Origin: Bacteroidia bacterium
GTDB lineage: Bacteria > Bacteroidota > Bacteroidia > J057 > JAIXKT01
Length of the DNA stretch: 45,336 nt
Assembly: GCA_026932145.1 (NCBI GenBank)
Contig: JAIXKT010000001.1
Location: forward strand, 153,843 to 199,178
Direction of reading: 5' to 3'
Shown here: piece after piece, positions 1 through 45,336 of the stretch
Layout: each line of letters opens with the position of its first letter
Position numbering within the stretch: the first letter of the stretch is position 1
Position numbers and translations under genes: made by a program
Notes under the pieces: generated by a model
What the model saw: only the letters and a program-made list of their open reading frames with translations
Database searches by the model: none
What the model was told of the DNA's origin: nothing

Positions 1-1
1 T

Positions 2-27
2 AAAAAATCCAATATGCAAAATATTGG
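2..27 (-). terminator. Rho-independent terminator after rsmA
   Basis: A 7-bp perfect hairpin (CCAATAT at 9-15, ATATTGG at 21-27, 5-nt loop) is followed on the minus strand by a run of T (positions 8 to 2). It lies about 60 nt downstream of the rsmA stop codon, so it most likely ends that transcript. The stem is short and AT-rich, so strength is uncertain. Confidence 0.5.
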
Positions 28-85
28 TCTTGTTTATTTTTCACTATCGTATAAATAGCTCATTTAAGAAAAACTAAGCGACTTA

Positions 86-853
86 TTATCTTTTCAGTGC
101 CCGTTCTGTATAGGTATTTGCCAAGGACACAAAGTCATTGATAGAGAGTTCTTCGGCTCTACATTGTTTTAGATTTTCAGGAAGCGTAAATTGATGTTCG
201 GGGAGGGTATTTCGCAGCATTTTGCGCCTTTGGCTAAACGCTTGTTTCACCAGCATACAGAAATCCTTCCAGTTAGTAACCGGTGTCGGTATCGTTTTTC
301 GTTGTTTTAAGACCACAACGGCAGAAGTTACTTTAGGAGGCGGCGAAAAAGCGCCCGGCCCTACCGTAAATGCTATCGAAATCTCAAAACCATAACCCAA
401 TAATACAGAAAGTATTCCGTAGTTTTTATTTTTAGGCCGACTAATTAGCCGTTGAGCAACCTCGTATTGTATCATAAAAACACCTTGCTGAATCTTAGAA
501 TAAGCCGAAGCTAACTCAAAAAAGAAAGACCCCGAAATATTATACGGCAAATTTCCAACCAAAATACTGTTTGTAAGTGATTGAAAATCATACAGTAAAA
601 TATCATTCTGAATCACCGTCAATTTAGTATTTTTGGAAAAATGTTTAGCAAGATATTCTATCGCTTCGGTGTCTTTTTCAATAGCGGTTACAGAAAACCC
701 ACGCAATAGCAGGTAGTTTGTTAAAGCACCCGTTCCCGGCCCTACTTCAATCAGATAACCTTCCGGGGGGTCAGCTACCAAGCTGGCTATTTTTTCCGCA
801 ATTCGTTTATCGTGCAAGAAATGCTGCCCTAAGTGTTTTTTGGGTTTAATCAC
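86..853 (-). CDS. rsmA: 16S rRNA (adenine(1518)-N6/adenine(1519)-N6)-dimethyltransferase RsmA (KsgA)
   Basis: This SAM-dependent enzyme dimethylates two adjacent adenines near the 3' end of 16S rRNA during 30S maturation. The family hallmarks are visible: KPKKHLGQHFL at the N-terminus, the SAM loop EVGPGTGALT, and the catalytic NLPYNIS motif that receives the flipped adenine. The C-terminal helical part (SQRRKMLRNTL) is also typical, and the length of about 255 residues is normal. There is no ATG before the conserved region. The GTG at 853 puts KPKK at residue 3 as in relatives; a TTG at 868 has an AGAAAGG-like ribosome site 6 nt upstream, and a further TTG lies at 874, so the exact start is open. 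The gene stands alone, divergent from the next gene. Confidence 0.96.
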   Translation of the reverse strand: MIKPKKHLGQHFLHDKRIAEKIASLVADPPEGYLIEVGPGTGALTNYLLLRGFSVTAIEKDTEAIEYLAKHFSKNTKLTVIQNDILLYDFQSLTNSILVGNLPYNISGSFFFELASAYSKIQQGVFMIQYEVAQRLISRPKNKNYGILSVLLGYGFEISIAFTVGPGAFSPPPKVTSAVVVLKQRKTIPTPVTNWKDFCMLVKQAFSQRRKMLRNTLPEHQFTLPENLKQCRAEELSINDFVSLANTYTERALKR

Positions 854-922
854 GTTGTAAAAATACAACGGCAACCTTTCTAAATATGCTTTTTACGCGG
901 TTTTCGGCACAACCAAATTTTA

Positions 923-930
923 TACCTTTG
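923..930 (+). promoter_or_regulatory. Bacteroidota -7 promoter box
   Basis: TACCTTTG matches the Bacteroidota -7 consensus TAnnTTTG and lies 26 nt upstream of the ATG at 957. No clear -33 TTTG was found at the expected distance. It would drive the hypothetical gene and queF together. Confidence 0.5.
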
Positions 931-956
931 TATCTTCAAAGAAGAAATGACAAACT

Positions 957-1415
957 ATGAAAAGTTTTGAAATAGAATTGCGTTTATTATCAGTAGATTG
1001 TATTCGTGCAACCGAAGATGAAGACGAATTTTATATAACCGTTGAATCCGTTTATGAAGACAAAACTAAGGATGAACTTCACCGAATCCCCAAAGAAAGT
1101 AAAGGCTATTGGTCAATAAGTTCCGGCCAGTCTATTGGCCCCAACGCCATACTATATTCTGCGAATATAAATACCGGAGTTACCATTACGGTTTCTTTTC
1201 GGGAAGAAGATGCCGGCGGATTTATCAAAATAGCTGATGACGTACTTGGCGGGTTCAGCTTAAAAGTACTACCTGACAAAACAATTGAATGGAAAACCAC
1301 CAAAACAACCAACTGGACGGGTAGAATGGACGATAATTCACAGCTAATGGAGCTAACCGGTGCCAATTCTTTGTACAAAGTGCGGGTCATTTTATTTGAA
1401 AAAGTACCTTTATGA
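957..1415 (+). CDS. Hypothetical protein coupled to queF
   Basis: I do not recognise this 152-residue protein. It has no signal peptide, membrane segment or cysteine cluster (one Cys, at 15). It is acidic in its first third and rich in alternating hydrophobic/polar stretches, suggesting a mostly beta-stranded soluble cytoplasmic protein. Its stop overlaps the queF start by 4 nt (ATGA), and a -7 promoter box lies just upstream, so it is expressed together with queF, which points to translational coupling. That context is the only functional hint; a role in queuosine metabolism is a guess. The ATG start is the first in the frame after the promoter. Confidence 0.8.
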   Translation: MKSFEIELRLLSVDCIRATEDEDEFYITVESVYEDKTKDELHRIPKESKGYWSISSGQSIGPNAILYSANINTGVTITVSFREEDAGGFIKIADDVLGGFSLKVLPDKTIEWKTTKTTNWTGRMDDNSQLMELTGANSLYKVRVILFEKVPL

Positions 1416-1843
1416 TTTCAGACACACCGGAATTTGCCTCTCCATACCCAATCCAGATTGCAGATACCCGCCAAAGTTTAGACTTAGCCGGAAAAGCTGC
1501 ACTGCTGAAGACCTTTGATTTATTGCAGGAAAACAGACAGCTTATCGAAATCAAGACCCAAGAATTTTCGGCTGTTTGCCCGGGTAGCGGCCTGCCGGAT
1601 ATAGGAACACTCACAATCCAATATATCCCGAATAAATGCTGTATTGAGCTGAAATCACTCAAATACTATCTATTTTCATTCAGAAATGACGGGATTTTTC
1701 AGGAACCGGTTACAGATATTATTTTTTCCCAACTTTGGGACTGTTTAGAGCCGTTTTACCTGCACATACAGATGCGTTACAATACTCGAGGCGGTTTTGA
1801 CACCACAACAACCCAAGAACGCGGAACATTAAAACTAAACTAA
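1412..1843 (+). CDS. queF: NADPH-dependent 7-cyano-7-deazaguanine (preQ0) reductase QueF, short type
   Basis: QueF reduces the nitrile of preQ0 to the aminomethyl of preQ1, a late step in making queuosine for tRNA. The catalytic Cys is visible in FSAVCPGSG (C56) with the family Asp seven residues on (D63). The QueF motif follows as ELKSLKYYLFSFRN, then IFQEP, whose Glu binds substrate, and the NTRGGFD segment near the C-terminus. At 143 residues it is the short, single-domain form, below the roughly 165 of the Bacillus enzyme. The residue before the substrate-binding Glu is Gln, where classical enzymes have His. It is the second gene of a two-gene unit (ATGA overlap). A queuosine-precursor transporter is encoded at 20746-21396. 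Confidence 0.9.
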   Translation: MISDTPEFASPYPIQIADTRQSLDLAGKAALLKTFDLLQENRQLIEIKTQEFSAVCPGSGLPDIGTLTIQYIPNKCCIELKSLKYYLFSFRNDGIFQEPVTDIIFSQLWDCLEPFYLHIQMRYNTRGGFDTTTTQERGTLKLN

Positions 1844-1911
1844 ACTGCTTGTTTAGATAGCTACAAATATTAAATAAACAGAAAAAACGCCCTGTTTGTT
1901 ATCTGTCCAAT

Positions 1912-4158
1912 TTAGTCATTTACCAAAATTTGACGGCCATTGAATAGTCGTACACCGTCCTTATTTTCTATAAATGAATATTGGTGTGGGCGTAGTGATG
2001 CCCATTTAAAGTGAAATTCAATCGGTTGTTTGTTGTAAATATAACTTATTTTCAGCGGATTACTGGCTTTGTATTGAATTGGAACTTCAAATAAAGCCCA
2101 GCCTTCTTGAATGTATTGCATATACGACGATATATTGTGCTGCTGTAAATGCTTTTGATTAAATTGTTTGGATTCGATATTTATCATAAAGCCGGTAACG
2201 GCACGTTTGGGAAGCTCCATCCAAAAGCTGAATATCCAATTGGTTGCTGTATCTTGGACTGTGGGTGTTCCTTCATAAAGAAAGTTATTTTGGGACTTAA
2301 TCGGTAACGATTCTCCGCGTATCAAAGAAGCATTTTTTTGTAAAAATGTGTATTTATCCGATAGCTTTCGTTGTTGGAGTTTATGTGCTTCTAAATAATG
2401 CTGCTTAAAATTCTTGATTTCCAATATTTTAACGCCAGTATCTGAGTAGATTGTGTTGGAATGTAAGGTTAAAAAATTCCAACCGGGTTCGTTATATGGA
2501 TTTATTTTTTGGGGAGTTACCATCCAAACCGATGCGCTATCCGGTAGGTTATTAAAGATAGTTGCCGGATAGGTTAGTTCCTGACCCGTTTGAAATTGTT
2601 CTATACATTGCCGTTGAGATGTTCGGCTAAGTTGGGCGGCAGTAGTAGGAACACCGGTACGTAAAGACAGCATCAAGGTTTGTACTGCAATCGGTAGGTT
2701 TATTTCGCGCCCAATCCATTCACAACCTGCCTGTATTCCCGGTAACGGAACTATCAAAGTAGGGTATTTTTTGGAATTTGATAAATAATAATGAGCAAAA
2801 TCACGTTGCTTATCTGTTAAATCATATTTTATAATTGGCTGATAAACAGGAATAAAAATACTGGAACGAGCTTCTATAATGGGAATAAACCCAATAATAA
2901 CAAGAATTACCGACAAAATAGGTTGCTTTATATTTTTAGCAGATAACCAACGATAGGTTTCTATGGCAAAAAAGATATTAATTACCCAATAATAGACCCA
3001 CATAAAACGCGCAATGCTCCGAAACTGCTTTAATGGGCCTAAATAATCCATTAGGAAGTCAAGTCCGGGTATAATAAACGGAATACCGTGTGCAAATAGC
3101 CCTAAAACAAAGGCAGCTAAAAGCATTATCCTGAGTGCTTTAACGTTATCTGGAAGATTATTTAAAGCTGAAAACCACTTTTTTACTTGCAGTAAAAAAA
3201 TCCCACGAAAGATGAGTATTAAGGTAGCAAGAGATGCCGCTATTCCACAATAGCCAATGGTTTCAAAGTCGTCAATGGGTCGAATTTGGATCCCCAGCTT
3301 CTCTATAAGTTGGTGCAGAAAAGTATTAGGATGTAAGAAAAAACCTTCCCACAGGGCGCGATAAGCTAAAAAACCATAGGGATTTTCCGGCCTATCCGGT
3401 ACATTGGCCACTAACTTGGTCCAAAATAAAATTAACCCAAAAGGAACTATAACACCCAAAACTATCAAACGTACTGAATTTAAAATAGTTGCATTTCCAA
3501 ATAAAGTTCGAAACAGCGCGTAGATAACTAAAAACATAGCTTGAATAGCCAAGAAGTATAAATGAATCATACTTGTTAAAGTTATCCAGATAGTTAAAAC
3601 AAGTAAACGCGCCCAAGAGTTAGGTTTATCTTCAAACCTAAATAAAAACAGTAAAAAAACCGGTATCACAACCGAATATGCTAACGAATAATGAGCTATC
3701 AACCTGTTATTTTGAGGAGAAAGCAGTACTAAGGCTATGCTCCAAAGTATAATAAACAGACGTGGTAAATTAAATCGAGACAAAATTTTAACTAACGCAG
3801 CAGCAGCAGTACAAGCTGAAAAAATCAGCGCATAATGAAAAAAGAACAGCCCATAATTCGATATTGGAACACCTAAATATCGTAAAGTCCAGCAAAACAT
3901 GGCTAAAAGAGGCGTATTATCCGTAAAGACAATATGTTCAGAAAAAGGATAATTCATCCCCTTAAAAAGCAGGATATTTGGATCGTAGCTTATATGATAC
4001 AAAAAAGTATAGTAATTCTTTAGTGCATCTTCTTCATAATGATTAAGTTCTTTTTGTAATATCCCCGAATTAGGTGAAAAAACAATTTCCGGAAATAGGC
4101 AGGCAATAAGCCCAAAGGTTATCAAAAAAGTCCATAACCAATCATATTTCGGGTTCAT
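1912..4158 (-). CDS. Large multi-pass membrane protein, GT-C-like glycosyltransferase candidate
   Basis: The 748-residue protein has about 11 hydrophobic segments in residues 1-435 and then a soluble C-terminal region of about 310 residues, probably extracytoplasmic. After the first membrane segment comes an acidic loop with EEDALKNYY, then MNYPF and TDNTPL. This layout resembles GT-C glycosyltransferases, which use a loop Asp and a polyprenyl-phosphate-sugar donor. The start ATG overlaps the stop of an upstream GT2 gene (ATGA). That GT2 resembles polyprenyl-phosphate hexose synthases, so a donor-maker/transferase pair is a reasonable inference. The GT2 now carries an internal stop, which may also reduce coupled translation of this gene. 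No substrate can be named. Confidence 0.75.
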   Translation of the reverse strand: MNPKYDWLWTFLITFGLIACLFPEIVFSPNSGILQKELNHYEEDALKNYYTFLYHISYDPNILLFKGMNYPFSEHIVFTDNTPLLAMFCWTLRYLGVPISNYGLFFFHYALIFSACTAAAALVKILSRFNLPRLFIILWSIALVLLSPQNNRLIAHYSLAYSVVIPVFLLFLFRFEDKPNSWARLLVLTIWITLTSMIHLYFLAIQAMFLVIYALFRTLFGNATILNSVRLIVLGVIVPFGLILFWTKLVANVPDRPENPYGFLAYRALWEGFFLHPNTFLHQLIEKLGIQIRPIDDFETIGYCGIAASLATLILIFRGIFLLQVKKWFSALNNLPDNVKALRIMLLAAFVLGLFAHGIPFIIPGLDFLMDYLGPLKQFRSIARFMWVYYWVINIFFAIETYRWLSAKNIKQPILSVILVIIGFIPIIEARSSIFIPVYQPIIKYDLTDKQRDFAHYYLSNSKKYPTLIVPLPGIQAGCEWIGREINLPIAVQTLMLSLRTGVPTTAAQLSRTSQRQCIEQFQTGQELTYPATIFNNLPDSASVWMVTPQKINPYNEPGWNFLTLHSNTIYSDTGVKILEIKNFKQHYLEAHKLQQRKLSDKYTFLQKNASLIRGESLPIKSQNNFLYEGTPTVQDTATNWIFSFWMELPKRAVTGFMINIESKQFNQKHLQQHNISSYMQYIQEGWALFEVPIQYKASNPLKISYIYNKQPIEFHFKWASLRPHQYSFIENKDGVRLFNGRQILVND

Positions 4159-4856
4159 ATTCCCACTAAAATTCGCATAAAATTTTGAAACTCCTTCAAA
4201 ATCACACCAATAGATATTGAAGTAAACTGAACATCCGGCCTTAAAAATACCTCTACTGGCTTTACCGAAATATCTTTACGTTTCAGTGCTAACTTAATGA
4301 ATTCAAAATCAAATAGAAATTGATTTGTTTTGGTTTTTAGAAAGATTTCTTTGCCTGTATTGTCAAAGCCTTTGAGGCCACATTGGGTATCGGTAATAGA
4401 AATTCCGGCTATTTTTAGTATTGCCCGAAATAGTTTAGAAAGTATTTTTCGTGGAAGCGGCGTAGCTTGGTAGTAAACATTTCCTCGAAAACCTACGGCT
4501 ACATTTGCGCCTTGCTATAAAGTTTCCAAAATAGCTGCTATACTGGCAGTTGTATAGGGAAAGTCAATATCTGTAATAATATAATAATCAGACGTAACTG
4601 CTGAAACTCCCTTTCTAAGTGCATAACCTTTACCTTGATTTTCCGGATAACCTATAAATCGAAAATTGGAATTTTCTTTTTGCAAGTATTCTAAGGTGTT
4701 TTTTAAATCATTATCCTGCGAACCGTCATCTACTACTAAGATAGAAAGCTGAATATCCGAAAACTTTTGTAACACTAATTGATTATTCTGCTTAAATATT
4801 TCATTCCAGCTATTCGGTGGCTTGTAGCACGGCAAGATAATTGTTAATGTTTGCAT
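4155..4856 (-). pseudogene. GT2 glycosyltransferase (polyprenyl-phosphate hexose synthase-like) with in-frame amber stop
   Basis: The frame from the ATG at 4856 reads a GT2 N-terminal half (TIILPCYKP, VVDDGSQD, YPENQGKGYALRKG, the DxD-type ITDIDFP). It stops at TAG (4517-4515) after 113 residues. The same frame then continues with QGANVAVGFRG, ITDTQCGLKGF and FDFEFIKLAL, all hallmarks of dolichyl-phosphate-mannose-synthase-like enzymes, to a TGA at 4155-4157. That TGA overlaps the ATG of the next gene. Without the TAG the product would be 233 residues, a complete enzyme. One C-to-T change (CAG to TAG) would explain it. TAG is used as an ordinary stop elsewhere in the window, so recoding is unlikely. 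The cause is either a real recent nonsense mutation or a sequence error. Confidence 0.85.
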
Positions 4857-4883
4857 AAAGCAACCCGTTTCTTATGATTTTTG

Positions 4884-4891
4884 CAAAGGTA
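4884..4891 (-). promoter_or_regulatory. Bacteroidota -7 promoter box for the GT2/GT-C pair
   Basis: On the minus strand TACCTTTG (4891 to 4884) matches TAnnTTTG and lies 27 nt upstream of the GT2 ATG. It abuts the end of the long hairpin at 4891-4942, so this promoter restarts transcription directly after a terminator. Confidence 0.5.
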
Positions 4892-4942
4892 CAAAAACCA
4901 GAATGAGTTTACTTGGCTGAGTAAACTCATTCTGGTTTTTGT
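4891..4942 (-). terminator. Perfect 23-bp inverted repeat, terminator after the lipoprotein gene
   Basis: Arms 4891-4913 and 4920-4942 are exact reverse complements around a 6-nt loop. On the minus strand the stem ends in GGTTTTTGT, giving a T-rich tail, and it begins 17 nt after the lipoprotein stop. It is a likely intrinsic terminator, unusually long and perfect. Confidence 0.75.
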
Positions 4943-4958
4943 ATTTTAAATTACGTGC

Positions 4959-5450
4959 TTATTTCTGCATCGTAACGGTGTAAGTACGCTTTGTGGGAGG
5001 AGTTGTACTGCTATCATCCTCTACATAGGAAGTTTTAAAGGTCGTTCCGTCTATGGTAATAACGGTATAGTTCTTCTTCTTACCATCTTTATCAGTTAAT
5101 TCGATAATAGATTCGTTAGTTGTAAATTTCCAATCTTCGTCATAGCTCTGTGGGTCAGTAGCAGTACATTTGGACGCTCCTTCATCAGTAGTTACTTTAC
5201 CGGTAGTCTTGAACGTAATTTTATCGTCTTTGCTGCAAGCTGGAATATACGAGAATAAATCCGTTACCGGAGTACCAGTTCCCATATTTACACCGGGATT
5301 AGCGGTCAATGCTTTCATTGTATAGGTTTTGTTGCATAACAGTTCTGTTTTAGAAGCAGAAGGAGCCGGTGTATCCTCTTTTTTCTTACAAGAAACTGAA
5401 ATTACCACGAGGCCTAAGCCAATCACGAAAAGATTCTTAATGTTTTTCAT
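4959..5450 (-). CDS. Small lipoprotein, lipocalin-like candidate
   Basis: A 163-residue exported lipoprotein. The N-terminus KNIKNLFVIGLGLVVISVSC is a classic lipoprotein signal with the lipidated Cys at 21, followed by KKKEDTPAPS, a low-complexity linker. The mature part is rich in Thr, Asp and Lys with alternating strands, including a CNKTYTMKAL start and a WKFTTNESIIELTDKDGKKKNYTV segment. This resembles the small lipocalin-like lipoproteins common in Bacteroidota, but no specific function can be given. It has its own promoter upstream and a strong terminator downstream, so it is a single-gene unit. Two further cysteines (about 71 and 93) could form a disulfide. Confidence 0.8.
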   Translation of the reverse strand: MKNIKNLFVIGLGLVVISVSCKKKEDTPAPSASKTELLCNKTYTMKALTANPGVNMGTGTPVTDLFSYIPACSKDDKITFKTTGKVTTDEGASKCTATDPQSYDEDWKFTTNESIIELTDKDGKKKNYTVITIDGTTFKTSYVEDDSSTTPPTKRTYTVTMQK

Positions 5451-5481
5451 CCGTTTTATTAGATTGTTAAAAAGTGATGCG

Positions 5482-5511
5482 CAAAGATATTGCTTTTAGT
5501 GAGTATATCAA
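5482..5511 (-). promoter_or_regulatory. Bacteroidota promoter (-33 TTG, -7 TATCTTTG)
   Basis: On the minus strand TATCTTTG lies at 5489-5482, with a TTG at 5511-5509 and 19-20 bp between them. The start codon of the lipoprotein gene is 32 nt downstream. An AT-rich inverted repeat (TTATTTTTAG at 5513-5522 with CTAAAAATAA at 5538-5547) sits just upstream. Confidence 0.55.
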
Positions 5512-5605
5512 CTTATTTTTAGCATTTTTTTTAAATACTAAAAATAAAGAAATATTTATTATTATAAAAAAAGCATACTATCACTTTGATTCTATTTATA
5601 GATAA

Positions 5606-6292
5606 CTATAGCATATTTAGCTGAGAGATTAAGTTATCTCTGTATGATTTTCCAATTGGGATTAGCTTTTGGTCCATCACAATCATGTCTTCTTCTATAA
5701 ATTTGATTTTATCAAGTCTAACGATGTATGAGCGATGAACTCTGGTAAACTCCGCCGGCAAGCGTTCTTCCATATACTTCATGGTGTTGAGGACGGTAAC
5801 TTTTTCATTGCTGCATTGTATTCTGACGTAATCTGCCAATGCTTCGATATAGAGAATATCTTTGAGGTTGATTTTTTGGAGTTTTCGCTCGGTTCTGACG
5901 AATATTTCGGTTTCTTGTTCTGGATGAGTAAGTCGGTTTTGTTCCCAAATTTCTTTGGCCTTTGTAACCGCTTTTAAGAATCTATCAAAGGCGATTGGTT
6001 TCAGTAGATAATCTAAGATATTTAGTTCATAACCTTCTATGGCATAATCCGGGTAGGCAGTGGTAATAATCACCGGAATCTCAAAAGAACGCATTTTTAG
6101 AAAGTTTATCCCGGTAATTTCCGGCATATTTATATCTAAAAACAGCACATCAATCGGCTCTGTATCCAGAATTTCGATTGCTTCTAAAACATTTCCACAA
6201 CTTCTATATTTTTTCAGGAACGGAATCTTCTCTACATATTGCTCTATCACAGACCGTGCAAGGGGTTCATCATCTACAATCAAACAATTCAT
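5606..6292 (-). CDS. LytTR-family response regulator
   Basis: A 228-residue cytoplasmic DNA-binding regulator. Residues 1-118 are a receiver: acidic pair D7/D8, phosphoacceptor D53 in VLFLDINMP, a Thr at about 77-78 and K98 in LLKP. Residues 125-228 are a LytTR domain (IFVRTERKLQKINLKDILYIEAL, then TRVHRSYIV), which binds direct-repeat sites. It is preceded by a histidine kinase gene ending 96 nt upstream on the same strand, so the two probably form one operon and one two-component system. LytTR regulators more often pair with LytS-type kinases; here the partner has a HisKA-type H-box. The target genes are not evident. The stop codon is TAG. Confidence 0.93.
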   Translation of the reverse strand: MNCLIVDDEPLARSVIEQYVEKIPFLKKYRSCGNVLEAIEILDTEPIDVLFLDINMPEITGINFLKMRSFEIPVIITTAYPDYAIEGYELNILDYLLKPIAFDRFLKAVTKAKEIWEQNRLTHPEQETEIFVRTERKLQKINLKDILYIEALADYVRIQCSNEKVTVLNTMKYMEERLPAEFTRVHRSYIVRLDKIKFIEEDMIVMDQKLIPIGKSYRDNLISQLNML

Positions 6293-6388
6293 TGGCAGGG
6301 CTATTTTTAGGTTTTTACGTTATTCTGAATCTATATGTTTTGCTGTTTATCTTAGAATAGAGTTAGTTAGTCGAACAAAAAGGTTGTT

Positions 6389-8326
6389 TTAATTTTGGTG
6401 TAGTGAGGAGTTTTTGGTAAGTGGATTTTCTTTGTTAAATTGTATTTCCATCAGTTTTCTGGGGAAAGTAATCATAACGGAAGTGCTTCCGGGCTGGGAC
6501 TGAATTTTGATTGTTCCTTTGTATTTTTCGATGATTCTTTTGATGGTATAAAGCCCTAATCCGCTGCCTTCGCCTTTTGATTTGGTGGTAAAAAAGGGTT
6601 CAAAAAGCCGTTTTAGCACTTCCGGCTCAATACCCGGGCCAGAATCTTGAATGTTTATATGAATATCTATTGGGTCTGTATAAACCTCTATTTGTATTTT
6701 CCCTTTACGTTCTAATGCTTGTATTGCATTGAATATTATATGGTTAAAAATTTGTGCTAATTCTTCGTGGTTGCAAACTATCAGTGGTTTATGGCTGTAT
6801 ATTCGGGTTACATCAATACCGTGTTTAAAATAACCGGAGTAAGACTCCAAAACGCTGTCTATTGTTTTGGTTATGTCTATGGTAGATAGCTCGGAAAATT
6901 TTTCATCCTGAACAAAATTTGCTAAGGAAAAAACAATTTTATGTGTTTTTTCTACGCCGATAGAAATATTTTTAAGATTCGTGTTTAATTGGCTGATTTT
7001 GTAGGCAAGTTCTAAAAAAGAATGGGCATTTTTCATTTTAAAGAGTGGCAGATATAGCTCAATGCTATCTGTTATATTCATACCCACCAGAAGCGTAGCC
7101 ATTGGAGAGGCTTCTGAAACAGAATGACTTAGCAGATATTGTTCAAAATCACGTTTTATCGCCCGTTCCTCGCGTGTGTTTAGCAGAATCGGATTACGAA
7201 AAGACTGATCTAATAACTGATTAAATAAATTTCGATGAAAGTTATCCAATTCGTTTAGCATTTCCGGAGTTTTTTTGACTAAGCGGGGAATCAGCCCTTG
7301 TAGATTTTGCCCAGCTGCTTGAATGGCTGCAATAGGTGTGTTTATTTCATGGGAAATATTGGCTATCAATTGGTTAATGGTAGCTTTTGTCTCATGGTTC
7401 ACAATATCATATTGATTTTGCCTTAATTGTTCTATTTCTTGTTTTAAAGGTAGAGTTTGTTCCCGTACAAGTTTTTCAATCTTATTTTCTAAAATAATTC
7501 TATCGGATACCGGTTTAAATGCGGCTTTTAAATTTTCTATTAAAGTAATAACCTCAATGGAAAAAAAATGTAAAAACTGGTTTTGCTCAAGGTACAAAAA
7601 CGCCCAAGGTTCATTTTCGTTCAGTAAGGGGGTTGCATAAACAGAACGTGTCTTACTCGCTCTAAAATAGAGATTGTTTTTCCACTGCGGATTTTCCGGA
7701 ATATTTTCTATATTGATTTCGCAAGGGTTTTGTAATAAACTATTTACCATTTCGGTAGGAAGTTCATCATCAAAAAAATCTCCATCAATTTTTTGAATTT
7801 GGTTTGTGTCAAAACGGCAGACCTTTGAAATAGATTTATCCTGAATCCCAATGAAGGCAGCTTTACTTACACCGGTCAGGCTTTTTAAATCTGTTAATAG
7901 AATATCAATTGCGCCGGAAATTGATTTTTGAGCGCCAATTTTGTTGAGATACAACTGAATTCTTTCTACCAAAGACTGCTGAAAAGCAATTTCAGAGAGT
8001 ATAAAGCACTGCTGGTAAAGTTTTTCTATTTTATTGGCTAAGTTTAAGGTTTCGTCTTCTGTTAGTTTTGGGGATACTTCTAACCAATTAGGGGCAACTT
8101 TTAATAGATTAGTATCTGTTGGGATAGATTTGGCAATGAGCGCAATGGGATAAAAAAGTGAGTTTTTAAGTTGTTTTTGGCTTGCTAAAAATCGCTCTTC
8201 GGTATCAAATTTTTCTATATGTAGCGACCCTATTCGCTGCTTAAGCACGATAAAAAGCCCTTGCAACTCCTGTGTTATTTCTCCTATAAACGCAACTGCG
8301 GGTTTTGAACTAATTAGGGATTTCAT
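6389..8326 (-). CDS. Cytoplasmic GAF-HisKA-HATPase sensor histidine kinase
   Basis: A 645-residue kinase with no membrane segment, so it senses a cytoplasmic or partner signal. Residues about 8-70 look like a degenerate receiver-like fold without a phosphoacceptor Asp (inference). Residues 135-275 are GAF-like, then a coiled coil. The H-box is IANISHEINTP with H326. The ATPase has N533 (FNHIIFNAIQAL), DSGPGIEPE at 561, FEPFFTTK and GEGSGLGLYTI. The distance from H326 to N533 is about 207 residues, roughly twice the usual, so extra helical sequence is inserted between the dimerisation and ATPase domains. The LytTR regulator downstream is the likely target. A TATCTTTG -7 box precedes the gene. 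Confidence 0.92.
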   Translation of the reverse strand: MKSLISSKPAVAFIGEITQELQGLFIVLKQRIGSLHIEKFDTEERFLASQKQLKNSLFYPIALIAKSIPTDTNLLKVAPNWLEVSPKLTEDETLNLANKIEKLYQQCFILSEIAFQQSLVERIQLYLNKIGAQKSISGAIDILLTDLKSLTGVSKAAFIGIQDKSISKVCRFDTNQIQKIDGDFFDDELPTEMVNSLLQNPCEINIENIPENPQWKNNLYFRASKTRSVYATPLLNENEPWAFLYLEQNQFLHFFSIEVITLIENLKAAFKPVSDRIILENKIEKLVREQTLPLKQEIEQLRQNQYDIVNHETKATINQLIANISHEINTPIAAIQAAGQNLQGLIPRLVKKTPEMLNELDNFHRNLFNQLLDQSFRNPILLNTREERAIKRDFEQYLLSHSVSEASPMATLLVGMNITDSIELYLPLFKMKNAHSFLELAYKISQLNTNLKNISIGVEKTHKIVFSLANFVQDEKFSELSTIDITKTIDSVLESYSGYFKHGIDVTRIYSHKPLIVCNHEELAQIFNHIIFNAIQALERKGKIQIEVYTDPIDIHINIQDSGPGIEPEVLKRLFEPFFTTKSKGEGSGLGLYTIKRIIEKYKGTIKIQSQPGSTSVMITFPRKLMEIQFNKENPLTKNSSLHQN

Positions 8327-8587
8327 TAAAAACGACTACTTGTTATCTACTATCTTTAAATCTCGGCTACTTTTAAACGACTGTCTAATTTCACAAAGAT
8401 ACAAAAAGAAAATCATTAAACCTCAGTTTTACGGCCTGTTTGCAAAAATGTTTCATTTAGCGGTAAAATTATCATTCTTTTCCCAAATGCTTTTTTTATT
8501 CTTCTAAGAGAAATTTTTACTACATATTAATTTTTTAAGAAAATACCTAAGCATAATCTCCTACCCTTCAAAGCTAAAAAATAACGA
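8327..8587. other. Intergenic gap between two minus-strand units
   Basis: The 261-nt AT-rich gap holds the kinase promoter. On the minus strand TATCTTTG (8401 to 8394) matches the -7 consensus and leaves a 5' leader of about 60 nt. I see no clear terminator for the glycosyltransferase operon that ends at 8588 and no small gene. Confidence 0.4.
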
Positions 8588-9769
8588 TTAATGATGCGTA
8601 ATTTTCTCAAATTCGCTGGTTAATTTTTGGGCTATTGCTGGCCAATGATACCGTTCACGTACAAATTCTTTGGCATTTTTAATAATAGACTTTCTTTTTT
8701 CGGGTAAGTTTAGCAAGTCTAATATTGCTTGGGAAAATTCTGTTGGTGTAACAGCTTCCAATATTGCGATTTGATTTGGGGCTTGTAGGGCGGCATTAGC
8801 CATTGTGGAGGTTATTACCGGAACGCCCGCAGCCATAGCTTCCAAGAGTTTATTTTGAAGCCCAGACCCGGAAAATAATGGCGCTACAAAAGAAACCGCA
8901 TCTTGTAGCCACGTGCGTATATCCGGCACATATCCGGTAACTATAACGCGCTTGTCATGAGCTAATTTCAAGACTTCAGAACTGGGATTAGTGCCTACAA
9001 TGCAGATTTTAGCTGCCGGAAGCTGCTGCCATACCAAAGGCATGATTTTGTTTACCAAATAACGCGCAGCCTCTATGTTGGGATGATAACCCATATTTCC
9101 GGTAAATATCACTAAATATTCTAAGTCTTTTTTTCCCGGAAATTCCTCCAAAAAATAACTGCTAACACCATTGGGTATCACCGAAATATTGGAACGAATG
9201 GCTGCCGGCATAGCTTGTTTGTCTGCCTCTGAAATAATACTATAACCCTGAAAATGAACGCTTATAGATTCTTCATATCGCTTTAGACGAGCTACTTCTA
9301 CTTGAATGATAGTGCGCATAAACCAATTTGAAAAAAATGCCCGCCTCCGAAATCCGGCAGAAAAACAATCCATATAATCCAAATACATCGGAATTTGATG
9401 ATTGCTTGAAATATTCTCCCCTACCCTGATTAATTGAGCCCAGCAAATATCCGGCTTGATTTCTTGAGATAATTCCTGAAAACGGGTTCTGAAATCAGGA
9501 TGCTTAAAATAAGCAACCTGAAATGGAATATCATCAACGATTGCGGTAAGTAAGTTTCTTATCTGGCGAATTTTACTTAACTGAATTACTTCTAAGTGTT
9601 TGCAAAATGGTTTTATGTGATTTTCATGCTCTTGGCAATCTTCATCTGACAAACATAATAGATAAAGTTCATGATGTTGGCTAAGTTCTTTTAAAAAGTA
9701 ATAGGCCCGCAACTGATCTCCTTTTAGCAATGGATAAGGAAAACGAGAGAGAGCAACCAGAATTTTCAT
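8588..9769 (-). CDS. GT4-family glycosyltransferase
   Basis: A 393-residue retaining glycosyltransferase with the GT-B fold. The N-terminus MKILVALSRFPYPLLKGDQLRA carries the glycine-containing acceptor loop. The C-terminal donor domain has VIFTGNMGYHPN, then FSGSGLQNKLLEAMAAGVPVIT, the EX7E-type segment that binds nucleotide-sugar. The start was set to the ATG at 9769 rather than an upstream codon at 9817, because this ATG overlaps the previous gene's stop (ATGA). It forms a coupled pair with the preceding GT4. The organisation suggests the two act in sequence on one surface glycan or glycolipid. No substrate can be assigned, and no polymerase or flippase is nearby. Confidence 0.88.
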   Translation of the reverse strand: MKILVALSRFPYPLLKGDQLRAYYFLKELSQHHELYLLCLSDEDCQEHENHIKPFCKHLEVIQLSKIRQIRNLLTAIVDDIPFQVAYFKHPDFRTRFQELSQEIKPDICWAQLIRVGENISSNHQIPMYLDYMDCFSAGFRRRAFFSNWFMRTIIQVEVARLKRYEESISVHFQGYSIISEADKQAMPAAIRSNISVIPNGVSSYFLEEFPGKKDLEYLVIFTGNMGYHPNIEAARYLVNKIMPLVWQQLPAAKICIVGTNPSSEVLKLAHDKRVIVTGYVPDIRTWLQDAVSFVAPLFSGSGLQNKLLEAMAAGVPVITSTMANAALQAPNQIAILEAVTPTEFSQAILDLLNLPEKRKSIIKNAKEFVRERYHWPAIAQKLTSEFEKITHH

Positions 9770-10953
9770 ACAACTTGTTGGTAGAAGTTCAGCAGCTTTT
9801 GGGTAAGTATCTGCCAATCATATTTTTGAGCTAACATTCGAGCATTGTTACCAATTTCGATAGCTTGGTCAGGGTTTTTCATTACGGTAATGATCGCTTG
9901 CGCAAAATGCTCGGGAATATCTGCAATGATTATATTTTTACCATCTTGGTAATCAATTCCTTCTGCGCCAATTCGGGTTGTGATAACGCATCTTCCTAAA
10001 GCCATAGATTCTAATATTTTTACGCGCATTCCGCTTCCGGCAAGTAATGGAACTACTGTAATGAAATGGTCTTTCAAAAATTGAACTGCGTCAGGAACTT
10101 GACCTACTACGCGGATATTTTCTTTTTTCCAGTTTAAAATTTCTTTGGATGGGTTTCTGCCTGCAATAGTTAGCGTAGCTTGGGGGATTTTTTGCAGAAC
10201 GATAGGCCATACGTTTTGGCAGAACCATTCTAAGCCCTGTATGTTGGGCAACCATTCTAAACTGCCAATAAAAGCTGCGGTTTGGGCTGGCGTAGGTGTT
10301 GACTCTTGGGATAACTGCTGATAGTTTATTCCGGCTTCCACAACGGTTAAAGGGCACTTTGCGCCAAACTGCTGAAAAGAAAGGGCATCTTTGGCAGTTA
10401 TCGCCACTATACCATTAAATTGATTGAGATATTGCAGCTCAAATATCTTCCCGCGTTTGGCTAAAATACCATAATACCAACGTTTTAAGATATTTCTTTC
10501 CGTAGCTGCCATGCGTTCCCAAATCTCATATTCTAAATTATGTGCCCGTAAAATAACCGGCGTTTGGCTAATATGACGGATTGCATCTAAATACAAAGCT
10601 AAATAGACACCCTCTAACTGAATAACATCAAAAGTATGGTCGCGTAAAATCCGCTGTAAAATTCGGCTAAAATCAACACTTAAAAACCGAGCAACATTAT
10701 AAGGTAATTTTGAAAATAATAAGTTCAAAAGTGCATCTTTGGGCTTAATTGCGGTGTTAATCGGCACAGAAATCACTTGCTTTACAGAATTTTCTAAGTT
10801 CGATATTGCTTGAAAATGCTTGTTCGTATTCAAAGAAAGTAAGGTTACTTCATTTCCTGCTTTGGTAAGCTCCTGAATAACAGCATACATCGCCATAGAA
10901 CCACCATCAACAGGCGGATACGGTATGCGTAAAGTAAGTACCAATATCTTCAC
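9766..10953 (-). CDS. GT4-family glycosyltransferase
   Basis: A 395-residue GT-B glycosyltransferase beginning MKILVLTLRIPYPPVDGGS, typical of the family. The donor domain contains AAFIGSLEWLPNIQGLEWF, ATLTIAGRNPS and LLAGSGMRVKILESMALGRCVITT with the EX7E-type motif. It is similar in layout to its downstream partner, so the two may have arisen by duplication, though they differ clearly in sequence. The start codon is GTG at 10953; a TTTACTTTG just upstream resembles a -7 box, which supports this start. It is the first gene of the pair. Role in a surface glycan is inferred from family and context only. Confidence 0.88.
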   Translation of the reverse strand: MKILVLTLRIPYPPVDGGSMAMYAVIQELTKAGNEVTLLSLNTNKHFQAISNLENSVKQVISVPINTAIKPKDALLNLLFSKLPYNVARFLSVDFSRILQRILRDHTFDVIQLEGVYLALYLDAIRHISQTPVILRAHNLEYEIWERMAATERNILKRWYYGILAKRGKIFELQYLNQFNGIVAITAKDALSFQQFGAKCPLTVVEAGINYQQLSQESTPTPAQTAAFIGSLEWLPNIQGLEWFCQNVWPIVLQKIPQATLTIAGRNPSKEILNWKKENIRVVGQVPDAVQFLKDHFITVVPLLAGSGMRVKILESMALGRCVITTRIGAEGIDYQDGKNIIIADIPEHFAQAIITVMKNPDQAIEIGNNARMLAQKYDWQILTQKLLNFYQQVV

Positions 10954-11287
10954 TACTGCAAAGTAAATGGATATTTTATTTACATACGGAGATTATCACC
11001 CTAAATTGCTAAAACAAGATTATATTTAACTTTTAATAGATTGAAATATAATAATTTACTCTGAAAAAGTTTTATCTTGTTTTGGGATAAAAATCTTTTT
11101 GAAAAAACTGACCACTTGTGTGCTTTTCTAATCATAGATAAAAAAGTAACCAGCAACTATTAACAACCCAGTACCAAAGTTATCAAATTTTGATACAAGT
11201 AAAAACTTTTTAGCTTTGGCAAATATTACGCTAAATTAAAACAGATTCTATCTACATTTGCAAGCAAGAACAGCAATAAACAGAATT
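10954..11287. other. Divergent intergenic region with a TATCAAA-N-TTTGATA palindrome
   Basis: The 334-nt AT-rich region lies between the divergent GT4 gene and the PorE-like gene. It contains a perfect 7-1-7 inverted repeat, TATCAAATTTTGATA, at 11181-11195, about 58 nt upstream of the plus-strand -7 box. This could bind a dimeric regulator. No coding sequence is evident. Confidence 0.4.
11253..11260 (+). promoter_or_regulatory. Bacteroidota -7 box for the PorE-like gene
   Basis: TACATTTG fits TAnnTTTG and lies 27 nt before the ATG at 11288. An in-frame TTG at 11258 lies inside this box, which argues against using that TTG as the start codon. Confidence 0.55.
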
Positions 11288-13258
11288 ATGTATCAACGAA
11301 TTGTCTATTTATTACTATTTGGAATGCTTTTTTCCAGTATAGGAGGGTTTGCCCAGCTAAAAAAAGGTAACAAATTATATAATGCTAATAAATTTTCTTT
11401 AGCAATAGCTGCGTACCAAAAAGAGTTAGAAAAAGGCCAAAATCAAGAGGCTATGGAAAAAATCGCCGATTGCTACCGAAGAATAGGCCAGATTGCCCAA
11501 GCCGAAAAATGGTATCAAAAAATCACCAGCAAAAAAGTAGCTCCTGAGCAATACCTTCGCTATGGCCAGACCCTGAAAATGGCCGGAAAATATGAAGAAG
11601 CCAAAATCCAATTTGAAAAATTTGCCAAAGAAGCTTCATCTGACCCCAGAGGCCAGCAATATATTAAAAGCTGTGATTTTGCCCAGAAAACACTCTCTGA
11701 AACCAATAGCTACAATGCAGATAAAGTAGAAAAAATCAACTCTAATATGTCTGATATTTGTCCTGTTCCTTACAAAAACGGATTTATCTTTGCTTCAAAT
11801 CGCTACCGTGTAGATCTCAAAAAGCAAAAAACGGATAATTTTTCAGGGTTTCCATATTTTGACTTATACTTTTGCGAATTTTCCCAAGCCGATAAAACAT
11901 TCAAAACTCCCGGTGCATTGGGTAATACAATCAACTTACCGTTGCATGAAGGCCCCGCAACAGTAACGGCAGACGGAAAAAAACTATTTTTTGGCCGCAC
12001 TATTGAGAAAAAAGGAAACCCAGATTTAGGTATCCGCAACACCACTTCCATGAAAATTGTTACCGCCGTTTGGGATGATGCCCAAAAGACTTGGGGTAGC
12101 TTTGCCGATTTTCCCTATAATAATCCCAATTATTTTGTAGGGCACCCCGCTGTCAGCAAAGATGGTAACGAAATTCTATTCGTTTCCGATATGCCCGGCG
12201 GTAGTGGTAATATGGACTTGTGGATGTGCCGCAAAGAAGGGAATAGCTGGGGAAAGCCAGTAAACTTAGGCAAAGAAGTTAACACCCCCGGAAACGAAGT
12301 TTTTCCAAGTATTCATACAGATGGAACACTTTATTTTTCATCTGATTACCACCCGGGAATGGGCGGCTTAGACGTATTTTCAGCTACCAAAAATGGAGCT
12401 ACCTACGGCAGCGTCCAAAATCTCAAAATGTATATCAACTCATCTATGGATGATTTCGGCTTTTATCTCAGCGAAAATAAAGATTGGGGTTTCGTTTCTT
12501 CTAACAGAAAAGGTGGAAAAGGCCAAGACGATATTTATCTGATAACAAAATTCACCCCCAAACCACCAGTTGAAGATACCACTGCCAAAAAACCAGAAGT
12601 TGCAGCCTCTAATACCGAAAAAACACAAGTTAATGTTATTGCCGTAGAAAAAACTAAAAACAAATCCCTCGATAGCGTAGTTGTTCAGATTTTCAACGAA
12701 AAAGAAGTTGTCAGAAAATCTATGACAGACCCAAGCGGTAAGTTTTTAGTAGAACTCGAAAAAAACTATACCTACACTACTCTCGCTCGGAGAAAAGGCT
12801 ACCTAAGTAAGCGCGGCAAAATCATACTCGGAAATGAAGATGCAATTGATTTTAAAATTGTTATGGAAAAAGTCGAAGTGGGTAAAAAATCTGACGACCT
12901 CCCCAACATCTATTTTGACTTTAACAGTTCAAGTGTTCGTGAACAAGATAAACCTATTTTAGACAAAATCATTCAAGTGTTACATGATAACCCTGCGCTA
13001 ATTGTAGAATTAGCTTCCTATGCAGACCCAGTCGGTAGTGATGTTTCTAACCTGATTCTGTCTAGAAAACGCTCAACGGAAGCTGCAAACTATCTAACAA
13101 ACAAAGGATTAGAAAAGAATAGGATTATCATTATGGGCTATGGAGAGAAAAACTTAATTGTTGTGAATGCAAAAAATAACGAAGAAAACCAGCCCAATCG
13201 TAGAACGGAGTTTATCATCCGCAAATACAATCCTAAGCAAGATAAAATGAACGATTAG
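11288..13258 (+). CDS. PorE-like outer-membrane-associated TPR/beta-propeller/OmpA protein
   Basis: A 656-residue exported protein. Residues 1-22 are a signal peptide ending FAQ; there is no lipobox Cys. Residues 24-120 are TPR-like helices (AIAAYQKELEKGQ, AEKWYQKI, YEEAKIQFEKF). Residues 150-425 contain PD40/WD40-like strands (GFIFASNRYR, GGSGNMDLW, LYFSSDYHPGMGGLDVF). Residues 455-535 are a carboxypeptidase regulatory-like domain, and 540-650 an OmpA domain that binds peptidoglycan, with the conserved D and R in GSDVSNLILSRKRS. This exact domain order matches PorE of the type IX secretion system, which anchors the machine to peptidoglycan. Similar proteins with other roles exist, so PorE is probable, not certain. 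The stop is TAG. Confidence 0.85.
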   Translation: MYQRIVYLLLFGMLFSSIGGFAQLKKGNKLYNANKFSLAIAAYQKELEKGQNQEAMEKIADCYRRIGQIAQAEKWYQKITSKKVAPEQYLRYGQTLKMAGKYEEAKIQFEKFAKEASSDPRGQQYIKSCDFAQKTLSETNSYNADKVEKINSNMSDICPVPYKNGFIFASNRYRVDLKKQKTDNFSGFPYFDLYFCEFSQADKTFKTPGALGNTINLPLHEGPATVTADGKKLFFGRTIEKKGNPDLGIRNTTSMKIVTAVWDDAQKTWGSFADFPYNNPNYFVGHPAVSKDGNEILFVSDMPGGSGNMDLWMCRKEGNSWGKPVNLGKEVNTPGNEVFPSIHTDGTLYFSSDYHPGMGGLDVFSATKNGATYGSVQNLKMYINSSMDDFGFYLSENKDWGFVSSNRKGGKGQDDIYLITKFTPKPPVEDTTAKKPEVAASNTEKTQVNVIAVEKTKNKSLDSVVVQIFNEKEVVRKSMTDPSGKFLVELEKNYTYTTLARRKGYLSKRGKIILGNEDAIDFKIVMEKVEVGKKSDDLPNIYFDFNSSSVREQDKPILDKIIQVLHDNPALIVELASYADPVGSDVSNLILSRKRSTEAANYLTNKGLEKNRIIIMGYGEKNLIVVNAKNNEENQPNRRTEFIIRKYNPKQDKMND

Positions 13259-13278
13259 TTCTGTGCCTATTTAGCCCA

Positions 13279-13306
13279 AAAGTCCACCTTATTAAGGGTG
13301 GACTTT
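13279..13306. terminator. Bidirectional terminator between convergent genes
   Basis: A 10-bp hairpin (AAAGTCCACC at 13279-13288, GGTGGACTTT at 13297-13306) with an 8-nt loop is followed by TTT on the plus strand and has TTTT on the minus side. It sits between the converging PorE-like gene and bshA and should stop both transcripts. Confidence 0.85.
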
Positions 13307-13307
13307 T

Positions 13308-14435
13308 TTATGCTTGGCTTGTGATTTTATGGTAAATAGCTTCATATTTTGCTAAGGAGTTTTCTAACGAAAAGTACTTAGCTCTGGTTAAGGCAGCCTT
13401 TGCCATAGCATCATGCTTAGTAGGGTTTGTTAGTATCTCAATTGCAGCGGCAGCCATAGCATCAGTTGCCCCCATCGGGCATAAGATTCCATTTTGGTCA
13501 TGCGTAATGAGTTCCGGTAAGCCTCCAACATCAGTAGCTATTACAGGAACTTCACAAGCCATTGCTTCTAAGGCTGCTAAGCCAAAACTTTCGGATTCCG
13601 AAGGCAATAAAAACAAATCTCCAATAGAAAGAATATCTTCAATGCAGTCTTGCTTTCCTGGGAAAATCACACAATTATTCAAGCCTTTTTCCCGTACCAA
13701 TCGTTCTAAGTGGCTTCTTTCCGGCCCGTCTCCCACCATAATCAGTTTTGAAGCTATTGCAGTACGGATTTTTTCAAATACCGCTAATACGTCATAAGGT
13801 CTTTTTACTGCCCTAAAATTTGAGGCATGAACAATTAATTTTTCCTGATTAGGAGCTAATAAACTCTTAAATACCTGCTTTGGTCTTCGCGAAAAACGCT
13901 CAAAATCAACAAAATTAGGGACTACATCTATTTCTTTCGTGATTTCAAAAAATTGATATGTTGCCTTTCGCAAAAACTCTGATACTGAGGTAATCGCATC
14001 ACTTTGGTTAATCGAATAAGTAACTACTGATGAATAAAACTCCTCTTTGCCCACTAAGGTAATGTCTGTGCCGTGTAGTGTGGTAACAATCGGTAAATGA
14101 ATATCATACTGCTTCAAAATATCACGAGCCAAACAAGCACTTGTGGCGTGCGGAACGGCATAATGAACGTGCAACAAGTCAAGGCCATAAAAACGGGCTA
14201 CCTCTACAATCGTTCCAGAAAGGGATGACTCATACGGAATATAGTGAAACACCGGATACTCAATTGGTCTAACTTCGTGGTAAATAATATTTTGTTCAAA
14301 ATAGCTAAGCCTTACCGGCTTATCATAAGATATAAAATGAACCGAATGTCCTTTTTGAGCTAATGCTTTCCCCAATTCAGTTGCCAAAACGCCACTTCCC
14401 CCATAGGTTGGGTAACATACGATTCCGATGTTCAT
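13308..14435 (-). CDS. bshA: N-acetyl-alpha-D-glucosaminyl L-malate synthase BshA
   Basis: BshA joins GlcNAc from UDP-GlcNAc to L-malate, the first step of bacillithiol synthesis. The 375-residue GT4 enzyme starts with the family signature IGIVCYPTYGGSGVLATELG. It also has LHVHYAVPHATSA and VTTLHGTDITLVG, which form the malate and sugar sites, and ESFGLAALEAMACEVPVIAT, the EX7E donor motif. Length and motif order match BshA across Bacillota and Bacteroidota. The other bacillithiol genes (bshB, bshC) are not in the window. It stands alone, convergent with the PorE-like gene and divergent from mpl. Confidence 0.95.
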   Translation of the reverse strand: MNIGIVCYPTYGGSGVLATELGKALAQKGHSVHFISYDKPVRLSYFEQNIIYHEVRPIEYPVFHYIPYESSLSGTIVEVARFYGLDLLHVHYAVPHATSACLARDILKQYDIHLPIVTTLHGTDITLVGKEEFYSSVVTYSINQSDAITSVSEFLRKATYQFFEITKEIDVVPNFVDFERFSRRPKQVFKSLLAPNQEKLIVHASNFRAVKRPYDVLAVFEKIRTAIASKLIMVGDGPERSHLERLVREKGLNNCVIFPGKQDCIEDILSIGDLFLLPSESESFGLAALEAMACEVPVIATDVGGLPELITHDQNGILCPMGATDAMAAAAIEILTNPTKHDAMAKAALTRAKYFSLENSLAKYEAIYHKITSQA

Positions 14436-14482
14436 AGCTTTGTAAACAGCAAAAAGTAAAATTTAGTTGTTTTTTAGAGAGA

Positions 14483-14513
14483 AAAAGTTTAATATAAGTA
14501 AAGTTAAACTTTT
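14483..14513. repeat. Inverted repeat in the bshA-mpl divergent region
   Basis: AAAAGTTTAA at 14483-14492 pairs exactly with TTAAACTTTT at 14504-14513 around 11 nt. It lies about 50 nt upstream of bshA and 108 nt upstream of mpl. It may be an operator, but such AT-rich repeats can arise by chance. Confidence 0.35.
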
Positions 14514-14601
14514 CTGTAACCATCAATTGGTTTTTCCGTAGTTTATCTTTCGATAAGCATAAGTTTTTTACAAAAAAGGGCTAATTTTTACAACTAAGCT
14601 G

Positions 14602-14609
14602 TATTTTTG
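14602..14609 (+). promoter_or_regulatory. Possible -7 box close to mpl
   Basis: TATTTTTG matches TAnnTTTG but ends only 11 nt before the mpl ATG, so the mRNA would have a very short leader. No -33 box was found. Weak evidence. Confidence 0.35.
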
Positions 14610-14620
14610 CGGAAATTCAG

Positions 14621-15973
14621 ATGAGAATCCATTTAATTGCAATTGGTGGGGCAGTTATGCACAATTTAGCGTTAGAGCTATTGGAATTAGGGCATATCGT
14701 TACCGGTTCTGACGACGAAATATGGGAACCCTCCCGCAGCAGGTTAGCACAGGCCGGACTACTACCCGAAAATACCGGATGGTTTCCAGAAAAAATAACA
14801 CAAAATATAGATTTGATAATCGTGGGAATGCACGCTAAAGCAGATAACCCAGAATTATCAAAAGCTAAAGAGCTAAAAATAAACACGTTATCATTTCCGG
14901 AGTTTATTTTTCAGCACGCTAAACACAAACAAAGAATCGTAATAGCCGGCAGTCATGGAAAAACGACTACAACTTCCATTATTTTACATATTTTAAAGGA
15001 AAATAACATCGAAGTTGATTTCTTGGTAGGCTCCATTCTACCTGGGTTCAAAAATATGGTTCATTTGACGGAACATTCATCGGTGTTAATAGCCGAGGGC
15101 GATGAATATTTAGCTTCTCCAATGCTTCCTATTCCTAAATTTTTGGTCTATCAACCCCACATGGTTGTTATCACCGGAATATCTTGGGATCATATCAATG
15201 TTTTTCAAACGGAAGAAATTTATTATCAGCAGTTTGAAAAACTGGTTCAGCAGTTACCCAAAGCTGGAACCGTAATCTATAATGCTGAGGATGCACAGGT
15301 GAGTTCATTGGTTCAAAAATATACAAAACCGGATATTCATTATGCTGTTCCCTATGAAACAATTTCTTTTAAGTATAAAAATACCCATACAGAATATCGG
15401 TTAGCTGGTGAAAAGGGAACAACACAACTATTTGGGAATCATAATTTTGCGAATATTTCTGCTGCATGGCAAGTTTGCCGTTTATTAGGGCTTTCTCCCC
15501 ATCAGTTTATCCAAGCTATGGTCTCTTTTCAAGGTCCAGACAAACGGATGCAACTTATCACTTCAGAGAAGAACGGACTGTTTATTCAAGATTTTGCCCA
15601 TGCTCCATCCAAAGTAAATGCAACGGTAGATGCTGTTTTGTCAAAATATGATAAAAAAGAAGTGATTGCTTGCTTAGAATTACATACTTTTAGCAGTTTA
15701 AATTCTTCATTTTTAAAACGTTATGCAGGTTCACTAAGTAAAGCGGCTAAAAAATTTGTGTTTATTAGCGACCACGCTCTTAAACTAAAAAAACTTCCTG
15801 CGATAGCGGATTCCGTTATTCAGGAGGGTTTTCAAGATTTAAGTATTATTGTTCTGCGAAACAAGAGAACATTAACAGAGGCACTTAAGCCGCTTTTAAA
15901 CTCCAAAACAGTATTGCTGCTTATGTCCTCTGGAAGTTTTGACGGACTTAAAATAAACGAGCTAACTAATTAG
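14621..15973 (+). CDS. mpl: UDP-N-acetylmuramate:L-alanyl-gamma-D-glutamyl-meso-diaminopimelate ligase (Mpl)
   Basis: Mpl attaches recovered murein tripeptide directly to UDP-MurNAc, recycling peptidoglycan. The 450-residue Mur ligase has the N-terminal UDP-binding start HLIAIGGAVMHNLALELLELGH with GSDDEIWEPSRS, the ATP P-loop GSHGKTTTTS, and EGDEYLASP, which is typical of Mpl rather than MurC. The middle domain has GNHNFANISAAW and the C-terminal domain DFAHAPSKVNATVDAV. Length matches the family. It stands alone, with a short leader and a bidirectional hairpin downstream. The stop is TAG. Confidence 0.95.
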   Translation: MRIHLIAIGGAVMHNLALELLELGHIVTGSDDEIWEPSRSRLAQAGLLPENTGWFPEKITQNIDLIIVGMHAKADNPELSKAKELKINTLSFPEFIFQHAKHKQRIVIAGSHGKTTTTSIILHILKENNIEVDFLVGSILPGFKNMVHLTEHSSVLIAEGDEYLASPMLPIPKFLVYQPHMVVITGISWDHINVFQTEEIYYQQFEKLVQQLPKAGTVIYNAEDAQVSSLVQKYTKPDIHYAVPYETISFKYKNTHTEYRLAGEKGTTQLFGNHNFANISAAWQVCRLLGLSPHQFIQAMVSFQGPDKRMQLITSEKNGLFIQDFAHAPSKVNATVDAVLSKYDKKEVIACLELHTFSSLNSSFLKRYAGSLSKAAKKFVFISDHALKLKKLPAIADSVIQEGFQDLSIIVLRNKRTLTEALKPLLNSKTVLLLMSSGSFDGLKINELTN

Positions 15974-16007
15974 TTTCAATAAACTTAGTACTATTTTTCT
16001 GAAATAA

Positions 16008-16036
16008 AAAGAGGCAAAAATTAATTTTGCCTCTTT
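16008..16036. terminator. Bidirectional terminator between mpl and the PepSY gene
   Basis: A 12-bp perfect hairpin (16008-16019 with 16025-16036, 5-nt loop, core GAGGC/GCCTC) with A and T runs in its arms. The stop codon of the minus-strand gene lies at the loop. It separates two convergent genes and likely ends both. Confidence 0.75.
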
Positions 16037-16761
16037 GGTATTAGGGTGTTCTTCCTCCAAAAGTTCCTGAAATATCTCTTTTTTCGCAGCCACCAGAGAA
16101 ATCCGGATAGTACAATAAGCGTTAGCCCGATTCCGACAAAACTCAGATTAAACTGCCGCATATCCCAAAAATCAAATTCGTGTAATTTAATCATCCAGAT
16201 GCCGTATTTCAGATTATCGTCTATTTCTTCTTCTATATCTCCATTAAATTTATCAATGTAAATTTTGGTGTGAAGTGCGTCATTATATTCCGCTACATAC
16301 ACAGGTCTGTTTTTTTTACCTTTTCTGGTGCGGTAGCTATCGTCAGAATAAATTTGAGAAAGCTCAGTACCTATCGCTACGTATTGATTAGCAATAGATA
16401 GGGCTAATTCTTTTGAAAGCGGACTTTCTATATTTCCATTTTCTGCATTAATTAAAACTGGAGGTTTACCTTTTGATTTAACGTCATAAAAGAGTTTTCC
16501 TACTTCGGCTTTTAACTTTATCTCTGTAATAGAAACCGTATCTATAGATTGTCTTTTTAAGATACTAAAAATGCTATCAATCTGAATCTTAGGTGATTGT
16601 ATGTTATTTTTATGGACTTGGTTTTTTACCTTTTTATAGTCTTCTTTCCAGAAAAATTTAGGATTGGCTCTAAAAAATCCAGAAACTGCAGAAATTAGAA
16701 TAAGCGGGAGAAAGACAAGGCCAATGTATTGGTGTATTTTACCTGAGCTAAATTTACGCAT
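16021..16761 (-). CDS. PepSY-associated transmembrane protein
   Basis: A 246-residue inner-membrane protein. It has one membrane segment near residues 12-28 (YIGLVFLPLILISAVSGFF) and one near 204-222 (VGIGLTLIVLSGFLWWLRKK). An extracytoplasmic loop of about 170 residues between them includes PepSY-like strands and the LHEFDFWDMRQFNL region near the second helix. Such proteins accompany TonB-dependent siderophore receptors and may reduce or release iron in the periplasm. The start ATG shares one base with the upstream stop (TAATG), so it is the third gene of a receptor operon. Function within that operon is inferred from context. Confidence 0.75.
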   Translation of the reverse strand: MRKFSSGKIHQYIGLVFLPLILISAVSGFFRANPKFFWKEDYKKVKNQVHKNNIQSPKIQIDSIFSILKRQSIDTVSITEIKLKAEVGKLFYDVKSKGKPPVLINAENGNIESPLSKELALSIANQYVAIGTELSQIYSDDSYRTRKGKKNRPVYVAEYNDALHTKIYIDKFNGDIEEEIDDNLKYGIWMIKLHEFDFWDMRQFNLSFVGIGLTLIVLSGFLWWLRKKRYFRNFWRKNTLIPKRQN

Positions 16762-17540
16762 TATTTGCTTACGTTGATTGTCAATACGGCTCTGTGTCTG
16801 ATAAACTCAAAGAATTTTTCCTTATATGTTCCGGGAGCATCTTCGGGATAAACCCAGTCAATTACGTATTGTCCTTCCCATAACGGGGTAAAGGTGCAAA
16901 GCCCGTTAGCATCAGCGTCAATTTCTTTTGACCATCCGTTGGGTGCATATGCAAATATTTTTCCGCCTTTGATGGGTTTCTTTTTAAAGTAGGAATAAAA
17001 GTTTACTGGCTGATTGGCCACAAAGGTATTGCGTTTTGCGGTACTAAAATCCGGAATTAAGTCTAAATCAAAGTAGGGAGCGATAGCTGTTTCTTGTGTT
17101 GTTTCTGTATTTGAACTACTTACGCACAATACAAACTCACGTGCATAGAACATCGGTTTTACAATCCCTAATTGATATTTTCTTAAATCCATCACTTTAG
17201 CAACGCTGTTGCTTGTCAATATCTGATAAAGTCCGGTTTCTTCAGGTATAAACTTTGCGGAAAAGCGGTCATTTTGTTTCGTCAGTTGCAGTTCTTTTTC
17301 TACACTTTTGGGAGTAATACAAACGGTTTTTAGTCCGTCCATTTCATCTAAGCGTCCGCCGGCAACTTCTTTTTGGTTAGCATTAACTTCTCCGAAAAAT
17401 ATATTAACTGGATATTCTTTGCCTATTGTTGCTGTTCCTGCTGTTTCTATCCAGATAAAATGGGCTGATACGATAAGATAGCCGGCTACTAAGGCAGGGA
17501 ATACCAATAGGATTTTCAAAAATCGTGTTAGGTTGTTCAT
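16761..17540 (-). CDS. DUF4198-like periplasmic protein
   Basis: A 259-residue exported protein. A hydrophobic N-terminal segment (FLKILLVFPALVAGYLIVSA) is followed by AHFIWIETAG and an immunoglobulin-like fold with NIFFGEVNANQ and ETGLYQILTSN. The start HFIWIE and overall pattern are typical of DUF4198 proteins, which occur with nickel/cobalt and other metal uptake systems. The second half has a CarboxypepD-like segment (ANGLCTFTPLWEGQYVIDW). It lies 8 nt after the TonB receptor stop and overlaps the PepSY gene, so all three are one operon. It probably binds or hands over the imported metal complex in the periplasm; the metal is not known. Confidence 0.7.
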   Translation of the reverse strand: MNNLTRFLKILLVFPALVAGYLIVSAHFIWIETAGTATIGKEYPVNIFFGEVNANQKEVAGGRLDEMDGLKTVCITPKSVEKELQLTKQNDRFSAKFIPEETGLYQILTSNSVAKVMDLRKYQLGIVKPMFYAREFVLCVSSSNTETTQETAIAPYFDLDLIPDFSTAKRNTFVANQPVNFYSYFKKKPIKGGKIFAYAPNGWSKEIDADANGLCTFTPLWEGQYVIDWVYPEDAPGTYKEKFFEFIRHRAVLTINVSK

Positions 17541-17548
17541 TTTAGGTA

Positions 17549-19801
17549 TTAAAAATTAATTTTTACGCCGAGCAATAGGTTTCTGCCCGGTGAGGGGATT
17601 ATTCCGTTCCAAGATGCCCATCTCAAGGTAAAGTATTTTGCATCCAATACGTTGTTTAGGTTTAGATACACTCCCCAATGTTTTCGGCTATAGTTTATGG
17701 TTGCATTCACCACATTATAGGCAGGTACAGCCCCACTTTTTCCGTCTAAGGTTCCATCTTCGGTATTTTTAGAGTCGCTATATTGTTTTCCTACATAGTT
17801 ATCGAAGATATTGATTACTAAATTATGTTTTTCAAATGGGAATTTATATCGGATACCCATTGATAGCATTTGTTGTGGGGCATTGGGTAATATTTTTCCG
17901 CTGTCTGTACCTGTGGTGAATGTAGCTTTTTGCACTGCTCCGTTTGCAAAGAAGCTGATACCTTTCCATGCGCCTAACTCTAATTCAGCTTCAACACCTC
18001 TATGATAGCTTCCCCCCACATTTTTGTTAATTCCGCTTTCAGAGATTATTTTGTTGGTAAAGTCCATTCTGTAAATAGATGCGTTGAGTGAGAGCCATTC
18101 GAGTGGGTCTGTTCTGAATCCTACTTCATAATTCATGGATGTTTCTGGTTTTAAGTCCACTCCTTTGTCAATATTTCCGGGGTTTACGGCTGCATTTAGT
18201 GTTGGAGGTTGAAATCCGCGTGAGACGGTTGCATAGACTCGGGAATGGTCAAGCAATTTGTAGATAAGGCCTCCAGAGTAAACAAAGGCTGCTGTATTCA
18301 TCTTATCTGTTCTGGCATCTATGAAATTACTCCGTTTGTAGCTGATGTTAGAATAACGGATTCCGGGAGCAAAAGTCAAGTTCTTAACGACATTAAATTC
18401 ATCATAGATATATGCTTCATAAATAAAGCTGGTGTTGATATTGTTTCCGGTTGTTTTACCGGTTCTGGCATCTTGGGTTGCTCCGGCAATGTTGATGTCA
18501 TCTAAACGATCTGTATGGATACGAAATCCGGCTATTAAGGAATTTTTTCTGCCCAAAACATCTTTGGTAAATTGATAATCAGAGACATTGCCAAGTGCAT
18601 GAATATCCCTCAAATAACCATTATTTGTTGGGTTTTTGTAGGCGATCCACCAATCCCGTTGAAAATAATTTCCATATAATGAACTGGAAAAGGAATGGTA
18701 TTTTTTATATATTTTTTTGTAGGAAATAGCTGCACTAAATCGTTTTGAGTAGAATTGGTCGGCGGGGTGTTGGCTTTGTGTCATAGCGGAGTCATATTGG
18801 GTTTGGGTTAAGCCTCCAGGTGTTTGTGAGTTTTCGCTAAAACCGTTTAGATAGACCGAGAGTTCGGACGTTGAGTCAATATTTGTACCCAGATTAATCG
18901 TAAAATCGTTGATTTCAAATTTACTTCTTTCTCTGAATCCATCTCCTTGTCTGCGTAATCCAGAAACCATATAGTTAAATTTTCCGTTATTTCCGCTTGT
19001 TGAGAGTTGTAGGTTTAAGGTGTTAAAACTTCCATAGGAAATGTCTGCTTTTGTTTGTGGGAGGAAAGTTCCTTTTTTGGTGATTAAGTTAATCACGCCG
19101 CCCACGGAATAGCCTCCGTATAGAACGGGAGATGCGCCTTTGATGACCTCTATTTTGTCTATATCCTGAACGGGGGTCATGTAATAAGAGGCTGGGTCGC
19201 CATAATAAGTCATTCCGATGGGGAACTTTCCGTCCATTAGTACCAATAAGTTTCTGTTTCTCAGCGGGTCAAGGCCACGAAGCCCGATATTGGGTTTTAA
19301 ACCTCTTCCGTCTTCATCAAGGTAGTTGGTTCCCGGCACTCGGGTTATGATTTGTCCGATGCTTTGCGCGCCGGATTCCTGTATCTGTTTTGAATCAATC
19401 ATATAAACGGTTCCCGGAATATCTTTAATTTCACCTTTTACACCCGTAGAGGTGATATTTACTTCCCTGAGTGTATGAATTTTTTCGACAAGCATTAATG
19501 AGACGTTCGTTGTTTGCCCTGCATTAACGGTAATATTTTGCTTAACCGGTGTAAATTCTGTTCCTGTAACCGTAATTACATACTCGCCTTGTGGGATATT
19601 TTTTATTGTAAATTTTCCATTTTCGTCTGTAAATGCGCCGTAGGTAGTATTTTCAAGGTAAACGGATACCAACTCTGCGGGTTTTCCTACTTTATCTTGT
19701 ACCATTCCCGAGATATTTCCGTTATCTGATTGCGCAAAGGCAGTAGCCGAAATAAGATGCCAAAACGCACCTATAAAAACAATACTTTTTAATAGTTTCA
19801 T
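17549..19801 (-). CDS. TonB-dependent outer-membrane receptor, FecA-like
   Basis: A 750-residue outer-membrane importer. Residues 1-24 are a signal peptide, and about 29-110 a carboxypeptidase-like regulatory domain. The plug follows (GEIKDIPGTVYMI, LRGLDPLRNRNLLVLMDGK, EVIKGASPVLYGGYSVGGVIN), then a beta-barrel ending in an aromatic residue (VKINF). The LRGLDPLRNR and ASPVLYGG segments resemble FecA-type ferric-citrate and siderophore receptors. The start is the ATG at 19801; the frame extends to a TTG at 19810, which is less likely. It heads an operon with DUF4198-like and PepSY genes. A palindrome covers its promoter, suggesting repression by an iron- or metal-sensing regulator. Confidence 0.92.
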   Translation of the reverse strand: MKLLKSIVFIGAFWHLISATAFAQSDNGNISGMVQDKVGKPAELVSVYLENTTYGAFTDENGKFTIKNIPQGEYVITVTGTEFTPVKQNITVNAGQTTNVSLMLVEKIHTLREVNITSTGVKGEIKDIPGTVYMIDSKQIQESGAQSIGQIITRVPGTNYLDEDGRGLKPNIGLRGLDPLRNRNLLVLMDGKFPIGMTYYGDPASYYMTPVQDIDKIEVIKGASPVLYGGYSVGGVINLITKKGTFLPQTKADISYGSFNTLNLQLSTSGNNGKFNYMVSGLRRQGDGFRERSKFEINDFTINLGTNIDSTSELSVYLNGFSENSQTPGGLTQTQYDSAMTQSQHPADQFYSKRFSAAISYKKIYKKYHSFSSSLYGNYFQRDWWIAYKNPTNNGYLRDIHALGNVSDYQFTKDVLGRKNSLIAGFRIHTDRLDDINIAGATQDARTGKTTGNNINTSFIYEAYIYDEFNVVKNLTFAPGIRYSNISYKRSNFIDARTDKMNTAAFVYSGGLIYKLLDHSRVYATVSRGFQPPTLNAAVNPGNIDKGVDLKPETSMNYEVGFRTDPLEWLSLNASIYRMDFTNKIISESGINKNVGGSYHRGVEAELELGAWKGISFFANGAVQKATFTTGTDSGKILPNAPQQMLSMGIRYKFPFEKHNLVINIFDNYVGKQYSDSKNTEDGTLDGKSGAVPAYNVVNATINYSRKHWGVYLNLNNVLDAKYFTLRWASWNGIIPSPGRNLLLGVKINF

Positions 19802-19845
19802 AAAACTCAATTCTTATTTATGTTGTTGTAAAATCAATTCGGCAG

Positions 19846-19878
19846 CAAAGTTATTATTTAGACTAAATCTAAACAATA
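19846..19878 (-). promoter_or_regulatory. TonB operon promoter overlapped by a palindromic operator
   Basis: On the minus strand the -7 box TAACTTTG lies at 19853-19846 and a TTG at 19876-19874, 20 bp apart. Between them is a 27-bp imperfect palindrome (19852-19878, one mismatched pair). Its core is TTTAGA-CTAAA-TCTAAA. A bound protein would block the promoter, as Fur-type repressors do. The same half-sites and spacing recur at 20595-20609. Confidence 0.65.
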
Positions 19879-19892
19879 CCGCGAATAAGGTA

Positions 19893-20573
19893 TTAAATTA
19901 GCTGTTCAGGGTTCTGCAAAGCTATGATTCCTTTTTTCATAGCATAAACAATAAGTTCGGATGAACTCCTGATATTGAGTTTGTTGTAAATATTTTTTCT
20001 ATGTGTAGAAATTGTATGAAAGCTCAAGATTAGTTTTTCTGCAATTTCATGGGTCGTAAATCCTTCTGTGATCAGTTTGATTATTTCTATTTCGCGTTCA
20101 CTCAGTAGCGGTTCTTGGCACTGTTCACAAACCGAATCGGGAGAACAATAGTGGGTTGTTTTTTCCAAAATAGCATCCATAACTCTGCCGCAGAAAAATT
20201 TTTCTTTTTGAGTGGCTGCATAAACCGCACTAATTACCTCATTTTCACTACATTCTTTTAGTAAATAAGAATTTACACCCAGATCTAAAACCTTTAAAAC
20301 ATCTTCTTTTTTAGTATTGGTAGAAATTACCACGATTCTAATATGCGGATATTTTTTTCTGATAAAAGCAATGTCTTCGATAGAAAAATAATTTGGCACA
20401 TAAAAGTCAATGATAACAATATCCGGCCTTAGTCTTTTCAGCTCTTTGGGTAATTCTGTGTTGTCTTTAGCTTCCCCGCAAATTTGAATGTCTTCTTTTC
20501 GGGAAAGAATTGATTTAATTCCCTCTCGTGTAAGCGTATGCGCGTCTGCTACCAGAATTTTTGCTTTCAGCAT
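19893..20573 (-). CDS. NarL/FixJ-type response regulator with a cysteine-rich linker
   Basis: A 226-residue regulator. Residues 1-120 are a receiver with phosphoacceptor D56 (IVIIDFYVP) and K106 (YLLKE). The N-terminal acidic pair is reduced to VADAH, with Ala at one acidic position. Residues 160-215 are a LuxR-type HTH (LLSEREIEIIKLITEG, AEKLILSFHTISTHRKNIY). The linker holds CSPDSVCEQC (Cys spaced x5 and x2) plus one Cys upstream in FFCGR, which could bind a metal or sense redox. No kinase gene is adjacent. It precedes the TonB operon on the same strand, and both genes carry the same palindrome upstream, so autoregulation and co-regulation are plausible. Confidence 0.9.
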   Translation of the reverse strand: MLKAKILVADAHTLTREGIKSILSRKEDIQICGEAKDNTELPKELKRLRPDIVIIDFYVPNYFSIEDIAFIRKKYPHIRIVVISTNTKKEDVLKVLDLGVNSYLLKECSENEVISAVYAATQKEKFFCGRVMDAILEKTTHYCSPDSVCEQCQEPLLSEREIEIIKLITEGFTTHEIAEKLILSFHTISTHRKNIYNKLNIRSSSELIVYAMKKGIIALQNPEQLI

Positions 20574-20594
20574 TATAGAAATCCCTATTTGGAT

Positions 20595-20609
20595 TTAGAA
20601 TAATTCTAA
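20595..20609. promoter_or_regulatory. Palindromic operator TTAGAATAATTCTAA
   Basis: A perfect 7-1-7 inverted repeat 22 nt upstream of the response-regulator ATG. Its half-sites TTAGA and TCTAA and the 5-bp gap are the same as in the TonB-operon site (19858-19872). This is the only other copy I found in the window. Confidence 0.6.
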
Positions 20610-20745
20610 TTCACAAAATAATAGCTTTATTTTGTTAGTACAAATACTTAATTTGAGGTATTTTTTATTTTTTGAGTTGTGGATCAGAAATCATGATAAA
20701 AAGATTGGCAAGAAAGTTCTATCGTTAGCAATCGTTTTCAGTATA

Positions 20746-21396
20746 TCACATTTTTTTGTCATCCAAATAAGCGTGGATTAAAAAATGCCCTGCATAAATG
20801 AGGGGAGTGAGCAAAATTGCTATTATTAGTTTACAGGTGTAGCCGCTTATCCCGATTTGCCAAAACTCAGCTAAGGTTATTTTGCCAGGTAAATAAAAGC
20901 CAATGGCTAATACAATAAAACTATCAATAAGCTGGGAGATAATTGTGGAACCTGTAGCCCGTAGCCAAATGTGTTTATCTTGTGTTTTGGATTTAAAAAA
21001 CGTAAAAACTACTACATCTAAAAGTTGGGATGTCAAAAAAGCAATAATACTGCCAAAGATTATCCACATAGATTGCCCGAATACTTGCTGAAAGGCTTCG
21101 TCTGATACCGGCGAAAAAGAAACGGCCTGAATCTGAACTCCAAGGTATAAAACTATAAATACATATAAAATCAGGGACGCAGTTAGTACGGTGATTTTAC
21201 GAACTCCTTCTTTTCCAAAGTATTCATTGATCAAATCGGTAGTCAAAAAGACTATTGGCCAAGGTAAAATACCAAGGCTCAACGTAATTCCGGCTACCTG
21301 TATCAGTTTTCCGCCAATCATTTCGGCTACAAGTGCATTGGTAATAAAGATACCTGAAAGCACTAAAAATACTACACTTCGCTTATCTGAAAGCAT
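20746..21396 (-). CDS. Queuosine precursor transporter, YhhQ/VUT family
   Basis: A 216-residue inner-membrane protein with about six membrane segments, of the DUF165 family. Family features include ANALVAEMIGGK-like ITNALVAEMIGGKL near the N-terminus, LTTDLINEYFGKEGVRK, SQLLDVVVFTFFK and TISQLIDSFIV-like STIISQLIDSFIVLAIGF. YhhQ imports queuosine precursors such as preQ0 and preQ1. queF at 1412-1843 would use imported preQ0, so the cell may salvage precursors as well as make or finish them. It lies 38 nt after the PH/SHOCT gene and probably shares its transcript. I saw no preQ1 riboswitch-like leader in that short gap. Confidence 0.92.
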   Translation of the reverse strand: MLSDKRSVVFLVLSGIFITNALVAEMIGGKLIQVAGITLSLGILPWPIVFLTTDLINEYFGKEGVRKITVLTASLILYVFIVLYLGVQIQAVSFSPVSDEAFQQVFGQSMWIIFGSIIAFLTSQLLDVVVFTFFKSKTQDKHIWLRATGSTIISQLIDSFIVLAIGFYLPGKITLAEFWQIGISGYTCKLIIAILLTPLIYAGHFLIHAYLDDKKM

Positions 21397-21434
21397 TTTG
21401 GGGCTTGTTAGCTACCGGTTATGTAAAGTGATTT

Positions 21435-22004
21435 TTACAAACGGCTTAGTAAATCTGATTTTTTTTCTTCAAATTCTAATAAAGATAGCTTTCCATCCTG
21501 AAATTTTTGGTTTAGCAGATCTATCGTTTTCATCACCTCATCACGGATTTCTAACCACTGAACAGCCTCTTTGCTATACTGGGAATAATCAGCCTTAACC
21601 TCTACCGAAACTTCTTTGGGGGTATTGGATATTTCATCAAATACGTTGATGAGTAGCGCAGCAACTTGCTCATTGTCTAAATCCAAAATATGATTTACAA
21701 TGCTACCTCCCTGATTAACAGCTATCTGCAAGGTATCTTTTTGGTTTAAAATAATACTTTTTAAGTCTTCTAATTTAAAACTACCTTTACCGTAATAGCA
21801 TTCTGTGTGGGTAAGAATCAGATATTTTTTAGATAAAAAACTGCCATATTCTAAGACGGCTACTACATCAGATGGGGAAGCGATTTTGGTATTGCCCATT
21901 AGAGCCATACCAATTTTTGTGGCGGGTAAATTTGGGCGTATGTAAAATCCAAGCCGGTTATCATCGGGAAATTTTCGCTGTATAACTTCTGTATATTGCT
22001 TCAT
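21435..22004 (-). CDS. PH-like and SHOCT domain protein of unknown function
   Basis: A 189-residue soluble protein. Residues about 30-125 have alternating strands and a helix like bacterial PH domains (VVAVLEYGSFLSKKYLILTHTECYYG). Residues 162-188 match the short C-terminal SHOCT pattern (KFQDGKLSLLEFEEKKSDLL), which is often found at the ends of membrane-associated proteins. The start was moved to the ATG at 22004, which overlaps the upstream GT2 stop (ATGA), instead of a codon at 22022. It sits between a membrane GT2 and the queuosine-precursor transporter. A specific role cannot be given. Confidence 0.7.
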   Translation of the reverse strand: MKQYTEVIQRKFPDDNRLGFYIRPNLPATKIGMALMGNTKIASPSDVVAVLEYGSFLSKKYLILTHTECYYGKGSFKLEDLKSIILNQKDTLQIAVNQGGSIVNHILDLDNEQVAALLINVFDEISNTPKEVSVEVKADYSQYSKEAVQWLEIRDEVMKTIDLLNQKFQDGKLSLLEFEEKKSDLLSRL

Positions 22005-23101
22005 AGTTTTCTTCCTTTCCAATCAATTTTTCCGGGTAAAATAAAATATAGCGGTAAAAAGATTGCACTAAATAATCCGTAAAGATAGTAAAACGGAATG
22101 TACCTAAGTAAGTTTTGTTGCCGAACAATCATTGCATTTTTGGTTAGCCAAGCTACTTCGGCAGCAATTTTCATAATTAATATAGTGATAGTAAATGAAT
22201 TGAGGTATAGAAGCAAGATGATTAGGCTGGCAATATTACTTAGAACAAACAATACTATTAGGACGTGGGCATACCATGGGGCTGCTAAGCCGCCGGTGAG
22301 CCAGCGTTTGCGCTGGCGAAACCACGTTGATAAGTCCTTAGCCGGTGCTGAAATATTGGTACTTGCAGTATTAAACACTATCCCGTGCCGAAATCCATGC
22401 TTTAAAATGGCACTAAACAGCAAAAAATCTTCCGTTATTGAAAAAGGCAACTTCTCGTAGCCGCCTGTTTTCTGGTAAGCAGCTCTTGAAAAACCCATGT
22501 TATTTCCAATTGCAGTAATTGGAATATTTCTATCCGCAAAAAACTTTAAAAAACTGGCCGAAAATAGCCAATCTAAACCTTGTAGTTTGGCAAAAAAGCT
22601 CCTTCCGTTTACAATAGTGATTCCGGAAACCACCCCAAGCTGCTGTTTTTGCATGGCATTAACCAACTCCACCGCCCAGTTTGGATTATGTACAATATCT
22701 GCATCTGTAACTAAATAATAATCTGCATCCGGAACAGCCTGAATTAGCTGGGCTAAAACATTTTGTTTTGCATAAATTCCGGGTAGGTTTTTATTTATGA
22801 TAAGATATTTCGCATTCGTTTGTCGAGAACAAAACTCCCGAATAAGATTTCCTGAATCGTCTTCGGAATGGTCATTTCCAAACCATATTTCAAAGTTATG
22901 GGTAGGGGGAATGAGTTCCCGAAGGGACTGAAATAATACCGGTAAATTTTCAGATTCATTTCTAACGGCAATTAAGATTGCTACTTTTTGTGAAATAGAA
23001 AGCTGCTCAGAATGATTATTGGGAGAGGCTTTCTGAAGCCCAAAAAGGATGCTCAGAATAACCCCAAAAAGGATTATTAAAAACGATAATAAAATTAACA
23101 T
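22001..23101 (-). CDS. Membrane GT2 glycosyltransferase, processive-type motifs
   Basis: A 366-residue inner-membrane glycosyltransferase. One N-terminal membrane segment (ILLSFLIILFGVILSILF) precedes a cytoplasmic GT2 domain with AILIAVRNESENLP, ND at 76-77, the DxD motif VTDAD at 131-135, TED at 223-225 and QRKRW at 263-267. Two or three C-terminal membrane segments follow. D, DxD, ED and QxxRW are the catalytic set of cellulose- or hyaluronan-synthase-like enzymes and their relatives. The start is the ATG at 23101; a GTG lies one codon upstream. It is coupled to the PH/SHOCT gene by ATGA. The product is unknown; a surface polysaccharide or glycolipid is likely. Confidence 0.85.
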   Translation of the reverse strand: MLILLSFLIILFGVILSILFGLQKASPNNHSEQLSISQKVAILIAVRNESENLPVLFQSLRELIPPTHNFEIWFGNDHSEDDSGNLIREFCSRQTNAKYLIINKNLPGIYAKQNVLAQLIQAVPDADYYLVTDADIVHNPNWAVELVNAMQKQQLGVVSGITIVNGRSFFAKLQGLDWLFSASFLKFFADRNIPITAIGNNMGFSRAAYQKTGGYEKLPFSITEDFLLFSAILKHGFRHGIVFNTASTNISAPAKDLSTWFRQRKRWLTGGLAAPWYAHVLIVLFVLSNIASLIILLLYLNSFTITILIMKIAAEVAWLTKNAMIVRQQNLLRYIPFYYLYGLFSAIFLPLYFILPGKIDWKGRKL

Positions 23102-23168
23102 CACAATTTTCTATTATGTAAATAGCTTATTAATAGTATCTTAAATCTATTCTTAGTAAAATACAGTA

Positions 23169-24011
23169 TTAAGCAAAAGTACTGCTTAAAAATCTACATA
23201 ACGGTAAAACAAGCGGAATTACCAATAAAGCATCTGCAAGCTGTGTTTCAGGAAAAAGTGAGTGTAAAACAGGTTTTTGGTGAAGCCCGTAAAATCCCAA
23301 GCAAATAAAGACACAACAGATTGATGGCCAAAAACTTACTGATGATAACAATAGCCAAAATAATCCGGTTATTCCAATCAGGTATTTTAAAATCACCTTA
23401 GTGTCAATATCTTTTTCAAATCCATGCTGAATATCATAGTTGATTTGGGTATTGGCACAGATTAATACATTGATTAAGGCAATTAAGACATACCCTATCA
23501 TGGGAAATGCCCATTTTTTGAAGTCTATTTTTTGTCCCTGAGTATGTAAAAACATAGCCATCGTTCCCCAAAGCCCTAAAACGTATCCCATAGAAATTCC
23601 TACGGCTTTAAGCCAAAAGCTAATGGCTATTTTCCGTAAAAAAATGTATCTGATAAAATACCAAACGGCAATGGCAGCAACTCCGGCTATTCCCACCAAA
23701 AACACCTGCTTGGGTAGATAGAATATACAAAATACTAATATTCCGGCTACGATACTTATCCATAACAACATGATAGTTGGGTATTCTTTAAAAATTCTAT
23801 GCCGGAAGGACAAAGTTTGCGGGTCTTTGGCACGACGAGCATCAGCCCAATGGTCAATGCTATAGATAAGTTCTGTTGAAGCTGCTGCTGCTATCCAAAA
23901 GTAAATAGGGAAAGATACTGAAAACCAATAAGAAACAAAAGTAATGGTAGCCAACACAGAGCATATTACCCAGCCATTAATTCCGCTCCAGAAGTAGGCA
24001 ATATGTTTCAT
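23169..24011 (-). CDS. Multi-pass membrane protein, UbiA-like prenyltransferase candidate
   Basis: A 280-residue protein with about eight membrane segments. Two polar loops stand out: YSIDHWADARRAKDP (D53, D57) after the second segment, and ANTQINYDIQHGFEKDIDTK at about 186-205. Two Asp-containing loops at these places are the layout of UbiA prenyltransferases, which bind prenyl diphosphate through Mg. The exact NDxxD signatures are not present, so this is a weak assignment. It starts 30 nt after the SpoIIE gene stop on the same strand and may be the last gene of the CheR-CheB-SpoIIE unit. It could also belong to an unrelated membrane family. Confidence 0.5.
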   Translation of the reverse strand: MKHIAYFWSGINGWVICSVLATITFVSYWFSVSFPIYFWIAAAASTELIYSIDHWADARRAKDPQTLSFRHRIFKEYPTIMLLWISIVAGILVFCIFYLPKQVFLVGIAGVAAIAVWYFIRYIFLRKIAISFWLKAVGISMGYVLGLWGTMAMFLHTQGQKIDFKKWAFPMIGYVLIALINVLICANTQINYDIQHGFEKDIDTKVILKYLIGITGLFWLLLSSVSFWPSICCVFICLGFYGLHQKPVLHSLFPETQLADALLVIPLVLPLCRFLSSTFA

Positions 24012-24040
24012 GATTTTAAGGTTGCCATGGTTGTATTTTT

Positions 24041-27000
24041 TTAAAACCGTACACCTATTAAGGCTACGTCATCTACTTGATTGTTATCTCCTTTCCATTC
24101 TTCAAAGGCTTTTTCAAAAAGTCTATTTTGTTCGGCTATACTTTTATGTTGGTTTCTGATAATAATTTCTCGAAACCGTTTTGAGGTCAGTTTTTTATTT
24201 CGTGGTCCACCGAATTGGTCCACATAGCCGTCAGAGAATAGATACATACAATCTCCTTTTTCGATATTAAGCAGATGCTGTTCAAAAGTACGTATTCCTT
24301 CTGATTCTATACCGCCGATAGAGAGTTTCGTACCTTTGATTTCAATAATATCATATTGATGCCACCAATAAAGCGGGCGGTTTGCTCCGGCAAATTTTAT
24401 TTCCCACCGGAGGCTGTCTATAACTATTAGGCAAACGTCCATTCCGTCTTTGGATTGGCTGGCGGCATTATCTCGGCGGAGTGCTTCTTTTACTCCTCTA
24501 TCTAACTCAGAGAGTATTTTTGCCGGTTCGGTAATACCTCTTTCTTTTACAATCTGATTTAGTAATGAATAACCGATTAAGCTCATAAACGCCCCGGGTA
24601 CGCCATGGCCGGTACAATCTACAACCGCTAAAAATGTTTTATTTTCTTGTTGGGTAAACCAATAAAAGTCTCCGCTTACAATATCTTTGGGGCGGTAAAA
24701 TATAAAGTATTGGTTTAGGCCATGGTCTAACAGTCTGGAATCCGGCAAAATAGACTCTTGTATTCGTTTTGCATACTCGATACTTTCGGTGATGTCTTTA
24801 TTTTTCTCCTCAATTTGTGCTTTTTGTATTAAAACTTCTAAGTTGATTTGCTCTAATTTTTGATTTTGGGCTATAATTCGTTGTTCATATAGCTTCATTT
24901 CGGTGATGTCGTGTGCAACGATTAAGACAGTTTCAATAACGTTATCTAAGTTAAATTCTGGGATCACTTCGAGTTGCATTATCCGGTCTCCTATATTGGA
25001 GGGAAATACTATTTCGATGCGGTCTTTTTCTCTACTTTTTTGAACGTCGTTGATGATTTTTTCAAATGCATCAATTACTGGGAATGAAAATCCCACGTTG
25101 TGGAGTGTGTTTTTGATGAAATAATCCGGTTCTTGAGCGGTATATTTTTCGATAGAAGGGTTTACGTATAAGAATCGAAAATGAATATCTAATCGGATGA
25201 TAAGGTCTGGTGAGTTTTCGGATAGCGATTGGAATTGGAGTTTACGTCTGGCATTGAGGTCTGCCCGCCTACGCTCTGTAACATCACGTGTGTTGGTAAC
25301 GATGCCTTCAATACTGGGGTCATGGAGTAGATTTTTGCCTACTGTTTCCAACCATGTTAATGAGCCATTTTTTTTGCGATAACGAAATTCTATGGTTGTG
25401 GGGTTAGCTGGGTCAGAGAGTAGCTTCTGAAACATTCCTTTGAGCTTTGGAATATCTTCATGATATACGTTTCTGAATTCTGTTTCGCCAAGGAGTTCAT
25501 AGGGTTGGTAGCCTAATATGGCTTCTATGGACGGGCTTTCATATAAAACTTTGCCTTCTTTATTAAAGATAGTGATTACTTCGGAGGCATTTTCAAGCAG
25601 TCTTTGGATTTTTTCTTCACTTTTGGCAAGGTCTGAGGCTGTTTGGTTCAGCCTATCCATTTGTGCCGCCAACTTAGTGTTGCTTTCGGTTAATTCTAAT
25701 TGAGTGGCAAGCATTATTTTTGCATTTTTCTCTAACTCTTCTGTTTTTAGGCTAAGCTGCTTGCTGAGATCTTGGGATTGATTGAGTAATTTTAAGGTAT
25801 TGTCGTTGGTTTTCGTAGTAGAAATCACCAAAGCCACAGATTCCCCTACTTTTTTGATAAAGTCAATTTCATCTTCTTTGAATAGGTCAAAAGAGATGAG
25901 TTCAATAACTCCTTGTAGGTTATCATTAGAAACGAGCGGTACTAAGAGCAATGTATTCGGGGTAGCTTCGTTCAGGCCGGTAGATAACGTTGCATAATTT
26001 TCGGGAATTTTGGTGAGATAGATAATTTCAAGTTCGCGGGCGCACTGCCCTACCAGGCCTGCACCAATCGGAAAAGAACGTTGAGTCAGTTTGTTTCTAT
26101 CTCCGGCAAAGCTGCTCACCATATTCAGGGTTGGCTCGTTTGGGTTATCAGATTCAACCAAAAATATAGCTCCTTGGCTGGTATTTAAGTATCGAGCTAA
26201 ATTAGAAATGACCTCATCACATAATGAATTAAGGTCAATTCTTTGGCGTAATATTTCTGCAAATTTAGCATAACCTACGTTGTACCAATTTCTTCTTTCC
26301 TCTCGCTGTTGAATCTGGAGTAGTCGCTGGCGCATATTGATAAGTGCTATTCCCAGCGTATCTTCGTCGCCTAAGCGATTAAATCCTGCACCGAAATTCC
26401 CCTGCCCAATTTTGATAGCGAAGTCTGTGTAGCGTTTTAGGTTGTCAGTAACTAAGTTTATAGAAACAGCAATTTCTCCCAACTCACCGTCCCCTATCTG
26501 GAGCTGGATGTTTGGAATATCCCCTAAAGCCATCTGAGCAAGTTGGTCACGTATTTCAAAAACAGGAGCTATAAATATCCGTATTAAGTAAAAACCAAGC
26601 CCTAACATCGTTAGGGCAATCAGAACTACTCCTATAAAAATCAACTCATTGAAATAAAATGAATTAAATCTAAATTCATCGAACTTATCTTTAACTTCTG
26701 TATCTGACTTGGCCAAGCTGGCTTGGGTAATTCTTCTGATTTCTTCTACTATCGGGATAATTTTTTCATACAAAATTTGAATACTTTGGTTAAAAGCTGT
26801 TGAATCTTTAAAGGATTCTGTACCGGATAAGCGATTTTGAATGTGGTGAAAGTTAGTTTCAAACTGAGTAAGGCGTTTGGAAAGTAACTTTAGTTCTGAT
26901 TTCTGTAATGGATCTTTGGTTATTTGTTCTAAATCATTTAATTGAACTCTAATTGTGGAAAATGCTGGTGATAATTTTAATTTTTGGGTTTGGTATGTAT

Positions 27001-27232
27001 CACTATCTTTTAAAATCATCCAGCTATTAATATCATTGATAGCAGACTCAATTAGGGTTTTGGTCTGTATCATTAAATTTTTGGTTTTTAGCTCTTGTTG
27101 CTCTATTAGCAAGAGATTAGACGTGTTTTGGTTAAAGAAATACAGCCCTATAACAGAAAGCATCGCAAAGAAAAACATAATCAATGCTAAGCTTACATAC
27201 AATTTGTAGGTTAATGAGAGCGATTTCAGCAT
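24041..27232 (-). CDS. HAMP-GAF-PAS-PAS-SpoIIE serine phosphatase sensor
   Basis: A 1063-residue membrane sensor. Membrane segments lie at about 13-34 and 196-216, with a helical extracytoplasmic domain between them resembling MCP ligand domains. Then come HAMP (217-270), GAF (about 325-475), a coiled coil, two PAS domains (about 540-660 and 665-790), a second coiled coil and a C-terminal PP2C/SpoIIE (RsbU-type) phosphatase. The phosphatase has its metal ligands in SGDFYWF, VVDCTGHGVPGAFMS, DGMDVC and LFSDGYVDQFG, ending DDVALIG. Such enzymes usually dephosphorylate anti-sigma antagonists; none is encoded here. It shares one base with the cheB stop (TGATG), so it is coupled to CheB and CheR. 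Confidence 0.93.
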   Translation of the reverse strand: MLKSLSLTYKLYVSLALIMFFFAMLSVIGLYFFNQNTSNLLLIEQQELKTKNLMIQTKTLIESAINDINSWMILKDSDTYQTQKLKLSPAFSTIRVQLNDLEQITKDPLQKSELKLLSKRLTQFETNFHHIQNRLSGTESFKDSTAFNQSIQILYEKIIPIVEEIRRITQASLAKSDTEVKDKFDEFRFNSFYFNELIFIGVVLIALTMLGLGFYLIRIFIAPVFEIRDQLAQMALGDIPNIQLQIGDGELGEIAVSINLVTDNLKRYTDFAIKIGQGNFGAGFNRLGDEDTLGIALINMRQRLLQIQQREERRNWYNVGYAKFAEILRQRIDLNSLCDEVISNLARYLNTSQGAIFLVESDNPNEPTLNMVSSFAGDRNKLTQRSFPIGAGLVGQCARELEIIYLTKIPENYATLSTGLNEATPNTLLLVPLVSNDNLQGVIELISFDLFKEDEIDFIKKVGESVALVISTTKTNDNTLKLLNQSQDLSKQLSLKTEELEKNAKIMLATQLELTESNTKLAAQMDRLNQTASDLAKSEEKIQRLLENASEVITIFNKEGKVLYESPSIEAILGYQPYELLGETEFRNVYHEDIPKLKGMFQKLLSDPANPTTIEFRYRKKNGSLTWLETVGKNLLHDPSIEGIVTNTRDVTERRRADLNARRKLQFQSLSENSPDLIIRLDIHFRFLYVNPSIEKYTAQEPDYFIKNTLHNVGFSFPVIDAFEKIINDVQKSREKDRIEIVFPSNIGDRIMQLEVIPEFNLDNVIETVLIVAHDITEMKLYEQRIIAQNQKLEQINLEVLIQKAQIEEKNKDITESIEYAKRIQESILPDSRLLDHGLNQYFIFYRPKDIVSGDFYWFTQQENKTFLAVVDCTGHGVPGAFMSLIGYSLLNQIVKERGITEPAKILSELDRGVKEALRRDNAASQSKDGMDVCLIVIDSLRWEIKFAGANRPLYWWHQYDIIEIKGTKLSIGGIESEGIRTFEQHLLNIEKGDCMYLFSDGYVDQFGGPRNKKLTSKRFREIIIRNQHKSIAEQNRLFEKAFEEWKGDNNQVDDVALIGVRF

Positions 27233-27813
27233 CAGTGTAGTCGTTTCAGGAGTTCTATGATTTCTGCTGTTTTGAGCACATGGTCAATCTCGGTAGCTTG
27301 TAAGGCAGCTTTAGGCATAGTAGGCATAGCGCAGTCGCTGGGATCTTGCACAATCGTTAGCCCCCCCCTCCTTTTAATGGTAGCCATCCCTTCTGCTCCA
27401 TCTTTATTAGCTCCAGAAAGTAAAATAGCCAAAGAATCCTTTCCATAGACATCAGCTACTGATTCAAATAAAACATCAATAGACGGGCGAGAAAATTGCA
27501 CCAATTCGGTAGTAGATAGGGAGCAATTTCCCGGAAAATCTACTAATAAATGATAATTTGCCGGTGCGAGATAAGCAATACCCGGTCGAATTATCTCTTT
27601 ATCATAGGGTTCTACTACCTCCATAGATGCTTTTAACATTAAAGCCTCCTGAAATCCCTCTCTTTTATCTTTTAGTCGGTGAAGTCCCATCAAAATTGGC
27701 AAGCGATAATTAGTAGGTAATTGCTGCAAGATAGCATTAATTATCGAAAAACTTCCTGCTGAGCCGCCAATCGCAATGATACGATACCGAAACTTGTTCA
27801 ATACCGGCAACAT
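27232..27813 (-). CDS. Stand-alone CheB-type methylesterase domain
   Basis: A 193-residue CheB effector domain without a receiver. The catalytic triad is visible: S18 in IGGSAGS, H45 in GLHR and D138 in LSGANKDGAEGM. CheB removes methyl groups from receptor glutamates. Lacking the receiver, it must be controlled by other means or be constitutive. It lies 4 nt after cheR and overlaps the SpoIIE sensor gene by 1 nt. No methyl-accepting receptor is in the window; the HAMP-containing sensor next to it lacks the standard MCP signalling hairpin. A run of eight G on the coding strand near residues 146-149 is a possible slippage site. Confidence 0.9.
   Translation of the reverse strand: MLPVLNKFRYRIIAIGGSAGSFSIINAILQQLPTNYRLPILMGLHRLKDKREGFQEALMLKASMEVVEPYDKEIIRPGIAYLAPANYHLLVDFPGNCSLSTTELVQFSRPSIDVLFESVADVYGKDSLAILLSGANKDGAEGMATIKRRGGLTIVQDPSDCAMPTMPKAALQATEIDHVLKTAEIIELLKRLH
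27361..27368. repeat. Homopolymer C8 (G8 on the coding strand) inside cheB
   Basis: Eight C in a row, preceded on the coding strand by AGGA, encode the Gly-Gly after KRR. In AT-rich DNA such a G/C run is rare. Gain or loss of one base would frameshift the last quarter of CheB. Confidence 0.7.
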
Positions 27814-27817
27814 CAGG

Positions 27818-28663
27818 TTAAGGTCTTACTTTGCGATAAATCTTCTCTATATCATTTATTACCTCATATTTATCAGCAATTTTACACCAAATCATGGATT
27901 CTTTAGAGCCTAATGCCAATAAACCACTGGGAAATAAACTATGATGCAGCAATTCAAATACTCTATTTTGTAATACCTGATTAAAATAAATCAATACATT
28001 TCTACATAAAATTAAGTCAAATTTATAAAAATGGCTATCTACCGCTAAATCATGATGTTTAAATTTCACCTGCTTAATTAGCTCAGGGTTAAATTGCACT
28101 TCTGTATCTACAATCTGGTAGTAGTCGGATAGTCTTTTGGTGGGCTGGGTTGCTAAATAATTAGATTCTGCCAATGCTAACGACCTAATAGAAATTTTTG
28201 CGCTGGATGCCTTTCTCAAAACATTTTGGTTTATGTCTGTAGCATATACTTTTGCTTGTTGCAAAATCCCCAATTCTTTCATTAATATTGCTAAAGATAG
28301 CACTTCTTCGCCTGTAGAGCAAGCTGCATGCCATACATTAAAACTTGGTTTTTGTGCTAATTCCGGCAATATCTGGGTACGAAGTACCCGAAAAAAACTC
28401 GGATCTCTAAACATTTCGGTTGTGTTTACCGTAATATCCATCACAAATTGCTCGAAAAAATGTGCATCATGGATAACCTTTTGAAGTAACGCATCAAATG
28501 ATTTGATATGATACTTTTTAATTACAGAAAGAATTCTTCGCTTGAATGAAGAAAGTGCATAGTTCTCAAAGTCAAATCCGTACTTCGTATGGATAACGTC
28601 CGTTAAACGTTTAATATCAGAGAGTTCAAAATCAAAATCTGGTTCGTTTGGCTTAACAAGCAT
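27818..28663 (-). CDS. CheR-type protein-glutamate methyltransferase
   Basis: A 281-residue SAM-dependent methyltransferase of the CheR family. Residues 10-75 form the N-terminal helical domain (SDIKRLTDVIHTKYG, FKRRILSVIKK). Then come NTTEMFRDPSFF, the SAM loop WHAACSTGEE at 111-120, YATDINQ at about 140 and LCRNVLIYF, the usual CheR signatures. The start is set to the ATG at 28663 rather than a TTG at 28693, because a -7 promoter box lies between them. It is the first gene of the CheR-CheB-SpoIIE unit. No CheA, CheW or receptor is nearby, so a non-flagellar signalling role is likely. Confidence 0.92.
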   Translation of the reverse strand: MLVKPNEPDFDFELSDIKRLTDVIHTKYGFDFENYALSSFKRRILSVIKKYHIKSFDALLQKVIHDAHFFEQFVMDITVNTTEMFRDPSFFRVLRTQILPELAQKPSFNVWHAACSTGEEVLSLAILMKELGILQQAKVYATDINQNVLRKASSAKISIRSLALAESNYLATQPTKRLSDYYQIVDTEVQFNPELIKQVKFKHHDLAVDSHFYKFDLILCRNVLIYFNQVLQNRVFELLHHSLFPSGLLALGSKESMIWCKIADKYEVINDIEKIYRKVRP

Positions 28664-28675
28664 GGATACTGATGG

Positions 28676-28683
28676 CAAATATA
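28676..28683 (-). promoter_or_regulatory. -7 box of the cheR operon
   Basis: TATATTTG on the minus strand (28683 to 28676) matches TAnnTTTG, 12 nt upstream of the ATG at 28663. Its position inside the longer open frame supports the shorter CheR start. No good -33 box is seen. Confidence 0.45.
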
Positions 28684-28931
28684 TTTCTAACAATTTTGGT
28701 GGCTAAAAGATTATTATTCTTTTAAAATTTAATGACAAAATTACTGCGAGTTGGCAAACTTACAAGTTCTAAAAGCCAAAAATAACAATTTAATATAAAC
28801 TACTATAAAAGCGTATAACAGAAGTTTATGGGTATTAAATTTACGATTTTTTAATTACTTGAAAGGCGTAATTTTATGATTTTGAACCAAGTATTCTTGG
28901 CAGCAGCCAAAATTACAAAATAAAATAAACA
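28684..28931. other. AT-rich divergent intergenic region
   Basis: This stretch lies between the cheR and FKBP promoters (324 nt between start codons). I see no gene, stable hairpin or repeat in it. It may hold binding sites for both divergent promoters. Confidence 0.4.
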
Positions 28932-28962
28932 TTTGGCTAAGTTATTTTTTTGTGTAGTTTTG
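28932..28962 (+). promoter_or_regulatory. Full Bacteroidota promoter before the FKBP gene
   Basis: TTTG at 28932-28935 and TAGTTTTG at 28955-28962 are separated by exactly 19 bp, the ideal Bacteroidota -33/-7 arrangement. The start codon at 28988 is 25 nt downstream. It probably drives the five-gene run up to 33361. Confidence 0.75.
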
Positions 28963-28987
28963 CTTTGTTAATTATTGTAAATTTTAC

Positions 28988-29665
28988 ATGAAAGTATTTA
29001 TTGTAAGCATTTTATGCACCTTTGGAATAGTTTCCCTACTACAAGCACAGTGCCCATCTTGCCCCGAAATCGGCAAGAAAGCAGATTTCTGTTTTGACCA
29101 TAAATCTTTTCCGTCTAAATGCGCCCAGTTCGTTGATAAAGATTCTGATGTTTACTTTTTTTCCAAACAAGGAGCAAAGGTTCAGAAATTAACTATTCCT
29201 GCCAAAACAGATGCAGCGGGGATGTTAGCTGTTGTGAAACAAACTAAGAATAAAATATCTGCCGAAGATATTGTCTTTTTGCACGAAGCTTTTAATGCTT
29301 GGTACACCGCCCAAAAGAACCTAGGCTACACCGTAACAACGTCCGGATTGGGTTACAAAATCGCCCAACTTGGGCAAGGCAAAAAACCAGAAGCCGGCAA
29401 AAAAGTAAGCGTTCACTATAAAGGTTACTTAGAAAATGGAACCGTTTTTGACAGTTCCTTTGAACGTAACCAGCCTATTGACTTTACATTAGGCGCAGGT
29501 CAAGTTATAAAAGGTTGGGACGAAGGTATTCAACTTTTCCCCGTAGGCTCAAAAGGAACACTCCGAATCCCCGCCGAATTAGGCTATGGAAAAAGAGGTG
29601 CCGGAAACATGATACCGCCAGACGCAACCTTATTTTTTGACATCGAAGTTATCCATGCTGATTAA
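28988..29665 (+). CDS. FKBP-type peptidyl-prolyl cis-trans isomerase, exported
   Basis: A 225-residue periplasmic foldase. Residues 1-20 are a signal peptide (ending LQAQ). The mature N-terminal part has four cysteines (CPSCP, DFCFDH, SKCAQF) that could form disulfides or bind a metal. The C-terminal FKBP domain spans about 120-225: VSVHYKGYLENGTVFDSS, IKGWDEGIQLF, IPAELGYGKRG and PPDATLFFDIEV, with all the usual active-site aromatics. It lies 7 nt before ilvE and has a full promoter upstream. It assists folding of exported proteins; a specific client is not evident. Confidence 0.93.
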   Translation: MKVFIVSILCTFGIVSLLQAQCPSCPEIGKKADFCFDHKSFPSKCAQFVDKDSDVYFFSKQGAKVQKLTIPAKTDAAGMLAVVKQTKNKISAEDIVFLHEAFNAWYTAQKNLGYTVTTSGLGYKIAQLGQGKKPEAGKKVSVHYKGYLENGTVFDSSFERNQPIDFTLGAGQVIKGWDEGIQLFPVGSKGTLRIPAELGYGKRGAGNMIPPDATLFFDIEVIHAD

Positions 29666-29672
29666 ATAAATT

Positions 29673-30752
29673 ATGTCTATTATTGAATCCAAAACCGGAA
29701 AAGTAATCGTTGAGCGGGTTAGCGAATCCCGCATCAAAGAAGTAGATACTAAAAATGTCTCTTTTGGGAAGCATTTTAGCGATCATATTGCTTGCATAGA
29801 TTACGCCGAAGGTGCTTGGCACCGCCCACGTATCCAGCCTTATGGCTATATCCCCACATCACCCGCAATTTCAGCAATTCATTATGGCCAAGCTATCTTT
29901 GAAGGAATGAAAGCCTATCGAAACAAAGACGGTAAAGTAGTTCTATTCAGACCCTTAGACAATCATAAACGGTTAAATATCTCCGCTTCACGCCTGTGTA
30001 TGCCGGAAATTCCACAAGACCTCTTTATGGATATGCTGGTTGAACTGATGAAAATTGACAACGAATGGGTACTACCCGGAGAGCAAAACTCCCTGTATAT
30101 CAGGCCAGTCTATTTTGCTACCGATGAATTTATCGGCGTAAGAGAATCCCTCACCTACCGCCTAATTATTCTTACTTGCCCGGTGAGCATTTACTACACT
30201 GACCCAATCAAGGTTATGGTTGCTAATAACTTTGTACGTGCTTATCAAGGAGGCGTAGGCTTTGCCAAAGTAGCCGGAAATTACGCAAACTCTTTGTTAG
30301 CTACCCGCGAAGCCAAAGCACTTGGCTACACAAACGTACTTTGGATGGACGCAGAAACCCGAAAGAACATCGAAGAATCCGGAACCATGAACGTATTCTT
30401 TGTCATTGACGGAAAGGTAGTTACACCAAGGCTTACCGGAACAATACTTGCCGGAATCACCAGAGACAGCGTGATTACTTTACTAAAAGATGCCAATATT
30501 CCGGTAGAAGAACGTGATATTTCTATTGATGAAATCGCCCAAACCTATAAAGACGGAAAACTTCAAGAAGTATTTGGTACCGGAACCGCCGTAGGTATTG
30601 CACCCATTATTGCAATCGGGCATGAAGGAAAAGACATGAATCTACCCCCAATGGATTCTTGGAAAATAGCCCCAACTCTGATGAAACAACTAAAAGACAT
30701 TCGTTTTGGAAACATACCCGATAAATTTTCATGGATTTATCCGGTTGAATAA
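29673..30752 (+). CDS. ilvE: Branched-chain-amino-acid aminotransferase
   Basis: A 359-residue PLP enzyme that interconverts leucine, isoleucine and valine with their 2-oxo acids. Fold-type IV features are clear: HYGQAIFEGMKAYR near residue 70, the PLP lysine K199 in VGFAKVAGNYANS, EESGTMNVFFV, and GTGTAVGIAPI near the end, which binds the phosphate. It is the long BCAT form (about 360 residues) like the eukaryotic and group II bacterial enzymes, not the 300-residue E. coli form. It is in a probable operon between FKBP and ndk with short gaps (7 and 37 nt), a grouping without obvious pathway logic. Confidence 0.95.
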   Translation: MSIIESKTGKVIVERVSESRIKEVDTKNVSFGKHFSDHIACIDYAEGAWHRPRIQPYGYIPTSPAISAIHYGQAIFEGMKAYRNKDGKVVLFRPLDNHKRLNISASRLCMPEIPQDLFMDMLVELMKIDNEWVLPGEQNSLYIRPVYFATDEFIGVRESLTYRLIILTCPVSIYYTDPIKVMVANNFVRAYQGGVGFAKVAGNYANSLLATREAKALGYTNVLWMDAETRKNIEESGTMNVFFVIDGKVVTPRLTGTILAGITRDSVITLLKDANIPVEERDISIDEIAQTYKDGKLQEVFGTGTAVGIAPIIAIGHEGKDMNLPPMDSWKIAPTLMKQLKDIRFGNIPDKFSWIYPVE

Positions 30753-30789
30753 ATTTTAAAAGTATATTTATATTATTATCAAAAAAATC

Positions 30790-31209
30790 ATGTCAGGAAA
30801 AAAAACATTAGCCATTATCAAGCCGGATGCCGTTCAGAATGGACATATCGGAAAAATTATTGATCATTTACTCGCTAAGGGGATAAAAATCAATGCGATG
30901 AGATTAATGCATTTATCAACAGCGCAAGCTGCTGCCTTTTATGCTGTTCATCGCGAGCGTCCTTTTTTCAACGATTTAGTTGTCTATATGACCAGTGGGC
31001 CTTGCATTCCAATGGCCTTAGAGTTAGATAATGCCGTACTCGCTTTCCGCGAAATCATCGGTGCTACAAATCCAGAACAAGCCGCAAACGGCACAATCCG
31101 AAAACTCTATGGCCAATCCCTCGAAAAAAATGCTATACACGGTTCTGATTCTGACGAAAACGCTGCCAGAGAAATTAACTTCTTTTTCTCCGGAATAGAC
31201 CATGTGTAA
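30790..31209 (+). CDS. ndk: Nucleoside diphosphate kinase
   Basis: Ndk transfers the gamma-phosphate of ATP to other nucleoside diphosphates through a phospho-histidine. The 139-residue protein has the usual start TLAIIKPDAVQNGHIGKII, then YMTSGPCIPMALE, IGATNP, GTIRKLYG and the active-site signature NAIHGSDS with H117. Length is normal for the family. It lies 37 nt after ilvE and 73 nt before the hemerythrin-like gene. The protein is cytoplasmic. Confidence 0.97.
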   Translation: MSGKKTLAIIKPDAVQNGHIGKIIDHLLAKGIKINAMRLMHLSTAQAAAFYAVHRERPFFNDLVVYMTSGPCIPMALELDNAVLAFREIIGATNPEQAANGTIRKLYGQSLEKNAIHGSDSDENAAREINFFFSGIDHV

Positions 31210-31282
31210 ATTAATACTCAACTTTTTACCTACATCTTAATATCACAATAGTTCCAACAACTCAATAGAATTTCTTTTTATC

Positions 31283-31804
31283 ATGAATAACCCGATTCAA
31301 ATAATGTATGATGAGCATGACATCATCCTACAATCCTATGAAATCATCCAAAACATTGATAATACTTGGGAAAAAGATCCCGAAAAATATAAATCTGTAG
31401 TTACCCAATTACTCACTTTTTTCCGTGAATATGCAGACGGATACCATCACAACAAAGAGGAAACCGTCTTATTTCCAACTATTTATGAGCATCCTGACTT
31501 TACCTTGCATGGTATCATTGATGAATTTAATCAGCACCATGAAGATTTTCGGGAATACTCAGCAGAAATCACAGATTCCTTAGCAACCGGAGACTATCCC
31601 AGATCTTATAAAGTTTTACGAAAGTATATCAGCGAGCTACGCGACCATATCTCCGCCGAAGGAGATGAACTTTTTGTGTTGGCCGAAAACCTATTAGCTC
31701 CTGACGAATTAGAAACTATCTACTTTAAGTTTCAGGATATTGACAGGGATCTGGGAGAAGCCCGAAAACAAGAACTGGCACAAATGTTGAAAGATTTGTA
31801 TTAA
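31283..31804 (+). CDS. Hemerythrin-like HHE domain protein
   Basis: A 173-residue four-helix protein with candidate diiron ligands spaced as in hemerythrin HHE domains: H12 (YDEHD), H55/H56 and E59/E60 (YHHNKEE), H85/H86 (NQHHEDF), and H122 with E126 (LRDHISAEGDE). Such proteins bind oxygen, nitric oxide or iron, or protect iron centres. It has no signal peptide, so it is cytoplasmic. It sits in the FKBP-ilvE-ndk run, 18 nt before a PD40-OmpA gene. What links them is not clear. The extra acidic ligand residues leave open whether the site is di-iron or mono-iron. Confidence 0.88.
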   Translation: MNNPIQIMYDEHDIILQSYEIIQNIDNTWEKDPEKYKSVVTQLLTFFREYADGYHHNKEETVLFPTIYEHPDFTLHGIIDEFNQHHEDFREYSAEITDSLATGDYPRSYKVLRKYISELRDHISAEGDELFVLAENLLAPDELETIYFKFQDIDRDLGEARKQELAQMLKDLY

Positions 31805-31822
31805 AACCTTATTCTTAAATCT

Positions 31823-33361
31823 ATGAAAATACAATATCTAAAAATAATCACCTGCTGGTTAATGCTGGTGGTTATTTCTCGGGAATCTTATGCTCAGGTC
31901 GGTAATATTGAAAACTTAGGCTCGAATGTAAATTCTGCAGACGGAGATAACGGCCCCGTTATCTCCCCAGACGGAAAAGACTTATACTTTTGGAGCACCC
32001 GCTCAGGTAGCTATTCCTATGTTTCTCATTTTGTTGATGGAAAATGGACTCCAGCACAAGGTATTGACGATATCATCAAGCTAAAAAACAGGCCGGTAGT
32101 CGGTGCTATTTCACCAACCGGAAACGCCCTATTTGTAGCCAACGAATTTTCTGTAAACAGTAACATGAGTATTTCGGTTTATGAAGTAAGTAAATCTATC
32201 TCCGGATGGAATGACCCTAAAGAATTAGAAATCAAAAATTTACATAACTATTTTACAAACCAGAGTTCCAAGAAAATCTGTTTAAATCCCAATGGGCAAG
32301 TTATGTTTTTTGCATTTTATCCCAAAGGCTCTACCAGTGGTAAAACTGACCTTTTTGTTAGTTTTAGAGAGCCTTCCGGCAGTTGGACAGAGCCGGCAGC
32401 ACTCCCCTCAAATGTAAATACCGCAACAATGGACGAAATGACTCCTTATTTAGCCGCTGACGGGAAAACATTATATTTTTCCAGAAACACAGAAAGTAAT
32501 AGTCAGGATTATGATGTTTATTATTGTACCCGTTTAGATGATAGCTATCAAAAGTGGTCTAACCCCAAACGTTTGGAAAGCGAAGTAAATGACGAACGCT
32601 GGAATGTGGGCTTCACAATTGATGCTTTAGGAGAATTTGCCTATATAGCTTCCTCCAAAAATCCCTTAAAAGGTTCTTTTACTGATATTATCAGAGTACG
32701 CCTCAAAGAATCCGAAAGACCTAACCCCGTTGTGCTGGTTTATGGAAAAGTATTAAACGCCAAAACGAAAGAACCCATAGAAGAATCTTCTATCATTTAC
32801 CACAATCTAAACACCAAACAACTTGCTGGCTGGGTAACCTCTGAGCCTAAAACCGGTAATTACAAAATAGTGCTCCCTTTTGGGGATTCCTATAGCTTTG
32901 AAGCTAAATCCAAAGGATTTATATCTCAATCAGATAATTTAGAACTAACATCAACAGATAAAAAAACAATTTATCGGGAAATAAACCGTGATTTGTATCT
33001 ATATCCGATTGAAATTGGAACTAAGGTTGTATTAAACAACATATTTTTTGACTTTGGAAAGGCTACCCTTCGTTCGGAATCTAACTTAGAGTTGGACAAA
33101 TTAGCCAATTATCTAAAAGAAAGCCCATCAATGGAAATCGAAATTTCCGGCCATACAGATAACGTTGGAACAGATGAAGCTAACTTAAAACTTTCTCAAG
33201 AAAGAGCAAATGCAGTTGTTAAGTACTTATCAGAACAAGGTATTGGTACAACCCAAATAAAAGCCAAAGGATATGGCAAAAGTAAGCCGATTGCGCCTAA
33301 TGACACTGACGAAAATCGGCAGAAAAACCGAAGAGTTGAATTTACCATTCTAAAAAAATAA
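31823..33361 (+). CDS. PD40 beta-propeller and OmpA-domain envelope protein
   Basis: A 512-residue exported protein. Residues 1-24 are a signal peptide (ESYAQ). Residues about 40-290 hold PD40/WD40-like repeats (PVISPDGKDLYFWS, PYLAADGKTLYFSR, AYIASSKNP). Residues 308-395 are a carboxypeptidase regulatory-like domain (VYGKVLNAKTKEPIEES), and 405-512 an OmpA domain (IFFDFGKATLRSESN, ISGHTDNVGTDEANLKLSQERA) with the peptidoglycan-binding Asp and Arg. It shares three of the four domains of the PorE-like protein at 11288-13258 but lacks the TPR part. It probably anchors something to the cell wall. It is the last gene of its run, with a hairpin downstream. Confidence 0.88.
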   Translation: MKIQYLKIITCWLMLVVISRESYAQVGNIENLGSNVNSADGDNGPVISPDGKDLYFWSTRSGSYSYVSHFVDGKWTPAQGIDDIIKLKNRPVVGAISPTGNALFVANEFSVNSNMSISVYEVSKSISGWNDPKELEIKNLHNYFTNQSSKKICLNPNGQVMFFAFYPKGSTSGKTDLFVSFREPSGSWTEPAALPSNVNTATMDEMTPYLAADGKTLYFSRNTESNSQDYDVYYCTRLDDSYQKWSNPKRLESEVNDERWNVGFTIDALGEFAYIASSKNPLKGSFTDIIRVRLKESERPNPVVLVYGKVLNAKTKEPIEESSIIYHNLNTKQLAGWVTSEPKTGNYKIVLPFGDSYSFEAKSKGFISQSDNLELTSTDKKTIYREINRDLYLYPIEIGTKVVLNNIFFDFGKATLRSESNLELDKLANYLKESPSMEIEISGHTDNVGTDEANLKLSQERANAVVKYLSEQGIGTTQIKAKGYGKSKPIAPNDTDENRQKNRRVEFTILKK

Positions 33362-33433
33362 GAAATTCAGGTAAATTTAACTGCGGCTTTTTTAGCAATT
33401 CTACTTAGCTTCAGCAAGAAACCCGTACAAATA

Positions 33434-33475
33434 AGTTGTGGTTCAGAAAAAGAGAGAAACCTCTGAGCCACAGCT
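33434..33475. terminator. Hairpin between convergent genes
   Basis: A 14-bp stem with two G-U pairs (33434-33447 with 33462-33475) and a 14-nt loop. It sits between the plus-strand PD40-OmpA gene and the minus-strand phosphatase gene. The plus-strand tail is TTTAAAAA, so it is a moderate terminator candidate. Confidence 0.5.
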
Positions 33476-33483
33476 TTAAAAAA

Positions 33484-34287
33484 CTAATAGTTTTTTAAAA
33501 TACTTTTGATAATCGAATCTTTTTGTGTAGGTGTTCGATTGTAGTTATATTGATACAATGCGCCTTCCCAATCACCATAATTTGCATTCGGCAAGATGAT
33601 GAATTTTTTTCCAAAATCATCTGCTAAACGTCCTACGTTTTGTGCCCGTTCAACGGTTATTTTACGGTCAAATAAATCACTAAAATCCGTAAGATTATCG
33701 CCGATGAGTAAAACGATATTGTATATTGCTGCTAATTGCTGCCGCCTTGATTCCTTACTTGATTCTGTTGTTTTTAGAATTAGGTGTTTGTTATCTGCAT
33801 AAGGAAAGTCAAATTTTTTAAGGTTTTCTAATGTTCCGGTGCGCTCTTTTTCGTCTCTATTACTGAGATAAAAAACTTCTACATTTTTTGAGGCAGCATA
33901 TTTAAAGAAAGTTAGCGCACCTGCAAGTGTGTCGGCAGCAGCTTGTGAAGTCCAATTAATCCAAGAAGTTGGCTCATAAGTTTTTCCCAATAGTGCCCGA
34001 TGAACGGAATAAGGGGAATTATCCAAAACAGTTTCATCAATATCTGTGATTATAGCTTTGGGCCGTGTGTCGGTTGGGTTTTCAGTTGCTTGGTCTAAGC
34101 GTAATGCTGCAATGTTATATGCTTGAATACACAATGCTTTGTATTCTGCAGCTTGTTGCTGAAAAGCAGAAGTAAAAAGTCGCCCGCCGGCAGTTAAATC
34201 ATTAGCTCCGGTTGTTACATTGTTTAGGTTTTTCTGTGTAGCACAAGAGCAAAGTGTTACTACAATGAGTAGGTATTTTTTTATCAT
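33484..34287 (-). CDS. 5'-nucleotidase, lipoprotein e(P4) family (class C acid phosphatase)
   Basis: A 267-residue exported lipoprotein. The signal IKKYLLIVVTLCSC puts the lipidated Cys at 15. The HAD-type active site is IITDIDETVLDNSPY with D82 and D84, followed by FYLSNRDEKER and the Lys/Asp motifs near LLIGDNLTDFSD, as in e(P4). Haemophilus e(P4) dephosphorylates NMN and other nucleotides at the outer membrane, which allows uptake of the nucleoside. It is 6 nt after the mgtC-like gene on the same strand, so the two may be cotranscribed. Confidence 0.92.
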   Translation of the reverse strand: MIKKYLLIVVTLCSCATQKNLNNVTTGANDLTAGGRLFTSAFQQQAAEYKALCIQAYNIAALRLDQATENPTDTRPKAIITDIDETVLDNSPYSVHRALLGKTYEPTSWINWTSQAAADTLAGALTFFKYAASKNVEVFYLSNRDEKERTGTLENLKKFDFPYADNKHLILKTTESSKESRRQQLAAIYNIVLLIGDNLTDFSDLFDRKITVERAQNVGRLADDFGKKFIILPNANYGDWEGALYQYNYNRTPTQKDSIIKSILKNY

Positions 34288-34293
34288 AGAAAA

Positions 34294-34965
34294 TTATTGA
34301 TTCCAAGTAATTTCTTTAACAAATGGTTCTTTTTCGAACTCACTTATAATATTGTCAAATGTTGATTTATCAACGTGGTCAAACTGAATTAGATAAGTAA
34401 ATTTTTCTTTACTTTTAGTCATTGTATAGCTATTGATTTTTAAGTCTTTTTGGTTTGATAAGGTTTGTAATAGGTTTGAGCAATCGGCATTAGCGTCAGT
34501 AACGATTTTTAGGCTTTGGTGGGTAAATTTTGCGGCAAGCATTTTTTCAAGTGGTTGTAATGCCCATAAGATAATTAAAGCGATGAAGGTAGTTGCACCT
34601 GCGGCAAAGTACAATCCGCCACCTGTTGCAAGCCCTATTGCGGCAACTGTCCACAACCCCGCTGCTGTTGTTAAGCCCCGAACAGTTCCTTGTTTCAAAA
34701 ACAAAATAGATCCTGCTCCTATAAATCCTATTCCGCTAATCACTTGCGCTGCTATTCTTGAAGGGTCAAGATTTATGTGGTTAGTTTCTAATACATCATA
34801 AAACCCAAAGGCCGAAACTATCATCACTAAACAAGAGCCAACACAAACCAGCATGTGTGTTCTTAGGCCGGCTGCCCAATTTTTTCGCTCCCTTTCTAAG
34901 CCAATTAAAGCCCCTAAAAAAGCCGCTAATGATAAACGAATTAATGTTTCATTCCAAGCAATCAT
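34294..34965 (-). CDS. MgtC/SapB family membrane protein
   Basis: A 223-residue inner-membrane protein. The N-terminal part has about four or five membrane segments with the family motifs LGALIGLERERKNWAAGLRTHMLVCVGS and GIGFIGAGSILF, then GLTTAAGLWTVAAIGLATG. The C-terminal 80 residues form a soluble ACT-like domain (LKIVTDANADCSNLL, KFTYLIQFDHVD). MgtC proteins affect magnesium homeostasis, virulence and ATP synthase activity in other bacteria. It is followed closely by the phosphatase gene. A separate promoter was not found. Confidence 0.92.
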   Translation of the reverse strand: MIAWNETLIRLSLAAFLGALIGLERERKNWAAGLRTHMLVCVGSCLVMIVSAFGFYDVLETNHINLDPSRIAAQVISGIGFIGAGSILFLKQGTVRGLTTAAGLWTVAAIGLATGGGLYFAAGATTFIALIILWALQPLEKMLAAKFTHQSLKIVTDANADCSNLLQTLSNQKDLKINSYTMTKSKEKFTYLIQFDHVDKSTFDNIISEFEKEPFVKEITWNQ

Positions 34966-35117
34966 TTCTGAATTCAGTTACAATTTATTAAAGAATGACG
35001 AAACAGCTATAAACGATGATTTTTAGATTATAGATGAAGTTATGTGTTTTTTTGCAATGATGTTTTTAACGAAAAACAGGTCTTTTATGTATTCTGAATT
35101 ATTAACGAAGTTTTTTG

Positions 35118-36092
35118 TTAATGGATTTTAGAGGCATATTCTTTGGCAAAGTAGGTGATTATGATGTCTGCTCCTGCTCTGCGGATGCTTAGTAAAACTT
35201 CTACCATAGCTTTATCGTTATCGAGCCAGCCTTTTTTGGCTGCGGCTTTTATCATGGCGTATTCGCCGCTTACGTTGTAGGCAACTATCGGTATGTTAAA
35301 GTTTTCTTTAAAATCTCTGATAACGTCTAAGTAAGCGAGGGCAGGTTTTACCATTAGAAAGTCAGCACCTTCCTGAAAGTCGAGGTTTCCTTCTATTAAG
35401 GCTTCGCGGCGGTTCGCCGGATTCATTTGGTATGTTTTTTTGTTTCCTTTTTTAGGTGCAGAATCGAGGGCATCCCGAAAGGGGCCATAGAAAGCGCTGG
35501 CATATTTTGCGGTGTAAGCCATAATACCGGTTTTATGAAACCCTTGCTTATCAAGTTCTTTTCGGATATAGCCAATTCTTCCGTCCATCATATCCGAAGG
35601 GCCAATTATATCAGCACCGGCTTGGGCTTGTGCCACAGCCATGTTGGCTAAAATCGGTAAGGTTTTGTCATTCACAATTTCATCTTCTTCAACCAAGCCG
35701 TCATGCCCGTCAGAGCTATAAGGGTCCATTGCCACATCTGTGATAATACATAGTTCAGGGAAATACTGTTTGATTTTTCGGATAGATTCTAAATAAAAGC
35801 AATCTGATTGATAGCTGTAAGTAGCATTTGTATCTTTGAGATTATCTGGAACGGCAGGAAAAAGGATAAAGGAATGTATTCCATGCAGAACGCAGGCTTC
35901 TATTTCTTCCAGCGCACTGTCAATAGAGAGCCTAAAAATACCGGGCATAGAATCTACCATAACCCGCTGATTTTCACCCGGTAGTAAAAACAAGGGATAA
36001 ACCAATTGTTCTTTGATTAAATAGGTTTCCTGTGTGAGTTCACGAATTGCTGCGGTATTTCGGTTCCGGCGCGGCCTACGAATTATTTCCAT
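35118..36092 (-). CDS. hemB: Delta-aminolevulinic acid dehydratase (porphobilinogen synthase)
   Basis: HemB condenses two aminolevulinate molecules into porphobilinogen for heme. The 324-residue enzyme has the two active-site lysines, in MAYTAKYASAFYGPF and FLMVKPALAYLD. The metal-binding region reads DVAMDPYSSDGHDG without the three cysteines of zinc enzymes, so it is probably magnesium-dependent or metal-independent. The start is the ATG at 36092; the frame extends to a TTG at 36113, which is less likely. The radical SAM gene ends 51 nt upstream on the same strand, and both may be cotranscribed. An imperfect AT-rich repeat lies at its end but no good terminator. Confidence 0.96.
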   Translation of the reverse strand: MEIIRRPRRNRNTAAIRELTQETYLIKEQLVYPLFLLPGENQRVMVDSMPGIFRLSIDSALEEIEACVLHGIHSFILFPAVPDNLKDTNATYSYQSDCFYLESIRKIKQYFPELCIITDVAMDPYSSDGHDGLVEEDEIVNDKTLPILANMAVAQAQAGADIIGPSDMMDGRIGYIRKELDKQGFHKTGIMAYTAKYASAFYGPFRDALDSAPKKGNKKTYQMNPANRREALIEGNLDFQEGADFLMVKPALAYLDVIRDFKENFNIPIVAYNVSGEYAMIKAAAKKGWLDNDKAMVEVLLSIRRAGADIIITYFAKEYASKIH

Positions 36093-36143
36093 TTTGGGGT
36101 AAAATTGCCTCAAAATTATTGGTTTTTAAGATAGAATTCATTT

Positions 36144-37109
36144 TTAATAAACCCATTTTTCTAAGGAATATTTAATCGTAGCGGGCAGTGCTTCCCAAAA
36201 ATAGCGGCTTATTTGCGTAGCAAAACTGGGTTGCATATAGCAGTTTATCGTGCAGCCTTCACAACCCTGTAGTCTTCCTTCTAATTTGATAGCAGCTTGA
36301 ACCTCCGGTTGATGATATAAATCATATAAATTTCCGGTTATGGGAAAACTTTGATGCGTTAGATGGTAGCAAGGCAGTAAGAGTGCGTTTTCCGGAGATA
36401 TAACGATAGTGGTAGAAGCTGCCCTGCAAATTGGGGCGTTAATTTTGTTTCCGCCATTTTCCCGTAAAGTTAAAAAGGCTTCGTTTAGATAAACACCGGA
36501 TTTTTTAGCCCACGGACGTAGCTCCTGTACGATAGATTGGGTCAAATCTTCTCCAACCGAATTGTATTCAAAAACCGGATTAAGAATTAATATCAAACCA
36601 TTTTTTTGGCTAATGTGATGATACACTTCCGGCAAATGCCGGATAGATTGATTTGTTACTGTAAATAAAATATCCGGTTGCTCCCCTAAACTCCGTGCAA
36701 TTTGGATACTTTCCATAAAATGGTCAAAACAAGCTACGCCACGTGAAGCATTATGCTCTTCCCGAATAGGAGAATCTAACGAAAAATGCAGCATATCTAC
36801 TAAGCCTCGCAAACGCTGTGCGTACTTTGGATATAGCAATGTATTGGTCGTAACGGTAGTAATAAACCCAAGTTTTTTAGCAAGGGATAAAAACTCGGGA
36901 AGCTGCCTATGCAATAACGGCTCTCCACCTGTAAAATCTATGACTTTCACACCTAAGCGCTTTAAATCACGGAGGTTTTCTTTTACAGAAGTTTCGGTAG
37001 CATACGGCGAAGGCTTCTCCCAAATATCACAAAAATGACACTTGGCATTGCAACGATACGTTAGATAATAGTTACACAAAACCGGAGAACGAACAAGCAC
37101 AAAAGCCAT
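36144..37109 (-). CDS. Radical SAM protein with SPASM-like cysteine cluster
   Basis: A 321-residue radical SAM enzyme. The cluster motif is CNAKCHFC (C20, C24, C27), followed by DFTGGEPLLHRQL and a TIM-barrel core (TTVTTNTLLYP, LHFSLDSP). The C-terminal part has C228, C247 and CEGCTINC (C283, C286, C290), which fits the extra iron-sulfur cluster of a SPASM or twitch domain. Such enzymes modify peptides, cofactors or heme precursors; no precursor peptide is seen next to it. It lies upstream of hemB on the same strand. A link to tetrapyrrole synthesis is only a guess. The start is the ATG at 37109 instead of a TTG at 37115. Confidence 0.9.
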   Translation of the reverse strand: MAFVLVRSPVLCNYYLTYRCNAKCHFCDIWEKPSPYATETSVKENLRDLKRLGVKVIDFTGGEPLLHRQLPEFLSLAKKLGFITTVTTNTLLYPKYAQRLRGLVDMLHFSLDSPIREEHNASRGVACFDHFMESIQIARSLGEQPDILFTVTNQSIRHLPEVYHHISQKNGLILILNPVFEYNSVGEDLTQSIVQELRPWAKKSGVYLNEAFLTLRENGGNKINAPICRAASTTIVISPENALLLPCYHLTHQSFPITGNLYDLYHQPEVQAAIKLEGRLQGCEGCTINCYMQPSFATQISRYFWEALPATIKYSLEKWVY

Positions 37110-37414
37110 ATTCAAACTTAAACAAAAGAGAGAATGAAAAAATTACACATTCAAACCCAAAAACTATAAATACTTAAAAACCAGTGCTAAAAATCTGACT
37201 ACCATAATCTTAAATATGTTTTCCCGAAATAAATTTTCTATCAAAATATTCCTAAAATTTGAACTTAACTTTGGGTTATATTTGTAATTACATTAACTAT
37301 TGAAAAAACAGACCATAAATTCTTTTACGAACTAAAAAATAGATTAATTTTGAAAAAAAATCACCCGTTTAACTGCGTATTTATAGCAAAAATCCCAAAA
37401 TTTAATAAAATAAT
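37110..37414. other. AT-rich divergent intergenic region with a -7 box
   Basis: The 305-nt region lies between the divergent radical SAM gene and the 597-residue gene. TATATTTG at 37277-37284 fits the -7 consensus on the plus strand but is 130 nt before the start codon, leaving a long leader. No RNA structure or gene was recognised in it. Confidence 0.4.
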
Positions 37415-39208
37415 ATGATTCATTCATTTCACATACCCGTAATGGGCTTGTCATATACCATAGACACCCCCATTAAGGTAGCACATTTAGGCATATCTTC
37501 TGTCATTTCCATTGCTGATGATCTTCTTTTAGAAAAAGCGAGAGATTTTTATGCTAATCAATTTTCTATACCGGTACAATCAATTAACAGAAGAGATAAA
37601 GATGCAAGGTCTTCTGTTACAACATCTTATCTAAACTTAGTTAATGAAATCGTTGAGAAAAAATGGTTATCACATATAAACCAATTAGTTGATAGCGCGG
37701 AATATCGAGAAAGTTTTTTGTCTATACTACCGAACGCAAGTTATTGGCAACGAGAATGGCAAGCCAAAAACAACGAACTATCGAAAGAGGAACTAACCGA
37801 GTGGGCTAAAACACAGTTTAAAGCTGGCAGTATTGACGTAAACATCATGACCAAGTTGGATAAAAAAAATGCCAGCTTTGGAAAAGAATTGCCAATAGAA
37901 TACAATGACGCACACGCAGCTTTACGTGGCTTTGCACAAAGCAAGTTAAGTTCTTCCGTTATTTTATCAGCCGGTATAAACATCCCGTTATTCAGCTATA
38001 TGCAAAAATTTGATGACTTTTTCCCGGATGTTAATGGCAATATGACTAAAAAAATCATCATTAAAGTAAGTGATTATCGCTCTGCTCTGATTCAGGGTAA
38101 AATGTTAGCTAAAAAAGGTTTATGGGTTTCAGAATTCAGGATAGAATCAGGATTAAACTGCGGAGGGCACGCATTTGCAACACAAGGATATTTGATGGGA
38201 CCAATATTGGAAGAATTTAAGCAAAAAAGAAGTGAACTTTATAACGAGCTTTTAACAATGTGGCGAATAGCTCTCAAATCAGAAAATAGATATAACACGG
38301 AAATACAAGACCCCAAAATGAAGGTTTCTGCTCAAGGCGGAGTAGGCACACACCAAGAACATGAGTTTTTACTGAAATACTATGAAATAAACTCAGTAGG
38401 TTGGGGAAGCCCTTTTCTTCTTGTTCCAGAGGCAGTTAGCGTTGATGATGACACCATGAAAAGACTTGCTAATGCAACAGAAGAAGACCTTTATCTAAGC
38501 AACGCATCGCCTCTTGGCGTTCCTTTCAATAACCTTAGAAATAGCACCAGACAACAATACCAGCAAAAAAGAGTTGATGCCGGAAGGTTAGGCAGCCCTT
38601 GCCCCAAAAAATTTCTACAACTCAACACAGAATACGGAGAAAAACCAATCTGCACTGCTTCAACCCAATACATAGATAAATCCATTGAAAAACTTCATAA
38701 TAGTAACTTAACAGAGCAGCAATTAGAAGCCGCAAAAGAAAAACTCTATGAAAAAGAATGCCTTTGTTGTGGATTAGCCTTTTCATTTTTAGAAAAATAT
38801 AACATAGACAGAAAAGTAGAAAAAGGCGGAGTATCGGTTTGCCCGGGACCAAACATTGCCTATTTTGACCGGATTTCCAGCCTAAGCGACATGATAATGC
38901 ACATCTATGGAATGAAAAACTTGATTACCAGAACAGACCGGCCCAATATGTTCATCAAGGAAATTCAACTGTATATGGACTTTTTGGCAGAAAAAATCCA
39001 TTCATCTTATTCTGAACCAAATGAAAAAGCCAAAAACTACATCAACCAGTTTATAGAAAACATGAAGTCAGGCGTAGATTATTACAAAACACTGTTTCAG
39101 ACAGAATTACCTACTTTAAATCTAAAACAAAATATCCAAAATGCCCTAAACGACTTCTTAGATATATTAGAAGAAAAAAAAGAATCTACCAAAGTAGCCC
39201 TACTTTAA
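37415..39208 (+). CDS. Conserved-looking protein with nitronate-monooxygenase-like motifs and a cysteine-rich C-terminal half
   Basis: I do not recognise a named family for this 597-residue protein. The start (HIPVMGLSYTIDTPIKVAHLGISSVISI) looks like the first strands of a FMN-binding alpha/beta barrel. IESGLNCGGHAFATQG at 243-258 resembles the GxEAGGH phosphate-binding motif of nitronate monooxygenases, and SAQGGVGTHQEHEFL with SVGWGSPFLLVPEAV at 305-341 resembles their GGI...GT segment. The C-terminal half has C396, C413, C449, C451, C452 and C476, an arrangement that could hold an iron-sulfur cluster. The barrel motifs and the Cys set together suggest a flavin/iron-sulfur oxidoreductase (inference). 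It stands alone before dnaK. Confidence 0.75.
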   Translation: MIHSFHIPVMGLSYTIDTPIKVAHLGISSVISIADDLLLEKARDFYANQFSIPVQSINRRDKDARSSVTTSYLNLVNEIVEKKWLSHINQLVDSAEYRESFLSILPNASYWQREWQAKNNELSKEELTEWAKTQFKAGSIDVNIMTKLDKKNASFGKELPIEYNDAHAALRGFAQSKLSSSVILSAGINIPLFSYMQKFDDFFPDVNGNMTKKIIIKVSDYRSALIQGKMLAKKGLWVSEFRIESGLNCGGHAFATQGYLMGPILEEFKQKRSELYNELLTMWRIALKSENRYNTEIQDPKMKVSAQGGVGTHQEHEFLLKYYEINSVGWGSPFLLVPEAVSVDDDTMKRLANATEEDLYLSNASPLGVPFNNLRNSTRQQYQQKRVDAGRLGSPCPKKFLQLNTEYGEKPICTASTQYIDKSIEKLHNSNLTEQQLEAAKEKLYEKECLCCGLAFSFLEKYNIDRKVEKGGVSVCPGPNIAYFDRISSLSDMIMHIYGMKNLITRTDRPNMFIKEIQLYMDFLAEKIHSSYSEPNEKAKNYINQFIENMKSGVDYYKTLFQTELPTLNLKQNIQNALNDFLDILEEKKESTKVALL

Positions 39209-39407
39209 AAACATAAAAACAAATCATTTAATTATCAAAGATTATTATAGTTTCAGACAAAATCGCACTAATTTCAATTGATTTTATTCAGAAAACAGCA
39301 TTTTGTCGTGTTTTTAGGCAAGAAAACTGCCATAATGCCTACAAAAGAGCAAAGTCCTAACTTGGCATAAGAGTTGTTATTGGTAAGTTCGGAAAAAGAA
39401 ACTTAAT

Positions 39408-41297
39408 ATGAGCAAAATTATTGGAATAGACTTAGGTACAACAAACTCTGTTGTAGCTGTATTTGAAGGGAATGAGCCTACTGTAATTATAAACTCAGAA
39501 GGCAAAAGAACAACCCCCTCTGTTGTGGCCTTTACAGAAGAGGGAAAAGGTGAACGTAAAGTAGGAGAACTTGCTAAACGTCAAGCTGTTGTGAATCCAA
39601 CTAATACAATATTTTCTATCAAGCGGTTTATGGGTCGCTCCTACGAAGAAGTAAAAGGAGAGATTAAACTAACACCTTATACCATAACTCGTGGTGATAA
39701 CAACACCTGCCGGGTTCAGATTGCAGATCGCCAGTTCTCTCCGCAGGAGATTTCTGCCATGATTTTACAAAAGCTAAAAAAAGCTGCCGAAGACTATCTG
39801 GGTTCTGAGGTAAAAGAAGCCGTTATTACCGTTCCTGCTTATTTTAACGATTCACAGCGCAAAGCCACTATGGAAGCCGGTGAAATCGCCGGACTAAAAG
39901 TTCGCCGTATCGTAAATGAACCAACTGCCGCCGCATTAGCTTATGGCTTAGACAAAAAAGGCAAAAACTTAAAAGTAGCCGTATTCGACTTAGGCGGAGG
40001 AACTTTTGACATTTCTATCTTAGAAATGGGCGATGGTATGTTTGAAGTGCTTTCTACAAACGGAGATACCCACTTAGGCGGAGATGACTTTGATGCTAAA
40101 ATCGTAAATTGGCTTGCAGAAGAGTTTTATCAAGAAGAAAAAATAGACTTACGCAAAGACCCAAGAGCCTTACAACGCCTAAGAGAAGCTGCCGAAAATG
40201 CCAAAATAGAACTATCCGTTCAAACATCAGTAGAAATCAACCTACCATACATCACAATGGAAGGCGGTTCTCCCAAAAACTTGGTAAAGACATTAAGCCG
40301 AGCAAAATTTGAGCAGTTGTCAGAAGATTTATTCAGCCGCTGTTTAGAACCTTGCCGCAAAGCACTAAATGATGCTAAAATTAATAGAGACGAGATCAAC
40401 GAGGTTATCTTAGTAGGAGGTTCTATCCGCATCCCCAGAGTTCAAAAGTTAGTTGAAGACTTTTTTGGCAAATCCCCTAACCGCAGTGTAAACCCCGATG
40501 AAGTAGTAGCCTTAGGTGCAGCAGTACAAGGTGGCGTTTTAGCAGGAGATGTTCAAAGCGTACTCTTGTTAGACGTAACCCCACTTTCTCTCGGAATAGA
40601 AACAGCCGGCGGAATCTTTACAAAACTCATTGATAATAACACAACTATCCCAATCCGGAAAAGTGAAGTATTCTCTACTGCAAGCGACAATCAACCGTCT
40701 GTGGAGATCCATATTTTGCAAGGAGAACGCTCAATGGCTTCAGATAATAAAACGCTTGGGAAGTTTTATCTTGATGGAATCCCCCCGCAGCCGCGCGGAA
40801 TCCCACAAATTGAGGTTACTTTCGATATTGATGCCAATGGTATCCTGAATGTTACTGCAAAAGACAAAACTACCGGAAAAACACAAAATATTAGAATTGA
40901 GGCAAGTAGCGGACTAAGCAAGGATGAAATCGAACGCATGAAAGTAGATGCTTCCAAAAATGCAGACGCAGATGCTAAACGTAAAGATGAAGCAGAAGCC
41001 CTCAATAAAGCTGATATGTTGGTGTTTTCTACCGAAAAACAATTGAAAGAACATGGAGATAAAATTTCGGAAGGAAATAAAAGCAGGATAGAGTCAGCAT
41101 TAGAGAAGTTAAAAGAAGCCCACAAAAACAAAAACTTGGTGGGAATCGAAAGCGCAACAGACGAGCTAAACAATGCGTGGCAAGCAGCTTCAGCAGATAT
41201 TCAGAAAGCCGGAGAAAACTCGGGCGGAAGCCAAACCACAAATAACAACGAACCCGTCTCAGACGTGGAATACGAAGAAGTAAAAGACAACAAATAA
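39408..41297 (+). CDS. dnaK: Molecular chaperone DnaK (Hsp70)
   Basis: DnaK binds exposed hydrophobic peptides in an ATP-controlled cycle with DnaJ and GrpE. The 629-residue protein shows the complete family set: [17 protein letters not shown] at the N-terminus, [38 protein letters not shown], the linker [15 protein letters not shown], and the substrate-binding domain with [10 protein letters not shown]. It ends EEVKDNK, a normal C-terminus, with a Gly/Asn-rich stretch before it. No dnaJ or grpE is adjacent. I saw no CIRCE repeat upstream, so heat control must use other means. A strong hairpin follows the gene. Confidence 0.98.
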
Positions 41298-41307
41298 CCT
41301 AACCTCA

Positions 41308-41350
41308 AAAAAATAAGGATAATTCGTTGAATGAATTATCCTTATTTTTT
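41308..41350 (+). terminator. Strong terminator after dnaK
   Basis: Arms 41308-41325 and 41333-41350 form an 18-bp perfect hairpin with a 7-nt loop, beginning 10 nt after the dnaK stop. Its right arm ends in TTATTTTTT, giving the T tract. It should end the dnaK transcript efficiently. Confidence 0.85.
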
Positions 41351-41518
41351 ATCTTCAATAGCCCTGCATCGCCTCAATACTGAGGCCAATAACTCCAACG
41401 AACATTAAAGTTGAATTTCTTTTTTGTAGAAAAGAAAATTTAATAGCTTTGGAAGTAACCTTCATCAATGAATTTAGGTAATTAACCTAAACATAAATTT
41501 TTTTATTTACTTTTTAAA

Positions 41519-41526
41519 TACCTTTG
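41519..41526 (+). promoter_or_regulatory. -7 box for the metalloprotease gene
   Basis: TACCTTTG matches the -7 consensus, 22 nt upstream of the ATG at 41549. The surrounding sequence is AT-rich without a clear -33 TTTG. Confidence 0.55.
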
Positions 41527-41548
41527 TAAGATTTGTTCATTTTTCTAT

Positions 41549-43729
41549 ATGAAAAAAAATTATCAATTAGTAACTTTATTCATAATTGGTTGTTTATCAA
41601 TCATAAATGTTTCTGCACAGCATTGTGCTACTGATGAATATCATTCATATCGCTTGCGTCAATATCCAAATTTAATACAAAGCATACAGGATAATGAAGC
41701 ATATTACAGAAATTATATTAGTCAGCTAACGAACCATAAGACACAGGATGAAAACATAAAAGTTATCCCAATGGTTGTTCATGTGGTACATGACGGCATT
41801 CCCAAAGATCCAAGCGTTGATGATAGTATTTCAGCAGAGCAAGTTATCAGCCAGATAGAAGTATTAAACCAAGATATGCGCAAACAGCAAGGCACAAGAG
41901 GTTTTGGAGCAGGCGTAGATTATCGAATTGAGTTTGCCTTAGCGTCTAAAGACCCCAACGGAAGCCCTACAAACGGAATAACTTATACGGCTTCGTCCTT
42001 AGCAGACCACCAGATTTATGATCAAAATTTAAAAAACTTAATTAAGTGGGATCAGACCAAATATTTTAATGTGTGGTTAGTTAAATCTATCATTGGTGGT
42101 GCAAGTGGCGGATTGGTATTGGGTTATGCGACTTTTCCGACTTCCGGCTATCCTACGGATGACGGTGTCGTAATTCGCTCAGATTGTTGGGGAACGATAG
42201 GTATTGCCGGTGGCCCCGGCGGCGACAACAAGTATGGCCGTACCGCAACCCACGAAATTGGCCATTGGCTAAACTTAATGCACACATTTACCCAACCAGA
42301 CGGATGCGGAACCACAAACTGCAATACCTCCGGCGATAATGTATGCGACACCCCTCCGTCTTATACCCAAAATTTCGGAAGCAACAACCGGCAAAATACC
42401 TGCATCATAGATAACCCTGACCTCCCAGATAACACCCAAAACTATATGGACTATGTAAACGACCTCTATACCAATATGTTTACACAAGGTCAATATAACC
42501 GAACAATCTCTGCATTAAACAATCCCAATATTTACCAACGAAAAATGTGGGACGAAAGTAATTTACAAGCTACCGGAACCGGTAAATATGGTAAGTCAAA
42601 AGCTGATTTTTGGGCAAGTAACAAAACCCTTTGCGTAGGAGGTACAACCAAATTTATAGAATACTCACGAGGCCAGTGCAGCTACTTTGAATGGAGCTTC
42701 CCCGGCGGAACCCCCACAACCTCAAATAGTGCTAACCCAACAGTAGTCTATAACACCCCCGGAAAATACTCTGTCTCTTTAAAAGTGGGAAACCTAAATG
42801 ATACCTCTGCCGTTTATACAAGAACCGATTTTATTACTGTAACAGATGCAAAACAAACTCTTCCTTTCCATGAAGGCTTTGAAGACTATGCAAACTTCCC
42901 CAAAGATGGTTGGTTCATTGAAAATCAAGATGAAGCGAACCAAGCAACCAGCCGTACTTGGGAATCATGGCAATATGAAAGCGGCTTTGCCCAGAGTTCT
43001 GCCTGCGTTAGAATGCCTTTTTATTTCTACGCCAGCTATAACCATAACGACTTTTTGACCTCCCCAACTTTTGACCTTACAAATACTCCAAACCCAAAAT
43101 TATCATTTAGCTGGGCATACAGTCCTTTAATCTATGATAACTACAGTTCAAGCCCCAAATCAGAAACCTTAATTTATTCTGATACATTAACCATTGAAGT
43201 TTCTACAGATTGTGGTGCAAGTTGGTCTCCAGTTTGGAAAAAAGGTGGCTATCAATTAGCTACTGTACCACAAGACCAAATCACCTACAATACTTTATTT
43301 AACCAACTAACTGCTAATAAGTGGGATTCTACATTTATTAATCTAACTCCTTACGGAAATCAAGCCAGTATGCAAGTTCGTTTTAAAACTACTAACGGAT
43401 TCGGAAATAATCTATATTTAGATGATATTAAGCTCGTTAATGATACGACTTTATTCAGAGACGACTTAATTGCGCAAGCACGTTTAAAACTAACTCCAAA
43501 TCCAATTCAGGAAAAAACACTACTCTATTTGGATTTACCAACCCAATCTGCCGTTGAAATTGTTGTTACAGATGTATTAGGAAGAGAAGTTTGGAAAGAA
43601 AGTACAACTACATGGGGAGCAGGAATTCACAACCGCTCAATAGGATTTCCAGAAGCAGCCGGCTTATATAATGTGCGGGTTTTGGTAAATGGCCACAACT
43701 ATAACCTAAAAGCAATAAAAACTAATTAA
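41549..43729 (+). CDS. Secreted M43-type metalloprotease with PKD domain and T9SS sorting domain
   Basis: A 726-residue secreted protease. Residues 1-23 are a signal peptide (ending VSAQ). The zinc motif is HEIGHWLNLMH (H235, E236, H239, H245), and the Met-turn is NYMDY at 298-302, as in pappalysin/cytophagalysin proteases. Residues 360-432 are a PKD domain (EWSFPGGTPTT, YNTPGKYSVSLKVGN). Residues 440-630 look like a jelly-roll binding module. Residues 645-726 are a type A T9SS C-terminal domain (LTPNPIQEKTLLYLDLP, DVLGREVWKE, GLYNVRVLVNG). It would be exported by Sec, then carried across the outer membrane by T9SS. The small gene at 43734 begins 4 nt after it. Confidence 0.95.
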   Translation: MKKNYQLVTLFIIGCLSIINVSAQHCATDEYHSYRLRQYPNLIQSIQDNEAYYRNYISQLTNHKTQDENIKVIPMVVHVVHDGIPKDPSVDDSISAEQVISQIEVLNQDMRKQQGTRGFGAGVDYRIEFALASKDPNGSPTNGITYTASSLADHQIYDQNLKNLIKWDQTKYFNVWLVKSIIGGASGGLVLGYATFPTSGYPTDDGVVIRSDCWGTIGIAGGPGGDNKYGRTATHEIGHWLNLMHTFTQPDGCGTTNCNTSGDNVCDTPPSYTQNFGSNNRQNTCIIDNPDLPDNTQNYMDYVNDLYTNMFTQGQYNRTISALNNPNIYQRKMWDESNLQATGTGKYGKSKADFWASNKTLCVGGTTKFIEYSRGQCSYFEWSFPGGTPTTSNSANPTVVYNTPGKYSVSLKVGNLNDTSAVYTRTDFITVTDAKQTLPFHEGFEDYANFPKDGWFIENQDEANQATSRTWESWQYESGFAQSSACVRMPFYFYASYNHNDFLTSPTFDLTNTPNPKLSFSWAYSPLIYDNYSSSPKSETLIYSDTLTIEVSTDCGASWSPVWKKGGYQLATVPQDQITYNTLFNQLTANKWDSTFINLTPYGNQASMQVRFKTTNGFGNNLYLDDIKLVNDTTLFRDDLIAQARLKLTPNPIQEKTLLYLDLPTQSAVEIVVTDVLGREVWKESTTTWGAGIHNRSIGFPEAAGLYNVRVLVNGHNYNLKAIKTN

Positions 43730-43733
43730 CAAA

Positions 43734-44180
43734 ATGGTATCTACATGGATATTTGTTTCAGATAAAAAAATCCCTGAAACAGAAACTTTTCTTACTGACT
43801 TAAAACAACGATTAAGTTCATGGGATTCTCACGGAGAGTTAGTTCCTAATTCTTTTGAATTAATTGAGAATCAAATTATTATCGTGGATGCACAGCCTGG
43901 GGCAACTTCGGGATGCTCAAGAGATGCTTTGCATAAGATAGTGAATACTTTATTAGCTCTGTATGATTGTACAATGCTACCATCCAGTGAAGTTATCTAT
44001 CGAGCAAATGATCAAAGTATTCAAAATGTAGATTTTCGGAAAGTTCCGGAGATGCTGCAAAATAATACGATGACATCTGATACAATTATTTTTGATGCTC
44101 ATACCAGAATTTCAGGTGATACTTCTTGGGAAAAACCCTTAAAGAATACTTGGTTAGCAAAGTTTTTGCAGCCCGCTTGA
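43734..44180 (+). CDS. Small conserved Bacteroidota protein, not an ABC ATPase
   Basis: A 148-residue cytoplasmic protein without signal peptide or nucleotide-binding motifs. The pattern STWIFVSDKKI, then a WDSHGELV segment, a GATSGCSRDA segment with a conserved Cys, and a C-terminal SWEKPLKNTWLAKF matches a small protein family common in Bacteroidota. That family is often labelled ABC transporter ATPase in annotations, but it has no Walker motifs, and neither does this protein. The function is unknown. It starts 4 nt after the metalloprotease stop, so it is probably cotranscribed, though the two need not be related in function. Confidence 0.8.
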   Translation: MVSTWIFVSDKKIPETETFLTDLKQRLSSWDSHGELVPNSFELIENQIIIVDAQPGATSGCSRDALHKIVNTLLALYDCTMLPSSEVIYRANDQSIQNVDFRKVPEMLQNNTMTSDTIIFDAHTRISGDTSWEKPLKNTWLAKFLQPA

Positions 44181-44213
44181 TATTTTTCAGCTTTAGCGTA
44201 AAAATACTTGTAT

Positions 44214-44259
44214 CTTAACCTAAAAAAGGGGGCAATTTTGCCCCCTTTTTTAGGTTAAG
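44214..44259. terminator. Strong bidirectional terminator between convergent genes
   Basis: A 20-22-bp perfect hairpin with a GGGGGC/GCCCCC core and A6/T6 runs in its arms (44214-44235 with 44238-44259). The minus-strand gene's stop codon lies in its right arm. It separates two convergent genes and should end both. Confidence 0.9.
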
Positions 44260-45194
44260 CAAGCATACATCTTTCCGTATTTGATTACTTCATAATCAAG
44301 TTCTAATAATTCCTTAGCAAACTTTAATGATTTTTCTTTTGAGGTTTTAAAAAAAAAAGATACTCTTTGTAGCAAGTCTAAAGAAACTTGTTTTTCAAGC
44401 CAGCTACGAATGTTCATTTCTTTGCAATAATGCAGTTGATCTATTCGTTTTTTTACTTGGAATACACTGATATTTAATTTTTTAGCGATGCTTTCTACGG
44501 ATTCACCGGCTTTAATGAGTTCTTTTAATTTATCAAGGTTTTCAAAGTTATCTAATTCGTTTTTTTGAGAGTCGGTATAAGATTGTTTTAGTTTTTGGAT
44601 TTCTTCAATAAAAGCGTCCCAGTGGCTAAGCCCCATATCAATTCTAATACTTTGAACTTCAGAAAGGCTTTTTCTGTCGTCCGGTTTAGCAATGGCTAAT
44701 TGTTCTATTACATATTCGGTACAGATTTCAAAGGTCTTACAATTAGCTTCTTGTGCTAATTTTCTCCTGACTTCGATAAGTGCATCAAAATAATTGTATA
44801 ATTTTGGAGCATATAGTTCACGGTCAGTAATGTACTCCTCTGCCGGGCATTGTAAGAAGGTTTTACCTAAGTCTGTGAGTTTAAGAACTCCAAAATATTT
44901 GTCTTTAACGGTTAGATAACCACGCTTAACCAAAAGTCTAAAAAAACTTTCTAAATTTCGTTGTTCTATTGAAAGAGAGCCATATCCGGGTAGTTTTTGG
45001 TATTCCGGCTTTCTGATAATTGTCTCATTTCCAATTAATAATTCAATTAAAAACTGCCGAGAGTAGCGTTCTTTGGTATCTTGAATCAATTGTAAAATTA
45101 TTTTAAAAGTATCTGTTACATAGATAGACTTATTCCCAAAAGAGTTGTTTTTAGGTGTGTTTGTCATTTCCATAGCATTATTGTTAAAATTCAT
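44250..45194 (-). CDS. RecQ C-terminal-like RQC-HRDC-HTH protein without helicase domain
   Basis: A 314-residue protein that looks like the C-terminal third of a RecQ helicase. Residues 25-115 resemble the winged-helix RQC domain (TFKIILQLIQDTKERYSRQF, LPGYGSLSIEQRN, LLVKRGYLTV, LKLTDLGKTFL). Residues 130-203 are HRDC (FDALIEVRRKLAQEANCKTF, DMGLSHWDAFIEEI). Residues 220-255 are HTH_40-like (ELIKAGESVESIAKKLNISV). No helicase motifs precede it; the upstream 140 nt up to the window edge is AT-rich and non-coding. The start is the ATG at 45194; the frame extends to a TTG at 45254. It may bind branched DNA or partner with a separate RecQ, or be a remnant. A T10 run encodes FFF near residue 280. 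Confidence 0.8.
   Translation of the reverse strand: MNFNNNAMEMTNTPKNNSFGNKSIYVTDTFKIILQLIQDTKERYSRQFLIELLIGNETIIRKPEYQKLPGYGSLSIEQRNLESFFRLLVKRGYLTVKDKYFGVLKLTDLGKTFLQCPAEEYITDRELYAPKLYNYFDALIEVRRKLAQEANCKTFEICTEYVIEQLAIAKPDDRKSLSEVQSIRIDMGLSHWDAFIEEIQKLKQSYTDSQKNELDNFENLDKLKELIKAGESVESIAKKLNISVFQVKKRIDQLHYCKEMNIRSWLEKQVSLDLLQRVSFFFKTSKEKSLKFAKELLELDYEVIKYGKMYACLT
44349..44358. repeat. A10 homopolymer (T10 on coding strand) in the RQC-HRDC gene
   Basis: Ten A in a row encode the Phe triplet near residue 280 on the minus strand. It is the longest homopolymer I noticed in a coding region here and a possible slippage or error site. Confidence 0.6.
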
Positions 45195-45336
45195 GGGACA
45201 AAGTTGGCTGGTTTGCAGGGGGTTTTTATGGAAACTTTTTTCCCAAAGTAACAAGAGGCTTTGGGTCTTTTCGGAAAGGATAGAATTTTAAATTTTAAAA
45301 AATTTATAGTTTTATTGTATATGGATTCAAAAAATA
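45195..45336. other. Upstream region of the RQC-HRDC gene with an inverted repeat
   Basis: The last 142 nt are AT-rich. CCCAAAG at 45242-45248 and CTTTGGG at 45259-45265 form an exact 7-bp inverted repeat with a 10-nt gap. This could be an operator or hairpin near the promoter. No gene continues off the window edge that I can support. Confidence 0.35.

Follow-up and report, generated by a model that had tools for sequence, protein, structure and literature searches.

How should a gene be read whose frame is complete and conserved from one end to the other, except for a single stop codon in its middle? This question is raised by a gene of glycosyltransferase family 2 (GT2) in the stretch of 45,336 nucleotides analysed here (hereafter, the window). 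The gene occupies positions 4155-4856 and is read on the minus strand, from 4856 to 4155; it comprises 233 codons and a TGA, in one frame that is broken only by an in-frame TAG at codon 114 (4515-4517, minus strand), in the context TTA TAG CAA. The upstream half (codons 1-113; 4518-4856, minus strand) is the nucleotide-binding half, with the DDGS and DID motifs, and was delimited from the translation, the PF00535 match, the alignment of homologues, and a search with this half by itself. The downstream half (codons 115-233 and the TGA; 4155-4514, minus strand) carries the motifs GxR, YY, R136, S140, DTQCGLKGF, and LFDFE. The initial annotation, which gave no strand, had described a single in-frame TAG, an ATGA coupling to the neighbouring gene, and a locus that is otherwise undamaged. 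Translation of the minus strand bears out all of this: the TAG is read at 4517-4515, the terminal TGA of GT2 (4157-4155) overlaps the ATG of its partner (4158-4156) to form ATGA, and the rest of the GT2 frame is complete and conserved. On either side of the stop, codon statistics also prefer this frame to the alternatives, with the exception of one weakly positive reverse-strand frame.

The assignment to the GT2 family was made on the read-through protein, in which PF00535 covers residues 6-147 (E 5.7e-16; 59.3 bits versus a gathering cut-off of 23.3). The nearest solved structures are those of ArnC and dolichyl-phosphate mannose (DPM) synthase (PDB 5mlz, 9hwj; phmmer E about 4e-9). The gene had earlier been called “polyprenyl-phosphate hexose synthase-like”, and a function of this kind (DPM1/GtrB/ArnC/PpgS-like) is plausible on the strength of these relatives, although every curated NCBIfam equivalog falls far below its cut-off (e.g., PRK10714, 39 versus 529; PpgS, 29 versus 370). 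Because of these low scores, the exact substrate is unproven, and we describe the protein as DPM1/ArnC-like by sequence and file it only as GT2. It shares with the DPM1/ArnC type the GT2 domain, a DxD motif, and a similar domain extent, whereas the chains of that type are 322-374 aa long and the window GT2 has 233 aa. The motifs TDxDFPY and DTQCGLKGF also set it apart, as a separate subfamily that occurs throughout this class of Bacteroidota.

GT2 is the first gene of a two-gene unit, and the second, at 1912-4158 on the minus strand, encodes a polytopic membrane protein of 748 aa. About 10 hydrophobic segments lie in its first 425 residues, and its conserved residues are D44, K47, N48, Y49, and D80 (D44-x-x-K47-N48-Y49). 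D44 and D80, between hydrophobic segments 1 and 2, are conserved in at least nine of 10 sequences. The name “GT-C partner” given in the initial annotation is not supported by the sequence, which matches nothing in Pfam up to an E value of 5 and nothing in PDB up to an E value of 1; from its topology and these acidic residues, the protein may be GT-C-like. In many relatives, GT2 adjoins the membrane partner, which lies downstream in some genomes (e.g., G001, G002, G029, and G043) and upstream in others (G007, G012, G015, and G016). In other words, a protein family with no Pfam or PDB match accompanies this GT2 in numerous genomes of the class. On the other side of GT2, a perfect 24-bp hairpin (4890-4943; -34.4 kcal/mol, z -12) sits between a lipocalin-like gene (4959-5450, minus strand) and the GT2 start, and is probably the terminator of that upstream gene. 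Directly at its foot, about 27 bases upstream from the GT2 start, is a candidate Bacteroidota -7 promoter element, TACCTTTG (4884-4891, minus strand), a weak indication given how common the motif is, at about one occurrence per kb on each strand.

When residues 1-113 and 115-233 were searched separately, each half matched 35 of 35 homologues and none of the shuffled decoys. With Z set to 1e6, the weakest E values were 4e-10 (upstream half) and 2e-18 (downstream half). The interrupted frame is therefore more than a chance arrangement. Relatives were sought in the genus and the family, of which this was the only genome covered, and in the order (22 genomes), a class sample (395 genomes), and the genome_contigs collection, with a best identity of 45%. 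Among named genomes, the best relative came from a Saprospiraceae MAG, which suggests Bacteroidota. Among the matches listed from the order and class searches, all related full-length genes lack the internal stop, and the frame in the window is thus interrupted relative to its intact homologues, by one TAG here and none in those listed. No homologue has a stop at codon 114, even the nearest of them being only about 45% identical. The downstream half is conserved at least as well as the upstream half (34-55% versus 27-42% identity in the alignment of 35 homologues). At columns that are at least 90% conserved, GT2 deviates at none of 18 upstream and at one of 24 downstream, and intact homologues deviate to a similar extent. 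Because these deviations are normal in number and the downstream half is conserved, nothing in the sequence suggests prolonged decay or that the second half has long been free of selection. The column of codon 114 itself is highly variable in the homologues (E, L, A, Q, K, C, T, S, V, R, D, H, and M), and in a low-confidence single-sequence fold (pLDDT 48), a helix ends at this residue. With a column so variable, the ancestral residue or codon cannot be inferred, and the earlier proposal that a single C-to-T change explains the TAG stands as one possibility and is unsupported as the sole explanation.

A conserved frame flanking the TAG on both sides would speak for an organism that reads UAG as an amino acid, a possibility that we considered. 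The gene for release factor 1 (RF1), prfA, is present (501 bits, over its cut-off). The genome has 43 tRNAs covering all 20 amino acids, and none of the 43 has a CTA anticodon (150 of 221 first-look candidates were scored). In a genome sample, TAG ends 32 of 234 long frames (at least 250 codons), and in the window it is confirmed as the terminator at 5606-5608 (minus strand), 13256-13258 (plus strand), and 15971-15973 (plus strand). We also surveyed stretches totalling 465 kb of the genome for a second comparable interruption, flanked on each side by a coding-like frame and equally far from a restart, and found none; the apparently similar cases have alternative starts within 2-36 codons. The view that TAG is not generally reassigned is upheld by the terminators, RF1, the tRNA set, and the genome sample, and a reassigned code, which we rejected on these grounds and on the lack of a further such case in the 465 kb surveyed, is extremely improbable. 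The interrupted GT2 gene gives no reason to suppose a changed code. It should be mentioned that the tRNA set includes two Ser(gct)-Pro(tgg)-Arg(tct) clusters (L098, G000 C40; L103, G000 C19), one of them near a contig end; this doubling reflects either a duplication or some of the 3% contamination estimated for the assembly.

The explanation that we consider probable is that GT2 carries a very recent nonsense mutation, which is either fixed in the strain or still polymorphic in the population that was sampled. The locus resembles recently nonsense-mutated bacterial genes and pseudogenes in its lone stop, its conserved and otherwise undamaged frame, and its lack of a nearby restart codon, and we found nothing that sets it apart from them; its recency is judged from the retained conservation only. 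Possible, and clearly less probable, is a single-base error in the consensus of an assembly that is of metagenome type or a draft, with the gene intact in the living cell. The genome is indeed a 3.48-Mb draft in 66 contigs with 3% estimated contamination, and the window forms the final 45 kb of its contig 1; GT2 is otherwise perfect, its stop falls in a tolerant, hypervariable column, and its intact downstream half fits an error (or functional read-through) as well as it fits a mutation. The absence of a second case from the 465 kb cuts both ways, as it is expected of a rare error and at the same time means that the assembly as a whole is not poor. In a well-covered consensus, single-base substitution errors are uncommon, and a real nonsense mutation would look identical. 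A search of the literature for nonsense rates specific to metagenome-assembled genomes found nothing useful, and the weights given to mutation and to consensus error are our judgement and were not computed. The initial annotation had listed a very recent inactivation, a rare recoding case, and a sequencing error; of these, recent inactivation and assembly error are upheld as the leading readings.

The conserved downstream half would also be expected if the gene were leaky but functional, with a near-cognate tRNA (Gln, Tyr, or Lys) reading UAG at a low rate, so that the output would be lowered and not abolished. Some leakage at UAG probably occurs in every bacterium. In E. coli, UAG can be decoded as Gln, Tyr, or Lys (PMC11126739), and a single tRNA-Gln(TTG) is present in this genome, although the 5-bp anticodon stem of that tRNA looks ordinary by eye. 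Measured rates are low, however: determinations in two Pseudomonas species put UAG read-through at about 0.01% and about 1 in 20,000 (PMC9481147), and TAG is a less leaky stop than TGA in E. coli (PMC11126739). Conserved in-frame stops with dN/dS below 1 have been reported in bacterial genes (Belinky et al. 2021, PMC7918605), and the TAG in a Paenibacillus sulfotransferase family from that study is like the present one in lying mid-frame with apparent constraint on both sides. In the Paenibacillus case, however, the stop is common to several species and dN/dS is measurable, whereas the GT2 stop is kept in no homologue. In other words, the stop itself is not conserved at its position among relatives, as it would be under programmed read-through, the nearest being about 45% identical, and a recent mutation accounts for the conservation of the frame equally well. 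Functional read-through of the GT2 TAG is not supported, and we regard a leaky gene as unlikely; still more doubtful is a lineage-specific regulatory stop with low, condition-dependent read-through, which would allow little of the enzyme and of its coupled partner to be made. The conservation of both halves might finally point to a split enzyme, in which the halves are translated separately and then assemble. There is, however, no in-frame ATG, GTG, or TTG for 103 codons past the stop, and all homologues are single chains; with a second half that lacks a usable start, we rejected this arrangement, to which we attach almost no probability.

If the stop is a real and recent nonsense mutation, its consequences can be sketched as follows. 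With RF1 present, ribosomes would stop at UAG and release a fragment of 113 residues, which would keep the nucleotide-binding strands, DDGS, and DxD, and would be without the conserved second half. The motifs GxR, YY, R136, S140, DTQCGLKGF, and LFDFE, conserved in nearly all homologues, are missing from the fragment, and because that half is missing, the fragment is most likely inactive. Since the next in-frame ATG, GTG, or TTG after the TAG is at codon 218, 104 codons on, with no restart site within 103 codons, it is unlikely that the second half would be made separately. Ribosomes would also fail to reach the ATGA junction, and synthesis of the partner, whose start lies 357 bases further on, would be lowered through the loss of translational coupling. 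Given this added loss of coupling, the partner may suffer from more than the lack of its donor. The other GT2 matches in the genome are only 26-27% identical; a close paralogue is therefore absent, with no replacement for GT2, and little or nothing would remain of the glycan step in which the pair acts.

The finding most likely represents an ordinary recent loss of function, or else an assembly error of one base, rather than a novel reading of the code. Automated annotation would give a fragment of 113 aa here and miss a conserved Bacteroidota pair of a GT2 and a membrane protein, although this matters little beyond annotation. If the stop is real and segregating, the locus would illustrate, on a small scale, how a glycan step was recently lost and an ATGA-linked gene pair uncoupled.
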